Positions 1 to 64,000 of a DNA stretch of 64,000 nt are shown in pieces. The notes under the pieces are model-generated. The model saw only the letters and a program-made list of their open reading frames with translations, did no database searches and was not told the DNA's origin. The DNA comes from an uncultured Victivallales bacterium. GTDB taxonomy: Bacteria > Verrucomicrobiota > Lentisphaeria > Victivallales > UBA1829. A program made the translations under genes and the position numbers. Location: assembly GCA_944391115.1 (NCBI GenBank), contig CALXSJ010000008.1, positions 1-64,000 on the forward strand, written 5' to 3'. Numbering within the stretch: the first letter of the stretch is position 1; every line of letters starts with the position of its first letter.

Positions 1-527
1 ACGGTTTCCCGTGCATCATCTTCCAGAAGAATACCCTTTGCCGAAACCAGAAAGTCGGAAAGCGATTTTCCCATTGCGCCCGCATTCATGGCCAGCGCAC
101 CGCCGAGAGTTCCCGGAATTCCGCAGAGGGCTGAAGCGCCGCCGAGAGAATGGTCCGCGGCAAAGCGGATGACGTTCAATAGGGAACACGCCGCCCCTGC
201 GCACACCCTGCCGTCCGGCAGCAGTTCCAGTTTCCCGAATTCGGAATGGAGCGGGAGTTTCAGGAAAACAAGATCATGCAGTCCACTGTCGGATCCGACG
301 AGATTCGTTCCGTTGCCCAGCGGAAATGTCCGCATGCCGAGCTTCAGAGCGGTCCGCACCGTGTTTTGCGCATCGGAAAAGGTGGCCGGCTCCGCCAGAA
401 AAAAAGGGGCGGAACCCGCCCCGAGTGAACTGTAACGATCCCATGACGCCTGAGGGTCAATCCGGGAGGCGGCGGACAAGACCGCCTGAAACACTCCGGA
501 TCTGTCCGGCTGTTCGGCTGGAGACAT
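1..527 (-). CDS. murB: UDP-N-acetylenolpyruvoylglucosamine reductase, 3' end outside window
   Basis: MurB uses NADPH and FAD to reduce UDP-GlcNAc-enolpyruvate to UDP-MurNAc in cytoplasmic peptidoglycan precursor synthesis. The 175 visible residues are the N-terminal FAD-binding part. PLGNGTNL (about residues 69-76) and GIPGTLGGALAMNAGA (136-151) are the flavin/phosphate-binding loops expected of MurB. The ATG at 527 is chosen because AGAGG lies about 8 bases upstream and reading starts just before the family homology. It follows hisI by 17 bases on the same strand, so the two are probably co-transcribed. The substrate-binding C-terminal part, including the catalytic serine and glutamate, lies beyond base 1 and cannot be checked. 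Confidence 0.9.
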   Translation of the reverse strand, partial: MSPAEQPDRSGVFQAVLSAASRIDPQASWDRYSSLGAGSAPFFLAEPATFSDAQNTVRTALKLGMRTFPLGNGTNLVGSDSGLHDLVFLKLPLHSEFGKLELLPDGRVCAGAACSLLNVIRFAADHSLGGASALCGIPGTLGGALAMNAGAMGKSLSDFLVSAKGILLEDDARET

Positions 528-544
528 GAAACGCCTCTGCGCAC

Positions 545-928
545 TTATTTCTTTTTGTAGACCTTTGCCGGATCAAAGACACGTTCGCCGATCACGGTAA
601 GATCACCGTTCTTTTCCAGGCGGCGGAAGAAACAGGAGCGGTATCCCTCATGACAGGCGGCCCCGCCGATCTGCTCCACTTTGAAGATCACCGTATCTTC
701 ATCGCAGTCGACAAGAATTTCCTTGATGACCTGCGTGTTGCCGGACTCCTCTCCTTTCTTCCAGAGTTTGTTCCGGGAACGGGACCAGTAGGTGGCCACT
801 CCGCTTTTCAGCGTTTCATTCCAGGATTCCTCATTTATGTAGGCGAGCATGAGGACGTCGCCGGTTTTCCAGTCCTGCGCAATGGCGGGAATCAGTCCCC
901 CGCTCTTTTCAAAATCCAGTTTCAGCAT
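545..928 (-). CDS. hisI: Phosphoribosyl-AMP cyclohydrolase
   Basis: HisI opens the adenine ring of phosphoribosyl-AMP, the third step of histidine synthesis, as a cytosolic zinc enzyme. At 127 residues this is a single HisI domain, not the HisIE fusion of enterobacteria. The acidic DCDED stretch (residues 74-78) supplies the magnesium-binding aspartates, and Cys75 with Cys92 and Cys99 of CHEGYRSC are the expected zinc ligands. GEESGNTQ near residue 60 is also family-typical. A TGGAGA sequence precedes the ATG. No other his gene is visible, so it is separated from the rest of the pathway; its neighbours are a lipoprotein upstream and murB downstream. Confidence 0.95.
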
Positions 929-979
929 TGTGTGATTTTCTCCAGATAGTTCATATTGAAAAGGTTGTGTCCGGTTCTA

Positions 980-2026
980 TCAATAGAAGGATTCGGTCAG
1001 CTTGCCTTCTTCTTTCTTGAGTTCTTTTTCAATTTTCCTGACTTCGGCTTCAGTTTTAGCCTCGGCCTTTTTCACGTCCGCCTTGACAGCGGTTTCCGCT
1101 TTCCTGACTTCGGTTTCCGCTTTAGCCTCGGCCTTTTTCACGTCCGCCTTGACAGCGGTTTCCGCTTTCCTGACTTCGGTTTCCGCTTTAGCCTCGACCT
1201 TTTTCACGTCCGCCTTGACAGCGGTTTCCGCTTTCCTGACTTCGGCCTCAGCTTTAGCCTCCGCCTTTTTCACATCCGCCTTGACAGCGGTTTCCGCTTT
1301 CTTGACTTCGGCTTCCGCTTTAGCCTCGACCTTTTTCACGTCCGCCTTGACAGCGGTTTCCGCTTTCCTGACTTCGGCTTCCGCTTTAGCCTCCGCCTTT
1401 TTCACATCCGTCTTGACAGCGGTTTCCATCTTTTTCATTTCGGTTTTTGCCGGGGCCTGCTCCGCTTTCTGTCCGGCAGCAGGTGCGGCGCTTTTTACGG
1501 GGGCAGCAGATTTTTCCGCAGTTGCCTTGTCCTTCTTTACCGGAGCAGCTTCATTTTCTGCCTTGGACGGACCGGGAAGAGTTTCCCCTTTTTCATAGAA
1601 ACGGACAAAGAACTTGAAGGAAGTGTATTTTTCCGCCGGCGCGATGCCGTGGAAGCGGAGAATATTTCCCGGAAGAACGCTGGAATACTGCCAGGGCATG
1701 GCGGCGGTCTGTCCCTGATCGTCAATCCAGTCGAAGCGATAGGCGAGTTTCAGCAGCGGATCGCCGTAGAAGACCCAGTACCAGAATGTGGTGCGGCTGA
1801 CTTCAACCGTAACGTCAACGGTCAGCAGGCCGTTGTCATCCGTTTTGGAAAGCACTTCCAGATTTTTCAGTCCGAAATCCGAATTGCCGACCAGTTCCAC
1901 CCGATCGTCGTTGACGCCTTTCTGAACAATAAAATCTTCTTCGCTGGTGGCGCAGCCGGAAATCGCGGCCGCAAGACTCAGGGCACATACCGCACTCATC
2001 AAAAATCCCATATTCATTCTCTCCAT
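980..2026 (-). CDS. Repeat-rich lipoprotein with YcfL-like (DUF1425) domain
   Basis: A 348-residue protein with a lipoprotein signal peptide ending AAISGC, so Cys25 would be lipidated. Residues about 45-150 form a globular domain resembling the YcfL/DUF1425 family (FGLKNLEVLSK, YRFDWIDDQGQ). An Ala/Lys/Glu-rich linker follows, then six 22-residue repeats (residues 200-331) and a short Lys/Glu tail. Each repeat splits into two 11-residue units, a period seen in long right-handed coiled helices, so the tail may be a periplasmic stalk. The start is uncertain: a GGAGA motif sits inside the first codons, so ATG at 2017 or 2011 is possible, but only the first ATG gives a positive charge before the hydrophobic core. 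Function is unknown. Confidence 0.75.
   Translation of the reverse strand: MERMNMGFLMSAVCALSLAAAISGCATSEEDFIVQKGVNDDRVELVGNSDFGLKNLEVLSKTDDNGLLTVDVTVEVSRTTFWYWVFYGDPLLKLAYRFDWIDDQGQTAAMPWQYSSVLPGNILRFHGIAPAEKYTSFKFFVRFYEKGETLPGPSKAENEAAPVKKDKATAEKSAAPVKSAAPAAGQKAEQAPAKTEMKKMETAVKTDVKKAEAKAEAEVRKAETAVKADVKKVEAKAEAEVKKAETAVKADVKKAEAKAEAEVRKAETAVKADVKKVEAKAETEVRKAETAVKADVKKAEAKAETEVRKAETAVKADVKKAEAKTEAEVRKIEKELKKEEGKLTESFY
1034..1429. repeat. Six tandem 66-bp repeats inside the lipoprotein gene
   Basis: Six in-frame 66-bp units encode 22 residues each, of the form AETAVKADVKK followed by AEAKAEAEVRK with small substitutions (A/V, E/T, R/K). The first unit (nearest 1429) is the most divergent. 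Because the unit is a multiple of three and free of stops in other frames, the opposite strand is also open across the block, which produces a spurious long reading frame. Copy number is likely to vary between strains. Confidence 0.9.
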
Positions 2027-2106
2027 TTCTTAAAAATGACAACCTGAAGGATTTCCCGTAATATAGGTCTTTTTTTCAAAAAAAACACCCGGAATCGGCA
2101 AAAAAA

Positions 2107-2460
2107 TCAAGAATGTCTGACGATTGTGGCCAGAAGTTCGAGATTTTCCGGTCCGAGCGCCTTGATGGAGTGGCCTTCGCCGCTCCGGGTCAGAGTGCTG
2201 TCTCCGGGGAGAAGTTCCCGCATGACGCCGTTGTCGTCGGTTTCGGCACGGCCTGCCAGAATGTAATACAGTTCATCCTCGCCTTCATGCACATGATAGC
2301 CGATGGAATCGCCGGGTTTCAGGATGATTTTTGCGTAAAGGCGCATGTTGGAGTTCAATTCTGCGTCCTTTTTCCAGATGTGGAGGAAATTCGCGTCGCC
2401 GGTTCCTCCGCGCACGCTGCTGCGGACTTCCAGGGACGCGTCGTTTCTGCTTTTGAACAT
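2107..2460 (-). CDS. Small cupin-domain protein
   Basis: A 117-residue single-domain cupin. The first cupin motif is visible as YHVHEGEDELYYILAG, giving two His and one Glu as likely metal ligands. The second is LLPGDSTLTRSGEGH, with the final His. There is no signal peptide, so it should be cytosolic. Such proteins bind a metal and often a sugar or small acid, but sequence alone does not fix substrate or reaction. It lies 78 bases downstream of the activase/dehydratase fusion on the same strand and about 80 bases upstream of the lipoprotein gene, so co-transcription is possible. Confidence 0.8.
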   Translation of the reverse strand: MFKSRNDASLEVRSSVRGGTGDANFLHIWKKDAELNSNMRLYAKIILKPGDSIGYHVHEGEDELYYILAGRAETDDNGVMRELLPGDSTLTRSGEGHSIKALGPENLELLATIVRHS

Positions 2461-2483
2461 CGTATTCTCTCCTGTTTCAAAGA

Positions 2484-2510
2484 GGGGGAAGGCCGCTGAA
2501 GCTCTCCCCC
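2484..2510 (-). terminator. GC-rich stem-loop in the activase-cupin gap
   Basis: An inverted repeat with arms of about 10 bases (GGGGG against CCCCC at the base, one internal mismatch) and a 7-base loop lies in the 78-base gap between two minus-strand genes. On the minus strand it is followed only by CTCTTTG, a poor U-tract; on the plus strand it is followed by a run of T. It could attenuate read-through or protect an mRNA end. Confidence 0.3.
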
Positions 2511-2538
2511 CTGTGTTTTTTATTTCCCGCCCGCGGTC

Positions 2539-4614
2539 TTATTTCTCCACCGGCCCGAAAATGTTGCCATATTTTCTGCTGTTCAGCGATTCAATGAACG
2601 CGCTGATCTTCGTGAAGGTGCTGCACGGGTCGATGGTCTGGTCCATGCAGTCGCCGTCGAGAGTCAGCAGAGGCAGATTGACCTTGCGCAGCTCTTCCCG
2701 GAGATGTTTGGCGAAACAGCTGTCCGCAAGGGAGCAGCGGCCGAATCCATGATTGTAGAGAATGCAGCCGTTGAGTTTCGCCTTTGCCGCGTTCTGGCTG
2801 ATGTAATTGACCCGGAGTTTCGGATCCAGATACCCGACGGTCAGCAGTTTTCTGGCAAGCGAACGGTAGGGGTCGTCGGGATCGAGATCGATCCAGTCCA
2901 CAAAGTTCACCTCTTCGAAGACAATCGGTGCATTGCAGGTATCCTCGATGTAATCCAGAATCTTGGTGTCGTAGAACGGCGGGAGATGGAGCCAGAGAAT
3001 CCGGTGGGTGTCGTCGATGGAATACTGTTTTTCGGCCCACTCCCTGCGTTCGGTCAATTCCTGAAGGAACTGCCCCTGAATATCGACCAGTTCCTTTTTC
3101 CCCCAGAGCTGAGAGAAGAGAATCGCATTGTAGACACCTTCCGCGCCGCGGATCAGCGGAGGGCTTGACCAGCGCAGGTCGTTGCATTTCTTCGAGATTG
3201 CGGCTGCCTGGTTGGAGAAGTCGCACGCTTCGGAGAGTCTGCCGGGATCCATCTTGATCCCGAGCGCCTTTTCCATTTTTCCTACGGCCGTTTCCAGACC
3301 TTCGGCGATCGTTTCCACGGCATTGTCGTCGTTCATGCTGACGGGTGTGTGAAGCGAGTAGAAGCGGTCGGTGAAACCATACTGCCGCGCGAGATCCTGG
3401 AAGATGCGTTCCCCCTGCTGGCAGGGCTGAGAGGTCGAGACGCCGAAGTCGGGTTTCGGCAGATCGATTCCCTCAAGAACCCGGAGGAACGAGCAGGTTT
3501 CCGCCGCAAACCCCTTGTAGGCGGCTACATCCAGCGCTTTCTTCGTGCGTTTAGAGTTGCGTGCGAAGAGCGCCGCATAGGTTTCCAGCGTCAGCATGCG
3601 GACGCCGAGCGCGTTCAGAATTTCGGTCGGGAAAAAGAGGTTGCGCCAGACGGTCGGCATCCTGCTGGATTTGGAAAGGAACTCCCGCCGGGTGGAGTTC
3701 GCGCGCATCTGGATCGATTTCAGCGGGACCGGGGCATACTCCATTTTCCTCTTGACAAGGCGGTCTTTCAGAGCCGCGTATTTTCTGGCGAGACACGCCG
3801 CCCCGAGCGCACCCATGACACGGTGGAATTCCGGAATGATGATATTGTTTCCCGTGATTTCCTTCAGATAGTAGGCCACCGCGCGGTTGGAGGCGACGCC
3901 GCCCTGAAAGACCACGTCTCCGTCATAATGGAACAGAAGTTCCCCGACGCCGGAAATGATCGTTCTCGCCTGGGCCCGGCAGGCTCCTGCGACGATCTGC
4001 CCGAGCGGGTAACGGTTTTTGAACTTGTTGATCGAGGTCGCGCTCAGCACCGCGCAGACGCTGGAGAATTCCAGATCGGAATCGTAGTTGACCTTGTCGG
4101 CCATCTCCTCGACGGGGATATTCAGCTTCAGCGCGACGCTGTCGAGAAAGGCGCCGGTTCCGGCGGCGCAGATCCCGCTCATTTTCGAGGTCCACATCTG
4201 CATGGCGTCATTGTAAATCATCGCCTTGCTGTCCTGTCCTCCGACATCCAGGATCGCGCGGCAGTCGGGATAGTAGTGCAGTGCGCCCGCGACATGGGCG
4301 GAAACCTCGCTGACCTGAAAATCGAAATTCAGGAACTTTTTCGTGTCTTCCACGATCTGGCTGCCGGTCACGACGGTGCAGGCAACGTTTTTCATCGTCA
4401 GTCCGGCTTCGGCGAGAAATTCCTCGACGGTTTTCTTCAAGGCTCCGAGATTGCAGTGCCCGCAGTTGCTGCAGCGCCCCGAGCAGGTCAGTTTGCCGGA
4501 TTCCACCGGACGGGTCCGCCGGTAAACGGTGTGCGTGACTTTGCCGTCCCCGGTCATCAGAACCGCTTTGAACGTGGTTGAGCCGACATCAATTCCTAAA
4601 TAATATTTCTCCAT
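2539..4614 (-). CDS. 2-Hydroxyacyl-CoA dehydratase activase fused to dehydratase-like subunit
   Basis: A two-part protein. Residues 1 to about 270 are a BadF/BcrA-type ASKHA ATPase (GIDVGSTTFKAVL phosphate loop) with both cysteines that hold the subunit-bridging iron-sulfur cluster in activators (GICAAGTGAFLD and SSVCAVLSATS). The rest resembles the HgdB/double-cubane-cluster dehydratase fold, with conserved cysteines in TSQPCQQG, YNHGFGRCSLADSC and LDGDCMDQTIDPC. Activators use ATP to drive an electron into such partners, so this may be a self-contained low-potential reductase. An extra CX3CX2CX2C set lies near residues 44-54, between the first ATPase strands. I start at ATG 4614; a GTG three codons upstream is also open. 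Substrate is unknown. Confidence 0.85.
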   Translation of the reverse strand: MEKYYLGIDVGSTTFKAVLMTGDGKVTHTVYRRTRPVESGKLTCSGRCSNCGHCNLGALKKTVEEFLAEAGLTMKNVACTVVTGSQIVEDTKKFLNFDFQVSEVSAHVAGALHYYPDCRAILDVGGQDSKAMIYNDAMQMWTSKMSGICAAGTGAFLDSVALKLNIPVEEMADKVNYDSDLEFSSVCAVLSATSINKFKNRYPLGQIVAGACRAQARTIISGVGELLFHYDGDVVFQGGVASNRAVAYYLKEITGNNIIIPEFHRVMGALGAACLARKYAALKDRLVKRKMEYAPVPLKSIQMRANSTRREFLSKSSRMPTVWRNLFFPTEILNALGVRMLTLETYAALFARNSKRTKKALDVAAYKGFAAETCSFLRVLEGIDLPKPDFGVSTSQPCQQGERIFQDLARQYGFTDRFYSLHTPVSMNDDNAVETIAEGLETAVGKMEKALGIKMDPGRLSEACDFSNQAAAISKKCNDLRWSSPPLIRGAEGVYNAILFSQLWGKKELVDIQGQFLQELTERREWAEKQYSIDDTHRILWLHLPPFYDTKILDYIEDTCNAPIVFEEVNFVDWIDLDPDDPYRSLARKLLTVGYLDPKLRVNYISQNAAKAKLNGCILYNHGFGRCSLADSCFAKHLREELRKVNLPLLTLDGDCMDQTIDPCSTFTKISAFIESLNSRKYGNIFGPVEK

Positions 4615-4778
4615 AGACACCACTTGCTTCGTATTTTTTCATCACTCTTTTTTCATCATTTTGATAATATATACTGAAAACGGATTTTTTCCATGGATTT
4701 CTTCGAAAACGGAACATATATTTTTCTGATTTTCCGGCTTCCCGCGAGCCGGCGCTGACGGGTGCGCCGGAGGATTTT

Positions 4779-4807
4779 TTGACTTTTTCCTTTTTCCGGT
4801 ATATGTT
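4779..4807 (+). promoter_or_regulatory. Sigma70-type promoter for the small secreted protein
   Basis: TTGACT, a 17-base spacer and TATGTT lie about 30 bases upstream of the ATG at 4837. This is the only good match in the 222-base divergent gap 4615-4836. An AT-rich stretch near 4650-4680 may hold the opposing promoter for the activase gene but has no convincing -35. Confidence 0.5.
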
Positions 4808-4836
4808 ATCATGCCAACAGCAACAGGAAACTGCTT

Positions 4837-5487
4837 ATGAAAAACCGGATGACACTTCTCTGCATTCTGCTTGCCGCCGGATCTGCCATGACGCTTCCGG
4901 CGGACAGAACTTCCTGGGAGGAGCGCGCGAAAAGCCGGAAAAACGTCTCCAAGGCGGCGCAGGAACTCAATGACATGGCGCGCGGCAGCCGGGTCGCCCG
5001 GAACGTCCGCGATCACCTGGAGCACCTGGGCAGAGTGGTTGACTATGCGCTCAAGCAGGAACAGCTGACCGGCTCGGAGAAACGCAGAGTCGACACCGTG
5101 AGAAGAAATATCGAGCGGTATCTCGACCGGATCGACGAGGAAGGCGAGCTTTCCTCCCGCGAGGCGCAGCGCCTTTATGCTGAAATTACCCGCGGCTATC
5201 ATCTGCTCTGGTTTCTCCGGCGCAACAGTTCAGGGAAGAAACTGCGCATGTCGATTCTCGGAAAGGAGATCGCGCTCCGGGAGGAATATCAGAAAAAAGC
5301 CGACCGGAACGCTCTCTCCAAGGAGGAAATGGCGGATATCCTGAAAGCCTATCACAAGGCGCTGCGGATTCGCGACCGCGTGCAGATGATCTCCCTTCCG
5401 CCCGACAGGAAGCGGAAAATGGAGGAATCCTGTTTCCGGGTTCTCTCGGAATATTTTGACGTGATTGAAAAATCTTCGTCCAACTGA
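4837..5487 (+). CDS. Secreted helical protein of unknown function
   Basis: A 216-residue protein starting with a short signal peptide (MKNRMTLLCILLAAGSAMTLPA). The mature part is rich in Lys, Arg, Glu and Leu, has no cysteine until near the C-terminus and reads as mostly alpha helix. I recognise no domain. An AGGAAA sequence precedes the ATG. It stands alone: divergent from the activase gene and convergent with the GH20-like gene, whose stop codon is about 75 bases beyond its end. It may be a periplasmic adaptor, but no functional claim is justified. Confidence 0.7.
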   Translation: MKNRMTLLCILLAAGSAMTLPADRTSWEERAKSRKNVSKAAQELNDMARGSRVARNVRDHLEHLGRVVDYALKQEQLTGSEKRRVDTVRRNIERYLDRIDEEGELSSREAQRLYAEITRGYHLLWFLRRNSSGKKLRMSILGKEIALREEYQKKADRNALSKEEMADILKAYHKALRIRDRVQMISLPPDRKRKMEESCFRVLSEYFDVIEKSSSN

Positions 5488-5562
5488 CGGATTTCATATC
5501 CCGGGGAATCAGGACGGTTCTCCGGCGCGTCCCGCCCCTTCCATTCCGGATTCCGGCATTTT

Positions 5563-7092
5563 TCACGTCTTTTCCGGGGGAAAATAAAGCAGGGTGTTTT
5601 CCGGGCAGTGGATTGTTTTTCCGGCGCTTTCCACCGCCGTTTTCAGAAAGGTGCAGGATTTCCCGAGTCCGCCCGGAAGGCAGTCCCTGCGCCAGACCTT
5701 GCGATGGAGCGCGATATCTCCGGCGGCAAGATTCCGGTAGGTTTCATAGTCCTGCCGGAGTGCATGCTGTCCGGCGGCGGAGATCCACACCGCCCCGGTG
5801 TACCATGCGTGCCGCTGACAGAGCTCCGCGCGCAGAACCGCTGCCAGCAGCCTCCGCGCGGTCCAGCGCAGATCATGCAGCCACTGCATCCGGCGGACCC
5901 CGGTTTTTCCGGCAAGGGAATCCAGCAGGAGGCATGCCTGTTCCATCTCTTTTTTCAGCCGTTTCAGTCTCTCAGGATCGATTGCGGCGGACAAGGTGCC
6001 GATCATGCGCTGATCCGGATCTCCCGTGAAAAAGCGGGGCAGCATCGGACCGGTCCGGCAGATTGTCCGGGGCCAGTATTTTGCGCTCTGCGCCTCCAGC
6101 ATCGTCCGGACAGCCCGCAGAAACGCCGTTTCCCGCTTTCCGAAGATCAGTTCCGAAAGTTCGATGAGAAATTCCCTCATGCCGTAGTCCGGGCATTTCA
6201 GACGCCGGAGGACGAAGATCGCGCCGAACAGGGTGTTGCACATGGGGCTGATGTTTTCCCAGGAGCCCCAGTCGCTGATGACAAAGGTGTCCGCTCCGCT
6301 TTCACACGCCAGGCGTTCCAGGACCCGGAGATTGTCCGGAAGCCTCGGGAAGGGGAGAAACAGATATTCCGCCATCGAGTTTCCCGTGATCCAGTTTTCC
6401 CGTCCGGCCGTGACCGCATGGTGTGCGGCATAGTGGCCGTTTTCCTGTTCGAAGATTTCATCCGGGGCGCAGTAGCCCCAGTTCGCAATCACGATGTCGC
6501 GGTCGAGTCTGTTCCGCAGCGCCGGATACACGATCAGCTCATCGGCGTAGAGCACCATCTTCCCGCCTCGTGCGCGGACGGTCTGATGCAGTTCGTTCCA
6601 GTATTCCCCGAGCGCGTTCTCCAGTCCTGCGGCGGCCAGATACGGACGCGAAAGGCCGAGGCCGAGCGTCCAAGCCTCGTCGCCGCCGCAATGGATCCAT
6701 TCCGAGCCGAAGAGTTCCATCGCCTCGGCGATGTAGCGTTTCATGCCGTTCCGCACTTCCGGGGAGTCGATCCGCACGACGCGTCCGCCTCCGGGATCGT
6801 CGCGCCACGCCTCCATTCCGGAGCGGGCCAGCATCCGTTCGAGGTGTCCGAGCGTCTGAATGTGCGGCACAAATTCGAGGGAGAGCCTGCGCAGACCGGT
6901 CTTCAGGGCCGTGAGATAATCCGCCGGAATGCTTCCCCGCACGGGCAGACTCTTCTGCGCGCCTTCTCCGTCCAGATAGAGCATGACGCCGTTCAGACCG
7001 TATTCTTTCAGAATGGCCGCCTGTTCCAGAATCCGCTCCGGGCGCGGGAGTCTGCCGTGCGCGACATCATACTGGAGGAGGATGCGTTTCAT
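5563..7092 (-). CDS. GH20-like beta-N-acetylhexosaminidase, cytosolic
   Basis: A 509-residue protein without signal peptide. It has the GH20 catalytic signature IHCGGDEA (Asp138-Glu139; Asp orients the substrate acetamido group, Glu is the acid) and the preceding FVPHIQTLGHLE strand typical of the family barrel. GH20 enzymes release terminal GlcNAc or GalNAc with substrate assistance. Its ATG overlaps the stop of the upstream DUF4838 gene as ATGA, so translation is probably coupled. The absence of a leader suggests it acts on imported oligosaccharides made outside by partner proteins. Family membership is fairly firm; the exact sugar is not. Confidence 0.8.
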   Translation of the reverse strand: MKRILLQYDVAHGRLPRPERILEQAAILKEYGLNGVMLYLDGEGAQKSLPVRGSIPADYLTALKTGLRRLSLEFVPHIQTLGHLERMLARSGMEAWRDDPGGGRVVRIDSPEVRNGMKRYIAEAMELFGSEWIHCGGDEAWTLGLGLSRPYLAAAGLENALGEYWNELHQTVRARGGKMVLYADELIVYPALRNRLDRDIVIANWGYCAPDEIFEQENGHYAAHHAVTAGRENWITGNSMAEYLFLPFPRLPDNLRVLERLACESGADTFVISDWGSWENISPMCNTLFGAIFVLRRLKCPDYGMREFLIELSELIFGKRETAFLRAVRTMLEAQSAKYWPRTICRTGPMLPRFFTGDPDQRMIGTLSAAIDPERLKRLKKEMEQACLLLDSLAGKTGVRRMQWLHDLRWTARRLLAAVLRAELCQRHAWYTGAVWISAAGQHALRQDYETYRNLAAGDIALHRKVWRRDCLPGGLGKSCTFLKTAVESAGKTIHCPENTLLYFPPEKT

Positions 7093-9725
7093 TGTGCAAC
7101 GCTCCGGATTTCCGCGCCCGCGATCATGAACCAGTGGGAGACCCGGCTGTCGCTTTTCGCCAGATTTTCAAAGACGAGCGTATTTTTACCCCGTTTCAGC
7201 ATCCCTTCCGGAATTGGGATGTTCCGCGGCGTCCAGCCATGTTTCCGGCAGGCGTTTTCCCCTTCGAAAAGGGTTTTTCCGTTGATGGATATCCGGATCG
7301 GAACCGGCGGAACGGACAGTTTGTCGCAGGACTGCCCTTCGAAAATCAGCCGGGCCGGTCCCCGCCTGTTCCAGGAAAACACCGCCTGCATGCGCGAAAG
7401 CTCCGTCATGGTGCCGCGCACGGCGACGCCGGTTTTTCCCGGACATTTCCAGTTGTAGAAAACGGGTGTCGTGCCGCCTTCGAACGCATACGGGGAGATC
7501 CGGACGCCGTCCGGAATTTTTTCAACGAAGTCCGTCTGCCGGCGCGCGGCGATGACCCGCTGCGGATCGCGGATCAGTTCTGCAATCGGGGGCGGCATCT
7601 TTTTCGGCGCTTCCGCCTCGCAGCGGATTTTCGCATGCGCCCACAGAAGACTGCAGACCTTGCGCCAGTCGGTATTCGGATCCGCGGCGGCGATTTCCAG
7701 ATACCGCTTCCAGATGGCCGCGCCCGCAGGGGAGGCGGGATGCTTCGAGCAGGCCGCCAGTCCGTTTTCCAGAATTCCGGATTCGTCCCGGAGCAGTTCC
7801 GCCGAAAGACGTTCCGGGGCGAGTTTCCGCGCTTCGGCGAACGCTCCGGTCAGGAATTTGACGAAGGACAAATTGAAAAAGCCTTCCTTCGGAACGCGTC
7901 CGTTGTTTTCCGGATCGGCGTCCAGACGGTCGTAGACGGAGGAGACGATTTTCCGGACGGTCCCGGCGGCTTTTCCGTAATATCCGCGGATGAACTCCTG
8001 CTCCAGCGCGCGGGTGTCCAGCAGGGGATTCCAGCAGAGGCGGGCCTGCACATAGGTGAACATCGCGGAAAAGATCCGGTTCGTGCCGCAGTACCAGATG
8101 CTGCCGCGCATGTTTCTGCGCGCCAGCCATTTCAGGCGTGCCGCCATTCCCCTGTGGGTCAGGGAGCTGCCCGCCGGATAGTCGTAGATCCCCAGCTGCG
8201 CGGGATCGGAGACTTTCAGCCAGTCCTCAAGCTGGGTTCGCGCGACAATGTTTTCCGGCGCGTCGAAGTCCCGGAATCCGTTGGGCGCGGAAAGACGGTT
8301 CGGCCACGGCGCGTAGAGAAGATGCACATTCGGCGCGGGCTTCAGGTGTTTCGGCGCGGGCTGCGTGGTGATGTAGGCGTAAGAGAGGAGACGTTTGTCC
8401 GGGAAACGCTTTCCGACCTCTTCTGCGATGCCGTTCACCCAGTTCAGGAAAAGATCCGTTTCATTCCAGGAGAGCTTCCGTTTCGCCTCGCATCCGCTGC
8501 AGACGCACCGTTCCGCGTCGTCTCCCTGCTGGACGGCGAACAGCAGATGCTGCGGATTTTTCTCCACCCATTGCAGGGCGCGTTCCGCGGCCGTCCGGAT
8601 TCCCTCCCGGCTGGTCTGGCAGAGCATGACCCGGACGTCAAGGGTTTCCTTCGGCATGCGCGTGCCGTCCGCGCGCAGACAGTAGAATTCCGGATGTTTG
8701 TCGTAATAATATTTTTTCGGAACCAGAAACGCCGAGGTGTGGTCGATCCACTGCGTGCGGTCGCCCGGAAAGACTTTGTCGATGCCGGCCTTGCGCGGAT
8801 CTGCGAGCGCCACGCCGCTTTCGTCTCCGTAGACGCACCATCTGCCCGGCGCCCGCTTCCCTTCGAAGTAGGGCTGGTCCGCAGTTTCAACGGCGTGCAG
8901 AATTCCGGTTTTCCGGATCGGAGAATGAACGCCGGGAGCAAAGAATTTCATGCCCTGCGCCTCCAGAAAGCGGTAAATGCCGTAAGCCGTTCCCTGTATG
9001 GACTCTCCCGCGATTGCCAGACTGGAATTCCGGACGGCGATCGTGAAGCCGTTGAATCCCCTGGCGCGGAGTTCCTTTTCGGAAAGGGCGCCGTATTTCA
9101 GAACGGCATTTTTTCCCAGGAGAATCATGTTGCGCGGATTCGCCGTCTCTGTTTTCTGCGGCAGGGCGATGCCTGTCAGAGCGTGCAGATGCCGGCGCAT
9201 GGCGTCCGCCTCCCTTTGCAGATGTTTCGGATAATTCTCCGCCGAGACGATTCCATACAGCGGATATGCCGTCCCGGCGGGTGTGATCTCATTGGCCGGA
9301 GACAGCAGAAGCAGACCCTCGGACGCGATTTCCTGACCGGATGAGAAAAAGGTGCGGATCAGGGAAATTTTCTCCCCTTGCCCCGGCGTGAGGATTCCTT
9401 TCCTCAAACACTCCCAGGAGGGCTTTCCGGAACGGCGGAAGTTCTTCATCGGCAGAATCTTGAATTGTTCTCCGGGGCCGTGCCGGACAGTTTCAAGGAA
9501 TGCGCCTTCCGCGGAATGCAGCGCCAGATCCAGCGTGCCGTTCTTTTCCGCGGAAAAATGGAGGACCAGGTATTGCGCCTCCTCCTTCCATTCCGGGAGT
9601 TCCATGGATTCACCGGGCAGGATCCGGCACGGGATTTCCCTGCCGTCCGGCGCTGCATACGTGCCGCCGGAGAGCGTGCACAGGGGAAGAAATGTCAGAA
9701 ACGCATACAGGCAGACAAGACGCAT
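7089..9725 (-). CDS. Secreted DUF4838 protein
   Basis: An 878-residue exported protein with a signal peptide in its first 25 residues (MRLVCLYAFLTFLPLC). A hexosaminidase/glucuronidase-like N-terminal domain is followed by the DUF4838 TIM-barrel core (FLVPKKYYYDKHPEFY, LLFAVQQGDDAERCVCSGC) and a C-terminal beta-sandwich. The CXCXXC knuckle after an Asp-containing strand end recurs in the three other DUF4838 proteins here. The start at 9725 is set by AAGGAG eight bases upstream; an upstream ATG at 9761 is open but lacks such a site. It is the first gene of a two-gene unit with the GH20-like enzyme, divergent from a GntR/LacI-type regulator. DUF4838 has no settled biochemical role; carbohydrate processing is inferred from fold and context. 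Confidence 0.85.
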   Translation of the reverse strand: MRLVCLYAFLTFLPLCTLSGGTYAAPDGREIPCRILPGESMELPEWKEEAQYLVLHFSAEKNGTLDLALHSAEGAFLETVRHGPGEQFKILPMKNFRRSGKPSWECLRKGILTPGQGEKISLIRTFFSSGQEIASEGLLLLSPANEITPAGTAYPLYGIVSAENYPKHLQREADAMRRHLHALTGIALPQKTETANPRNMILLGKNAVLKYGALSEKELRARGFNGFTIAVRNSSLAIAGESIQGTAYGIYRFLEAQGMKFFAPGVHSPIRKTGILHAVETADQPYFEGKRAPGRWCVYGDESGVALADPRKAGIDKVFPGDRTQWIDHTSAFLVPKKYYYDKHPEFYCLRADGTRMPKETLDVRVMLCQTSREGIRTAAERALQWVEKNPQHLLFAVQQGDDAERCVCSGCEAKRKLSWNETDLFLNWVNGIAEEVGKRFPDKRLLSYAYITTQPAPKHLKPAPNVHLLYAPWPNRLSAPNGFRDFDAPENIVARTQLEDWLKVSDPAQLGIYDYPAGSSLTHRGMAARLKWLARRNMRGSIWYCGTNRIFSAMFTYVQARLCWNPLLDTRALEQEFIRGYYGKAAGTVRKIVSSVYDRLDADPENNGRVPKEGFFNLSFVKFLTGAFAEARKLAPERLSAELLRDESGILENGLAACSKHPASPAGAAIWKRYLEIAAADPNTDWRKVCSLLWAHAKIRCEAEAPKKMPPPIAELIRDPQRVIAARRQTDFVEKIPDGVRISPYAFEGGTTPVFYNWKCPGKTGVAVRGTMTELSRMQAVFSWNRRGPARLIFEGQSCDKLSVPPVPIRISINGKTLFEGENACRKHGWTPRNIPIPEGMLKRGKNTLVFENLAKSDSRVSHWFMIAGAEIRSVAQ

Positions 9726-9775
9726 TGCCGGAACTCCTTCATTTAAATAATACCACATCATACCTCTTTGCTGAT

Positions 9776-9803
9776 ATTATATCCACTTTTCTCAAAACGT
9801 CAA
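9776..9803 (-). promoter_or_regulatory. Promoter of the DUF4838-GH20 unit
   Basis: On the minus strand TTGACG, a 16-base spacer and TATAAT read toward the DUF4838 start at 9725. A predicted start near 9769 would give a leader of about 45 bases containing the AAGGAG ribosome site. Confidence 0.65.
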
Positions 9804-10006
9804 TCCGGAAAAGAAAAAAAACGGGATTTTCCGATACCCGGCGCGGAATCCGGCGCATTTCCGGAATGCTTCCGGCTCGTTCTGTCCTGAAGTTCCTGCA
9901 AATAAACTGAGAACAGGAGAACGGAAAAAAGCCGGTTTTCCGGCGGGAATGATTCCTCAAGTGGATTTTTTCCGGAAAAAAAGTCTTTCCCGGAGTTGTC
10001 CCCCTC

Positions 10007-10035
10007 TTGACAAAATTGGAATGATGAGGTATGAT
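10007..10035 (+). promoter_or_regulatory. Promoter of the GntR/LacI-type regulator operon
   Basis: TTGACA, a 17-base spacer and TATGAT, close to the sigma70 consensus, lie 31 bases upstream of the ATG at 10067. The -10 is embedded in the near-palindrome GGTATGATATAAC, so binding there would block the promoter. AGGAGG precedes the start codon. Confidence 0.75.
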
Positions 10036-10066
10036 ATAACAATGTCCCGGCAACCAGGAGGAAATC

Positions 10067-11158
10067 ATGCGTCTTCCCAGCGCTTACAACAAGACACGCG
10101 AATGGATTCTGCAGATCGCGGAAAATCCGTCGGCGGAGGTGGAAAAGCTTCCCGCCGAGCGGCAGATCTGTTCCATTCTGAATGTCAGCCGCGATACCGT
10201 GCGCAGAGTCATCGCCTCGTTTGTCGAAGAGGGCATTCTGGAAGTCCGGCATGGAAACGGCACGTATCTCAACGCGCCCGCCATCCGCCGTCACCGGAAG
10301 CAGCTTCAGCCCGCGGGCCTTTCCGTCGGCGTTATTTTTTACGCGGGAAGCACCTCCGTCTCTCTGGACACCTATGTATGGGGGATCCTGCAGAGCGTGA
10401 TAAACACCCTGAGCGCCGCAAATGTCCGGATCCAGCTTCTGAACTTCAGGACGCGGGGCGTTCTCGCGGTTTCCGAAATCGCGGCGCAGGGAGTCGCCGG
10501 AGTGATCTGGCTCTGTCCGGACAGGGAACAGCTCGAGGTCATCAGCGGGCTCCGGGAGAAGGAGATTCCGGTTGTGACGATCGGCGGAACGCTGTTTCAG
10601 GAAAAAAATGTTCATTATGTCGGCGCGGATGATACGATCGGCGGGAAAATGGCCGGGGAATACCTGCTGAAAAACGGGCATCACCGCATCCTGTATGTCG
10701 CGCGGGCGAAAAGCAGAAATTTTGACGAGGCCCGTTACGAGGGGTTTTGCCAGGCGCTGGCGCGATACGGCATTGCGCCCGATCCGGCGCTGGAAATCAC
10801 GGTCCTGGATCTGCTGGAGGTGTATCAGGCGATCCGGCGGGTGATTTCCTCCGGCACAGTCTTTACCGCCATTTTCTGTTCGGACGGAATCTTTCAGAAT
10901 GTGATCCAGAATGCGGTCCGCGACGAGGGCAGGAGCATTCCGGATGATTACTCTCTGATTACGTTCAGTCCGCATCGCGAGGATTTTCTTCCTTATGTTC
11001 CTGTGCAGATTTCGCAGGATCTGGAAAAATACGGCGAGATTGCCGCGCACGGGGTGATCGATCTGATTACCGGGCGCAGAATCGCCATCCTGAAAGAGTT
11101 CATGAAACCAAGACTGGTCTCCGGGATGTCCTGCCGGAAGATTCCATGGAATACATAA
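10067..11158 (+). CDS. GntR-type HTH / LacI-type sensor transcriptional regulator
   Basis: A 363-residue regulator with the AraR-like architecture. Residues 1-75 are a GntR winged helix (LPAERQICSILNVSRDTVRRVIASFVEEGILE, then the wing HGNGTY). From about residue 85 it has a periplasmic-binding-protein-like effector domain of LacI type (LSVGVIFYAGS, YVGADDTIGGKMAGEYLLKNGHHRILYVA). Such proteins repress sugar genes until a sugar binds. AGGAGG precedes the ATG. It heads a five-gene plus-strand unit ending in GH42 and is divergent from the DUF4838/GH20 pair; shared boxes in the intergenic region suggest it controls both. The effector is unknown. Confidence 0.88.
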   Translation: MRLPSAYNKTREWILQIAENPSAEVEKLPAERQICSILNVSRDTVRRVIASFVEEGILEVRHGNGTYLNAPAIRRHRKQLQPAGLSVGVIFYAGSTSVSLDTYVWGILQSVINTLSAANVRIQLLNFRTRGVLAVSEIAAQGVAGVIWLCPDREQLEVISGLREKEIPVVTIGGTLFQEKNVHYVGADDTIGGKMAGEYLLKNGHHRILYVARAKSRNFDEARYEGFCQALARYGIAPDPALEITVLDLLEVYQAIRRVISSGTVFTAIFCSDGIFQNVIQNAVRDEGRSIPDDYSLITFSPHREDFLPYVPVQISQDLEKYGEIAAHGVIDLITGRRIAILKEFMKPRLVSGMSCRKIPWNT

Positions 11159-11188
11159 AAAACATCTGAAGACGGAAAGGAGCCTCTC

Positions 11189-11923
11189 ATGGCCGGAAAG
11201 AGTAAATTATGGAATGAAAGCGGGAACTGTTTTACATTGATTGAGCTTCTTGTCGTAATTGCAATTATTGCGATTCTGGCCGGGATGCTGCTTCCCGCAT
11301 TGGGAAAGGCGCGGATGCTCGCCAGAAAAACGGACTGTATCAACCGCCTGAAGCAGCAGGGCGTTTTTCTCGCTTCCTACGGGAATGATTTCAAGGAATG
11401 GATTCCATGCGGAACCGCGTCCTTTGTCCGGCTCTATCCGTATATCGGCTATCCGCTGGACAAAAACAATGACTGGTACAGTTCCAAAGCGAATGCGGAT
11501 AAAAAAAGACGCAGGGGAATTCTCGCCTGTCCGCAGGAGTATCCGTATCCGTCCGCCATGCGCCCGAATGACAAAAGCGGCGACGGCTGGTACGGACTCG
11601 GCGCTTATCTTTCCATGGCTGCCTATACCAGTTCATGGGAAGTGCAGACTTCTGGGGTAAAGGAGTATTCCTTCACGCGCTACACCTTGATCAACTATCC
11701 TTCCTTCCGTCTGATCCGCGCCGACTGCGGAGGTGTCTGGAACATGGGCGTCGGCTACGGATTCGGAGACAATTTCACCGGGTCGACTGCAGTCCGTGCA
11801 TACGGCTATATTCACAACAATGCGGTGAACATTCTCTGGATAGACCTTCATGCGGACTCCCACACAAGAGGATCCCTGTTCGGCATTCACAATCAGATCA
11901 AGAACATTGCAAATTTCTATTAA
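11189..11923 (+). CDS. Prepilin-like protein, H-X9-D type
   Basis: A 244-residue pseudopilin-like protein. A 14-residue leader precedes [20 protein letters not shown], the type II secretion/type IV pilin cleavage and methylation helix with Glu at +5. The residue before the cleavage point is Cys instead of Gly. The body is the globular domain common in Lentisphaerota and Planctomycetes relatives, and the C-terminal signature is H-X9-DL ([13 protein letters not shown]) where the described family has H-X9-DG. AAGGAG precedes the ATG. It lies 30 bases after the regulator and 30 before the DUF2341 gene. It may be part of a surface pseudopilus or be delivered by a type II-like system; neither is shown here. 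Confidence 0.85.
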
Positions 11924-11953
11924 TGCAAATTCAGGAATAAAAGGAGGGAAGGC

Positions 11954-13000
11954 ATGAAAATCTTTTTTGCTGTTCTTTTTACGGCGGCGGGAACTGCCCT
12001 GGCGGCGAACGCTCAGGAATGGCTTGACGGCGGATATGGCTGCCGCATTCCGCTGAAACTCGAAGCTTCCGCCGCGGCGGGGAATCTCAGGGATTTCCCC
12101 GTGTGTGTCCGCCTGCGCGACGCGGAACTCTTCCGGAAGATCAGGCCCGACGGGAGCGATCTGCGTTTTACGGCGCGGGACGGAAAAACCCTTCTGCCCC
12201 ATGAAATCGAACGGCTGGATCCGGCAGGGAACGAGCTGATCTGCTGGGTGCGTCTCCCGGAAATCCGCAAAGGCGGAGCGACGCCCTTTTATCTCTATTT
12301 TCAGAATGCTTCCGCAGTGCCGGCAAAGGATTCGAAGGCGGTCTGGAGCAACGGTTATCTGGCGGTCTGGCATATGAACGGAACAGCGGAAATGCCCGAC
12401 TCTCTTGGAAATTTCCCGCTGCGTTTATGTGACGGCGCTTCCGCAGTGCCGTCGCTGATCGGAACGGGGCTGGAAAGCTCCGGCGGAAAGGCCAGGGCGG
12501 AATACCGCTATCTGCGGAGCGAGAGGAAAATCGGACTTCCCGCCGGAAGCTCTTTCACGATTTCCTGCTGGGTGAAGCTGCGCAAAACCTCAGGGGATAT
12601 TTTCTATGATTATCCCGTGAAGCTGTTTTATCACTCTTCCAAACGCTGGCAGGTCAATTTCAACAAGCCGAGGGCCGTGGCCGCGTTCAGCCTTCTGCCG
12701 GACCGGAACCCGGAACGGGGATGGGTGAATCTGTGCGTGGTCTACGACGCTTCCGGGAAAACTCTTCAGCTCTTTGCCGACGGGAAACCGGGAACTCTTG
12801 CGAAAAACGCGGAGTTCTCCGGGCTGCGGGATAAGAGCATTCTTGCGCTGCTGGCGTGCGACGCCTCCGGCGATGAATTCACGATTTCCACTCTCGCGCG
12901 TTCTCCGGAATGGATCATGACCGCATATGAAAATCAGAAGTCGGCGGACAGCGTTTCCGCAGGGAAAATGGAACGCGCCGCACAGGAGAAGTCCCGATGA
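11954..13000 (+). CDS. Secreted DUF2341 plus LamG-like protein
   Basis: A 348-residue exported protein. A signal peptide (MKIFFAVLFTAAGTALAANA) is followed by a DUF2341 domain, seen as DGSDLRFTARDGKTLLPHEIE and LICWVRLPEI, over residues 30-125. A concanavalin/LamG-like lectin fold follows, from YLAVWHMNGTAEMPDSLGN to about residue 325. Such combinations occur in surface carbohydrate-binding proteins. AGGAGG precedes the start. The end overlaps the next DUF4838 start by ATGA, so the pair is probably made in fixed ratio and may act together outside the cytoplasm. Confidence 0.8.
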   Translation: MKIFFAVLFTAAGTALAANAQEWLDGGYGCRIPLKLEASAAAGNLRDFPVCVRLRDAELFRKIRPDGSDLRFTARDGKTLLPHEIERLDPAGNELICWVRLPEIRKGGATPFYLYFQNASAVPAKDSKAVWSNGYLAVWHMNGTAEMPDSLGNFPLRLCDGASAVPSLIGTGLESSGGKARAEYRYLRSERKIGLPAGSSFTISCWVKLRKTSGDIFYDYPVKLFYHSSKRWQVNFNKPRAVAAFSLLPDRNPERGWVNLCVVYDASGKTLQLFADGKPGTLAKNAEFSGLRDKSILALLACDASGDEFTISTLARSPEWIMTAYENQKSADSVSAGKMERAAQEKSR

Positions 13001-15282
13001 AACGCCTGCTGGCTCTTCTGCTTGCGCTCTGCGGCGCGACCGCGTTCTCTCTGGCCCCGGATCAGATCCGCAATCTCAAGGCGGACCGTCATTCCGCAGC
13101 GTCCGCGGCATGGCTCCGGGGCATCTGGAAAAAGGCGACGGGCACCACGCTGCGCCTTCTGCCGGAGGGGGAGGATTCCGCGAAGAACACCATTTATCTC
13201 GGCGAGGCCGCCTTGAAAAGCTCTCTTGTGTCTGAAAAGGAGCTTGCTCAGGTCCCGCCGGAGGGATTTGTGCTGAAGATCCGCGGCGACGCGGTCGGAA
13301 TCGCTTCCAGAACGCCGGAGGGAATTCTCTGCGGCGCAGGACGGCTTGGCGAACTGCTCGGATTCCGGGCGAACGGGAATTCTTTTTTCCCGCCGCGGCG
13401 CGTACCGGAAAATCTGGAGGAATGCACGATTTCCGATTCGCCTGCGTTTTTCTACCGGAACGGAGGCAATCCTCTGACCGGACAGCTTGGAATGCTGCTG
13501 CTCGGCGATCCCCGGCGCGGCGCGGATCCGGAGTTGTTCGGAAAGAAGTCGGATCTCTGGATCGACCATACCGCCGGATATCTGGTGCCGAAATTGAAAT
13601 ATTATGACCGGAATCCGGAATATTATGCGCTTCTGAAGGACGGAAAACGGATTGCGAAAAACGCCTTCAGCGATCACCGCACTCCGCTGTGCCTCTCGAA
13701 TCCGGACGTTGCGCGCATTGCTCTGGAGCGGGCGCGGGAGTGGGTCCGTTTGAATCCGGATAAAAAGTTCTTCTTTCTCACTTACGGAGACACCACCATC
13801 TGGTGCGAATGTCCCGGATGCAGAAAACTGGACGATGCGGGCGGACGTCATGCCGGACGGCTTCTGCACTGGGTCAATGCCATTGCCGGACCGCTGGAAA
13901 AAGAGTTTCCCGGCCGGATTTTCCTGACGTTCGCCTATTCCGGAACGGAAACTGCCCCGGAGGGAATCCGTCCCGCCGGCAATGTCGCGGTTGTCGTGGC
14001 CTCCTCTCTCGGAAACCGTCCCTTTTTCGCGCATGAACTGAAACGGAACGGCCTGGAGTCCATGCTGAAAATTCTTGACGGATGGATTGCGAAGAATCCG
14101 GGGAGGGTGCTGGTATGCGAATACATCGGCGGATCCTATCAGCCCGCCTTTGTCTCCCAGACCGCCGACCGTTACCGCTTTCTCCGGAAACGCGGCGTCG
14201 GGGGAATCGCCTTCCATTACGGGAATCCCGCCAACTTTCCGAAACTGTGGACGTATCTCCACGGGAAACTCCTGTGGAATCCGGATCAGGACGCCATGAA
14301 GCTCATGGAGGAATATGCGCCGCTGGTTTACGGGGACGCCGCTTCCGCAGTGACCGCGTATCTGAAACTCGCGGACGCGCAGTACAGGAAAACGCTTGCG
14401 TCCGGAAAGCCGCTGAAAGACGGTTATCCTCCGGATTTCTATACCGCGGAGTTTGTGGAGAAGGCCTGCGGTCTGCTGTCCGGCGCAATCGCCCGCGCGG
14501 GGAGTTCCGGAAAGATCGCGGAGGAACTGACGCGGGAGAAATATCTCTTCCTGACCGATGCGATGAGACATCTTGCCGATTACCGGAATGAAAAGCTTGT
14601 GACTTTCATTCTGAACGAGGGGAGCGGGTGCGCAAAGCGTCTGAAGAAGGGAAATGAGTTTGCGCGTTCCAATGATCTGGTGCTGCGCGAACTGGAGAAA
14701 ACGCTGCCGCCGGAGAGAAGCGCCGCGCTGAAGAAGCTCTTCGGGCATGTCACGGGCGCCGTTCCGGAACGCTCCGGCGACACGCTGCGCTTTCCCGTGA
14801 CCATGTGGAGCGGGCAGGATTACGGACCCCGGGAATACGGGCCGAAGCAGGACCCGCTCTCTCCGCCGAAGCTCTGCTCCGGCGTTTTCACGAAGGCCAG
14901 GGGCGGACGCATCACCTCGTCCGCGGAGATGTCGCTTCTTTTTGATCTGCCGGAATCCGACGCGGGGAGGGGAGGCGTCCTGCATCTGGAAGGACAGGAT
15001 GCCGTTACGAAAATCGCCTCCGCGCAGCATCTCCGGAACAAGGAGACCACGATGATGCGGATCACGCTCAATGATGCGGTGATTTATGAGGGAGTCTGCG
15101 GGTTCGCCGTTCACAACTGGTCCGGACGGGAGTTCAGAATTCCCGCGGGAGTCCTGAGAAGGGAGAACAACCGCCTGGTCATCCGGAACACCGGATACGC
15201 CCGCGGCGCGTTTGGCTACTGCTGGATTCTGATCTGTGACGCCTCGATCCGCTTCGACGCTCCGCCGGAAAAAGGAAAATGA
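12997..15282 (+). CDS. Secreted DUF4838 protein
   Basis: A 761-residue exported protein with signal peptide MKRLLALLLALCGATAFS. An N-terminal alpha/beta domain (residues 25-140) is followed by the DUF4838 barrel, with FFLTYGDTTIWCECPGC carrying the conserved Asp and CXCXXC knuckle, and a C-terminal beta-sandwich from about residue 600. It resembles the product at 7089-9725 in order and motifs but is shorter. Its start overlaps the DUF2341 gene (ATGA); GH42 follows after 7 bases. The neighbouring GH42 suggests a galactose-containing glycan, which is an inference. Confidence 0.85.
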   Translation: MKRLLALLLALCGATAFSLAPDQIRNLKADRHSAASAAWLRGIWKKATGTTLRLLPEGEDSAKNTIYLGEAALKSSLVSEKELAQVPPEGFVLKIRGDAVGIASRTPEGILCGAGRLGELLGFRANGNSFFPPRRVPENLEECTISDSPAFFYRNGGNPLTGQLGMLLLGDPRRGADPELFGKKSDLWIDHTAGYLVPKLKYYDRNPEYYALLKDGKRIAKNAFSDHRTPLCLSNPDVARIALERAREWVRLNPDKKFFFLTYGDTTIWCECPGCRKLDDAGGRHAGRLLHWVNAIAGPLEKEFPGRIFLTFAYSGTETAPEGIRPAGNVAVVVASSLGNRPFFAHELKRNGLESMLKILDGWIAKNPGRVLVCEYIGGSYQPAFVSQTADRYRFLRKRGVGGIAFHYGNPANFPKLWTYLHGKLLWNPDQDAMKLMEEYAPLVYGDAASAVTAYLKLADAQYRKTLASGKPLKDGYPPDFYTAEFVEKACGLLSGAIARAGSSGKIAEELTREKYLFLTDAMRHLADYRNEKLVTFILNEGSGCAKRLKKGNEFARSNDLVLRELEKTLPPERSAALKKLFGHVTGAVPERSGDTLRFPVTMWSGQDYGPREYGPKQDPLSPPKLCSGVFTKARGGRITSSAEMSLLFDLPESDAGRGGVLHLEGQDAVTKIASAQHLRNKETTMMRITLNDAVIYEGVCGFAVHNWSGREFRIPAGVLRRENNRLVIRNTGYARGAFGYCWILICDASIRFDAPPEKGK

Positions 15283-15289
15283 GCGCGCC

Positions 15290-17284
15290 ATGAAATATTT
15301 CGGATGCGCATGGTACCCCGAGGCATGGCCGGAAGAGCGCCTCCTGACGGATATCCGCCTGATGAAGGAGGCCGGAATCAATGCAGTGCGGATGGGAGAG
15401 TTCAACTGGGGGAAGTTTGAGCCGCGCGAAGGATGCTTTGCGTTTGACGATTATCTGCGTCTCCTGGAAAAACTCCATGAGAGCGGGATTGCCGTTCTGA
15501 TGTGCACCCCGACGGCCGCGCCGCCGAAATGGATGAGCTCCCGCTATCCGGAAATCCGTAAAACGGATTGCCGCGGAAACCCGGTGTATGATGGGAACCG
15601 CCGCCATGCCTGTCCGTCGTCCCCGGGATTCCGCGCTTTTGCGCGCAGGATTACGGAAGCGGCGGCGCACGCGTTCCGTTCCTCCCCCGCCGTATTCGCG
15701 TGGCAGATCGACAATGAAATTGCCGCGGAGGCGGAACACGGATTCTGTTTCTGTGAAACATGCAGAAAACGGTTCCAGTCCTATCTGCGGGATAAGTATG
15801 AGAGCGTGGCCGCACTCAACGAAGCCTGGAACGGCGCCTTCTGGAGCGGGGATTTCTCCTCGTTTGACGAGATTGATCCGCGCAGTTTCAAACGGGTCTC
15901 CTGGAAGGCGGAATATGCGCAGTTCATGAGTTCGCTTTACACGGAATCCGCCTGTGAACAGCGCGATATTCTCCGCAGGATCAATCCGGACTGGAAAATC
16001 ACCACGAACAGCTGGACGACTTTTCTTCCGGACGTCGCGCCGGATGAAATCTACGCGGAACTGGATTACGCTTCCTGCGACACCTATGTCAGCAATGACA
16101 CTCTTGAATTCATTCATGCCTTCTGGGATTACTACCGGAACATTCAGGGAGCGCCGCGTGCATTCACGGTAGGGGAAACGGGCGCATGGAATCCCGTCAC
16201 GGTTCGGGACGACGCATACGGGGCGCTCTCATCCTGGGCATGGGACGCACTTGCGCACGGCGCGGAAAATCTCTTCTATTTCCGCTGGCGGCAGTCCGTC
16301 ATGGGGGAGGAGGAACATCCTGCAATTCTTCCCTGGAGCGGAAATCCCGGTCTGGCATACGAGGCTGTCGCGGAGACGGCGCACGCGATCCGCGCGTTTT
16401 CCGAACGGCATCCGGATCTTCCTCTGCCTGAGTGCAAAGCGCTGATGCTGGTCGACCGCCTGACTGGATTCATCACGAAATTCCGGGGCGATTATTCCTT
16501 TTTCCACGCGGTGGTGCGGATGAATCAGGCGCTGAACGAAGCCGGCGTGCTTGCGGATATTCTGCCGCTTCAGAAGGCCTCCGCGGACATTCTTGCCCGT
16601 TATCCTCTCGTCATCCTGCCCCAGACGGAACACCTGTCCGACACATTCTGCGACACGCTGCGCGAATACTGCTGGAACGGCGGAATTCTGTTTGCCCAGT
16701 GCCGTCTGAACCGTCTTGACGAATTCGGGAAATACCGCATGGAGGCGGCGCCCGGCACAATTCTGCGGGAGCTGTTCGGACTGCGTGTCGATGAGTCCTG
16801 CGAGATCCGCCGCGCGGTGGATTTCCGGGAGTTTGAATACAACGGGCGGACGGTTCCGCGGGACAATAGGATGCTTGAGGTTTCCCTGTTCGGCGAAACG
16901 GCCGGACTCCTCTCCTTTATGGAAAGACCGGTCCCGGAAGGCTGCCGGGTTCTTCAGGAATACTCCGCGGGGGTTTATCAGGGAGCTCCCCTTTTCACCG
17001 TATGCGGAAATGCCTGGTATCTTGCCGCTCCGATGGACCGGAGGGGGCTTGCGCTTGTTGTGAAGTGTCTTCTGAAGCAGGCTCGAATCCCCTGCCGGAA
17101 GGTGCCTCCGAAATGCCGGCGCATCCGGCGCGGGAACATGGTCTTCTATCTCAATCCCACTCCGGAAACAGTCTGTTTCCCGGATGACGGAATAACGCTT
17201 TCCCCCCGGGAATGCCGCTGCGTTCCGGACTGTGATGCAGGTCCGCATGTGCCGCCTGACAGGGAAGGGGGGACCTTCGTCTGA
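15290..17284 (+). CDS. GH42 beta-galactosidase
   Basis: A 664-residue cytosolic GH42 enzyme. The acid/base is Glu143 in WQIDNE and the likely nucleophile is Glu296 in TVGETGAW. Cys108 with Cys153, Cys155 and Cys158 (CFCETC) match the structural zinc site known from Thermus A4 beta-galactosidase. A GH42 trimerisation-like domain covers about residues 385-590. The chosen ATG gives MKYFGCAWYPEAWPEE, the normal family N-terminus; an upstream in-frame start inside the DUF4838 gene would add unrelated residues. It closes the operon; the convergent gene ends 22 bases beyond. GH42 enzymes usually release beta-linked galactose from imported oligosaccharides. Confidence 0.93.
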   Translation: MKYFGCAWYPEAWPEERLLTDIRLMKEAGINAVRMGEFNWGKFEPREGCFAFDDYLRLLEKLHESGIAVLMCTPTAAPPKWMSSRYPEIRKTDCRGNPVYDGNRRHACPSSPGFRAFARRITEAAAHAFRSSPAVFAWQIDNEIAAEAEHGFCFCETCRKRFQSYLRDKYESVAALNEAWNGAFWSGDFSSFDEIDPRSFKRVSWKAEYAQFMSSLYTESACEQRDILRRINPDWKITTNSWTTFLPDVAPDEIYAELDYASCDTYVSNDTLEFIHAFWDYYRNIQGAPRAFTVGETGAWNPVTVRDDAYGALSSWAWDALAHGAENLFYFRWRQSVMGEEEHPAILPWSGNPGLAYEAVAETAHAIRAFSERHPDLPLPECKALMLVDRLTGFITKFRGDYSFFHAVVRMNQALNEAGVLADILPLQKASADILARYPLVILPQTEHLSDTFCDTLREYCWNGGILFAQCRLNRLDEFGKYRMEAAPGTILRELFGLRVDESCEIRRAVDFREFEYNGRTVPRDNRMLEVSLFGETAGLLSFMERPVPEGCRVLQEYSAGVYQGAPLFTVCGNAWYLAAPMDRRGLALVVKCLLKQARIPCRKVPPKCRRIRRGNMVFYLNPTPETVCFPDDGITLSPRECRCVPDCDAGPHVPPDREGGTFV

Positions 17285-17306
17285 ACATGCGGCGCCGGGC
17301 TTCCGT

Positions 17307-18095
17307 TCAGGAGAGGAACTCCTTCAGGGATTTCAGGGAACAGCGGCAATGGCGCAGGGGGTAGCGGAACTCCCGGCGTTCCCGGAGATATGCGGCGTTT
17401 TTCTCATGAAACGTTTTCCGGGCGATGATGAACTGCCCCCAGAACCCGTAATGCCATTGAACATCGCTTTCCGGGAGACTGGCGCCGCGCGTCCATTCCT
17501 CCGGGAAGCAGTCCAGCCAGCGGGGATGGCTGTTCAGCCAGGAGGAACAGGCGAGAAACTCCGCATGGCGGGCCTCCGCATACCGGACCAGCTCCAGGAG
17601 GCATCCGCGCAGATATTCCGGCTCCTGAAAGAAGGAACGGGGCGCAATGGAGTTTGCAATGTGGAATCCCAGAGTCTTTCCGTCCTCCTGCAGCTTCTCC
17701 TCCGGCACGATTGAGCCGCAGGGGGATTCCCTTTTCATCCAGGTTGCCCGGTAGTCCAGCGCCGCGCGTTCTTCGATGGAGCGCCGGAAGACCTGAAACG
17801 CCTCCTGTTCAAACAGGGCCGCATTGTCTTTGCAGTGCAGATACACCTGTTCCGCAGCGTCCTCCATGGCACGCCATGCGGGCTGTTCGAAATCGACGGC
17901 GGGGCACAGTCCGCAGATGGTGTTCAGCGCCGTTTTCCGGTAGATGTCGACGCGGTTCCGCAGGACGAAGCGGAAGGTTTCCTCCGGATGCCGTTTCAGT
18001 CGGAAATGCAGGAAGAACAGTTTCAATCGGACGATTTTCTCCAGATATTCCAGATGTTCGTCCGGAGACGGTTTTTCCACTTCCCGCGCCGTCAT
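17307..18095 (-). CDS. Conserved-looking protein of unknown function
   Basis: A 262-residue cytosolic protein that I do not recognise. It is rich in aromatic residues, Cys and His (HYGFWGQFIIARKTFHEKNA; RHCRCSLKSL near the end), with a helical look and no membrane segment. The true start is the ATG overlapping the stop of the upstream secreted enzyme as ATGA; longer versions run into that gene. It is the last gene of the long minus-strand operon starting with the RpiR regulator. Linkage suggests a role in using or sensing the same sugar, but nothing in the sequence identifies an activity. Confidence 0.7.
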   Translation of the reverse strand: MTAREVEKPSPDEHLEYLEKIVRLKLFFLHFRLKRHPEETFRFVLRNRVDIYRKTALNTICGLCPAVDFEQPAWRAMEDAAEQVYLHCKDNAALFEQEAFQVFRRSIEERAALDYRATWMKRESPCGSIVPEEKLQEDGKTLGFHIANSIAPRSFFQEPEYLRGCLLELVRYAEARHAEFLACSSWLNSHPRWLDCFPEEWTRGASLPESDVQWHYGFWGQFIIARKTFHEKNAAYLRERREFRYPLRHCRCSLKSLKEFLS

Positions 18096-20716
18096 GGACG
18101 GGCTCCTTCGCGGAGAATGCGGATCAGCTTCACCTCCGCCGGCTTCAGAGTGATTTGAAATCCGGAAAGATCCTTTGCACTCCATTTGTTCCGGGAAGCG
18201 ATCACGCCCTCCCGCAGAAGATTCTCCGCGGAAGAAAAGCATTCGGCCGTATAGAGGGCTTTTTCCTGTCCGGGAAGAGCGAGGGAAACCGTTGTCGGCC
18301 GATTGCGCTCCCAGTTTGCGAGGAAGAGAATCCACCCCTTTTTGTCCGCGTATTCCGTGACGACATAGGAGACGGAATTCCGGTCGGACCGGAAGCTGTG
18401 CCCGGATCCGGCAATTGCGCTTCGGATCAGATCCATATACTGCTTCCGCTTCCGCTGATTGCCGTCCTGTCCTGCCGGAGATTCCGGAAGATAAGTCACG
18501 TTCGGGTACTTCAGGAGCTTCTTCAGGAGGGGCTCCTTCCGGAGCTTTCCGGTTTCGTCGGCGGGAGCCAGCTGATCGAACAGAACGACCCGGACTCCCT
18601 TTTTCACGGCGTCTTCCAGAATGCGGAAGGATTCGTCGCTTACGGCATAGGCGAACGGGACGAGAATCAGACGGAAGGAGGCAAGGTTCTTCAGGGTGTC
18701 GGGACGGTCCATGTAACGGATCCGGTAGGGGACGCCGTTGTCGGTCAGCAGATTGTTCATGGCCGTCTTCGCTCCCTGTCCGCGGGTTTCATTCTGGACA
18801 TGGTAGCGGTCCCGGGGATTTTCACTGATCTGCAGTTTCTGGGCGTTGATGTCCGTTCCGGCAAGGTGCAAGTAAAACGCCGCGGTCTGATTCCGCTTGG
18901 ACACGCGCATCCGTTCCCGGAGGCTCCACCAGTCCTCGGACGCCCGGGAAACCAGCAGGCAGACCGAATCGGGGACATCGGTCCTGTCGATTCCCCACGC
19001 CTCCAGAAGGCGGATCATTCTGTTGCAGCGGATGAGATTTTCCGTCCAGCCTTTGTCCTGGATGTAGGACATTCTGTAATGATCGATGGCTCTGGCTCCC
19101 AGCATCACGTCGGCCAGCGCGATTCCGTGAAGCTGAACCGGATAATCCGGTTTCTCCCGGTGGGAGATTCCGAGCCACTGCATGCTGCCGCTGAGCTTGT
19201 CTTTTCCAGCGACCGCCTCGTGTTCCTTGACGAAGGCGATTTCCTGTTTCCCGCCGGAACAGTACATCTGCGCATAATCCGCGAGATCGCGCCTGCGCCA
19301 GATGATGTCGGCGGCGGTGGTGGTTTCCATTCGGCCGCGCGAGGCGTTCCCGACCGCGCAGTCGCTGCGCACGATCACGGCCTCCGGATGGCGGGAGCGG
19401 ATCGTCTCCGCCGCATGGTCGAACACTTCCGCTAGCTTCCGGTATTCGAAGAGCTTCCATTTGCGGTAATGATCGGAATCTTCGATTTTCGCGGGCGGTG
19501 ACGCGTATCCGTACATTTTCCGGAATTCCTCCGTGCAGGCGGGGCAGTTCATATAACGCAGGTCGTGTCCTTTGAAATACCATTCGTCGGGCATCAGATA
19601 CACGCCGGAAGCGCCCTGATCCAGCGCCTCGCACAGGTATTGCGTCCAGGTGGTGCGGAAATGCGCGTCGCAGAGCGTGCAGGGATACTGCACCTTGTAT
19701 TTTCCGGGATCAATGTGCCGGACGCGGTCGCTTTGCTCATAGGGATAATCCCAGCGGCAGAACGGCATGGGGGCGCGCATGCCGCGTTTCTGGAAGGGAG
19801 CCATCCATGCGTGAGAGAAGTAATAGAGCTTGATACCCTGTTCCGCCAGTTCTCCCGCAAGCCCCTTCAGAAGATCGTCTCCGTAGTTTTCCCACAAGGC
19901 GCTTTTCCACGGCAGGGAGTCGTAGACGCAGGGTGTTTCCACAAACAGACGCACGCTGTTTGCGTCCACTTTTTTCAGATACCGGACGACCTTTCGGATT
20001 CCCGGATGGTTCCGGAAGGAGGCGACCTTCCGGGCAATTTTCATTTTCTTCGGATTCCGGCAGTCGCTGGTCGGAAGCCCGTAACTCCACATGTCCGTGC
20101 AGAGGCGGATGTCGATCTCGCGCTTTGTCAGAGGCGGCATCGGAATTTCCCTGCCGGAGGAGACGGCCGGGCGGACCGGGAGCTTTTCCTCCGGAAGCTG
20201 GACGGGCGCGGACGACAATATCTCGATTTCACGCAGAGTGGGGTAGGCTGTGCGGTAGTTGGCGTTGCCGGATACCGCCTCCCATTTGAGTCCGTGCACC
20301 TGTCTGCGGTTGACGGGAAGCGTGATCCATTGATTGGGTTCGCTTTTTTTCACTTCGTATTCGGAAAGCAGGACATCGAAGGAACCTTTCCCCGTCAGAT
20401 CTCCATAGAGGCGGCAGCATGTCACTGCGCTCTGTCCCTGCATGAAACGGAAGGAGTCGATGTCCACGGGTTTCGGGAAACGGAAGAACAGGGTTCCCGG
20501 AGCCTCCGTGCCCTGGGTCCATGAGGCGTTGTTCTTCAGGTCACCGTCGCAGAGCAGATGCGCGTCCCCGAGATTCGGCATTGTGGAAAACTCCGCGAAA
20601 CGGAACCATGGAACCGGGTAGCTTTTCCGTGCGGGCTCCGGGCGGTTTTCAGCGCCGGAAAGGGAAAGCAGCCCTCCCAGCGTCAGAAGGCAGATGAGGC
20701 TCCATGCACATTTCAT
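18092..20716 (-). CDS. Secreted glycoside-hydrolase-like TIM-barrel protein
   Basis: An 874-residue exported protein (signal peptide MKCAWSLICLLTLGGLLSLSGA). Residues 40-180 look like a discoidin-type beta-sandwich (LCDGDLKNNASWTQG, PVDIDSFRF). Residues 205-590 read as a TIM barrel, with candidate catalytic residues in VYLMPDEWYF followed by an NCPAC knuckle. A GH42-like flavodoxin-fold region (FRLILVPFAYAVSDESF) and a final beta-sandwich complete it. It is a paralogue of the frame-broken gene at 23961-27490. AAGGAG lies nine bases upstream, and the ATG overlaps the M42 peptidase stop. It is probably a carbohydrate-active enzyme of an unassigned family; substrate unknown. Confidence 0.75.
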   Translation of the reverse strand: MKCAWSLICLLTLGGLLSLSGAENRPEPARKSYPVPWFRFAEFSTMPNLGDAHLLCDGDLKNNASWTQGTEAPGTLFFRFPKPVDIDSFRFMQGQSAVTCCRLYGDLTGKGSFDVLLSEYEVKKSEPNQWITLPVNRRQVHGLKWEAVSGNANYRTAYPTLREIEILSSAPVQLPEEKLPVRPAVSSGREIPMPPLTKREIDIRLCTDMWSYGLPTSDCRNPKKMKIARKVASFRNHPGIRKVVRYLKKVDANSVRLFVETPCVYDSLPWKSALWENYGDDLLKGLAGELAEQGIKLYYFSHAWMAPFQKRGMRAPMPFCRWDYPYEQSDRVRHIDPGKYKVQYPCTLCDAHFRTTWTQYLCEALDQGASGVYLMPDEWYFKGHDLRYMNCPACTEEFRKMYGYASPPAKIEDSDHYRKWKLFEYRKLAEVFDHAAETIRSRHPEAVIVRSDCAVGNASRGRMETTTAADIIWRRRDLADYAQMYCSGGKQEIAFVKEHEAVAGKDKLSGSMQWLGISHREKPDYPVQLHGIALADVMLGARAIDHYRMSYIQDKGWTENLIRCNRMIRLLEAWGIDRTDVPDSVCLLVSRASEDWWSLRERMRVSKRNQTAAFYLHLAGTDINAQKLQISENPRDRYHVQNETRGQGAKTAMNNLLTDNGVPYRIRYMDRPDTLKNLASFRLILVPFAYAVSDESFRILEDAVKKGVRVVLFDQLAPADETGKLRKEPLLKKLLKYPNVTYLPESPAGQDGNQRKRKQYMDLIRSAIAGSGHSFRSDRNSVSYVVTEYADKKGWILFLANWERNRPTTVSLALPGQEKALYTAECFSSAENLLREGVIASRNKWSAKDLSGFQITLKPAEVKLIRILREGARP

Positions 20717-21813
20717 TTTGAAAGACTCCTTGTGTTTTTCTGTTTTTCCAGCGGCGGAAGAAAGCTGTCCGAGGGACGGAAGGTACGGATGGTCTCCGTC
20801 AGAAGTTCGATTCCGCTTTCCACGTCATGCAGATCCGCCATTTCCACCTGGGAATGCATGTAGCGGTTCGGGATTCCCAGCAGGGCGCAGGCCATGCCGC
20901 CGCGCGTGATCTGGAAGACCGAGGCGTCGGTCGAACTGACGGCGGCGTAATGGGGAGTCAGCTGAAAATCGATCTTTTTCCGTTCCGCGACGGCAAGCAT
21001 CCGCTCCAGCAGTGCGGGAGTGTTGTTGGCGTTCCGGTAGATTCCGATTCCTTTCCCCAGGACGAACTCCGGCCTGGTGCGGTCCGCGCCGGGAAAGTCC
21101 GTGGCATGGTTCACGTCCACGGCAATCGCGACAGCGGGATTGAGGGCGTAGGCCGCGCTCCGCGCGCCGCGGGATCCCAGCTCTTCCTGGGATGCGCCCA
21201 CAAAACAGATTCCGATCCCCCGTGGCGGATGTTCCGCGAGTCTGCGGAAGGTTTCCGCCGCAAGGTAGACTCCGAGTTTATCGTCCAGCGCCTTGGAAAC
21301 GATTCTGCCGTCCGCCAGTCTTCTGAAGTTCGGGGCGGAAACGATGTAGTCGCCGACAGAGACGAGTTTTTCCGCGGACGCCCGGTCCGCGGCTCCGATG
21401 TCCAGATACATTTTTCCCGCCTGAAACGACTGATCCGTAAGATGCTCCGTCTCCCGGTTCAGAACGACGGCGGGGATGTGCTCTCCTCTGCGGGTGATGA
21501 CTTCCATCATGCAGCCCGCAAGACGCTGCCAGGCCGGAAATCCGGAATTGCGGCAGTAGAGAAAGCCCTGTTCGTCAATCCGGACGATCTGCGCCGCGAC
21601 TTCATCCTGATGTCCCGTAATCAGAACCCGGAACGGCGCCTTTTCATTCAGGACGGCATAGGAACTTCCGAGAATGTCCGTGTAGAAACGCTCGGCAAAG
21701 GGGGACAGGTGGCGTTTCAGCAGGAAGCGTGCTTCGTCCTCCTGTCCCGAAGGGCTGGCGCACCGCAGCAGCTCCTCCAGAAATTCCTCGCTGTTCATTG
21801 GCAGGTTGCGCAT
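20713..21813 (-). CDS. M42-family metallo-aminopeptidase
   Basis: A 366-residue cytosolic M42 peptidase of the FrvX/glutamyl-aminopeptidase type. All expected residues are present: His68 and Asp70 (TGHQDE), bridging Asp177/178 (ALDDKLG), catalytic Glu210 and Glu211 (QEELGSRGA), Asp233 and His320. Two metal ions are expected at the active site. GAGGAG nine bases upstream supports the ATG at 21813. The gene lies 13 bases after GH42 and overlaps the next start by ATGA. A peptidase in a sugar operon suggests the substrate carries peptides, such as muropeptide or glycoprotein, consistent with murQ upstream; this is inference. Confidence 0.93.
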   Translation of the reverse strand: MRNLPMNSEEFLEELLRCASPSGQEDEARFLLKRHLSPFAERFYTDILGSSYAVLNEKAPFRVLITGHQDEVAAQIVRIDEQGFLYCRNSGFPAWQRLAGCMMEVITRRGEHIPAVVLNRETEHLTDQSFQAGKMYLDIGAADRASAEKLVSVGDYIVSAPNFRRLADGRIVSKALDDKLGVYLAAETFRRLAEHPPRGIGICFVGASQEELGSRGARSAAYALNPAVAIAVDVNHATDFPGADRTRPEFVLGKGIGIYRNANNTPALLERMLAVAERKKIDFQLTPHYAAVSSTDASVFQITRGGMACALLGIPNRYMHSQVEMADLHDVESGIELLTETIRTFRPSDSFLPPLEKQKNTRSLSK

Positions 21814-21826
21814 GGGAAAATACTCC

Positions 21827-23950
21827 TCATTTTTTCACGCCGATCCGGTAGAGGGCGCACTGTTTGGCATTTGCGGCGGCGGGGAACTCGACGGCGCCGG
21901 AGGTTTCATGGAAGGGAATTTTTTCTTCCGTCCGCAGATTCGTGACACATGCGCCGGGTGCGCCTTCCAGACGGATGGTCCCGGAGACCGGCGTTCCGCA
22001 ATGGTTCAGGAGGAACACGATCCGGTCGCCGTTTTCCATCTTCCGGACGACCGTTTCCGGAAGCTCCGGAGAGTCTTCCGGATTTCCCGCCTGGCGGAAG
22101 CAAACCTCTTTCGCCGTGCCGCAGGACTGCAGCAGTTCATAGAGAAAATCGGCATTTTCCCTGTGATCGCGCCAAGTGTCGCGATGGAAAAACACGGTTC
22201 CCAGAAAGATCGCCGTCCCTTTTCCGTAGGCGTGCCGGGTGCAGACCGGTTTCCCCTGGAAGAATCCGAAAGGTTCCGCGCCGCGGAGACGGCAGGTCTG
22301 GACGTAGAGATTGATGAAGAGGCGCCGGCCGTCTTCCAGCGTGAGGAACTGTTTCTCTCCGTTCAGGATTTCATCCTCGGCGATACCGAAGACCTCGCTC
22401 AGTCCGAATCCGGGAATCACGGAGTCGCAGTATCCCCTTCCGTCCTTGGAGCCAAGCTGGAAATCGGCGATCACGGTGCCTCCGTCCGCGACGAACTGCT
22501 TCAGTGTGTCCGCCTGCTGCGGGGTGATGCAGAACTGGAAGGGCAGGATCAGGACCTTGTAGCGTTTCAGGAATTCGATCTTCCATTCCCCGATGAAGTC
22601 TGCGGGGAATCCTCCGCGCCACAGAAGTTCGTGTGCGGAATAGACCGACTTTGCGTAATAGCTTTTATCCGCCCGGTCGATCCGGTCGATTGCGGCCAGA
22701 TGCTCCGCCTCGCGGGAGAACAGGATTGCGGTCGGAACGCTGCGGCTGGATGCGAGAAGGTCAGGCGCGAGCGTCTGCAGGAATCGGAACTCCCTTCCCA
22801 TTTCGAGTGCGCGGTCCGGCAGGCTGCCGTCTCTGCGCGCGATCCCGAATTCGCCGCCTTCCAGATCGCTGATGCGCGGACGCCAGGTCCAGTAGCAGAT
22901 TCCTTTCGCGTCATGGGCGATGAACTGCCACATCCAGAGCGTCGCCTGGTCCGCGGAGGGCGCATACGGCTCGTCCCATCCGAAGCTGAAGATCCGTGCG
23001 CCGCCCTGGACTTCAATCACCCATGCCTCCTTGCCGTTCAGACGCGCCGCGCTGGAGATCAGATCCATGTCCTTTGCGCAGCTCCACGACGGCTTGTTGT
23101 AAATGGAGAGCCCCATCCGGTCGGCGGTTTTCGCCAGTTTCCAGATGTCGTCCCCGCCGCCGGAGGAGTTGCCTTCCGGGAGCCAGAATTCTCCTGTGGT
23201 CGGATGATTCGGATCCTCCGACTTGACCCATTCGTTGACACGCTGCACCGCGGCCGTCAGACTCCGGTCCAGAAAGTCCTGCCAGTCCAGCGTTTCGCGG
23301 TATCCGTAAAAGCGGTACTGCTTTTTGGGCGGATAAATTTCCTCGAAGCTTTCGAATCCGGAAGGGCCTTCCGTTCCCCATGCCTGATTCAGCGCTTCCA
23401 GCGATCCATACTGCTGCTTCAGATATTCGCGGAACATCTTCTGATGCGTTTCGCACCAGCAGTAGCGGGAGAGCGTCGCCTCTCCCCAGACGATCCACTG
23501 CATGAGGGCGGGGTGGCCCGCATAGCGTTTCACCAGTTTGCGGAAGTAGCGTTCCGCGCAGGCGCGGTATTCCTCCTCCTCGAAACAGGGCTGTGCGTAG
23601 GTCCCGTCGACGTCCCGGCAGCCGTTCTGGTCCACCATGCCCCCGTTCCGGTATCCGCGCATGATCCAGCGCGGCGGGTAAATGCCGTATCCGATGTGGC
23701 AGCCGAGCACGACGGAGACTTTCAGGCCGATCTCCCCGGCGAGCCGGAAAATGTAATCCAGCTCCGAAAAGTCGAATTTCCCCTCCTCGGGTTCCAGACG
23801 GTGCCACGAGGCGAACACGTCGAGGCAGGTCATCCCGAGCATCTTCATTTTCTCCAGATCGTCCCGCCATTCTGAAATGTCCGGCCCTTTTGCGCGCAGA
23901 TACGGCGCATGGCTGGCTCCCAGCGGGAAAAAGACGCTTCCGTTTTTCAT
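21827..23950 (-). CDS. GH42-like beta-galactosidase
   Basis: A 707-residue GH42-type enzyme without signal peptide. The barrel covers residues 10-390. The acid/base is Glu157, but in WIVWGEAT instead of the usual NE pair; the likely nucleophile is Glu in WVIEVQGGAR. The zinc knuckle is CWCETH (Cys164, Cys166, His169), with His replacing the last Cys of classical GH42. A flavodoxin-like middle domain and C-terminal beta-sandwich follow. AAAGGA precedes the ATG. Substitutions around the acid/base mean substrate may differ from lactose-like galactosides. It sits between the frame-broken secreted gene and the M42 peptidase. Confidence 0.82.
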   Translation of the reverse strand: MKNGSVFFPLGASHAPYLRAKGPDISEWRDDLEKMKMLGMTCLDVFASWHRLEPEEGKFDFSELDYIFRLAGEIGLKVSVVLGCHIGYGIYPPRWIMRGYRNGGMVDQNGCRDVDGTYAQPCFEEEEYRACAERYFRKLVKRYAGHPALMQWIVWGEATLSRYCWCETHQKMFREYLKQQYGSLEALNQAWGTEGPSGFESFEEIYPPKKQYRFYGYRETLDWQDFLDRSLTAAVQRVNEWVKSEDPNHPTTGEFWLPEGNSSGGGDDIWKLAKTADRMGLSIYNKPSWSCAKDMDLISSAARLNGKEAWVIEVQGGARIFSFGWDEPYAPSADQATLWMWQFIAHDAKGICYWTWRPRISDLEGGEFGIARRDGSLPDRALEMGREFRFLQTLAPDLLASSRSVPTAILFSREAEHLAAIDRIDRADKSYYAKSVYSAHELLWRGGFPADFIGEWKIEFLKRYKVLILPFQFCITPQQADTLKQFVADGGTVIADFQLGSKDGRGYCDSVIPGFGLSEVFGIAEDEILNGEKQFLTLEDGRRLFINLYVQTCRLRGAEPFGFFQGKPVCTRHAYGKGTAIFLGTVFFHRDTWRDHRENADFLYELLQSCGTAKEVCFRQAGNPEDSPELPETVVRKMENGDRIVFLLNHCGTPVSGTIRLEGAPGACVTNLRTEEKIPFHETSGAVEFPAAANAKQCALYRIGVKK

Positions 23951-23960
23951 GTCTGTTCCT

Positions 23961-26900
23961 TTATTGTTTTCCTGTTTGGTGAATCCGCAGCATCATGATT
24001 TCATCGCGGGACAGCTCCACGCGGAAATTCTTCAAGGCTTCGTCCGTGAATTCCGTCTTTCCGCCGATCCGGCCCCGCGCCGTGTCCTCCAGACCGCAGA
24101 TTTCCATCCGGTAGGTCCCCGGAGGCAGCTTCACGCCGAGATCGACCGCGGTGTCGCGTTCGCTGTAATTGACCAGCAGAACCAGCTTTTCCGCAGGTGA
24201 TTTCTCCAGCATGTAGCACTGCACGTCGTGACGCCCGGGACGGCGCAGTGTCAGAGACGGGCCATTGCGCGCCGCAAGCGCTTCGGACAGAACTTTCCGG
24301 AAGGACTCCTCCAGCTCCGCCGAGTTCCGCGTGCCGATCACGTCGATCGGAAACACGGTGATTTTCCCGTCCGCGACGAGATCCCGCAGCGCCGGTCCGC
24401 CCTTGTGCGGTTCGCCCAGTTCGTCGACGGGTCCCTCGCCGCACCCGCCGAGCGCGATGATGCGGACGCCGGATTCCGCCGCCTCCCGCAGTTTCGCGGC
24501 GGCCTCCGCGGAGACGGCGTAGGGAAACGGCAGAAGAATGACCTTGTAGGAGGATGCGATATCCTTCCATGCGGAGAACTGGTTCATCATGAAGATTTCA
24601 GAGGGCACCGAGCGGGCGATCAGCTGCGCGATGCACCAGTGGAACTGCGTGAATCCCTGCTCCATGCGTTTTTTTGCGTTCCGAAGCGAAAGATGCGCCC
24701 GTTCCGGATGCTTCTCCGCCGCGGCGGCCGCGCCCGGCCTGTTCTGAATCCACCAGTGTTTCAGGTGCCACCAGTCTTCCGATGTCCGGCTGCGGAGGAT
24801 CAGGACGTCCTTCGGGACCGTTGCGTCTCCGGCGCCCCATGCCGAGAGCACGGAGACCATCCGCCCCAGTCCGGTGATGACCTTGCGGACCGGCGGCCCG
24901 CAAGGTCATCCATGAAGTTGTAACGCCAGAAATTCAGGAATTCCGCCTTGTTGAAATAACAGCTCAGCGCGCCGCCTGCGAGGGCCGCCGTCGGATATTC
25001 GTCGTAGAGCAGCGGATTGTCATAGCCTTTCTTCTTCCGGTTCCACTGGAGCCCCCAGTTGAAGTTGTTGGTTGCCATGACCCGGCGGGCAGGGCTCAGC
25101 GAGGCGTATTCCGCGGTTGCGACCGCCGGCGTGTAGGTTCCGAGCGGAGGATCGCCGATCCCGAAATATGTGCCGTCACCGCCCATGACGTCCGTTTCCC
25201 CCTGAAAGCCCCATGCGTCGTGCGGACTGGCGATTCCAAGGCGGTCCTTGCAGTAGCTGAATCCGATGAATCCGCCGAACGTCAGGGCTTCCGGATTCTT
25301 TTTCCGGGCGGTCTTCCTGATCTCCCGCATGTAGCCTGCGATTTCCTCCAGGCGTTTCAGGTGGCCTTCGCGGACCCGCAGGGTGTCGCTCCGCGACACG
25401 CGGGGAAGCCCCTGCGGATTGAATCCGGTCTGGATCAGCTGCTCATCCATGCAGACGGGAACGCCGTGCGCTCCGCGTTCGGCAATCTCCCCGGCAAAGG
25501 CGATCTGGCCGTCCCTGATCTCCTTTTTGAACAGCCATTCCCGCGGGATGACGAAGTTTGTGATCCCGTTTTCCCGGCATGATCTGCTGAATTCCGTCAG
25601 GAGGTCGAAGGGCTGGTTGAGATACCAGACTTTGCTGGGCCACATGACCGGCGCCGGATAGGAGGAGGGACGCGCCTTGGCTCCGGGCGGAATCACGGAC
25701 GTGTGCGGGGGAAACAGCAGAACGAAATTCGCGTTCAGCTGCTTGTAATCCCGCAGAATGCGTCTCCAGCGTCCCCATTTCCGGACCGGCGGGGCGGGCA
25801 CCTTGTGCCGGTAATAGTTTTCCATGATCCTGTCGATCCCGAAGTCCCACGGTTCCAGGGTGAACCCGAAGCGGAGAGGCGTTTTTGCTTTTTTCCGCGG
25901 GTCCGGAATTTTTTCCCCTCTGGAAAGAGGCGGCGCCGGAAGGAGCGCTTCCGCCGGAGCGTATTTTTTCAGCAGCGGTCCCGCGGCTTCCGGAGCGGCC
26001 AGAATCTGAAATTCGCTTCCGCCTCCGATGTAGCGGATTCCGTAAAGACGGAGCGGCTTCTCCAGACGTTTCCGGAACCACACATATTCCCGGAGATTTC
26101 CCCATCTGCTAAACGGCAGTCCGTCCTGTCTGTCCTCAATCACGTGGTCGTATACGCCGTTCCCCCGGGTGTCCGCAAGCATCCGGATGCAGGGGGAGGG
26201 CAGGGTCACCCGGATCTCGGATACCTCGACCGGTTCCTTGAAACGGAACTCCACCGGGTCTTTTGTGCCGGTCCCCAGGGAGCTGTCCGTCATGGCATTC
26301 CTGCGGATCTCATAGTCTCCGAGGGTGTATGCATCGGCCAGCGGGGCGAGATCGACCAGTCCGTTCCGGTCGGGGAAGCGTCCTTCCAGATAATCCTCCG
26401 GCAGCGTTTCCCCCGGAATGCCGGTCAGATTGCGGGGAAAAGGCACCAGCGGCGTCTCGGAAATCTGCAGTTCCGGATCGGAGAGGAGAGCATGCTCCTT
26501 CGCGTCGATCCGGAGCGTCAGGGAATCCGCTTCCGCGCGGATTTCGGAGAACCAGATCAGATGCCTGCTTTCTTCCGCGGTCATCTTTTCCGGCGAATGC
26601 AGCGTGTTGACCGCTCCGCCGGCTCTCCCCATGTCAAGACGGACATTCAGCTTGCCGGAACCGGCGGCGCGGTATCTGAATGCGAGTGACTTGCCCTTCA
26701 GTTGCGCCAGAGGCAGTTTCAGGTTCAGATTGGCGCCCTTGCGGATGAAGAGTTTGCGCTTTTCTCCGTTTTCGACGGTTTCCACTCTGGCCTTGTTCCA
26801 GTTCCACTGCCCCGTTTCAAACGAGACGTCGATCGCATCGGCGGGAACGGGTTTTCCTTTCCGGTAAACCGGGGTCTTGTGCGCCTTCAGCTGAATGTTG

Positions 26901-27490
26901 TCAAGATGGAATTTCCGGGGCGCATTTTTGATTTTGTAGCGGAAGCGCGCATCCTGGAAGAGGCGGATCGTCACTCTGCCGGTTTCCGGCGCGAGCGGCG
27001 GAAACCAGATTTTGAACTCGCTGAATACCGGATACGTGTATGGGGCGGGCCCGTCCCATCCGCGGAAATTGTTATAGACCGGCTTGACCGGAGCTGATGT
27101 ATGCGTTACGTGTCCTTTCCCGTCGGTTTGTTCCTCCACCAGCGTCGTCAGATCCTGTCCGGTCCAGAACCAGAGGGAGCAGGCGCCTTTTCCCTGAAAG
27201 GAAAGTTCCAGAGAGCGTCCGCGGAGTTCCGGCGGAATGTCCGCGCGGATCGTCAGCGTATTGCAGAGCGTCAGCGCCTTCCTGCCTCCGGCCGCGTTTT
27301 CCGCGTCTGCGACTTCCCATCCGTCCGGCTGAAACTGGAAAGAGCCCCATCTGTTGTTTTTTGCCGCCGCGGCAGGATCCAGGTCTTCGAAATCCCCGGA
27401 CTGGAGCCGGATTGCCGCGGATTCCTCCGCTGCAAACAGGAGTCCTGCAGGCAGGAGAAGCGCGCAAATCGTTTTTTTCTGAAACCGCAT
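23961..27490 (-). pseudogene. Secreted TIM-barrel glycosidase-like gene, frame-broken near 24890
   Basis: One gene appears as two frames. The first (27490 to about 24880) encodes a signal peptide, a beta-sandwich region and a TIM barrel, then loses sense after YNFMDDLA. The second (about 24905 to 23961) resumes with RKVITGLGRMVSVLSAWG and runs through a GH42-like flavodoxin domain and final sandwich. The intact paralogue at 18092-20716 continues across the same point (NLIRCNRMIRLLEAWG), so a single ancestral protein of about 1,170 residues is implied. The break coincides with a perfect 13-bp inverted repeat. It may be a real frameshift, an assembly error or, less likely, programmed. AAGGAG precedes the first ATG. 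Confidence 0.8.
24876..24910. repeat. Perfect 13-bp inverted repeat at the frame break
   Basis: Arms GATGACCTTGCGG (24876-24888) and its exact complement CCGCAAGGTCATC (24898-24910) flank a 9-base loop. It lies where reading must shift frame relative to the paralogue. Hairpins of this kind can template mutations that perfect an imperfect palindrome, or cause read or assembly errors. Confidence 0.9.
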
Positions 27491-27518
27491 CGTATGAAAC
27501 TCCTTTCCGGATTGCGAA

Positions 27519-28310
27519 TCAGCGCAGTTCCGTCTTAAAATTCTGCGGCATTTTCAGCAGGTCGCTGAATCTGTGTGTGCCGGCGTGTCCGTCCGCAAAG
27601 ACAAAGCCGTAACTTCTGAAATGGGGATCATGCAGAATGCCGGAGGCGGGATTGTAAAAATACATCCAGCCGCTGCCGGACGCCGTGGAGGCGAAGACCC
27701 CTTTCCCCTGCGAGCTTTCCCCGTAGGCGAACTGCATGGACGGCTGTTTCAGATTCTGCAGGCGCGGCGTATCCATGAAATTGTATTTCCGGGACTGGCC
27801 CTTTCCGAGAATTTCATAGGCATAGGCGTAGGAGTTGTTGTCCGCGTAATAGGTCGGAGATACCGAATCGCGTTGGTCTCCCGGGCAGTACAGCAGACTG
27901 AAATCCCCCTTCATGTAGGTCATGGCAAGAGGGACCAGGGCGGAATGGCTTTCCGACACGGGCAGGGAATCGCTGTTTTTATAAACCTGATTCACCCGCT
28001 TGTATTTGCGCGCCCTGGAAGTGTAAAGTCCGATGGACGGGTATTCCGCACTGCAGTTTCCCATATAGGGAATGAAATACTCCTGATTGTCATTCAGATA
28101 CATCTGAAGAGCCATTCCCATCTGCTTCAGCTGCCCCAGACAGGAGATCCCCTTGGCTTTGTTCTTTGCGGCGCTTAAAGCGGGGAGCAGCATGGCCGCC
28201 AGAATCGCGATGATCGCTATCACGATCAGAAGTTCTATCAATGTGAAAGATGTTTTCCGTTTTCCATCCGCCGGCGCGGATCGGGAGTTTTTCTGTCTGT
28301 TTTTCATCAT
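27519..28310 (-). CDS. Prepilin-like protein, H-X9-DG type
   Basis: A 263-residue pseudopilin-like protein with a 20-residue charged leader, then [20 protein letters not shown] with Glu at +5. The residue before the cleavage point is Ser, not Gly. The C-terminal H-X9-DG signature is intact ([12 protein letters not shown]). Two ATGs stand in tandem; GAAGGG spacing favours the second (28307). The neighbouring upstream product (28397-29143) is a clear paralogue, sharing [17 protein letters not shown] and FMDTP. It follows that gene and precedes the frame-broken secreted enzyme by about 30 bases. The pair suggests two related subunits rather than duplicate copies of one. Confidence 0.85.
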
Positions 28311-28396
28311 GCACCCTTCATCTTTGCGGTTTTCCCGACCGGCGGCTCCGCTTTTTGCAGACGGAACGCCGATGCTGCACGGGGAGCACTCTGTTT

Positions 28397-29143
28397 TCAG
28401 AGGTTTGAATCGAAAAACTGGTGCTTTTTCAGGACGTCTTCATAACTCCAGGTCGCCGCATGCCCGTCCACAAAGACAAAATTGTAGACATTCTGATGCG
28501 GAGCGTGCGCTTTTCCCTTGTCCGCCGTATTCTGGAAGAACATCCATCCTTTTCCCGTGATCTTGCCGTCGATGACGCCGCGTCCCGACGCGCTTTCGCC
28601 ATACAGAATCTGTTCCGCGGGATCCGGAAGGTCGTCAAGCTGGGGCGTGTCCATGAAATGGAATTCGCGGCTCTGTCCTTTCCCGAGAACGGAGAAGACG
28701 TAGGCATAGGAGTTGTTGTCGGCATAATAGCAGGGCTGCAGCGTGGGACGCTGATCCGCGGGACAGTAGAGCGGAGAGAAATCCCCCTGCATATATCCCA
28801 TCACGACCGGGACGAAGGCGGATTTGCAGAAATCTCCGGAGAATTTTTCCGTGTTCTGGTAATTCCCGTTCACTTTCCTGTATTTCACCGCCTTGCCGCT
28901 GAAACTTGCGGTGGATGGCGCGGCTTTGGATTTTGATGCGCCCTGATAAGGAATGAAGAACCCCTTGTTGTCCTTCAGGTAATTCTGATGGGCGGCCGCC
29001 ACTTTTTTCAGCTGCTCCGCGCAGAGCGTTTCCTGACCGGCTCCCTGGGCCGCCCTGAGCAGAGGCAGCCCCGTCGCCGTGAGAAGCATGAGCGCGCATA
29101 TGCACATAGCCAGTTCCTTCATCGTGAAATTCTTCCGTTCCAT
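28397..29143 (-). CDS. Divergent prepilin-like paralogue
   Basis: A 248-residue paralogue of the neighbouring pseudopilin with the same body ([28 protein letters not shown]) and an intact H-X9-DG ([12 protein letters not shown]). Its N-terminus is strongly changed: [21 protein letters not shown] keeps Phe +1 and Glu +5 but has lost the Ile/Ala-rich pilin helix, and the residue before Phe is Asn. The leader is only six residues. It may still be processed, act as a minor tip subunit, or be a plain signal-anchored protein. AAAGGA precedes the ATG. It follows murQ by 27 bases in the amino-sugar operon. Confidence 0.8.
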
Positions 29144-29170
29144 ATTCCAATCCTTTCCTTTTGTGTTGGA

Positions 29171-30040
29171 TTACCCCTTGCATGAAATCGGATGAGCCAG
29201 TGACTCGATCCGCGGTTCGCCGTGTTTCCGCTTTCTGAGGGCGTTGACCGTTTCCCGGACATCATACTGGTTGCGTTCGAGCAGTTTTTCGGATGTCTCC
29301 TGCGAAACCCCGGTGACGCTGCTGACGATGAAGCGCGCCCGCTCCCGCAGCTTTTTGTTCCGCGGCTTCAGGGATGTCATGAAGTTTCCGGTGACTTTGC
29401 CAAGACGGATCATGACCGCCGTGCTGACCATGTTCAGAAACATCTTCTGCGCGCTCGCCGCCTTCATCCGCGTGGAGCCCGTAATCACTTCCGGTCCGGT
29501 CAGAAGCGGAATCGCCAGATCGGCGTTTTCCGTCACGCTCCCGCCTGCATTGCACAGCACGGCCGCCGTCGCCGCGCCCCGTGCGCGCGCCTCCTTCAGC
29601 GCGGCGGCGACAAAAGGAGTGCTGCCGCTGGCGCTGAGTCCGACGACGATATCCTTCCCGCAGACGGCGTGGAACTCCATCAGGGCTTTTCCTTCCCCGG
29701 CATTGTCCTCCGCCGTTTCCCGTGCGCGGAAAACGGCTTCCGGCCCTCCGGCGATCAGCGCGATGATGGAATCGGGGGAGACTCCGTAGGTCGGCGGGCA
29801 TTCCGCGGCGTCCATGACGCCGATCCTTCCGCTGGTTCCGGCTCCGACGTAGAAAAGACGACCTCCCCCCGCGAGTTTTTCCGCGATTCGCTCCACGAGC
29901 AGAGCTCCCTGCGGAAGAACCCGCTTCACGGCGTCGGCGACCAGATGATCCTCGTCGTTGATGATCCGGAGAATTTCGGGAAGCGTTTTCCGGTCAATGT
30001 CCCGGCTGCGCGGATTGACGGCTTCAGTGTCTGGATTCAT
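29171..30040 (-). CDS. murQ: N-acetylmuramic acid 6-phosphate etherase
   Basis: MurQ cleaves the lactyl ether of MurNAc-6-phosphate to give GlcNAc-6-phosphate and D-lactate in cytosolic cell-wall sugar recycling. This 289-residue protein is full length. It contains VGAGTSGRIGVMDAAECPPTYG, with the catalytic Glu, the SIS-fold loop GLSASGSTPFV, and TGSTRMKAASAQKM, all diagnostic of the family. The start overlaps nanE by four bases. With an RpiR regulator and a kinase at the operon head, the context fits catabolism of MurNAc-type sugars from environmental peptidoglycan. No MurP-type PTS transporter is present here. Confidence 0.96.
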   Translation of the reverse strand: MNPDTEAVNPRSRDIDRKTLPEILRIINDEDHLVADAVKRVLPQGALLVERIAEKLAGGGRLFYVGAGTSGRIGVMDAAECPPTYGVSPDSIIALIAGGPEAVFRARETAEDNAGEGKALMEFHAVCGKDIVVGLSASGSTPFVAAALKEARARGAATAAVLCNAGGSVTENADLAIPLLTGPEVITGSTRMKAASAQKMFLNMVSTAVMIRLGKVTGNFMTSLKPRNKKLRERARFIVSSVTGVSQETSEKLLERNQYDVRETVNALRKRKHGEPRIESLAHPISCKG

Positions 30041-30726
30041 GATTTCCCCTTTCTGATTTGTTCCAGAAAATAACGGGTGATGAACATTGCGTTTGTAATC
30101 ATTTTCCCAATGACGACGGCATGGGCTCCCGCGCGGAATCCGTTCAGGACGTCCTCCGGGGAATGGAAGCGCCCTTCGGCGATCACAGGAACGGAAAGGC
30201 GCGCTGCAAGATCTTCCACCAGCTTCAGATCCGGCCCCTCCGTCTTCGGAGAATATGCCGTGTAGCCGCTCAGGGTCGTGGCCACGAGGTCCGCGCCGGC
30301 ATCTTCCGCCGCGACTCCTTCTTCCGCCGTGCTGATGTCCGCCATCACCAGGAGCGGAAGTTCCCGCTTGATTTTCCGGATCAGGCTGCCTGCCGTTTCG
30401 CCGTTCGGGTGGATTCTGCCGGTAGCGTCCACCGCGATGATTTCAATTCCCGTTTCCGCGATTTCCCGGGCGGATTCCAGCGTCGGCGTGATGTACGGAT
30501 TGTCGGGGTCCGGCGGCAGTTTGTTGATTCCGATGAGTGGAATCCCGACGCGGGAGCGGATCGCCGTCAGATCCGGCACTCCGTTTGCCCGGATTGCCGC
30601 TGCGCCTCCCAGAGCGGCGGCTTCCGCCAGACGGGCGATGCAGTCCGTATCCCGGAGCGGATTGCCCGGCAGCGCCTGACAGGAGACGATCAGTCCGCCG
30701 CGGAGTGATGCAAGTATGCTGTTCAT
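30037..30726 (-). CDS. nanE: N-acetylmannosamine-6-phosphate 2-epimerase
   Basis: NanE converts ManNAc-6-phosphate to GlcNAc-6-phosphate in sialic acid and ManNAc use. The 229-residue TIM-barrel protein shows LIVSCQALPGNPL at the N-terminus, PLIGINK, the catalytic-region VDATGR and VIAEGRFHSPEDV, all typical of the family. It overlaps the kinase upstream and murQ downstream by four bases each. A sialate lyase (nanA) is not in the window, so ManNAc may arise from another glycan or from a distant lyase. Its product joins that of MurQ. Confidence 0.96.
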   Translation of the reverse strand: MNSILASLRGGLIVSCQALPGNPLRDTDCIARLAEAAALGGAAAIRANGVPDLTAIRSRVGIPLIGINKLPPDPDNPYITPTLESAREIAETGIEIIAVDATGRIHPNGETAGSLIRKIKRELPLLVMADISTAEEGVAAEDAGADLVATTLSGYTAYSPKTEGPDLKLVEDLAARLSVPVIAEGRFHSPEDVLNGFRAGAHAVVIGKMITNAMFITRYFLEQIRKGKS

Positions 30727-31673
30727 AATGTTTCCCTCAGAATCCTTTCCCTAAGGTCTGCAGTGATTTCGAATCCTTCCCCGTGCAGCAGAAAGAGCAT
30801 CGCCGCTTTCACCGGGGAGAAATCCGGGAGCCAGACCCATTCCTGTTCGGGGCGCAGTTCCCGCAGATGCGCTTCGCAGCGGCGCAGGAAGGATGCGCCC
30901 AGACGGAAGATTCCGCCGCATCCGAGGATTTTCCCGGAACCGGAAGGCGGCGTGACCGCGGCGGCGAGACGCGCATTTTCCAGCGCGGCATGTTCGAGAA
31001 GAGCCTCCGCGGGCGCGTCCCCCTGTTCCGCAAGCTCCGCAAGTGCCGGCGCCAGAGCCGCAAGCTCCCGGCGGGTCATTGCGTTTGCCCGGGACTTGAG
31101 TTCCATGCGCCCCGCGAAAGTCCGCGGATCCAGACCGAGGGCGAGATGCCGGAATAAATCCGCAATCCGCCCGCAGGATTCCAGACCGTCCAGCGAACGC
31201 AGATACGAACGCAGGGCGCGGAAGCCGATGCCTCCGCCCGCGCCGTCATCCCCGTAGGCGGGGCCCCAGCCTCCGGCGTAGACGCGCCTGCCGCCGATCT
31301 CTCCCATCGCCGTGCTTCCGGTGCCTGCCATGACCGCGGCGCGGCACCCCCGGAAAGAGGCGGCGAAAAGAATCATGTTTCCGTCGGCTTCGCGCTCCAC
31401 GCGGACCCGGCTTTCCGGAAAACGCTTCCGGAGGAATCCTTCGACTTCTCCCGTGTTCGGGCCTCCGAGGGAGAGGTAGACGGCTTTCGGCTTCAGCGCC
31501 GCGAACTTGACAGTCTGCAATTCAAATTGCGTAAAGGAAACCGGCGCATGGTTCAATCCGGCGAGTCCTTCCGTCCGCCCGTTCAGGATGACTTTCCCGG
31601 TCCGGTCGAAAGCCGCCCAGTCGGTTTTCGTGCCGCCTGAGTCCGCGGCCAGATAGAGTTCAGAGGATTCCAT
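30723..31673 (-). CDS. BadF/BcrA-type N-acetylhexosamine kinase
   Basis: A 316-residue ASKHA kinase similar to N-acetylglucosamine kinases. It has the phosphate loop ADSGGTKTDW near residues 9-18, the second loop MAGTGSTAMGE, and GGWGPAYGDDGAGGGIG, where the Asp pair is expected at the active site. It probably phosphorylates an amino sugar (GlcNAc, ManNAc or MurNAc) at O6 with ATP. The position before nanE and murQ favours ManNAc or MurNAc, but the sequence does not decide. It overlaps nanE by 4 bases and the RpiR gene by 14, so the four genes are tightly coupled. Confidence 0.85.
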   Translation of the reverse strand: MESSELYLAADSGGTKTDWAAFDRTGKVILNGRTEGLAGLNHAPVSFTQFELQTVKFAALKPKAVYLSLGGPNTGEVEGFLRKRFPESRVRVEREADGNMILFAASFRGCRAAVMAGTGSTAMGEIGGRRVYAGGWGPAYGDDGAGGGIGFRALRSYLRSLDGLESCGRIADLFRHLALGLDPRTFAGRMELKSRANAMTRRELAALAPALAELAEQGDAPAEALLEHAALENARLAAAVTPPSGSGKILGCGGIFRLGASFLRRCEAHLRELRPEQEWVWLPDFSPVKAAMLFLLHGEGFEITADLRERILRETL

Positions 31674-32511
31674 CGTAACTTTTCTCCAGATATTTCCAGG
31701 ATCGCTGCTGGTCGGTCATGCTGAACTTCAGACAGATCAGATCGCCCAGGATGAGTTGTGCGGACCGGGATGTCATTCCTCCCAGGCGGAAAAGGTGCTC
31801 CCTGCTGCCGGTCAGCAGCAGATGGTCGGCAAGTTTCCCGAGCTGGCTGTCCGCGTTGGATGTGACCGCGCAGATCCGGACGCCTCTTCCGTGTGCCGTC
31901 TGCGCGATTTTGACTGTTGATTCCGTTTTGCCCGAGTGGGAGAAGACAATCAGCAGATCCCGGGGGCCCAGATAGCCGATGAAGGTTTTCTGAAACTCGT
32001 AATCATCGAAGTAAAGCCCGTTTATGCCGAGACGGGTCAGTTTGATGTGGAGGTCCGACGCAGCCAGACGCGATGTGCCCGCTCCGGCAAACATGACTTT
32101 TTCCGCGGAGTTCAAGTCCGCCACCAGGCGGTCGATCCTGGATTCGTCCATCCCGTTGAGGGTTTCCCGTATGGATTCCGTGTGAAGCATGGCAAGTTTG
32201 TTGCACAGCATCCGGAAGTGATCGCCGGGCTGTTCCTTCGGAGCGGATTCCTCCGCAAAATCCTGCCAGACGACATTGGACTGCCGGGCGATTGCGAGCT
32301 TCAGTTCCGCGAAGCCCGCGTATTTCAGCTGCTGGGCGAAACGGATGATGGTCGTCTGTTCGCAGTGGCACAGTTCGGCAAGTTCTCCCAGACTTTTTTC
32401 CAGAACGAGCATTGGAGATTTCAATAAGAGATCCGCGATTTTCTGCTTCTTCTTGCCCAGCGAATGATAATTTTCGCGAATCGCCTGCTGATAATCAATT
32501 TGAATGGACAT
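31660..32511 (-). CDS. RpiR/MurR-family transcriptional regulator
   Basis: A 283-residue regulator. Residues 1-80 are the RpiR helix-turn-helix (SLGELAELCHCEQTTIIRFAQQLKYAGFAELKLAI). Residues 120-260 are a SIS sugar-phosphate domain (VMFAGAGTSRLAASDL, LLIVFSHSGKTESTVKIAQ). Such proteins usually respond to a phosphorylated sugar, for example MurNAc-6-phosphate for MurR. It heads the operon with kinase, nanE and murQ. Two AAAAGCATTTTT boxes flank the only good promoter upstream, suggesting autoregulation of the whole unit. Confidence 0.92.
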   Translation of the reverse strand: MSIQIDYQQAIRENYHSLGKKKQKIADLLLKSPMLVLEKSLGELAELCHCEQTTIIRFAQQLKYAGFAELKLAIARQSNVVWQDFAEESAPKEQPGDHFRMLCNKLAMLHTESIRETLNGMDESRIDRLVADLNSAEKVMFAGAGTSRLAASDLHIKLTRLGINGLYFDDYEFQKTFIGYLGPRDLLIVFSHSGKTESTVKIAQTAHGRGVRICAVTSNADSQLGKLADHLLLTGSREHLFRLGGMTSRSAQLILGDLICLKFSMTDQQRSWKYLEKSYDGIL

Positions 32512-32535
32512 GGAATCCTCGCCTGCTGTTAAAAA

Positions 32536-32609
32536 AAAAGCATTTTTACTGCTTTATTGCCTATATTATATACATCCCGATTCTTTTTTCAAGGGGTAAA
32601 AGCATTTTT
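32536..32609. promoter_or_regulatory. Paired operator-like boxes around the RpiR promoter
   Basis: AAAAGCATTTTT occurs at 32536-32547 and again at 32598-32609. The 62-base offset is close to six helical turns. One box lies downstream of the -10 and one upstream of the -35. Each has the AAAA-N4-TTTT form expected for a dimeric repressor and would suit a looping RpiR-type regulator. Confidence 0.6.
32565..32592 (-). promoter_or_regulatory. Promoter of the amino-sugar operon
   Basis: On the minus strand TTGAAA, a 16-base spacer and TATAAT point at the RpiR start (32511). The predicted start near 32558 gives a leader of about 47 bases. It is the best candidate for transcription of the minus-strand genes down to 17307. 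Confidence 0.7.
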
Positions 32610-32615
32610 TATGCG

Positions 32616-32690
32616 TTTTTTGTTTCAAAAAAATCAGGTTAATACCGCGATGCTCCGCATCGCCGGAAATTGCTTCATTTTTTCCGGCGA
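32616..32690 (+). repeat. Dispersed hairpin repeat, copy 1 (partial)
   Basis: Begins with a T-run and A-run, then GCGATGC-TCC-GCATCGC (32647-32663), a perfect 7-bp stem with a 3-base loop. It continues through a TTGCTTC motif and a T-rich segment into TTTCCGGCGA. It matches the minus-strand copy at 35375-35498 over about 65 bases. It lies upstream of the RpiR gene and points away from it. From 32691 to 32932 I see no convincing gene or site. Confidence 0.7.
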
Positions 32691-32932
32691 TCGACGTGTG
32701 TGGGATTGGATTCCGGAAACGGTGGTGCAGCAGCGGGATCATCGCTCCTGTCTTGCGCTTTCCCGCATAAATCATGAGAGAGAAGTATTTGCAGCCGTCT
32801 GTGCGGATGGACCCGGCGCATGGCGCTCCGCTTCATTCCGGCTGCCGGACACGGGCTGCATGCCGCGCCTGAAAAAAAACTCCCCTGCGCATCGGAAGGA
32901 GGCGGGGGGGGAGGCGGAGATTTTTTTGTCTG

Positions 32933-33835
32933 TCAATGAGCCGGGATCGGCTGCTCGGACTGGTTCCAGTACATGAAGCCTTTGTTTTTGGCGGGATTTG
33001 TCAGCATGCGGCCGAACTTCTCCCTCATTTCCAGATAGGAAAGCGATTCGCAGTGGCCGTCCAGCATCAGGAGATTGGCTCTGTTCGCATGAGGGAAAAC
33101 GGGACGCGTCGTCGCGTCTCTTGTCTGGATCGGCAGCTTGGAGCGCATGGCTTTGCGGTAGAGTTTTGTGCTGTTGCCGGGATCAAGCTGAAGGGATTCT
33201 CCGACCACGAAGAATGCGGATGGAGTTCCGGTTTTTTTGAAATCATAGAAGTTGTTGCCGGAATCATATTCCGCAAGATAGGTCTTATAGTAGGAATCTG
33301 CGCCGCTGCCATCCAGGATGCCGTAGGAAACCTTTATCCATGCGGTAAAATTGCCGTTGAGAGGGTCCAGAGGCGGATATTTCGGGCAGACAATGAATTT
33401 CAGTCCGGAGGGGAGATAACCTCCCTGTTTCGGGAGGTAAAGCCATCCGGTATCGGCGGTTCCCTCTGCATTCCACGGGCCGATGAAAATCTGTTCCTTC
33501 CAGTCATCCAGATAGGAACGCAGGATGTAGCCGACCTGTTTCTGATTGCTCATGCAGGAGGCGGCATAGGCTTTTTCCCGGGCTTTCTGCAGGGCCGGAA
33601 GGAGCATCCCCGCAAGAATCGCGATGATCGCAATCACGACGAGGAGCTCTATCAATGTGAAATTTCCCGATGATACGGGCCCGGAATGCCGTAGAACAAA
33701 AGATGGCGCGGCGATGCGGAGGCCTTTTCTCCGGAACGCGCGTTCTGCCTCTCTGAAAGGCTCCGCGGAGGTGTGGGAATGGTTCAATTCCGCGGAATGC
33801 AGGCCTTTTTCTCCGGAACATTTTTCTTGCTTCAT
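32933..33835 (-). CDS. Prepilin-like protein with long leader, H-X9-DG type
   Basis: A 300-residue pseudopilin-like protein. The leader before [20 protein letters not shown] is about 57 residues, far longer than usual, yet AAGGAG eight bases before the first ATG supports this start. The residue before the cleavage point is Asn. The C-terminal signature is [12 protein letters not shown]. The leader is rich in Arg, His and Glu. It is divergent from the FAD oxidoreductase, with a long inverted repeat between them, and is not obviously part of the RpiR operon because its 3' end is 421 bases from that start. Confidence 0.83.
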
Positions 33836-33876
33836 GATTACGGCTCCTTGTTCTTCTCATGTTCTCCTGCTGTTCT

Positions 33877-33904
33877 ATTATACTCCGGAAATCATGAGTC
33901 ACAA
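33877..33904 (-). promoter_or_regulatory. Candidate promoter of the long-leader pseudopilin
   Basis: TTGTGA, a 16-base spacer and TATAAT on the minus strand lie about 40 bases upstream of the start at 33835. The inverted repeat at 33914-33979 lies just upstream of the -35. Confidence 0.5.
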
Positions 33905-33913
33905 TAGGGAACT

Positions 33914-33979
33914 GTCTCAATAAATATGAAAATTGTCTCAGCTGTTTGGGAATGGGACGAATCTGATATTTATTGAGAC
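33914..33979. promoter_or_regulatory. 14-bp perfect inverted repeat between divergent genes
   Basis: GTCTCAATAAATAT (33914-33927) is repeated exactly in inverted form at 33966-33979, 38 bases apart. A third GTCTCA lies at 33935-33940. The arrangement sits between the pseudopilin and oxidoreductase promoters and looks like a shared operator. A candidate binder is the AraC-type regulator at 38983, but that is only a guess. Confidence 0.65.
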
Positions 33980-33988
33980 GGATGTAAA

Positions 33989-34016
33989 TTGTAAAAAGCG
34001 GAAACGGATTTATGAT
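33989..34016 (+). promoter_or_regulatory. Candidate promoter of the FAD oxidoreductase
   Basis: TTGTAA, a 16-base spacer and TATGAT precede the ATG at 34042 by 25 bases. The predicted leader is short but includes the AGAGGA ribosome site. Confidence 0.5.
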
Positions 34017-34041
34017 ATATGGAAAACAGAGGAAAATCCGT

Positions 34042-35244
34042 ATGTTCTGCAAAAAATACAATGTGGCGGTCTGCGGCGGCGGCATTGCCGGCTGTGCGGC
34101 GGCAATCGCTTCCGCGCAACGCGGGATGAAAACGGTTCTTATTGAAAATTGTGCCATTCCCGGCGGACTTGCAACGTCCGGAACGGTCCTTGTCTACCTG
34201 CCGCTCTGTGACGGAGAGGGGCATCAGATCGTATTCGGGCTTTCCGAACGCTTTCTGCACGCGGCGAACCGTTACGGCCCCGCGGAGCCCCCGGCGGAAT
34301 GGCGCAGGGGAGGAAAGAACAACCGCCTTCAGGCGTATTTTTCTCCCGCCTCCTTCGTTCTGTCTCTGGACGAGATGCTGACCGGGCACGGCGTGGATCT
34401 CTGGTTTGACACGAAAATCATCGGCGTTGAAATGCGCGATGCCCTCCGTCCGGGGGCGGTTCAGGTCGCCAACAAAAGCGGCATCGGGAAAATCGAGGCG
34501 GAAATCTTCATCGACGCCACCGGAGACGCCGATGTCGTGCATCTCGCGGGAGGGGAGTGTCTGCATGCGCGGAACGCTCTTGTCTCCTGGTTCGTCGAGC
34601 ACCGGGAGGCGGGCGCCTATTCCGCATACTCGTTCGGAAAGGATATTTCCACCATTATTGTCGCGGACAATATCCTGAACAACTCCACGCCGGAGGGAAT
34701 CGACGGGAAAACCGTGTCGGATTTCCTGCTGCGCGGACGGGAACGTTACCGCAGGCTGCTCCAGAAGGATTATGACGGCGGCGTTGAAACAAGGAAAACC
34801 CGTTATCCGATCGTGCTTCCCACCATGGCCCCCATGCGCCATTCCCGCTGCATCAGGGGGAGATTCGTGCTTGACAGCGGCATGGAGCAGGCATCTTTTC
34901 CGGACTCGATCGGACTGGCGCCGGACTGGCGGAAGTGCGGTTCCGTCTGGGAGATCCCCTGGCGTACTCTTCTGCCGGAGAAAATCACGGGCGTCATTGC
35001 CGCCGGACGATGCTCCTCCGCGAGAGATGACGCGTGGGAAGTCACCCGCGTCATTCCGAATGCGGCAATGACCGGGGAGGCGGCGGGAACGGCCGCCGCG
35101 CTGTCCCTCCGGGACGGGGTTCTTCCTCATGAACTGAATGTGCAAACGCTCCGGAAGGAGCTGAAGGAAACGTGCGGATTCCCGCTTCGCAGGGAAGACT
35201 GCGGCATTTCGCGCGGGAGCGTCTCCCCTGCCATGGAATGTTGA
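34042..35244 (+). CDS. FAD-dependent oxidoreductase (FAD_oxidored family)
   Basis: A 400-residue flavoprotein with the Rossmann dinucleotide loop GGGIAGCAAA at the N-terminus, LIENCAIPGGLATSG as the second FAD strand, and FIDATGDADVVHLAGGE in the middle. This is the layout of the PF12831 family often linked to sugar clusters in Lentisphaerota, Planctomycetes and Bacteroidetes. AGAGGA eight bases upstream favours ATG 34042 over an in-frame ATG at 34012. No signal peptide is seen. It may oxidise a sugar or sugar alcohol, but the substrate is unknown. The DUF4838 gene follows 268 bases later, separated by a repeat. Confidence 0.85.
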   Translation: MFCKKYNVAVCGGGIAGCAAAIASAQRGMKTVLIENCAIPGGLATSGTVLVYLPLCDGEGHQIVFGLSERFLHAANRYGPAEPPAEWRRGGKNNRLQAYFSPASFVLSLDEMLTGHGVDLWFDTKIIGVEMRDALRPGAVQVANKSGIGKIEAEIFIDATGDADVVHLAGGECLHARNALVSWFVEHREAGAYSAYSFGKDISTIIVADNILNNSTPEGIDGKTVSDFLLRGRERYRRLLQKDYDGGVETRKTRYPIVLPTMAPMRHSRCIRGRFVLDSGMEQASFPDSIGLAPDWRKCGSVWEIPWRTLLPEKITGVIAAGRCSSARDDAWEVTRVIPNAAMTGEAAGTAAALSLRDGVLPHELNVQTLRKELKETCGFPLRREDCGISRGSVSPAMEC

Positions 35245-35374
35245 AGATTCCGCATGATGCGGGAAGTGATTTCCTGAAGTCCGGCATGGCTTTGCGGAAT
35301 TTCCGGTCTGCATATTGGTACGGCAAGGAATGCGAAAATAAATTACCGCGATGCAGGCATGCGCGGGATCGGGA

Positions 35375-35498
35375 ATTTCGTCTGCGGCGGCCAGCTTGCG
35401 CAGTTGGAGCGCACCAGGACTCACTGGAAAGCACGAAGCAGTTTTTGGCGATGCAGAGCATCACGATATCAACCTAAATATTTTTTTGAATAAAAAAA
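35375..35498 (-). repeat. Dispersed hairpin repeat, copy 2
   Basis: Read on the minus strand it opens with a T/A-rich tract, then GTGATGC-TCT-GCATCGC, CTGCTTCGTGCT, AGTCCTGG and CTGCGCAAGCTGG. The first half matches 32616-32690; the second half matches the elements at 54736-54984. It therefore links the two groups. It ends 15 bases before the DUF4838 start and points away from it. A decayed ACCGCGATGC motif lies nearby at about 35344-35353. The rest of 35245-35512 shows no gene. Confidence 0.75.
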
Positions 35499-35512
35499 AC
35501 AGGAGGTTTTTC

Positions 35513-38500
35513 ATGCGCATGAAAGTGGTGATCCGGTCTCTCTGGATGATTCTGGTGTTGGGTCTGGCGTCGTGGCGCGGGGAGGCGCTGGAACTGGCGA
35601 AAGACGGCAAAACGGACTATGTCATCGTATGCGGGAATCAGGGGAGGGATATGGAGGTCCGGCTTCTCCGGGAGTCCGCAGCCGACCTCGCCGCGCTTCT
35701 GAAGCAGTCCACCGGGGCGGATTTCAGGATCGTTGAACCCCGCGAAGCGGGGAAATACGGGAAACGCATTTTCGTCGGCCATTCCGACGCCATGCTGAAG
35801 ATCCTGCAAAAGGCGGGGAAATACCGGAAACCTGTCAACGAGGAACGCATCCTGCTCACGCTCGGCGATGATCTCTTCCTGTACGGCGGCGGTTTCGGCG
35901 ACGGCTTTGCCGTGTCCCATTTCCTGACGGAGGTGCTGGGCTTCCGTTTCTACCATTACTGGGGCGACAGCCGGATTCCGGAATATAAAACGCTGAAGAC
36001 GGATGAACTGAATATTGCTTTCCGTCCGTCTTTCGAATACCGTGATCTGGCGCAGTCGGCCTTCAATCTGCGCGGCTGCGGAAGCGCGGACGCCTTTTTC
36101 CGGCGGAACGCCCTCCACAACAACTCGCGGATTCCGTTCAGGATGCCGGGAAACATGACCCATTCCTACTCCTGCCTGATTCCGCCGGTGAAAAATCACA
36201 GGAATGCATACAAGTTCCTGAAGGACAAGGAGTATTTTGTCACGAATCCGGAATTCTTCCCGCTTTCCGCAGACGGCAGACGGGAATGGAAGGGCCGTCA
36301 CCGCTGTTTCTCCAATCCGGGACTCCGCGCGGAAATGAATAAAAACGTCGAACAGCTCCTGATTGCCTCCGGCTGCAGACCGTCGGACAATATCGTGGTC
36401 AACATCTCCCATGACGACGTGGACTGCAAATTCTGTTACTGCAAAGAGTGCGTCGCGCTGGAAAAGCGGTACGGCGCGCCCGGCGGGCCGCTCTACGATT
36501 ATCTGATCCATTCCGCCTCGCCGTATTTCGCGGAGAGATATCCGAATCTGATTATCCGTTTTCTTGCCTACGGGCGTCTTTCCACGGAGATTCCGCCCCG
36601 GGCGGAAGCGCTGAAGGACGGAAAACTTCCGGCGAACCTGATGCCTTATCTGGCGTTTCTGACGGCGGATTTCAACAAACCCATCAGCGCGCCCTCGAAC
36701 AAGTTCCTTTTCGACTGTTTCAACGCATGGGGGAAAATCTCCCGGCGCATGTCCTCTTATTTCTATCCTTCGACATACGGGCGTCCCATGATTTCGTTTC
36801 CGCTTTTCGGCAATGCCGGAAGAGTCCTGTATGACGTTCAGTTCTACGGGAAAAATCATGTCACGCAGATATTCTGCGACTATCCTGCGCTTCCCCGTGT
36901 CTGCAATACGGCGTTCAGCGGATTGATCTCCTACGTGCTCAGCCGTCTTTACGGCAATGCGGATCTCGACGTCGGCAGGGAGATTGACGAATACATGGCG
37001 GCGATTTACGGGAAAGCCGCGCCGGAAATGCGCAAGTTCTATGACGAGCTTCACAAACTTGCCTTTGCGGATCCCGCATTCGTCAAATGGTTTCCCGATC
37101 CGCGCTGCGTCGGTTATCTGACTCCGGAACGTCTTCTCGCATGGCAGCGTGCGTTCGACCGGATGGAGAAACTCGCTGCGGGAGACGCCGCGGCTCTGCT
37201 CCACATCCGCTGCGAACGCCTCTCCTTGGACGCGATGACGCTTCTGCTTTACCGGGACATCCGCAACGCGGGGCTTGCCGGGAAAATCTCCGCGGACACG
37301 GTTTACCGCCGTGCCGTGGAAACCGCCGAAGGGGCCATGAAACGTTCCTGCAATGTCGACTTCGGGAATCACGTCGGCAGGGCGGACAAGGCGGAATACA
37401 TCCGGTGGGACAGGGACAGCGTCTTCAATACGCTCGGACTCTTCTTCGGACTTGCGAAATACCAGGAGAAACTGCCGAAGGAGTTCGGCCCGGTTCCGGA
37501 GCGGGACCGTTTCTACGTCTTCTTTTCCGCGAACAAGCTTCCCCCTGTCGCGGTGCCCGGATCCCCGTTCGGCTATGCGCTTCCCGCCCCGCTGCCGGGA
37601 AACCGCGTCACGGGATACGATCTGGTCCGGGACAAGGAGGACGGCCCGGCCGGAAAGCATCTGCGCGTGACGACGGGAACTTCCCGGTTCGAATACCATT
37701 ATCTGACGCGGACCCGCCTCGGACCGGATTCCGTCATGGGAGCTCCCCATCTGCGGGGATACATCTCGCGGAAATTCGGATCCCTCGGCGGTTACGCCAC
37801 GGCATTTCTCGGCCATATTTTCAAACAGGAAAATCCGGAACAGGAGTATGATGTTTACGCCTGCCTCAAGTTCGGCGAAGAGCAGATGTACACCAGCCAT
37901 CTGCTGCTGGTGAAAGCTTCTCCGGGCCGCAAGCCCTTCGTCCGCAAAAAGACAGACGTTCAGGAGACTCCTTCCATCAGCATTGTCCCGACGGTTCCGG
38001 ACGATGCCTTCCCCGCCGTTGAAAAAATGGGGAAACTGGGCGCCTTCCGCACTGCCGCCACCGGGGAGAGTGCGGGGAATTCCGCCTCTCAGGCTTATGC
38101 CGCATTCGGAAAGGACCGGCTTTATCTGCTCTATACGGAGAAGAATGCCGCGCCGCCGGACGGGAAAAAGGACTTCTATGCGGATTGCGTCGAGATCTTC
38201 CTTGCTTCGAACGGGAAATATCCTGTAACGCAGATTGCCGTCAACGCGAAAGGCGAAGTGAACTGCAATGAGTGGACGATCCCCGTGACGGCCAATCCGG
38301 ATGACATGACGGTCAAACGTGTCCGGAGGAGCATCCCGCTTCCAGGAAAGGCGGAAAGCTCGCTCAGGGACGGCGTGTGGACGGTCCGGCTTACGCTGGA
38401 GCCCGCCGACGTTCCGGCTCCGGGCTCCAGGATGGTGATGAACATCTTCCGCACCCGCGGCGGGAAAGTCCCCCTTGCATGGAGTCCGGTTCATACGGAC

Positions 38501-38947
38501 GGATATCTGAACGGATTCCCGCTCTTCGGGCTTCTTTACCGGGACTCCCTGACGTTCAAAGGCAAAAACGCGGTGAAGGCTCCGAAATTTGAAGGCGATG
38601 TCGCCGTCATGGACGGCAATCAGGGATGGGCGATCTCCTGCAATGTCCCGCGCGGACTGGATCCCGACACCTCCTATTATGTGACGGCCGTGATGAAAAC
38701 GGATTCCGCCACGGAGAATGTCAAACATACCACAAGAATGGGCGTGTATGACCAGAACACAAAGCGGGTCGTCGGCTACAGTCAGATTCCGGTGATGAAA
38801 CTGAAAAGCGGTTTTGTTCCCGTCCGGACCGCGCGCAAAGTCAGGATTGTTCCAGGATCTCTTATATATGTCGGAGGTTTCATGCCGCAGAAGACCTTCA
38901 CCGGCAACATGTATCTGAAGGAATTCGTGATTGAAAAAGCGGAATGA
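35513..38947 (+). CDS. Large secreted DUF4838 protein with C-terminal CBM9-like domain
   Basis: A 1,144-residue exported protein; signal peptide within the first 30 residues (VVIRSLWMILVLGLASWRGEA). An alpha/beta N-terminal domain (VRLLRESAADLAALLKQ) is followed by the DUF4838 barrel with DDVDCKFCYCKEC and a central helical region. A region from about residue 830 resembles CBM9/DOMON sandwiches (AYAAFGKDRLYLLYTE, DCVEIFLASNGKYP). A final short sandwich ends it. AGGAGG precedes the ATG; an upstream in-frame start would translate the repeat element and is rejected. It is the longest DUF4838 protein here and probably binds a surface polysaccharide. Confidence 0.85.
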   Translation: MRMKVVIRSLWMILVLGLASWRGEALELAKDGKTDYVIVCGNQGRDMEVRLLRESAADLAALLKQSTGADFRIVEPREAGKYGKRIFVGHSDAMLKILQKAGKYRKPVNEERILLTLGDDLFLYGGGFGDGFAVSHFLTEVLGFRFYHYWGDSRIPEYKTLKTDELNIAFRPSFEYRDLAQSAFNLRGCGSADAFFRRNALHNNSRIPFRMPGNMTHSYSCLIPPVKNHRNAYKFLKDKEYFVTNPEFFPLSADGRREWKGRHRCFSNPGLRAEMNKNVEQLLIASGCRPSDNIVVNISHDDVDCKFCYCKECVALEKRYGAPGGPLYDYLIHSASPYFAERYPNLIIRFLAYGRLSTEIPPRAEALKDGKLPANLMPYLAFLTADFNKPISAPSNKFLFDCFNAWGKISRRMSSYFYPSTYGRPMISFPLFGNAGRVLYDVQFYGKNHVTQIFCDYPALPRVCNTAFSGLISYVLSRLYGNADLDVGREIDEYMAAIYGKAAPEMRKFYDELHKLAFADPAFVKWFPDPRCVGYLTPERLLAWQRAFDRMEKLAAGDAAALLHIRCERLSLDAMTLLLYRDIRNAGLAGKISADTVYRRAVETAEGAMKRSCNVDFGNHVGRADKAEYIRWDRDSVFNTLGLFFGLAKYQEKLPKEFGPVPERDRFYVFFSANKLPPVAVPGSPFGYALPAPLPGNRVTGYDLVRDKEDGPAGKHLRVTTGTSRFEYHYLTRTRLGPDSVMGAPHLRGYISRKFGSLGGYATAFLGHIFKQENPEQEYDVYACLKFGEEQMYTSHLLLVKASPGRKPFVRKKTDVQETPSISIVPTVPDDAFPAVEKMGKLGAFRTAATGESAGNSASQAYAAFGKDRLYLLYTEKNAAPPDGKKDFYADCVEIFLASNGKYPVTQIAVNAKGEVNCNEWTIPVTANPDDMTVKRVRRSIPLPGKAESSLRDGVWTVRLTLEPADVPAPGSRMVMNIFRTRGGKVPLAWSPVHTDGYLNGFPLFGLLYRDSLTFKGKNAVKAPKFEGDVAVMDGNQGWAISCNVPRGLDPDTSYYVTAVMKTDSATENVKHTTRMGVYDQNTKRVVGYSQIPVMKLKSGFVPVRTARKVRIVPGSLIYVGGFMPQKTFTGNMYLKEFVIEKAE

Positions 38948-38982
38948 GCAGGATATAATACCGGGAAAAACGGCAGCCGGAT

Positions 38983-39846
38983 ATGGAAAAATACAATTAT
39001 CATGTGAATATGGCGGGGCTCAGGCGGGAAATCCCGTTTCCCTTTCAGCTCGCGGGAGTGGGGCACTCCTGCAACAACCCGCCCCGGAAATACCAGCATG
39101 CCGTTTATCCCGATAAAATCGAAATCTGCATCCGTCTTTCGGCGGATTCCTCCGGAGGACTTCCCGCACAGACGATAAACGGAACAGCTTATGAGAAGCT
39201 TTCCTTTCCCCATGTGGTCGTAAAACCTCCGGGAGCGGAATATACGCTCATGAATTTCGGTGCGCGGGAGGTCTTCTACATGATTTATCCATCCTCTCTG
39301 CTACCCCTGCTTGACAAGCTCGGAGTCTTCGAGCCGCCGCTCTGCTGGGGCATACGAATGAGCGGGGAACTGGAGCTGATGCTGGAGCGCGTCAGCAATT
39401 GCTTCAGCGTCTCGCTGAGCCCGGGCAGCGCGGACCGGATCGACATGCAGTGCTTCCAGATTCTTCATGAACTGCTCCTGATGAAGAAATCGTTTCAGGT
39501 CCCGCCGGACCGGGAGCATGAGCTGATGCTGAGAATCGATTCCCACATCCGCTTGCATGCCTTTGAAGCGCTGGACTTCGATGCCGTCGCCAGGAAATTC
39601 GGGCTTTCCAGAAGCACCTTCTTCCGTTACTGGAAGCGCTATTCCGATTTCACGCCGTCCGGCTATCTTCTCGAGCTCCGGCTTCAGGAGGCGTGCCGGC
39701 GTCTGACGGAGTCGAGGGACCGGATCTCCGACATCGCGAGGGAACTTCATCTCGGGGAACCTGCTTATATGGGAATGCTTTTCAAAAAACGTTTCGGCCG
39801 GACTCCGCTTGATTACAGGCGGACGCACGCCCCGCGCCTGAAATAA
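38983..39846 (+). CDS. AraC-family transcriptional regulator
   Basis: A 287-residue regulator. The N-terminal 170 residues look like an AraC sensing cupin (HVVVKPPGAEYTLMNFG). The C-terminal 95 are two helix-turn-helices (FDAVARKFGLSRSTFFRYWKR, ISDIARELHLGEPAYMGMLFKKRFG). Such proteins usually activate sugar genes on ligand binding. It lies 35 bases after the DUF4838 gene and 34 before the GH20-like gene, so it is probably part of the unit it controls. No strong ribosome site is seen before its ATG. Confidence 0.9.
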   Translation: MEKYNYHVNMAGLRREIPFPFQLAGVGHSCNNPPRKYQHAVYPDKIEICIRLSADSSGGLPAQTINGTAYEKLSFPHVVVKPPGAEYTLMNFGAREVFYMIYPSSLLPLLDKLGVFEPPLCWGIRMSGELELMLERVSNCFSVSLSPGSADRIDMQCFQILHELLLMKKSFQVPPDREHELMLRIDSHIRLHAFEALDFDAVARKFGLSRSTFFRYWKRYSDFTPSGYLLELRLQEACRRLTESRDRISDIARELHLGEPAYMGMLFKKRFGRTPLDYRRTHAPRLK

Positions 39847-39880
39847 CCGTTTCCGGTCCGCCAAAACAAAGGAGGTCGGC

Positions 39881-41686
39881 ATGCCGGCATTCAGTCCTGA
39901 CTGTTCTGCAATTCCTGCGGAATACGCTTCTCTTCTGCAGACTGCGGCGGAAGCCATGCCGGAATACTTTTCCCGTCCCGATGCGGGAATGCTTTCCTTC
40001 CGCCTCTCCGCGCCGGATGAGTTTTCCGTCTCCTTTTCAGCGAGCGGAGCTGTCATTTCGGCGGGTTCCCCCCATGGTTTCCTGCGTGCGCTCGGATGTG
40101 CGGCGGCGGGAAGGGAAGCCGCCGGAAAACTCCGCTTCGCAACCCTCGGCGTGATGCTGGACTGCTCCAGAAACCGGGTTTACACACTGGAGTTCCTCAA
40201 GCGCTTTCTTCTGAAAACTGCTCTGGCGGGATTCAATCTCCTGATGCTTTACACGGAAGATGTGTATGAGCTTCCCGGGGAACCCGCATTCGGATACATG
40301 CGCGGACGCTACACGCCGGAGGAGATCCGGGAAATCGGGCGTTATGCGCGGCGTCTCGGCATGGAAGTGCGGGCGTGCATTCAGACGCTCGGGCATCTGG
40401 AGCATCTTTTCACGCATTATCAGTATTCCGGGATCCGCGACAATGCGGGGATTCTGCTTGCGGATGACGAGGCGTCCTATGCGCTGATTGAGAAGATGAT
40501 CCGTTTCTGGGCGGAGAACCTGCCCTCGAAACAGATTCATGTCGGAATGGACGAGACGCACGGGCTGGGACGCGGCAGATTCCTGGACATTCACGGATAT
40601 GAACCGCGGAAGGAGATTTATCTCCGGCATCTGTCGAAGGTCTGCGCGATCTGCCGGAAGTACGGGCTGACGCCTTCCGTCTGGTCCGACATGCTGGTCC
40701 GCTTCGACGATCCGGAAGCTCTTCGCCCGCTTCTTCCTCCGGAACTCAAACTGTACTGCTGGAACTATTCCGCGACGGAGGAGAAAACCTATGAGGAGCT
40801 TCTTGAGCGGCACAGGCGTTTCGGGCGAGAGACCGCCATGGCATCCGCCGTTTATACTTACAACACCTTCTGCTGGTTTGCGGAAAAAACCGAAGCGGTG
40901 CTTCCCCCGTGCGTCCGGGCTTGTGAGAAACAGGGGATCCGCGAGCTTCTGATTACCGTATGGGGAGACGGCGGGGCGTTCTGCAATTCCGATTCCGCGT
41001 TTGCCGGGCTGCTTTACGCTTCCAATGCGGCCTGGGGGACGGAAGAGCCCGGACTTGCCGGGGATTTGTTCCGCGCTCTCTGCGGAGAGGAGTATTCTCT
41101 TTTCCGGAAAGCTTCCGGATTGCACCGGAACATCCGGAATCAGCTCATTCCCGTTCCCGGACTTCTCTGGCAGGATCCGCTTCAGGGGGGCATTTGCAGT
41201 TACTGTTTCTCCAGATACGGTGACGTCATGCAAATTTATCTGCGGGACCTGCAGGAGATTCACCGTGATCTTGCGGAACGGACGCTCTCTCCGTCGCTCC
41301 GGGAGATTTTTTCCGTGATCGATCTTCTGCTCTGGGGAATTTCCTTCCGGGTGAAGCTGTTGAATGCCTATGCGGAACGCAGGCGCGGCATTCTGCTTGA
41401 GCTCCGCGACCGGGACATTCCCGTATATCTGGAGAAGATCGCGGAATTCGACCGCTGTTTCCGCGGGGAATGGATGCGCTCCGCCAAACCGTTCGGCCTG
41501 GAGATCATCCAGCGCCGCAACGCCGGACTTGCCGCCCGGGTCCGGGAAACCGCGCGCCGTCTTGACGAGTTCGCCGGCGGGAAACTTGACAGGATTGAGG
41601 AGCTGGAGGAAGCTCTGCGGGCTTCCCGCATTCCGGATTTTCATCCCGCGCCTCCGGTCTTTTCGGGCTGCATCGAAATATACTGA
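39881..41686 (+). CDS. GH20-like hexosaminidase, cytosolic
   Basis: A 601-residue protein without signal peptide. A small N-terminal alpha/beta domain is followed by a GH20-type barrel with GVMLDCSRNRVYTLEFLKRF, ACIQTLGHLEHL and the catalytic IHVGMDETHG (Asp224-Glu225). The usual HxGGDE is changed to HVGMDE. The C-terminal 200 residues are helical. AGGAGG precedes the ATG. It ends the FAD/DUF4838/AraC unit. Beta-N-acetylhexosaminidase activity is likely but the altered loop may shift specificity. Confidence 0.8.
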   Translation: MPAFSPDCSAIPAEYASLLQTAAEAMPEYFSRPDAGMLSFRLSAPDEFSVSFSASGAVISAGSPHGFLRALGCAAAGREAAGKLRFATLGVMLDCSRNRVYTLEFLKRFLLKTALAGFNLLMLYTEDVYELPGEPAFGYMRGRYTPEEIREIGRYARRLGMEVRACIQTLGHLEHLFTHYQYSGIRDNAGILLADDEASYALIEKMIRFWAENLPSKQIHVGMDETHGLGRGRFLDIHGYEPRKEIYLRHLSKVCAICRKYGLTPSVWSDMLVRFDDPEALRPLLPPELKLYCWNYSATEEKTYEELLERHRRFGRETAMASAVYTYNTFCWFAEKTEAVLPPCVRACEKQGIRELLITVWGDGGAFCNSDSAFAGLLYASNAAWGTEEPGLAGDLFRALCGEEYSLFRKASGLHRNIRNQLIPVPGLLWQDPLQGGICSYCFSRYGDVMQIYLRDLQEIHRDLAERTLSPSLREIFSVIDLLLWGISFRVKLLNAYAERRRGILLELRDRDIPVYLEKIAEFDRCFRGEWMRSAKPFGLEIIQRRNAGLAARVRETARRLDEFAGGKLDRIEELEEALRASRIPDFHPAPPVFSGCIEIY

Positions 41687-41844
41687 CTCCGGAATCACGC
41701 CGGGAAACTTCCGCGTTTTCTCCCCGCATCCGTTCTTCCTGCCGTCTTCCGGCGGATGAAGCGTCATGACTGCCGTTTGCCATTGCGCGCTTCCCGTCTT
41801 TCAGGCTTTTTCCGGAAAAAAAGGAAAAATTGTTTTTCCGGGTA

Positions 41845-41873
41845 TTGACAAAATCGATGACCTGGATTATAAT
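41845..41873 (+). promoter_or_regulatory. Consensus promoter of the LacI operon
   Basis: TTGACA, a 17-base spacer and TATAAT is an exact sigma70 match, 41 bases upstream of the ATG at 41914. A palindrome TTTTTCCGGAAAAA lies upstream at 41807-41820. Confidence 0.85.
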
Positions 41874-41878
41874 TAGAG

Positions 41879-41890
41879 TTAATCGAGTAA
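41879..41890. promoter_or_regulatory. LacI-type operator candidate
   Basis: TTAATCGAGTAA is a palindrome with five of six pairs matching and a central CG, the form typical of LacI-family sites. It covers the predicted transcription start just after the -10, so it would suit autorepression by the adjacent LacI-type regulator. Confidence 0.6.
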
Positions 41891-41913
41891 TCAATCCCAG
41901 AAGAGGAATGTGC

Positions 41914-42891
41914 ATGGCAGTTACCATGAAAGACATTGCGGAGCGGGCGCAGGTATCGCGCCCCGTGGTCTGCGCCGTTCTGGGCGGCAAGTCGACCTGC
42001 CGTGTTTCGGAGGAAAAACGCCGGCGTATTCTGGAACTGGTCCGCGAACTCGGTTTCCAGCCGAATCTGCAGGCGCAGCGTCTGCGCTCCGGCAAGACAA
42101 AGACCGTCGGGATTCTTTTCGCCAGTTTCCGCGACCGGATCATCGGGGATGTGATGATGGAGCTGTACCGCCGTCTGCTGCAGTCCGGCTACACGAGCAT
42201 CATCGCCATCTGGGAGAAGGCTTCGGAGATTGAACAGGCCTACCGGAATGTGGTCCGCAACAAAGTGGACGGGATCATCACCTGCGATTATCACCCGGAG
42301 TGGATCGGAGAAAAAATCCCGGTCGTCGTCTACGGAAAGCAGTTTCCGGAGACCGACAGCATCACGATCGATTACGCCGCGGCATTTTCCGAGGCGCTGG
42401 AATATCTTGTGCCGCTCGGACACCGCCGCTTCGGATATATCGGATGCGAAGGAGAGCGTCTTGAGGCCTGCACAGCAGTGATGAAACGGTATGGTTTTTC
42501 CGGAGATTACTGTGTCTACAATGGCATGGGATATCCGGAAAACGGAATCCAGGGCGTCCGGCATCTTCTGGAGCGGGAAAGTCCGCCGTCCGCGATCTTC
42601 TGTCACAATGACTCCGTCGCGCTTGCCGCGATGGCCGAGGCGCAGAGGATGGGCTTTGCAATCGGATCGGATCTTTCCATTATCGGACTGGACAACACGC
42701 TGGAGTCAAGCTTCTCCTATCCCGCGCTGACGACCATCGACACGTTCATTGCGGAAAAGGCCGGCATGATGGTGGATCTGCTTCTCGCACGTCTGGAGGA
42801 CCCGGGAAAGAAACCGCTTTCCACGATTCTGAAATCCAAATTAATCATACGGGATTCCTGCGGTCCCGTCAGATCAGGAGTGAAAAAATGA
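41914..42891 (+). CDS. LacI-family transcriptional regulator
   Basis: A 325-residue regulator with a standard LacI helix-turn-helix ([23 protein letters not shown]) and hinge ([22 protein letters not shown]), then the sugar-binding domain ([31 protein letters not shown]). AAGAGGA six bases upstream supports the ATG at 41914; in-frame ATGs lie just upstream (41908) and inside the promoter. It overlaps the pseudopilin gene by ATGA and heads a unit ending in a beta-propeller lyase-like gene. Confidence 0.93.
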
Positions 42892-43613
42892 AAAAGGCGG
42901 GATTGTTGTTTACATTAATCGAACTTCTGGTGGTTATTGCGATCATCGCGATTCTTGCTTCCATGCTTCTGCCCGCTCTGGGCAGAGCAAGAGAAAAGGC
43001 GCACCAGACAACTTGTCTGACCCGGCTGCGGCAGATCGGCATTCTCTGCGCGGATTACCGGGACACCTATTCCAGCATGCCGCTGCTGGCTCATATCGGC
43101 TCTCCGACGGGAAACCGCTACTGGTATGACTATCTCACGGATCATCTCGGACACGGCGCCAGCCGGAATTACGGAGCCGTCGCAAAAAATCAGGATTCCA
43201 TATTCAAATGTCCGACCCAGTACAGAGAGATCATAACACCGAATACCTATTATACGAGCTATGCCATCAACAACGGATTGTGTCCCCTGATATCGCAGAA
43301 GGAAAAGTGCGGCATCCTGAATCTGAAACAGCCTTCCCGGACTCCGCTGTTCGCAGACGGCGGCATCTGGGCGACGAAAAGTCCTCTCGCTCTTGACGGA
43401 GCTATCCTGCTTTATTATGAATCAGCCGGGACCTCCTGTTTCGACACAAGCTCTGTGAACTGCCGCATTTATCCGCGGCACGCCGGAGCGGCGGACATCA
43501 TTTATGCCGATCTTCATGCGGGATCCGTGAAGCTGCCTCTCTGGGGACTGATCCCGGAAAGTGTGCTCCTCCGCGTCAAGAATGCCGATGGGAAATGGGT
43601 CATGTGGGAATGA
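42888..43613 (+). CDS. Prepilin-like protein, H-X9-D type
   Basis: A 241-residue pseudopilin-like protein with a leader of only seven residues before [20 protein letters not shown]. The residue before the cleavage point is Leu. The C-terminal signature is H-X9-DL ([13 protein letters not shown]), as in the protein at 11189. The start overlaps the LacI stop (ATGA), so translational coupling to the regulator is likely. The DUF4838 gene follows after 58 bases. Confidence 0.85.
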
Positions 43614-43671
43614 AGGAATCTGATTGCAACTTGAACAATACAACCAATATCTGGTCAGGAAAGGATACTGT

Positions 43672-46557
43672 ATGCTGAAAAATGTTGTGACACTGGCGCT
43701 CTGCGCCGGAATTCTGGGCGCCGCCGCGCTGGATCTCGTGAAGGACGGCAGCCCCCGGATTTCCGTGGAATCCGGTTCGACGGCGCCGGAAAAGAAGGCC
43801 GTTGCGGAATTCAAACGCATCATCAAGGCCGTCAGCGGCGCGGAAGCGGGAAGCTCACCGGCGGAAAACCGCCTTGTCATCGGAACGCCGGAAACCAATC
43901 CCCGGATTGCTGCTGAGGCATCGTTCCTCGGACTGGACAAAAAGAGCGCTTCGGACGTTTTTTCCCTCAAGACGAAAGGCAATGTGATTTACGCCGCGGG
44001 CAATAATCCGCGCTCCGCGATGTTTGCGGTTTTCGAACTGCTCGAACAGCTCGGCTGCCGCTGGTTCTGGCCGGGCGCGGACGGCGAATATCTTCCCGCG
44101 CCGTCGAAAAACCTTTCCGTCGGGAAGCTTGACATCCGCAGCGAGGCCGCTTTCGCACACCGCCATCTGAGCTCGCACCCGAACCGGGACAAGTCGCTCT
44201 TCTTCGCCCATAACAAGATGAATCCGATGGGGGATCCCCATGGATACGGTTTTTCAACAAGCTGGGGCGGCCACTCCTTCAACTGGATCTTTCCGGAGGA
44301 CTGCAGAACAATCGAGGAATATTTCAAAAAATATCCGGAGCAGTTTGCGCTGAACAACGGGATCCGCGTCATCAACCAGCACTGCTACACCAACCCGGAC
44401 ACGTTCCGGACCTTCCTGAAATGGATTGACAATTTCTGGAAAAAGAATCCGCAGATCGAGTATCTGACGCTTACCGCCCGGGACACCCCCATTTACTGCA
44501 AATGCCCCGAATGCTCGAAATTCGACTCCTCCACGCTTTTTTTTCAGTTCATAAAGAAACTGATCGAGGAAACCGCGAAGAAGCATCCCGGCAAAAAATA
44601 CAATACGATCGCCTACTCGTTCTATCTGAACGTCCCGAAGGTCAAACTTCCGGCGGAACACCTGAACATGTCCTACTGCATGTACAACCGCTGTTTCAAG
44701 CACAAGTTTTCCGATAAGAGCTGTCCGGTCAATCCGCGGGCGCTGAAAGCGGTGGAGGCGTGGCGCAAAGCAGGTGTCAGGCCTGCGATTTACGGATACC
44801 ATTTCGACATTTTCGGCGGTGATCCCGTGCTGACGCCGATTACGCCGATTGTGGCGGAGGAACTCCGCTGGGCGCGCTCCATCGGGATTGCCTGGTGGAT
44901 GACCGAGTATCATCCCAATTTTGAAGAGAAGAAGCCGCTCTGGGACAGCCGCCCGTTCGTCAATCGCTTTCCCGCCTACGCCATTGCAAAACTTCTCTGG
45001 AATCCCGATCTTGACGAGAAGGCGCTTCTTGCGGAATTCTGCCGCTATACCTTCGGAGCCGCCGCAAAGGAGATGGAACACTATTACACGCTGATGCAGG
45101 AGGCATGGCAGAAAGACGGACACGTCTCCTATTATTTCAGCAATCCCGCCTCGCAGGCGGACAATGTGATTTCCCGCGAACTGATCGCGCAGATTGATCC
45201 CCTGTTCGAAAGCGCCCTGAAAAAGACTGCGGCGGATGCCCGCGCGAAGCGTCTTGTCAATGCCGATTTCGAGGGTTGGAAACGCTGGCGGGACCTGAAA
45301 CTCTCCCGCGACAACTGGAAGGAGATTGCCGCAGGCAAAATGGCAGATCGCCTGGATTATCTGAAGAATGCCGCCCCGGGCACGCTTCTTTATGCCGCGG
45401 ATCTTCTGAAAAGGCCGAAGGACTTCAAGGAGACCTGCACGGTGAAAAAAGACGCCGGCGGCACGCCCTATCTGGAATACCGTCCGCAGAGAAATGCAAA
45501 GGGGCATCTCGCGCATGACGGCTTCCTTTACGGCAACCATCCGAGGATTTTCGGTCATCCCTGCAACTGGATCAATTACGAACTCTCCTTCCGCTTCCGT
45601 TTTCCCGCCGGCGAGAAGAAAAACGGGATATGGGCGAGAGTCCGGGCGGGCGGCGAACGCTTCGGAACGGATTTCTCCGCAATGGACGTTTCCGTCAACA
45701 AACGCTGGGTTATCGCCGGCTACCGCCTGAAAGAGGGAAACCGGCGCGTCGATGTCGGAAGGAAGCGCATGGACGAGGCGCTTTCCGACTCCTGGCATTC
45801 GATGCAGGTCCGTGTCGTGGACTGCTGGATGACCGTGAAACTGGACGGAAAACTTGTTCTGGAGGGGAAAGTGCCGCTCGGCAGAGGGATCATCAATCTC
45901 TGCAGTTACAGCCCTGCGGATTTTGCGGATATCACGGTCCATGAAATTCCGTCGCCTTCCCTGGCGGAGCGCTGGCATGTCAATGTGCCGCATGTGAAGA
46001 CGGCTCCCTCCATGGACGGAACGGGCGGCGATCCCGTCTGGAAACAGGGATTTCAGGTCAACGGCTTTGCCAGCCGGGGAACGGAGACTCCGAAAACCGC
46101 CGCGTCGATTCTGCGGACGGACAAGGCGCTTTATCTCAAGGTGGAGTGCTTCGGCGACATGAGCAGAGTCCGGACAAGGCAGATGGAACGCGACGACGAC
46201 CAGTGGAAGGATGACTGCATCGAACTTTCCGTCGATCCCAGCAACACGCGCACGGATTACTATTATCTGGTCACGAATTCCGCAGGCGTGCAGTATGACG
46301 CCCTCGCCTCCGTCGGCATGAACATCAACAAGGCGTGGAACGGAAAATGGAAAACCGCCGCGTCGAAGTCCGGAGACAAATGGACGGTCGAATTCGAGCT
46401 TCCCTTTGCAACTTTCGGCACGCCGAAGGAGGGCGTGGACTGGCTGATCGGCATCAACCGCACGGGTTCCGGCATCCGCCAGAGCTGGACGGACGGATCC
46501 TATCACAGTCCGAACAGCTTCCGGACCGTGCGGATGACGGGGGAGGGCGCGAAATGA
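43672..46557 (+). CDS. Secreted DUF4838 protein with two C-terminal sandwich domains
   Basis: A 961-residue exported protein. A signal peptide (MLKNVVTLALCAGILGAAA) is followed by an alpha/beta domain (EKKAVAEFKRIIKAVSGAE) and the DUF4838 barrel with TARDTPIYCKCPEC. A LamG/DUF1080-like sandwich covers about residues 585-755, and a CBM9-like domain ends the protein (APSMDGTGGDPVWKQGF, DDCIELSVDPSN). AAGGA six bases upstream marks the ATG at 43672. Its stop overlaps the next start by ATGA. The CBM9-like tail resembles that of the protein at 35513, so both may bind glycan ends. Confidence 0.87.
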   Translation: MLKNVVTLALCAGILGAAALDLVKDGSPRISVESGSTAPEKKAVAEFKRIIKAVSGAEAGSSPAENRLVIGTPETNPRIAAEASFLGLDKKSASDVFSLKTKGNVIYAAGNNPRSAMFAVFELLEQLGCRWFWPGADGEYLPAPSKNLSVGKLDIRSEAAFAHRHLSSHPNRDKSLFFAHNKMNPMGDPHGYGFSTSWGGHSFNWIFPEDCRTIEEYFKKYPEQFALNNGIRVINQHCYTNPDTFRTFLKWIDNFWKKNPQIEYLTLTARDTPIYCKCPECSKFDSSTLFFQFIKKLIEETAKKHPGKKYNTIAYSFYLNVPKVKLPAEHLNMSYCMYNRCFKHKFSDKSCPVNPRALKAVEAWRKAGVRPAIYGYHFDIFGGDPVLTPITPIVAEELRWARSIGIAWWMTEYHPNFEEKKPLWDSRPFVNRFPAYAIAKLLWNPDLDEKALLAEFCRYTFGAAAKEMEHYYTLMQEAWQKDGHVSYYFSNPASQADNVISRELIAQIDPLFESALKKTAADARAKRLVNADFEGWKRWRDLKLSRDNWKEIAAGKMADRLDYLKNAAPGTLLYAADLLKRPKDFKETCTVKKDAGGTPYLEYRPQRNAKGHLAHDGFLYGNHPRIFGHPCNWINYELSFRFRFPAGEKKNGIWARVRAGGERFGTDFSAMDVSVNKRWVIAGYRLKEGNRRVDVGRKRMDEALSDSWHSMQVRVVDCWMTVKLDGKLVLEGKVPLGRGIINLCSYSPADFADITVHEIPSPSLAERWHVNVPHVKTAPSMDGTGGDPVWKQGFQVNGFASRGTETPKTAASILRTDKALYLKVECFGDMSRVRTRQMERDDDQWKDDCIELSVDPSNTRTDYYYLVTNSAGVQYDALASVGMNINKAWNGKWKTAASKSGDKWTVEFELPFATFGTPKEGVDWLIGINRTGSGIRQSWTDGSYHSPNSFRTVRMTGEGAK

Positions 46558-47855
46558 AGCGTCTCGGGCAGTTTGCAGGAAAAAAGGTTCCGGATCATCT
46601 TACGCTCTACCAGCTGACGGACGATCCGGTGATTCCCGCCTGCCACATCTATATGGAGGCGCAGATCTTTTCTCCGGATTCGCGGCGGTTCGTGCTTCAC
46701 GAGTCCGCCCATCCTCACGGGAGCGATCCGCGGGATCCGCGCCACCGTTATCTCTTCTGCGATCTGGAGGAAAACGGAGATTTGACTCCGCTTACCGATG
46801 AATGCGGTGTCACCGCTCCTTCGCTTTCCCCGGATGGAAAAAGCTTTTACTACTTCGTGGATGAACTGGAATACAGAGGCCGTCTGCGGTTGCGGAAACT
46901 GGATCCCGCCGCGGGGGAACGCTCCGAACTGGCCTGTCTGACGGAACAGGACGGCATCGCTCCGGCATCGCCTTTTTATCCGCTCTCCACCATCTCTCCG
47001 GACGGGCGGCGCATCGCCGTCGCCACCGCTTTGCGCACCGGGACGCAGGCGGAATGGCCCGAACACGGCATGTGGGTGTTCGACACGGAGACGGGAGAAT
47101 GCCGCCTGGTCTTGCGCGGAACGGACTTCTGCAATCTTCATCTGCAGTACTGCCGCAGCGGACGGGAAGCTCATACCATTCTGATTCAGCACAATCACGG
47201 CAGCCGTCTGCGGAGCGTCTGCGGGAAACGCGAGGGAATCGGCCATGCTGCCGCACTGGACCCGGAGTCCGGACATGCGTTGCGGAAAATCCGCGCCTGC
47301 GACGATCCGCTTCAGCCCAATACGGGATTCGGGCTGGATCTGCATCTGATCGATGACGACGGAACACGGTGGCGGAGTCTTCCGGTCGGGCGCGACGGCA
47401 TGGAGTTCTGCCAGGGACATCAGTGCTGGCGCGGGAAGAGCTCCCGGGTCATCGCTTCGACGCTGCTGTTTCAGACTCCTTCAGCGGCAGTTCAGGAACT
47501 CATTGAACTGGAGGCGTTTCCCGGCGCGGCGCACTGCCGTCCCGCGGCGGAAGGCGGAGCGCGCAACGTCCTGAGCCGCGGGATTGAGCCGCCTCATTTT
47601 CTGCATTTCGCAACGGATGCGGCGGGCGGACGCATCGTCAGCGATTACGAGGCGGACAACGGGGAATGGCATCTTTATGCCGGACGCCTCGGCGGCGACG
47701 GCGAAGCGGCGGACCTCCGCTTCCTCCTGAATCTGGGCAGCAGGGAGAAAAGCCCGTGGCATCCTCATCCCTTTCTTTCTCCGGACGGGAAAATGGCTTT
47801 TTTCAATTCCTCCGCATCGGGAGTTCTTCAGGCCTACTGCCTGATCCTGAACTGA
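46554..47855 (+). CDS. Beta-propeller protein, oligogalacturonate-lyase (PL22)-like
   Basis: A 433-residue cytosolic protein with repeated propeller blades of the form SPDG/SPDSRR (AQIFSPDSRRFVLHE, PSLSPDGKSFYYFV, STISPDGRRIAVA, FLSPDGKMAFF). The overall layout resembles PL22 oligogalacturonate lyases, and a QGHQCW motif may correspond to metal-binding histidines. If so it would cleave unsaturated or short uronate oligosaccharides. The alternative is a TolB-like binding propeller. The start overlaps the DUF4838 gene by ATGA. It is the last gene of the LacI unit. Confidence 0.65.
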   Translation: MKRLGQFAGKKVPDHLTLYQLTDDPVIPACHIYMEAQIFSPDSRRFVLHESAHPHGSDPRDPRHRYLFCDLEENGDLTPLTDECGVTAPSLSPDGKSFYYFVDELEYRGRLRLRKLDPAAGERSELACLTEQDGIAPASPFYPLSTISPDGRRIAVATALRTGTQAEWPEHGMWVFDTETGECRLVLRGTDFCNLHLQYCRSGREAHTILIQHNHGSRLRSVCGKREGIGHAAALDPESGHALRKIRACDDPLQPNTGFGLDLHLIDDDGTRWRSLPVGRDGMEFCQGHQCWRGKSSRVIASTLLFQTPSAAVQELIELEAFPGAAHCRPAAEGGARNVLSRGIEPPHFLHFATDAAGGRIVSDYEADNGEWHLYAGRLGGDGEAADLRFLLNLGSREKSPWHPHPFLSPDGKMAFFNSSASGVLQAYCLILN

Positions 47856-48006
47856 AAAACGGACCGTGCGTGCAGCCGGCACGCCGGCGCCGGCGGAATG
47901 TCCTGAAAGGAATACGCTGTCCGACTGGTTCTGCAATCCGTGCCCAGGAACCGGGAATATTTCAAACAGGAGCCCTCTCCGGGCTTTTCTTTCCGCGTTT
48001 CCGTGC

Positions 48007-48012
48007 TATATT
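48007..48012 (+). promoter_or_regulatory. -10-like element next to hrpA start
   Basis: TATATT ends only eight bases before the chosen ATG (48021) and no ribosome site is visible, so transcription might start at or next to the start codon. The -35 region is weak. The 165-base gap 47856-48020 also contains short GC palindromes but no gene. Confidence 0.35.
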
Positions 48013-48020
48013 TCCCCACC

Positions 48021-51000
48021 ATGAATACGAACTCGGACGCCCCGGAAACTCTTTTCCGCAGAATCAGGGAAATTTTTCCAACGCTTCTCCTCCGCGACCA
48101 GGCCAGGCTCCGGCGGAGAATGCGCTCGTTCGCATCGTCAAGGGACACGGCCGCGCTGGAATCGTTCCGGAAATATCTGGAGAATCTTTCCGCGCATACT
48201 CTGCACCGCTTTGCGGATTCTCTCGTCTGCAATTTTCCCGAAGAGCTGCCGATCAGCGCGAAAACGGCGGAAATTTCCGAGGCTCTGAAACAGCATCCGC
48301 TCGTGATCGTATGCGGTTCCACGGGGTCGGGCAAGACGACCCAGCTCCCGAAGGTCGCGCTCAAAAACGGTTTCGGCCGCCTCGGGCGCATCGGATGCAC
48401 CCAGCCCCGCAGGATTGCGGCTTCCGCGCTGGCGCGCCGGGTGGCGTCCGAGACCGGATGCGTATGCGGCGCGGAGGTCGGATACAAAGTCCGGTTCGAC
48501 GATCACACCGCGCGGAACACCGTCGTCAAGTTTATGACCGACGGCATTCTTCTGGCCGAAACGCGCGACGATCCCGATCTTCTCCAGTATGACTGCATCA
48601 TTCTCGACGAGATCCACGAACGGTCGCTGAACATCGATTTCCTGCTCGGTTACATGAAACTTCTCCTTGCGCGGCGGAAGGATCTGCGCGTCATCCTCTC
48701 CTCGGCGACGCTGGACACGCAGCGCATTTCGGCGTTTTTCGGCGGCGCGCCCGTGATCGAGGTCGAAGGCCGCCTCTTCCCGGTCGAGGACTGCTTTCTG
48801 GAACCCGAGGAGGACGAGGAACTTCCCGACAGCGTCGCGCGCGGCGCAGCCTTCCTCACCGAGCTTGATCCGCGGGGCGACATTCTGGTTTTTCTGCCCG
48901 GCGAGCGGGAAATCCGCGACTGTGCGGAACTCCTTTCCGGCCGCTTCGGCGCGCACAGTGAAATCCTGCCCCTTTTCGGGCGTCTCAGCGCCGGGGACCA
49001 GCAGAAAGTTTTTTCTCCGGGAACGCGGCGCCGGATCGTTCTGGCAACCAACGTCGCCGAAACCTCCCTGACGATTCCCGGCATCCGGTTCGTGATCGAT
49101 TCCGGACTCGTCCGTCTGAGCCGTTACAATCCCCGTACGAGGATTCAGGAACTGCGCGTGGAACCCGTTTCGCAGGCGAGCGCAAGACAGCGCCGCGGAC
49201 GGTGCGGACGTCTGCGCGACGGAATCTGCGTGCACCTTTACAGCGAAGAGGCGTTGGACGGGTATTCCGAATTCACACCGCCGGAAATTCAGCGTTCCTC
49301 CCTTGCCGGCGTCATCCTCCAGATGGCCGCACTGCGTCTGCCGCCGCTTGACCGTTTCCCGCTGGTCGATCCGCCCGCCGCGCCGCTGATCCGCGAAGGC
49401 ATGCAGGCGCTGGAGGACCTCCTGGCGATTGACAGGAGCGGACGTCTGACCGAATGCGGATGGCGCCTTGCGGAAATCCCGCTCGACCCGCATCTTGCAA
49501 AAATGCTGATGAGCGCGGAACGTTTCCGCGTTCTGCCGGAGATGCTGGTGATCGCGGCGTTCCTGAGCATCGCCGATCCGCGCGAACGTCCGTTTGAACA
49601 GGCGAAGGCGGCCGACGACGCGCACCGGAAATTCGCAAACGAAGATTCCGATTTCATCGGGATTCTGCAATTGCATGACGCCGTGGAAAAAACGCTTGCG
49701 GAACGCGCCTCGAATCAGGCGTTGCGGCGTTTCGCGCAGAAAAACTTTCTCAGCTACCGCCGTCTGCGCGAATGGCGGAATCTGATCGAGGACCTGAAGG
49801 AGATCTGCCGGGAAAACAAATGGAACTCTGCGCGGGGAGTTGATCTTGAGCGTCTCCCGGCGGATGCGCTTCACAAGGCGCTGATGAGCGCGCTGCCGCG
49901 CCAGATCGGCATGTACGACCGGGAGTCGAAGCTCTTTTCGGACATGAAAGGGAAAAAATTCACCTTGTTCCCGGGATCCGCGCTGGCGAAGCGGAAGAAT
50001 CCGCCGCAGTGGGTGCTCTTTTTCGCCCTGGTCGAAACGAGCCGCGTTTTTGCGCGCGGAAACGCCCTGATCCGTCCGGAGTGGCTCGAAGAGGTCGCTC
50101 CGCATATCTGCTCGCTTAGCTACGACAGAATCCACTGGGACGAAACCAGCGGATTCGTCTACGCCCGCGAACGGGTCACGGCGGGACAGCTTCTGATTCA
50201 TCCGGGCCGTCGCTGTCACTATGCGAAGGTGCGGCCCGCCGAGGCGCGCGCGGTTTTCATCCGCGAAGGTCTGGTGTCGGGTCTTGCTGCCGCGCGCGGG
50301 ACATGGCTGGAGGAGTTCGCATACCTCCTGGGGGAACTCAAGACGCTTGAAATCAAGATGCGGCGGCCGGATTCCATCGTCAACGCCGAGGCAATTTTCC
50401 ATCACTTCGATGAAGTTCTGCCGCCGGAGGTTCATTCCGTCAAGGCGCTGGAAGCCGACTGGAGGAAAAACCGCCGGAATTACGCGCCGGAGCCCGAAGA
50501 GATCATGCTGATCCCTTATGAGGAACTGTGCGAGACGGATTTTCCCGATTTTATCGAATGTGCCGGACAGCGTTTCCCGTTGCGTTACAAGTTCGAGCCC
50601 GGCGAAGAGGAGGACGGTGTTTTTCTGGAGATTGCGGAAGAGGATCTGAATCTGCTTGATCCGTATCTGACGGAGTATCTCGTCCCCGGTTGCCTCGTCT
50701 GGAAGGCGGGTTTTCTGCTGCGTTCGCTCCCGAAGAGTCTCCGGCGGAACTATCTGCCGCTGGACGACACAATCGGGGAATTCATGAAGGATTGCCGCGC
50801 CGGAAAAATCTTCACAGGGCGGCCGTTTTCCGAGGCCTTTGCTTCCTGGCTCAACGACCATTGCGGAGAGACGATCACGCCGGACATCTTCGACGCGATC
50901 GAGCTGCCCGAGTATCTGCGGATGAAGCTGGCGGTCCTGGATGCGAAGGGCAAGGTTCGGCATGTTTACCGCGAGATGCCCGGAGACCTGACAAAGGATT

Positions 51001-51893
51001 CCCGGGTCGGACGGAACGTCCCCGCTGCCGCCCAATGGAATCTTGCGAATTTTCATGACTGGCCGGGTGCGGAGGTCATGCCGCAGTCGGTGCGCCTCTC
51101 GAAAGATGCGGAACTTGCCGCATATCCGGCGCTGGTGGACGAGGGCGAAACACTGGGGCGTGCGCTGTTTCTGCGGAAAAGCGAGGCGGAATATGAACAT
51201 GCACGTGCGATTCTCAAACTCTGGCGCATGCGGCTCCCGCAGATCCTCAAGCCATTGCGCGCGTTGATGAACGTTCCGCATCCGATGGAGCTGAGTTTTT
51301 TTCTGAAATACCGTGACTGGAAGGAGGACGCGCTGGACAACGCTGTCGGAAAAGCGCTCGGCGGCGATCTGTGGGAAATCCGTTCGGAGGAGGTGTTCAA
51401 CCTCCGGCTGGAGGAGTCGCGCGATCAGGCCGCCGGCGCAATCACAGGATTCATGGAGGAGCTCAACGGCGTATTCCACGCATACGGCGAGGTCATGGCG
51501 CTCCTGCGGAAACTGGATGAGGAGTCGGAAACGTATGAGGACATCGAAGAGGAACTGCATTTCCTTTTCCGTCCCGGTTTTCTGAAGACGCCGGAGATTT
51601 TCGAACGTTCCGCACGGTATCTGAAGGCGTTGAACATCCGCATTCAGCGCGCGATCGCCTTTCCGCAGAAGGACCGGACGAAAGGCGAAAGCATCGCTCC
51701 TTACATCCGGAAATTCCGGATGGGGCTGGAGATGGTGGAATCCTTTGAACGTTCGGACGATCTGCGCGCCTACTGCCTGCTTCTGGAAGAGGCGCGGATT
51801 GCGGCGTATGCGCCGGAGATGCGTCCTCTGGTCAAATGCGGCGAAGCGGTTCTGAAGGAACGCTGGGAGGCGCTCCGCTTTTCCGCGGACTGA
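48021..51893 (+). CDS. hrpA: ATP-dependent RNA helicase HrpA
   Basis: A 1,290-residue DEAH-box helicase, near the length of E. coli HrpA (about 1,300). Walker A is GSTGSGKTTQ (99-108), Walker B is DEIH (196-199), followed by SATLD and the QRRGRCGR arginine-finger motif. The long C-terminal HrpA-specific region is present. HrpA rescues stalled ribosomes and acts on mRNA. The first Met is chosen by alignment with the family N-terminus; no Shine-Dalgarno sequence is visible. It is convergent with the GNAT gene 21 bases downstream. Confidence 0.95.
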   Translation: MNTNSDAPETLFRRIREIFPTLLLRDQARLRRRMRSFASSRDTAALESFRKYLENLSAHTLHRFADSLVCNFPEELPISAKTAEISEALKQHPLVIVCGSTGSGKTTQLPKVALKNGFGRLGRIGCTQPRRIAASALARRVASETGCVCGAEVGYKVRFDDHTARNTVVKFMTDGILLAETRDDPDLLQYDCIILDEIHERSLNIDFLLGYMKLLLARRKDLRVILSSATLDTQRISAFFGGAPVIEVEGRLFPVEDCFLEPEEDEELPDSVARGAAFLTELDPRGDILVFLPGEREIRDCAELLSGRFGAHSEILPLFGRLSAGDQQKVFSPGTRRRIVLATNVAETSLTIPGIRFVIDSGLVRLSRYNPRTRIQELRVEPVSQASARQRRGRCGRLRDGICVHLYSEEALDGYSEFTPPEIQRSSLAGVILQMAALRLPPLDRFPLVDPPAAPLIREGMQALEDLLAIDRSGRLTECGWRLAEIPLDPHLAKMLMSAERFRVLPEMLVIAAFLSIADPRERPFEQAKAADDAHRKFANEDSDFIGILQLHDAVEKTLAERASNQALRRFAQKNFLSYRRLREWRNLIEDLKEICRENKWNSARGVDLERLPADALHKALMSALPRQIGMYDRESKLFSDMKGKKFTLFPGSALAKRKNPPQWVLFFALVETSRVFARGNALIRPEWLEEVAPHICSLSYDRIHWDETSGFVYARERVTAGQLLIHPGRRCHYAKVRPAEARAVFIREGLVSGLAAARGTWLEEFAYLLGELKTLEIKMRRPDSIVNAEAIFHHFDEVLPPEVHSVKALEADWRKNRRNYAPEPEEIMLIPYEELCETDFPDFIECAGQRFPLRYKFEPGEEEDGVFLEIAEEDLNLLDPYLTEYLVPGCLVWKAGFLLRSLPKSLRRNYLPLDDTIGEFMKDCRAGKIFTGRPFSEAFASWLNDHCGETITPDIFDAIELPEYLRMKLAVLDAKGKVRHVYREMPGDLTKDSRVGRNVPAAAQWNLANFHDWPGAEVMPQSVRLSKDAELAAYPALVDEGETLGRALFLRKSEAEYEHARAILKLWRMRLPQILKPLRALMNVPHPMELSFFLKYRDWKEDALDNAVGKALGGDLWEIRSEEVFNLRLEESRDQAAGAITGFMEELNGVFHAYGEVMALLRKLDEESETYEDIEEELHFLFRPGFLKTPEIFERSARYLKALNIRIQRAIAFPQKDRTKGESIAPYIRKFRMGLEMVESFERSDDLRAYCLLLEEARIAAYAPEMRPLVKCGEAVLKERWEALRFSAD

Positions 51894-51914
51894 TTCCCGG
51901 ACACCGCAGAATGT

Positions 51915-52412
51915 TTACAGCGCAGTCTGATAGACGTAATCGTCCATATAGTAGCCGCTGCCGATGTCGTTCTTGACTTTTTCCAGAAGTTTGAAGCCGT
52001 TTCTCTCGTAGGCGCGGATCGCGTCCTTGTTCTGCTTGTTGACATTCAGGCGCAGGAACTTGTAACCGGCGGCGCGGGTCTCGGCAATCGCGTGTTGAAG
52101 CATTTGCGAACCGATCCCCCTGCCGTGATAGGCATAGTCGAGATAGAGCTTGTGCAGTTTGGCGACGCCGTCGCCATAGGGCCCCCAGGAGAGGAAACCC
52201 ACCGGCGTATCTCCGTCGCAGATCAGTTCAAAACGGATTCCCTCCGTCAGTTCGCGCTTTGTCACGGGAAGATCGTACATCATCTTGAGCATATAGGCTC
52301 TCTGTTCCGGGGAGAGAATGTCCCGGTAGGTGCGCGCCCAGATTTTTTCCGCGAGCTTCTCCACGGTTTTCAGTTCCTGTTCCGTTTCGGCATTTCGAAA
52401 GGTCATACTCAT
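51915..52412 (-). CDS. GNAT-family N-acetyltransferase
   Basis: A 165-residue acetyltransferase with the GNAT fold (VAKLHKLYLDYAYHGRGIGSQMLQHAI, including the acetyl-CoA loop GRGIGS; KDAIRAYERNGFKLLE). AAGGAG upstream supports ATG 52412, which lies 15 bases after the hemW stop, so the ribosome site is inside the hemW end. The substrate, probably a small molecule or a protein N-terminus, cannot be inferred. A longer upstream reading runs into hemW and is rejected. Confidence 0.88.
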   Translation of the reverse strand: MSMTFRNAETEQELKTVEKLAEKIWARTYRDILSPEQRAYMLKMMYDLPVTKRELTEGIRFELICDGDTPVGFLSWGPYGDGVAKLHKLYLDYAYHGRGIGSQMLQHAIAETRAAGYKFLRLNVNKQNKDAIRAYERNGFKLLEKVKNDIGSGYYMDDYVYQTAL

Positions 52413-52426
52413 TGCTGCGCTTCTCC

Positions 52427-53536
52427 TTACAAATACGCTTCGGCGAGATCGTTCCAGAAGGCAAGACCCTTTTCCGTCGGAAAAATCCGGTCCGGCGTCT
52501 CCTGAAGCATCCCGTCCTGCAGTTGTTTTCCGATTATTGTACTCCACATTTCCCGCCACGGCAATGGGGAAACACGGGAAAATTCGTTTTTTCCCCATCC
52601 GCGCACGGTGCGAAGACCCATGATGAACATTTCGCCCAGACGCTTTTCATCGCGGATGACATCCGCCTCGGGGGGAATTCCGGCGAGCCAGCGTGCAAGC
52701 GGGGAAACCTCCGTAAAGCGCACCACTCCGTCGAAAGAGCACGCCGCCGGGCCGAGCCCGAGGTAGGGTTCCGCATGCCAGACATTCTGGTTGTGGCGGC
52801 ATTCATGCTCTCTTGCAGCATAGTTGGAAATCTCATAGCGCGGCATGCCGTGCGCGGCGAGAATTTCCTGCGCCGCCTCCCACATGGCAAAGGAGAGTTC
52901 ATTGTCTTCCGGCGGAAGTTTGCGCGCGGCAAGCTCCGTGCCTTCTTCGATGCTCAGCGAGTAGGCGGAGATGTGCCGCACTCCATGGGAGAGGGCCGTA
53001 TCCAGTTCTTCCCTCCAGTCCGCGAGCGTTTCCCCCGGCAGTGCGTAAATGAGGTCGAATCCGATGTTATCGATTCCGTTTGCGCGCAGAAGCCGCAATG
53101 CCGTTTCCACGGCGTGCGGATCGGACGGACGCCGTCCGATCTTCTCCCGGAAATCGGGGCGGAAGGACTGGACGCCCATGCTGACACGGTTTACATGCCG
53201 CGCGAGGATTTCCGCCTTTTCCTCCGTCAGGCTTTCCGGATTGCACTCGATGGAAATTTCCGCGCCGGGCAGGAAGGAAAAGTGCCGTTCCAGAATCCGG
53301 AACAGACGCTTCAGGGCCTCCGGGGGGAGGGCGGTCGGGGTTCCTCCTCCGATGTAAAGCGTTTCCAGTGCAAGGGTTTGCTCCGATTTTTCCGCCGCAT
53401 CGTTCTCCAGTCGATCCAGCCATTGCGTCACGGACGCGGGATTGACTTCAGGCTCGGAGTAAAAGGCGCAGTATGCGCATTTCCCGTTGCAGAACGGGAC
53501 ATGCACATAGACGTTCCGGCAGGGGCGCGTGTTCAT
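52427..53536 (-). CDS. hemW: HemW-like radical SAM protein
   Basis: A 369-residue radical SAM protein with CX3CX2C (Cys16, Cys20, Cys23 in CNGKCAYC) and the HemW/HemN-like core (LYIGGGTPTALPPEAL, GVQSF, IGFDLIYALPGET). The HNQNVW motif agrees with the HNXXYW heme-binding motif of HemW. HemW is a heme chaperone in several bacteria and is often annotated as oxygen-independent coproporphyrinogen oxidase. The ATG overlaps the larC stop, so the two are coupled. Alternative: a true HemN, but the short length favours HemW. Confidence 0.85.
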   Translation of the reverse strand: MNTRPCRNVYVHVPFCNGKCAYCAFYSEPEVNPASVTQWLDRLENDAAEKSEQTLALETLYIGGGTPTALPPEALKRLFRILERHFSFLPGAEISIECNPESLTEEKAEILARHVNRVSMGVQSFRPDFREKIGRRPSDPHAVETALRLLRANGIDNIGFDLIYALPGETLADWREELDTALSHGVRHISAYSLSIEEGTELAARKLPPEDNELSFAMWEAAQEILAAHGMPRYEISNYAAREHECRHNQNVWHAEPYLGLGPAACSFDGVVRFTEVSPLARWLAGIPPEADVIRDEKRLGEMFIMGLRTVRGWGKNEFSRVSPLPWREMWSTIIGKQLQDGMLQETPDRIFPTEKGLAFWNDLAEAYL

Positions 53537-54711
53537 GATTCCAGCGCGTTCAGGGCGGAAAGAAAAACTTCCCTGTAAGGAATCCCCTGTTCGCGGGCGG
53601 CACGCAGACACTCTTCGTATTCGGGTTTTGCGGAAATCACTTTGCCGTCGAGAAACGCGCGCTTGACATGGATTTCCGTGCCGCAGGGAAGTTTCACCGT
53701 AACCGTGTCCCGTTCCAGAATACGCCGTTCCGTGCGGCGCACCCGGACGCCGAGCGTGCCGCTTTCCCGGAAGAGGGTTTCCGAGAAGCGGTCGAGATCA
53801 GACTCCATGCAGAGGACGTGCAGGACAAAACCGGGCCTCTGCTTCTTCATGACGGCAGGCGTCATCCAGACATCGCGCGCGCCGTCCGCCAGCAGTTTTG
53901 TTGCAAGCGCGCCCGCCGTTTCCGGTGTCACGTCGTCCAGATTCGTTTCCAGTTCGACGCATGTTTCGCTGTTCCATGCGGCGCATTCGGCCGACTCGAT
54001 CAGAGTTGCGCGCAGTGCGTTTGGACGTCCGTTGAGTTTCCTGCTTCCGAAGGAGATGGATTCGGCGATGACTTTTCCGGTGATCCGGCGGTTCTGTCCG
54101 CCGGGGAGGGTCGTCAGGAGGGCCGCGCCGGTCGGGGTAATCATTTCAAAAGGTTCGTCAGTCTGCGTGATCTCAATGCCTTTGAGGAGGCGGAGCGTGG
54201 CGGGCGCCGGGATCGGATAGATGCCGTGGCGGCAGCGGAAGGTTCCTGTTCCTTCCGGCAGGACGCCGAAGGAAATGGAATCGATTCCGAGCATGACGAA
54301 CGCCCAGCAGGAGCCGAGGATGTCCACAATGGAATCGACTGCGCCGACTTCATGAAAATGCACGTGATGGGAGTGGCAGCCGTGGACTTCGCCTTCGGCG
54401 TGTGCCAGACGGTGAAAGACTTCGTGCGCCAGTTTTTTGGCCGCGTCGGGCATCGGGGCGTTGTCGATGATCCCGGCAATTTCGGGAAGGGCGCGTTCCG
54501 TTCCGGAATTTTCCGTGATTTTCACTTCCAGTTTTGCGCCGTTCATTCCATAATCGGAAAAGGGGATTTTTTCGATGGTGAATGCGTCGCCGGGAATGGC
54601 GGTGTTCAGTCCCTGTTCAATCTGTTTCAGATTGGCGCCGAGACCGCCGAGGGCGGCGAGAATCATGTCTCCGGCGGCGCCGCCGACACTGTCAAAACGA
54701 ATGTATCTCAT
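53533..54711 (-). CDS. larC: Nickel-pincer cofactor protein LarC
   Basis: A 392-residue LarC protein, which inserts nickel into the pyridinium-dithio pincer of lactate racemase and related enzymes. RFDSVGGAAGDMILAALG at the N-terminus and the histidine-rich HGCHSHHVHFHEVGAVDSIVDI are diagnostic. In some bacteria larC is split and needs frameshifting; here it is one frame. AGGAGG precedes ATG 54711. LarB, LarE and LarA are not in the window, so the cofactor's user is unknown. It follows an AT-rich hairpin-repeat region and precedes hemW. Confidence 0.9.
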   Translation of the reverse strand: MRYIRFDSVGGAAGDMILAALGGLGANLKQIEQGLNTAIPGDAFTIEKIPFSDYGMNGAKLEVKITENSGTERALPEIAGIIDNAPMPDAAKKLAHEVFHRLAHAEGEVHGCHSHHVHFHEVGAVDSIVDILGSCWAFVMLGIDSISFGVLPEGTGTFRCRHGIYPIPAPATLRLLKGIEITQTDEPFEMITPTGAALLTTLPGGQNRRITGKVIAESISFGSRKLNGRPNALRATLIESAECAAWNSETCVELETNLDDVTPETAGALATKLLADGARDVWMTPAVMKKQRPGFVLHVLCMESDLDRFSETLFRESGTLGVRVRRTERRILERDTVTVKLPCGTEIHVKRAFLDGKVISAKPEYEECLRAAREQGIPYREVFLSALNALES

Positions 54712-54735
54712 TTTACCTCCTGAAAAGTTATTTCC

Positions 54736-54984
54736 TGCGCGCGAAGCTGCGCAACTGAAAAAATAATTTAAAAAAATAATTTGCAAGGCAAATTATAATT
54801 CGTGCAGGACTTTCAGTCCTGCCGCGGTCCAGCTGCGCAAGCTGGTCGCGCAACGCGCGAAATAAATAAATTGCGCGCGAAGCTGCGCAACAAAAAAATA
54901 ATTTGCAACGCAAATTATGATTCGTGCTCTCCTTTCAGTCCTGCCGTGGTCCAGCTGCGTAAGCTGGTCGTGCACAGCACGAAA
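54736..54984 (+). repeat. Dispersed hairpin repeat, copies 3 and 4 in tandem
   Basis: Two copies, 54736-54862 and 54872-54984, followed by a truncated third at 54991-55011. Each has ATAATTTGC-AAG/AAC-GCAAATTAT (9-bp stem), a GCAGGACT-TTC-AGTCCTGC stem (decayed on one side in the second), CCAGCT-N5-AGCTGG, and a 6-bp stem that is TCGCGC-AAC-GCGCGA in one and TCGTGC-ACA-GCACGA in the other, a compensatory pair. They lie 25 bases upstream of larC and point away from it. No gene is seen in 54712-55319. Confidence 0.85.
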
Positions 54985-55015
54985 CAAAAAATTGCGAAGC
55001 AACTGAAAAACTTTT

Positions 55016-55320
55016 AAGAACGTGAGGGCTCCGCGCCCTCACCCTCCGCGGCAGGTGTGAGACACCTGCACCCGGCAGGCAAGCTTGCCGTCTTTTTTTA
55101 TGATAAATTCTTATTTTTTATTTTTTTTTAAGAACGTGAGGGCTCCGCGCCCTCACCCTCCGCGGCAGGTGTGAGACACCTGCACCCGGCAGGCAAGCCT
55201 GCCGTCTTTTTTTTATGATAAAATTTTATTTTTTTTTTAAGAGCGTGAGGGCTCCGCGCCCTCACCCACCGCGGCAGGTGTGAGACACCTGCACCCGGCA
55301 GGCAAGCCTGCCGTCTTTTT
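55016..55320. repeat. Three tandem copies of a triple-hairpin repeat
   Basis: Copies start at 55016, 55130 and 55239 (periods 114 and 109). Each carries GTGAGGGC-N5-GCCCTCAC, GCAGGTGT-GAG-ACACCTGC and GGCAGG-CAAG-CCTGCC (one base changed in copy 1), then a T-rich tail of 8 or more T. On the plus strand the last hairpin plus T-tract looks like an intrinsic terminator; the minus strand, which glgB uses, lacks a U-tract. The block ends exactly at the glgB stop codon. Confidence 0.9.
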
Positions 55321-57548
55321 TATTTTTTTATTTTCTTGAGGAATACCGCGCCCAGCCACGGCAGCCGCAGACGGATATGCTGTTTCTGTCCGTGATAAAG
55401 CCCATCCTCGGTTTTCATCACTCCGGGATTGGTCAATCCCGTCCCGCCGTATTCCGCTGCATCGGAGTTAAAAACTTCAACCCATTCCCCGGGGAAGGGC
55501 ACCCCTGTCACATAGTCGTCCCGAACCACCGGCGTCAGATTCAGAATCACGACAACGGCTTCCGTATGTTTCCTGTTCCAGCGGATATAGGAAAGAATCG
55601 ACTGGCGGAAATCTCCGCCGTCCAGCCACTGGAAGCCGGCATCGGTGAAATCCACCTCCCAAAGCGCCGGATTTTCCCGGTAAAAACGGTTCAGATCGGC
55701 GGAAAGACGCTTCATCGCCGCATGCTGCGGATAATCCAGCAGCATCCAGTCAAGCCCCGCATTGCTGTTCCATTCAATCCATTGTCCGAACTCGCCGCCC
55801 ATGAAAAGAAGTTTCTTCCCAGGATGCGTGATCATGTAGGAAAAGAGCGCGCGCAGATTCGCAAACTTCTGCTGATAGTCTCCCGGCATCTTGTCGAGCA
55901 GCGATTTCTTCCCGTGAACCACTTCGTCATGACTCAGCGGCAGAATGAAGTTTTCCGTGAAGGCGTAAAGCATCGAAAAGGTGATTTTGCCGTGATTGTA
56001 GCTGCGGTAGATCGGATCCAGCGCAAAATATTCCAGCGTGTCATGCATCCATCCCATGTTCCATTTGAACGTGAATCCGAGTCCGCCGAGATAGGCGGGA
56101 CGCGAGACCCCCGGCCACGCGGTGGATTCCTCCGCCACCATCATGATCCCCGGAAAGAGCTCGTGCGCCAGCTCGTTGAGACGCCGCAGAAACGCAATCG
56201 CCTCCAGATTCTCGTTGCCGCCGTATTTGTTGGGGATCCACTCTCCCTCGTTGCGCGAGTAGTTCAGATAAAGCATGGAGGCCACGGCGTCCACCCGCAG
56301 ACCGTCCACATGGAACTTGTCGAACCAGTAGAGGGCGCTCCCGATCAGGAAGTTTTTCACCTCGTTGCGCCCGAAGTTGAAGATGTAGGTGCCCCAGTCG
56401 CGATGTTCGCCCTGCCGCGGATCGGCATGCTCGTAAAGCGCGGTTCCGTCGAAGCGTCCGAGTCCGAAGGAGTCCTTCGGAAAATGCGCGGGAACCCAGT
56501 CGAGAATCACTCCGATGCCTTTTTCATGCATGTAATCGACGAAATAAGCGAAATCCTCCGGCGAGCCGTAGCGCGCGGTCGGCGCATAGAATCCCGTCAC
56601 CTGATATCCCCATGACTGATCGAGCGGATGTTCGCAGACCGGCAGAAGCTCGATATGGGTGTAACCCATCTCCAGAATGTAGTCTGCAAGCGCGTGGGCC
56701 AGTTCGCGGTAATTGTGGAAATCGTCCTTCTTTTTCGGATCCAGCCTGCGCAGTCCGGGGCCGCGCCAGGAGGCGAGATGCACTTCATAAATATTGACGG
56801 GCGAATTCAGAATATCACGTTTCGCGCGGCGTGCCATCCAGTCTCCGTCGGTCCATGCATACGGAGAGGCGGCGGGGACTCTTCCCGCATTGTTGGGGCG
56901 CAGTTCGGTGCGCTGCGCATAGGGGTCGAGCTTGACGAGAATGTCGCCGTTCTTCGTGCGGATTTCATACTTGTAGAGGTCGCCTGGTTGAAGCGACGGG
57001 ATGAAGAGTTCCCAGATGCCGGAGGAACCCATGAGGCGCATCATGTCGCGCCGTCCGTCCCAGCAGTTGAAGTCGCCGATCACGGAGACCCGTTCCGCAT
57101 TCGGCGCCCACACCGCGAAGAGAACGCCCTCGACCTCTCCCATGTGGTGCGGATGCGCGCCCATGACCTCGTAAATCCGGTGGTGTTCGCCGGAGTTGAA
57201 GAGATACATGTCCATTTCCCCGACACCGGGAAGGAAGTGATAGGGATCCTCGGAGGTGAAAGTCCCGCCGTCGGCGAAATGTTTTTCCACCGCATAATCG
57301 AAATGCTTCTTTTTCCCGGGGAAGGTCTTGACGAAGAGTCCGGCGTCCGCGACTTTTTCCATCGGGAATTTTTTCCCGTCCGCAAGCAGAAAAACCTCCT
57401 GCGCAACGGGATCGTAAACTCGAACGGAAATCCCGTTTTTTTCGGTGTGCATTCCGAGTATGGCGTGCGGATCGGCGATCCGTCCCTCAAAAAGCGTCCG
57501 GTAGGCTTCGGAATCAAAGGCGTCGTGTTTCGCAGCGGCTTTTTTCAT
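55320..57548 (-). CDS. glgB: 1,4-alpha-glucan branching enzyme
   Basis: A 742-residue GH13 branching enzyme that forms alpha-1,6 branches in glycogen. An N-terminal CBM48-type domain ([21 protein letters not shown]) precedes the barrel with the catalytic Asp in [11 protein letters not shown], the Glu in MMVAEEST and [19 protein letters not shown] precedes ATG 57548; an in-frame ATG at 57569 is less likely. No other glg gene is nearby. The 3' end abuts the triple-hairpin repeat. Confidence 0.96.
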
Positions 57549-57574
57549 GGTTCTCCTCCTCTGTATCACTTCGA

Positions 57575-57603
57575 ATTATAGCACCTTTTCATCGAAACGG
57601 CAA
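57575..57603 (-). promoter_or_regulatory. Promoter of glgB
   Basis: TTGCCG, a 17-base spacer and TATAAT on the minus strand lie about 27 bases upstream of the glgB ATG at 57548. Confidence 0.6.
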
Positions 57604-57718
57604 AGAAAAAAATATGTTTTTCCGTTTTTTTCCCTGCAAATAAAAGAACTGCGGGAATTGAACGGACCTCTGCGCTCTTTCCTGCGGATGCATTTCCCGC
57701 TTTTTTCCGGAAACGCTC

Positions 57719-57746
57719 TTGACAAATCGTTTTCCCCGACTATAAT
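57719..57746 (+). promoter_or_regulatory. Promoter of the regulator-GH89 unit
   Basis: TTGACA, a 16-base spacer and TATAAT lie 48 bases upstream of the ATG at 57795. The predicted start near 57753 gives a leader of about 42 bases with no clear Shine-Dalgarno sequence; the operator-like repeat occupies that space. Confidence 0.8.
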
Positions 57747-57763
57747 TATACTTAATATGATAT

Positions 57764-57790
57764 TTTTTGTATAACAAAAAGTATAACAAA
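57764..57790. promoter_or_regulatory. AraR-like operator in the leader
   Basis: TTTTTGT-ATA-ACAAAAA (57764-57780) is a perfect 7-bp inverted repeat. GTATAACAAA follows at 57781-57790 as a second half-like copy, offset by 12 bases from the same decamer at 57769. The TTGT-N-ACAA core resembles AraR-type operators, in keeping with the adjacent GntR/LacI-type regulator. Binding would block transcription or ribosome entry. Confidence 0.6.
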
Positions 57791-57794
57791 TAAA

Positions 57795-58880
57795 ATGAGC
57801 GCGACCAAAAGGGATAAAATTCTCGGAGAGATTCTCGGAGAGCTGGCCGCCGGGAAATTCGGCGCGCCGGGAGAACGCTTCCTGACGACCCGGGAACTTG
57901 CTTCCGGGAAAGGCGTTTCCCTGAAAACGGGCTTTCACATCATCGAGGGCCTCCGCGATGCCGGTGTGATCCGGAAAGAGGGACGGGATTACCGGATTGC
58001 CGCGCTGACGCCTCCGCAGAGCCGCGAAAACGGCAGGATGCTGATCGGCTTCCTTGCGACCTGTCTGGAGAGCCCCTATTTTGCAAAACTCGCCTGCCAT
58101 GCGGAGGAGTTCGCGCATTCGATCGGGGCGAGCCTGATTATCGCTTCCAGCAATTACGATTTCAAAACGGAATGCGAGCGCCTGCGAATGTTCACGCGGC
58201 AGGGGGTATCGGGGATCATGATCTGCCCATGGGCCTCGACGCCGGAGGAGGAGCGTTTCTACGGCACCCTTGATGTGCCGTATGTTCTGCTCGGACGCCG
58301 TCTCGCGTCGCAGGAGTGCGATGCGGTTCTGGTCAACAACCAGAAGGCTGCGCAGGAAATGGCCGCTCATCTGGCGGGGCAGGGCATCCGCGAGTTCGCC
58401 TACATCGGGCAGTCCGGAAAGCACAGCGACGAACGTCTGCTCGGTTTCCGGGCGGGTCTGCTGGAGCGCGGGATTCTGCTGGATGAAAAAAACATCCTGC
58501 GTCTGGATTACAATTCGGCGGAGGCGTGCCGGGCCGGCATAACGCGCCTTCTGCGCGGCAGACGCGCCGGACGGCTCGGGATTTTCTGCTATCATGATCT
58601 TTTCGCCTCGCGCACCGTCAATCTCTGCCATGAACTGGGGATTTCCGTGCCGGAGGAAGCGGCCGTCGCGGGATTCGACGATCTCCCGGTCGCATCGGAA
58701 ATTTATCCGCCGCTTACGACCGTGTCCTATCCCGTGCGCGACATCGCGCGCATCGCGTTTGAAACATTGTATGCGAGAATCAAATTCCATACGCTTGGCA
58801 GGGGGGTCTGCCGTTATCTCGACTCCCGGCTTGTGATCCGGAAAAGCACGGTGATCCGGGGAAAGGAGCCCCGCGCATGA
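57795..58880 (+). CDS. GntR-type HTH / LacI-type sensor transcriptional regulator
   Basis: A 361-residue regulator similar in layout to the one at 10067. An N-terminal winged helix of GntR form (ILGELAAGKFGAPGERFL, HIIEGLRDAGVIRKEGRDYRI) is followed by a LacI-type effector domain (LIGFLATCLESPYF, VAGFDDLPVASEIYPPLTTV). The HTH recognition helix is less canonical than in the 10067 protein. No ribosome site is seen. The stop overlaps the serine hydrolase start by ATGA. It probably controls the sugar unit 57795-64000. Confidence 0.83.
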   Translation: MSATKRDKILGEILGELAAGKFGAPGERFLTTRELASGKGVSLKTGFHIIEGLRDAGVIRKEGRDYRIAALTPPQSRENGRMLIGFLATCLESPYFAKLACHAEEFAHSIGASLIIASSNYDFKTECERLRMFTRQGVSGIMICPWASTPEEERFYGTLDVPYVLLGRRLASQECDAVLVNNQKAAQEMAAHLAGQGIREFAYIGQSGKHSDERLLGFRAGLLERGILLDEKNILRLDYNSAEACRAGITRLLRGRRAGRLGIFCYHDLFASRTVNLCHELGISVPEEAAVAGFDDLPVASEIYPPLTTVSYPVRDIARIAFETLYARIKFHTLGRGVCRYLDSRLVIRKSTVIRGKEPRA

Positions 58881-59863
58881 AGACGCCGCAGGAACAGATT
58901 CAGGCGGGATGGATTGACGGAGCCGTCGTGCTCGGCGGAACGCGCAGAACGGATTTTCTGCGGAGCGCGTGGGGCGTTGCCGACCGGGAGAGGAAAAACC
59001 CCATGCGCACGGATTGTGTCTTTGACATCGCCAGCCTTACAAAGGTCGTCGGAACGGCTCCTCTTCTTGCGCTCTGCATGGAGGAGGGACTGGTGGATTT
59101 TGACGCGCCCTTTACCGAATATCTGCCGTACCGCGGAAAAATTCCCGCTCCCGTCACTGTGCGCCATCTGGCGACGCATTGCTCGGGCGTGCAGATCAAT
59201 TACCCCTGCTTTCCCGGAGAGCACGAGAAAATGGCGCGTTCCATTCTTGCGGAGGATTTTGTCCGTCCTCCTGGAGTTCTCTACGAATATACCTGCACCA
59301 GCTACATCCTGCTCGGATTCCTGATCGAAGCCGTGACCGGACGCAGTCTGGAAGAGCTTGCCGCGGAACGCATTTTCGCGCCGCTGGGAATGACCGGTAC
59401 GCGCTGGGGCGCGCCGCCGGATGGGGCGCTTCCCCGGACGATCCGGACGATCAACGCGGATCCCGGCGTGATTTCCGACCATGGCGCGCGCGCCATGGCT
59501 CCCCGCCGGACCGGGAACGCGGGCATTTTTTCCACGGCGGACGATCTGGCGAAATTCTGCCGGATGATGCTCGGGGAAGGGAAGAGGCTGTTCCGGAGCG
59601 GAACCATGGAGCTCTTTTTCCGCAATCAGGCGCCGCACGGCATGGCGGCGCGTTCGCTTGGCTGGAACCTCGACAAAACCGGTATTCCGCGCGGCTTCTC
59701 GTCCGCGACGATCTTCCACACGGGCTGGACCGGCCAGTCGATGTGGATCGACCCGGAAACGGAACGTTTTCTTCTGGTGCTCACCAACCGCTTCGGCGAG
59801 TCGGCCGAATCCTGCAAGGGACGTCTGGCAATCGCCTCGGAAGCGCTCGATACCATTTCATAA
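58877..59863 (+). CDS. Serine hydrolase of the class C beta-lactamase fold
   Basis: A 328-residue protein with the SLTK nucleophile motif, a YTC triad where class C enzymes have YXN (Asn replaced by Cys), and HTGWTG as the third box. No signal peptide is present, so it should be cytosolic, unlike periplasmic beta-lactamases. Such proteins are often esterases or amidases acting on acylated sugars or D-amino acid peptides. It overlaps the regulator by ATGA and precedes the TIM-barrel gene, so it may remove acyl groups from imported oligosaccharides. Antibiotic resistance is not supported. Confidence 0.82.
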   Translation: MKTPQEQIQAGWIDGAVVLGGTRRTDFLRSAWGVADRERKNPMRTDCVFDIASLTKVVGTAPLLALCMEEGLVDFDAPFTEYLPYRGKIPAPVTVRHLATHCSGVQINYPCFPGEHEKMARSILAEDFVRPPGVLYEYTCTSYILLGFLIEAVTGRSLEELAAERIFAPLGMTGTRWGAPPDGALPRTIRTINADPGVISDHGARAMAPRRTGNAGIFSTADDLAKFCRMMLGEGKRLFRSGTMELFFRNQAPHGMAARSLGWNLDKTGIPRGFSSATIFHTGWTGQSMWIDPETERFLLVLTNRFGESAESCKGRLAIASEALDTIS

Positions 59864-59889
59864 AATCAAACAGGGAAAGAAAGAGAAAG

Positions 59890-60921
59890 ATGGCAATCAC
59901 ACAGACGGCGGTCAGCTATTACGGGCTCAACTACGTGGAGCATGCGGAGAAGGATTTTCAGGAGATGCTGGAACACGGGTGCACGACCGTGATTCTCGCG
60001 GTCACGGAATTCGATTTCGACTTCTGGCGACCGAACATTCCGAAAATCGTGGCGAAAGCGCATGAAATGGGTCTGCGCGTCCTGATCGACCCGTGGGGCA
60101 ACGGGAAATATTTCGGAGGCGAGCAGGTCAGCAAGTTTCTCCAGGACAATGTCGAAAACCGGCAGGTTTCCGCGCTTACGGGGGAAAAGCTTCCGTATGC
60201 CTGCTTCAACACGAACAGCTACCGCGACTACTTCCGCAACTTCTGCGTGACGCTGGCGCGGGAAACCAGTCCGGACGGTTTCTTCTGGGACGAGCCGCAT
60301 TACGCGTTCCCGAAGGGGATCGCCTCCATCACCGGCGGCGTCGCCGACGACTGGACATGCTTCTGCCCCGTCTGCCGGAAACGCTTCTCCGACTATTACG
60401 GCTACGAGATGCCGCGCTATATGACCAATGACGTCAAGCTCTTCCGCTGGCGCGAGGCGCTGGTCGTGCTTTCCGAAACGTCGAAGGCGCTCAAGGAGAT
60501 CAACCCGGCTCTGGAGATCACCTGCTGCGTTCATGCGACGCAGAACGGCTACTATGTTTCCGAATACCGCGGATACGACAACTGGGACATGGTCGCCGCA
60601 TGCCCGTATTTCGACGTCTTCTCGACGACGATCATCAACTGGGCGCTTCCGGAGGATTTCTACCGCGACATCACCGAACGGACCGTTGCCGTCGCCAGAA
60701 AATACGGCAAGAAATCCGAACGCTGGCTCATGGGCTACTACAAACAGCCGAAGGACTGGGCGCAGGTCGCGAAATGGGCCGACATCGCCGAGGCCGCGGG
60801 CGTGGACCGCATCGCGGCATGGACCTATCGCGGCGGTTACGGCACGGTTGTCGGCGCGCCCGATGCGCTCAAGCTCTGGGACACCATCGGCGAAAGTTAC
60901 AGACGGCTGCTCAAAAAATAA
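59890..60921 (+). CDS. TIM-barrel glycoside-hydrolase-like protein
   Basis: A 343-residue cytosolic protein that reads as a single (beta/alpha)8 barrel: ILAVTEFDFDFW, VLIDPWGNGKYFGGE, DGFFWDEPHY with a likely acidic catalytic residue, then CFCPVCRKRF, the same CXCXXC knuckle seen in GH42 and DUF4838 proteins. A second acid may lie in the region around YDNWDMVAACPYFDVF. I do not assign a CAZy family. The start at 59890 is the first Met after the serine hydrolase stop; GAAAGAGAAAG precedes it. It lies 21 bases before the GH89-like gene. Confidence 0.7.
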   Translation: MAITQTAVSYYGLNYVEHAEKDFQEMLEHGCTTVILAVTEFDFDFWRPNIPKIVAKAHEMGLRVLIDPWGNGKYFGGEQVSKFLQDNVENRQVSALTGEKLPYACFNTNSYRDYFRNFCVTLARETSPDGFFWDEPHYAFPKGIASITGGVADDWTCFCPVCRKRFSDYYGYEMPRYMTNDVKLFRWREALVVLSETSKALKEINPALEITCCVHATQNGYYVSEYRGYDNWDMVAACPYFDVFSTTIINWALPEDFYRDITERTVAVARKYGKKSERWLMGYYKQPKDWAQVAKWADIAEAAGVDRIAAWTYRGGYGTVVGAPDALKLWDTIGESYRRLLKK

Positions 60922-60942
60922 CGGAAAACGGGAGGTCCCGGA

Positions 60943-63243
60943 ATGCTTAAGATTCTTGTTCCGAAAAAACAGGGCGTCTTCCGGATCGCCGGAGAGGAAT
61001 TCGCCGCGATCTGGAAGAAATCCACGGGGGAGACGCTTCCCGTCGTTACCAGGGATGACGGGAAAAGCGACCTGGTCGTTCTCGGATCCGATGCCGTCAA
61101 TGCGTTTGCGCACGCGAAGATCATTGAAAAAGTCATCCCGCAGTTCCGGATCCGGACCAATATGGACGACTATCAGCTGATCTCCGCAAAGGACGGGAAG
61201 CGCAATCTGCTCTTTATCGCCGGCGGAAGACCGCGCGCGCTGCTTTACGGCGTCTATCACTTTTTCGAGTCGCAGGCGGACTGTCACTATTTCTGGGACG
61301 GCGATGTGATTCCCGCGCACAGGAAAATCAGGATTTCCGGAGTTGACATTCTGGAGCGTCCCCGGTTTGAATATCGCGGACTGCGCTATTTCGCGCACCG
61401 GAGCCTGAACCGCTTCCAGGCGGAACACTGGGATTTCCCGGAGTGGAAGCGCGAGATCGACTGGCTCCTCAAGCGCCGCCTGAATTTCTTCATGCTCCGC
61501 ATCGGGCTGGACGATCTGTTCCAGAAGGCGTTCCCCGAAATTGTCCGGTATCCGGGATACGAGGTCCCGGAGTCGAAGGCCCGCTCCTACGACGACCGGA
61601 ATCTCTTCTGGAGCCTGAAATACCGCGGCGAGCTCCGGAAGAAAATTCTCGCCTATGCCCGGGAGCGCGATCTGCTGCATCCCGAGGACGTCGGGACCAT
61701 GACGCACTGGTACAGCAGGACGCCGCATGATTTCCTGAACAAGGTCAATCCGGATTTCCTTCCGCAGGCGACTGCCGGCTACAGTGAAAAAACGGGTCTT
61801 GTCTGGGACATCCGCAAGGACGCGAATCTTGACAACTACTTCAAGCTGACCGAGACTCACATCCGCGAATACGGCGCGCCGGAGATCTTCCACACGATCG
61901 GACTTGCCGAACGCCAGTGCTACACCGATCACGCGTCCAATCACCAGATGAAGCTCTACACCTACCGGCGGATCATCGCGAAGCTGCGCGAAAAATATCC
62001 TCTGGCGCCGCTCCTGATCGGGACCTGGGATTTCTGCATGTACTGGTCGAATGAGGAAGTGCGTTCGCTCGTGGAGGAGCTCGATCCGGAGCACACGCTG
62101 ATTTTCGACTATACCTCCGACACGACCGACGAGATTCACAATTTCACCAACTGGGGAATCATGGGGAAATTCCCGTGGATTTTCGGCATTTTCCATGCCT
62201 ATGAACCGGCGAATGAGATCCGCGGGAACTATGACATCATCGAACGGCGGCTGCCTCTCGCGGCGGCGGATCCGATGTGCCGCGGTCTGGTCTACTGGCC
62301 GGAGTGTTCGCATACGGACACCCTCATGCTGGACTACATGTCCGCCAATGCGTGGAACCCCGCAAACGGAAAGCTGAAGGATTTTCTGCCGGGCTTCTGC
62401 GAACGGCGCTACGGAAAGTTCGCTTCCGTCATGCTTCCCGTCTGGGAAAAAGCCATGACGCTTGCCAAGCTGATCGGATGGTTCGGACCGCAGGATCACA
62501 CCGATCTGCCCTGTTCGTTCTCGGACATGCTGTTCCGCATCCGCCTGGCCGGGCCGTCGTTCAATCTGGATGCCGCGATGCTCGACAAGCTGCGCCGTCA
62601 GCACAGGCTTCTGGACCCGGAAATCGGGGGCGCTCCGGAGATTTTCCGTCTCCTTGCCGCGCTGAAAGTTCCGGAGGGCAGTGTCTTCCTCCGCCGGGAC
62701 CGCATCGATCTGGCGCGGACGATCGTTTCGCGCGTGCAGAGTTACGCGTTCGCAAAACTGGGACTCTCGATGGAGGCGTGGCGCGGGAAAAAATGCGCTT
62801 CCGGGAAAGTGCTGAATCTGCTCCAGGCTCTTCTGACGACGGTCGAGCTGGAAAACGCGCTTCTTGACGCGCACGAGGATTACAGTCTCCATGATTCGCT
62901 CAAACTTCTGGAGCAGAAGCACAGAACCAATCCGGATTTCGAGCGGACGCTCAAGGGAAATGCGGAAAACGGATACTGCCGTTCCTACATCAGCGAACTG
63001 TTCCGGGGCGTCTATCTGCCTGAAATGCGGGTCTTTTCGGAATGGATCGCGGGAAAAATCCGTTCCGGCGACCGTTCCGAATGGAGGTTCCCGGCGGATT
63101 TCGACGCACGGGAAAAAGCCATTCAGGACAAGTTCTATGCAACTCCGCTTTCGGAGCTTGCACCGGATCACGCGAAAGCCGCGCGCGCGCTTTCTTCCAC
63201 ATTGAAACAGCTCTCCGCCGCGGCGGAGCAAATTTTAGCCTGA
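60943..63243 (+). CDS. GH89-like alpha-N-acetylglucosaminidase
   Basis: A 766-residue protein resembling GH89/NAGLU. An N-terminal domain (LFIAGGRPRALLYGVYHFFE) is followed by the family's barrel start EWKREIDWLLKRRLNFFML, KFPWIFGIFHAYE and the probable nucleophile Glu454 in YWPECSH, aligned with the MTPEG of NAGLU. A candidate acid is Glu323 in IGLAERQC. The C-terminal 250 residues are helical. GGGAGG precedes the ATG. No signal peptide is seen, so it acts inside the cell. GH89 releases alpha-linked GlcNAc, for example from mucin or heparan-type glycans. Confidence 0.8.
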   Translation: MLKILVPKKQGVFRIAGEEFAAIWKKSTGETLPVVTRDDGKSDLVVLGSDAVNAFAHAKIIEKVIPQFRIRTNMDDYQLISAKDGKRNLLFIAGGRPRALLYGVYHFFESQADCHYFWDGDVIPAHRKIRISGVDILERPRFEYRGLRYFAHRSLNRFQAEHWDFPEWKREIDWLLKRRLNFFMLRIGLDDLFQKAFPEIVRYPGYEVPESKARSYDDRNLFWSLKYRGELRKKILAYARERDLLHPEDVGTMTHWYSRTPHDFLNKVNPDFLPQATAGYSEKTGLVWDIRKDANLDNYFKLTETHIREYGAPEIFHTIGLAERQCYTDHASNHQMKLYTYRRIIAKLREKYPLAPLLIGTWDFCMYWSNEEVRSLVEELDPEHTLIFDYTSDTTDEIHNFTNWGIMGKFPWIFGIFHAYEPANEIRGNYDIIERRLPLAAADPMCRGLVYWPECSHTDTLMLDYMSANAWNPANGKLKDFLPGFCERRYGKFASVMLPVWEKAMTLAKLIGWFGPQDHTDLPCSFSDMLFRIRLAGPSFNLDAAMLDKLRRQHRLLDPEIGGAPEIFRLLAALKVPEGSVFLRRDRIDLARTIVSRVQSYAFAKLGLSMEAWRGKKCASGKVLNLLQALLTTVELENALLDAHEDYSLHDSLKLLEQKHRTNPDFERTLKGNAENGYCRSYISELFRGVYLPEMRVFSEWIAGKIRSGDRSEWRFPADFDAREKAIQDKFYATPLSELAPDHAKAARALSSTLKQLSAAAEQILA

Positions 63244-63262
63244 ACAGGAAAGGAAATCCAAA

Positions 63263-64000
63263 ATGTCTGAAATCAATGACTTCGGTTACGTCGAAAAGGC
63301 GTTCGCCAACATCCGCGAGGTCGTCGAAAAACAGGGCGCCAACATCCACAAGGCGGCCTCACTGATGGCGGATGCGATCTGCGAAGACAAACTCATCAAC
63401 GTTTACGCCGGCGGCGGACATACCACGCTGGCAATGGGCGAGATGTTCTTCCGCGCGGGCGGACTCGCCAACATCAATCCGATCATGGAAACCGCGCTTT
63501 CCGTTTTCAATCAGGCGCTGAAGTATCTGGAACTGGAGCGGACCGTGAACTTCGGCGCGTCGATCGTGAAATACTATGATCTCCAAAAGGACGATCTCCT
63601 GATTATTTTCCACAACATCGGGATCAATCCCGCGACGATCGATGCGGCGATGGAGGCGAAAAGGCGCGGCGTGAAGATCATCGCCGTGGCAAGTTCCTGC
63701 TGGCAGAACGAAATGCCCGCGGATCACTTCATCCGTCATCCGTCCGGAAAAAATCTCTTCGACTTCGCGGACGTGTGCATCGACGACTACAATCCCGTCG
63801 GCGACGCGATCGTGAACGTTCCCGGACTGGATACGCCCATCGCGCCGGTTTCCAACCTGGTCGATTTCACGATCGCGCACCTGCTGGAAATCGAAACAGT
63901 CCGGATCTGCGTGGAACGCGGCGTCGTTCCGCCTGTCTGGAACAGCGCCAACACGCCCGGCGGGGACGAGAAGAACGCCGCCTATCTCAAAAAATACAAA
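63263..64000 (+). CDS. SIS-domain sugar-phosphate protein (UPF0309-like), 3' end outside window
   Basis: The 246 visible residues form a SIS domain: INVYAGGGHTTLAMGEMFFRAGGLANINPI, then LLIIFHNIGINPATIDAAMEAKRRG and ADVCIDDYNPVGDAI. This agrees with the UPF0309 sugar isomerase-like group. Such proteins bind phosphorylated amino sugars and may isomerise or deaminate them. AGGAAAGGAAA precedes the ATG, 19 bases after the GH89-like stop. It probably handles the amino sugar released by GH89. The C-terminus runs past base 64000. Confidence 0.82.
   Translation, partial: MSEINDFGYVEKAFANIREVVEKQGANIHKAASLMADAICEDKLINVYAGGGHTTLAMGEMFFRAGGLANINPIMETALSVFNQALKYLELERTVNFGASIVKYYDLQKDDLLIIFHNIGINPATIDAAMEAKRRGVKIIAVASSCWQNEMPADHFIRHPSGKNLFDFADVCIDDYNPVGDAIVNVPGLDTPIAPVSNLVDFTIAHLLEIETVRICVERGVVPPVWNSANTPGGDEKNAAYLKKYK

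Follow-up and report, generated by a model that had tools for sequence, protein, structure and literature searches.

The intergenic region between glgB and larC, both encoded on the minus strand of the analysed window (the whole 64,000-nucleotide stretch, from an uncultured Victivallales bacterium whose genome we call G000), contains an array of five hairpin-rich units: two of type I, followed by three of type II that reach position 55321 (Table 1). The type-I units lie in tandem, share 86% identity over 100 nt and each comprise the hairpins H1 (9-bp stem, 3-nt loop), H2, H3 and H4, with H5 as a flanking hairpin. An earlier note had reported these two repeats upstream of larC, and they are real; they prove to be part of a larger array, with three further units downstream. 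The note was also correct that the H1 stem ATAATTTGC/GCAAATTAT is the same in both copies and that its loop changes from AAG to AAC. The 249-nt stretch to which the note refers (54736-54984), folded as plus-strand DNA, is more stable than 200 of 200 shuffles (z -5.71), and folded as minus-strand RNA it gives z -5.30 against shuffles. The two copies do not entirely fit the description in the note, however: H2, GCAGGACT/AGTCCTGC in copy 1, is destroyed in copy 2, which reads GTGCTCTCCTTTCAGTCCTGC here. In the type-II units, the third hairpin occurs in the two-base covarying versions GGCAGGC/GCCTGCC, GGCAAAC/GTTTGCC and GGCAAGC/GCTTGCC. This last hairpin with its T tract (55073-55090, 55187-55204 and 55296-55313) resembles a terminator on the plus strand, antisense to glgB and larC. 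An Rfam 15 search of the window matched no described RNA family, and a tRNA/tmRNA search gave no hit.

Table 1. Genes, hairpins and repeat units of the glgB-larC intergenic region, and mobile-element copies elsewhere in the window
Feature	Position	Strand	Remark
larC	53533 to about 54710	-	flanks array
Type-I unit, copy 1	54736-54870		
H5-type hairpin (TGCGCGCGAAGCTGCGCA), left edge of array	54736-54753	+	repeated at 54872-54889
H1 hairpin, copy 1: ATAATTTGC-AAG-GCAAATTAT	54776-54796	+	stem invariant in 28 copies
51-bp core stretch	54799-54849	+	96-100% identical to numerous scattered copies, the 150-bp mobile element among them
H2 hairpin, copy 1: GCAGGACT-TTC-AGTCCTGC	54804-54822	+	
H3 hairpin, copy 1: CCAGCT-GCGCA-AGCTGG	54829-54845	+	
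H4 hairpin, copy 1: TCGCGC-AAC-GCGCGA	54846-54860	+	
Type-I unit, copy 2	54872-54996		
H5-type hairpin separating the type-I units	54872-54889	+	
H1 hairpin, copy 2: ATAATTTGC-AAC-GCAAATTAT	54898-54918	+	
H2 position, copy 2: GCTCTCCTTTCAGTCCTGC	54926-54944	+	broken (GTGCTCTCCTTTCAGTCCTGC)
H3 hairpin, copy 2: CCAGCT-GCGTA-AGCTGG	54951-54967	+	
H4 hairpin, copy 2: TCGTGC-ACA-GCACGA	54968-54982	+	
Type-II unit 1	55012-55098	+	three hairpins, T tract after the last
Type-II unit 2	55126-55212	+	three hairpins
Type-II unit 3	55235-55321	+	three hairpins
glgB	55320-57569	-	flanks array
Older full-length copy of the 150-bp mobile element	35337-35488	-	3' of TTTATT
Left-end fragment of the mobile element	32624-32663	+	A-tract, guide, H1

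The array is polymorphic in unit number across relatives. At the same glgB-larC site, genome G001 carries one type-I and two type-II units and G003 one of each, while the array is missing from G002, a member of the same genus whose larC is about 76% identical at the DNA level and in which glgB and larC nearly abut. The site also bears on the exchange of TCGCGC/GCGCGA for TCGTGC/GCACGA in H4 between the two window copies, which the earlier note had described correctly as a two-sided change. The first version is found here in G003 and the second in G001; the difference within the window is therefore a choice among standing variants, present at many loci, rather than a fresh local pair of mutations.

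The units belong to a dispersed family. The window unit has 68 matches in its own genome, and the H2-H3-H4 core is present in 191 copies in the stretches read from G000, G001 and G003, adjoining many unrelated genes; figures for H2 to H4 come from a strict scan of these cores. Matches to a 150-bp form of the repeat number 45 in G000, 41 in G001 and 36 in G003, counts that are lower bounds because this element limits the assemblies. Draft contigs often start or stop inside it (C16, C17, C34, C35 and C44 of G000; C3, C15, C37, C40 and C54 of G001; many contigs of G003). Good matches are numerous in just two of 25 relatives, G001 and G003; G002 has three, G012, from a different genus, has twelve weak ones, and a few other members of the order have one to three. 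The family is thus essentially confined to this Lentisphaeria genus, and viral contigs, plasmids and phage records yielded no match to it. Behind some type-I cores lie mosaic units of about 400 nt (L021, 3465-4012; L023, 3685-4031; L024, 3604-4270; L027, 3212-3703), which read CCGGAGCTCTCGAACTTTTCC...CGGGCGGGGGATTTCGTGCTCCGCACGACCAGCG...CAAGGGCC..., hold many more hairpins, often duplicated, and are 75-95% identical between loci.

The mobile form of the family is about 150 bp long, has five hairpins (H1-H5) and carries no gene; at least 19 copies in G000 are near-identical over the 150 bp and have sharp edges. Three orthologous empty sites show insertion directly 3' of TTNATT without target duplication. 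The insertion at locus L047 is missing from G001 and G003, where TTTATT runs straight into TCACGTGG, the element of G000 lying exactly between the two. That at L048 is likewise missing from both: G001 reads GGTTCATT joined to TCTTGAG, and G003 is equally uninterrupted. Conversely, the G001 insertion L174 is missing from G000, in which TTTTATT is followed directly by TTAAAAAAATCAGG. The motif precedes nearly all young insertions, and the element takes one orientation relative to it. At its right end, the element terminates in TTNATT as well; at L048, TTCATT flanks it on the left and the right end reads TTTATT, and since the two differ, the repeat is not a target duplication. As the right end recreates the target, each copy supplies a new one, which would allow head-to-tail arrays to form. 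Such arrays are common (e.g., L036, L046 and L188), and some of them could equally be explained by unequal recombination. In hybrids such as L028, a type-I-like H1 is combined with the mobile element's right end. No inverted repeats occur at the very ends of the element; an 11-bp subterminal inverted pair, TACCGCGATGC/GCATCGCGGTA, able to base-pair, lies about 18 nt from the left end and 7 nt from the right.

Other sites were less readily interpreted. Those of L045, L050, L183 and L199 are too diverged for a clean empty-site reading; for five TTGATT sites of G003, a single orthologous region was found, with a diverged target; and the comparison of L055 with L017 was discarded because of a synteny or assembly break. 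At the L050 site, G003 bears a seemingly independent insertion (L133) at the place occupied in G000, suggesting that the same target was reused. Some insertions (L177, 1480-1518; L183, 1520-1558) stand directly behind terminator-like hairpins ending in TTTTTATT; across the set, such hairpins precede 5 of 44 insertions and 29 of 857 control sites (p = 0.02), a weak preference. At a contig end in G001 (L230, C31), a foreign sequence, GTAAGTGCCCAGCCAGCCC..., interrupts the left end of a mobile element. The same sequence interrupts an IS200-type tnpA (L200, G001:C3:74500-78500), and is apparently another insertion sequence.

Turning to target choice, the motif T-N'-A-T-A-C-C, or a near relative, stands to the left of hairpin H1. 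Of 70 non-tandem insertions, 55 have an N' complementary by Watson-Crick rules to the target base N, compared with a permutation mean of 26.9; none of 100,000 permutations reached 55, and eight G.T wobbles (seven T with G, one G with T) account for most of the remaining pairs. The association follows subfamily structure in part. It nevertheless persists in every one of the three genomes taken singly, being equalled in 0 (G000), 1 (G001) and 215 (G003) of 20,000 permutations, with a weaker signal in G003. A natural experiment is provided by 19 elements of G000 in which base 17 varies and no more than one further base differs. All eight A17 elements follow TTTATT, whereas nine of the eleven G17 elements follow TTCATT, one TTGATT and one TTTATT (p = 1.2e-4). 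The G17 elements have one extra T at the left junction, which may be their first base. With TTNATT abundance in the window as background, the pairing is strong for guides A (P = 1e-13) and C (P = 6e-7), but that of guide G with C, taken alone against the frequency of TTCATT, is not significant (P = 0.24). On the right side, the base that precedes ATACC can pair with base N of the terminal TTNATT in 60 of 74 copies by Watson-Crick rules and in 73 of 74 when wobble is allowed; here the evidence is weaker, since both partners belong to the element and are co-inherited.

The statistics of these sequences point to guide-directed pairing with the target by a base 5' of a subterminal hairpin: one base of the element seems to pick its landing site. 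The pairs would be T+16:A-3, N'+17:N-4 and A+18:T-5, with the guide base at +17 facing -4, the position used by IS608. In that element, the pairs A+16:T-3 and A+17:T-4 are formed by a guide directly 5' of the left-end hairpin, the right end is read likewise, and insertion takes place 3' of the target without duplication (PMC5934647, PMC6006769). On the strength of the guide pairing, the end hairpins and a form of insertion like that of IS608, we favor guide-directed transposition through a single-stranded intermediate.

The stems themselves permit other readings. For the earlier note, the simplest reading was that folding, and not sequence, is preserved. The 9-bp stem of H1 is no such case, being invariant in sequence in 28 of 28 scored copies, with a loop that takes 12 forms. 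H2 is broken in 52 of 191 copies, most of which have the unpaired arm also seen in copy 2 of the window (GCTCTCC or GCTTTCC), and with 27% of copies unpaired here, selection for the folding of every stem is unsupported. H4 occurs as TCGCC/GGCGA, TCGTGC/GCACGA, TCGCGC/GCGCGA, TCGCAC/GTGCGA and others. The covariation that the note proposed to look for does exceed its control among 60 distinct cores, with 6 double-sided pairs against 2.1 in column shuffles and a score of 0.074 against 0.047, the shuffles leaving relatedness in. It is not by itself evidence of selection, because template switching, conversion and module exchange yield the same pattern. Indeed, the compensatory stems might have arisen by DNA-level template switching (a mechanism that has been described; PMC8794818), palindrome repair or module exchange, with no selection on folding. 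The stem versions are standing variants common to several loci, covarying two-base changes distinguish several versions of the third type-II hairpin, and the loops of the invariant H1 stem include the reverse-complement pairs AAG/CTT, AGA/TCT and AAA/TTT. Yet such pairs could be chance products of A+T-rich loops, no single event is resolved on a tree, and this account leaves dispersal, precise insertion sites and guide-target pairing unexplained. It competes with selection and is compatible with a mobile element; as the explanation of the locus we judge it unlikely.

A structured RNA, either a UTR regulator or a small RNA, acting on larC or glgB and held by RNA-level selection on its stems, is considerably less plausible. 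Its positive support amounts to the strong folding of the 249-nt stretch and the modest covariation, with some stems changed on both sides, in an array that lies upstream of larC between two same-strand genes. Against it, Rfam contains no match, the array is missing from G002 and variable in relatives, the core stands beside many unrelated genes, and H2 is so often unpaired. Furthermore, stem mismatches in the 191 cores comprise 27 of the G.T type and 28 of the A.C type, a balance that lends no support to folding as RNA from one strand. The note had left the choice between a structured RNA and a single-stranded DNA element; its DNA alternative is the one we favor, given the absence of a strand preference among mismatches and of an Rfam match, and a family whose dispersed copies vary in number and have moved recently.

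Other modes of movement were also weighed against single-strand, guide-directed transposition. A miniature inverted-repeat element (MITE) moved by a double-strand (DDE) transposase through the pair TACCGCGATGC/GCATCGCGGTA would make use of an 11-bp inverted pair that is present and able to pair. We hold this to be very improbable: the pair is not terminal, the three empty sites reveal no target duplication, and neither the fixed orientation to TTNATT nor the guide-target covariation is explained. Least probable of all is RNA-guided, reverse-transcription insertion resembling that of group II introns, in which the element would pair with bases just upstream; insertion directly 3' of a recognized sequence without duplication and the occasional position after terminator-like hairpins suit it, but 150 bp is too short for a ribozyme, the only reverse transcriptase found is that of G000, with no hit in G001 or G003, and the pairing position and hairpin layout fit IS608 better.

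A search for the enzyme that would move the element in this single-strand manner found no intact Y1 transposase in G000, G001 or G003 with the Pfam Y1_Tnp model, which detected a degraded IS200-type fragment in G000 (L053) and an interrupted copy in G001 but had no hit in G003. The hairpins of the resident IS200-type elements are other than those of the mobile element. G002 contains an intact IS200-type TnpA of 163 aa (L201, G002:C2:1-620), with an end hairpin of its own, CCACCGGCTCAGCCGGTGG, unrelated to the ends of the mobile element. The RAYT model NF047646 had no match in G000-G003; a search for Y2 transposases was also without a match, but its control was equally silent. An autonomous element sharing the ends of the mobile element was not found, and sites with a left end only or a right end only, considered as autonomous copies, proved to represent diverged copies, mosaics or the ends of contigs. 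Since the draft assemblies break at these repeats, the transposase gene may sit in an assembly gap. In Haloquadratum, palindrome-associated elements move even though the resident IS200-type transposases are pseudogenes (PMC3119063).

Together, these data lead us to a reading that we consider reasonably probable: the units between glgB and larC are mosaic, tandemly multiplied members of a genus-wide family of short, non-coding mobile hairpin elements. In this model, a transposase supplied in trans, a Y1 HUH enzyme or one functionally alike, would bind the subterminal hairpins of single-stranded element DNA. The left guide base, 5' of H1 at about +17, would pair with target base -4; at the right cleavage site, the corresponding position would be read by a second guide base, which lies 5' of H5. 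The TTNATT right end would then remake the target, permitting head-to-tail arrays, and recombination would subsequently expand, contract and mix units and stems. The type-I units of the window have no recognizable TTNATT ends or guides, their ends having diverged; that they spread as the mobile element does is suggested by the shared 51-bp core and by hybrids such as L028. A more far-reaching proposal, which we put forward tentatively and regard as rather doubtful, is that these are transposase-free multi-hairpin elements whose guide has been switched in at least three ways (A, G and C reading T, C and G), which are served by neither a conventional Y1 TnpA nor a RAYT but by some other enzyme, and which build tandem arrays by target re-creation. 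The family suggests how the intergenic DNA of bacteria comes to contain hairpin arrays and mosaic repeats, and it carries a warning that compensatory stem changes are insufficient for calling a structured RNA.

Among known systems, the element can be compared with the palindrome-associated transposable elements (PATEs) of Haloquadratum walsbyi (PMC3119063), of which one similar sequence is described in Halanaerobium (PMC7290912). Like them, it is short and gene-free, has near-terminal palindromes (here H1 and H5), makes no target duplication, has many copies with strain-specific insertions, and is mobile despite broken resident IS200-type transposases. PATEs, in contrast, have end palindromes only, where the mobile element has five hairpins; it also differs in its target-recreating right end, its natural single-base guide switch, its subterminal inverted pair and the lack of a detected autonomous element with the same ends. 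Thus, it behaves like a PATE, but no relation of its palindromes to the ends of a resident IS605-type transposon was found, and we do not assign it to that group. The small mobile repeats (SMRs) of Haloquadratum are similar in length (about 110 bp), in making no target duplication and in having an unknown enzyme (PMC3119063), but they possess terminal inverted repeats and insert into the palindromes of other elements, whereas the mobile element inserts at TTNATT in intergenic DNA. REP/BIME sequences and their RAYT (TnpA-REP) enzymes offer a parallel in abundant intergenic hairpins, clusters and a guide at the hairpin foot (PMC6006769). The elements described here are far longer than the 20-65 nt of REPs and do not alternate in orientation; with no GTAG/GTGG tag at the guides and no RAYT gene in the four genomes, they were not placed in this family. 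Nor were they placed among DDE MITEs, which are defined by terminal inverted repeats and target duplication.

A further comparison is with the IS200/IS605 elements IS608 and ISDra2, which share insertion 3' of a short target, the absence of duplication, subterminal hairpins and guide-target pairing at about +16/+17 with -3/-4 (PMC5934647). The mobile element differs from them in having no transposase (TnpA) gene. IS608 has a left target, TTAC, distinct from its right cleavage site, TCAA, whereas in the mobile element both are TTNATT. Guide-directed target choice is known for IS608, whose guide rule has been altered by engineering. In the present case, a single genome seems to run the guide experiment itself, with copies that differ essentially at one base landing at different sites, and the guide rule thereby becomes testable from sequence alone across strains.
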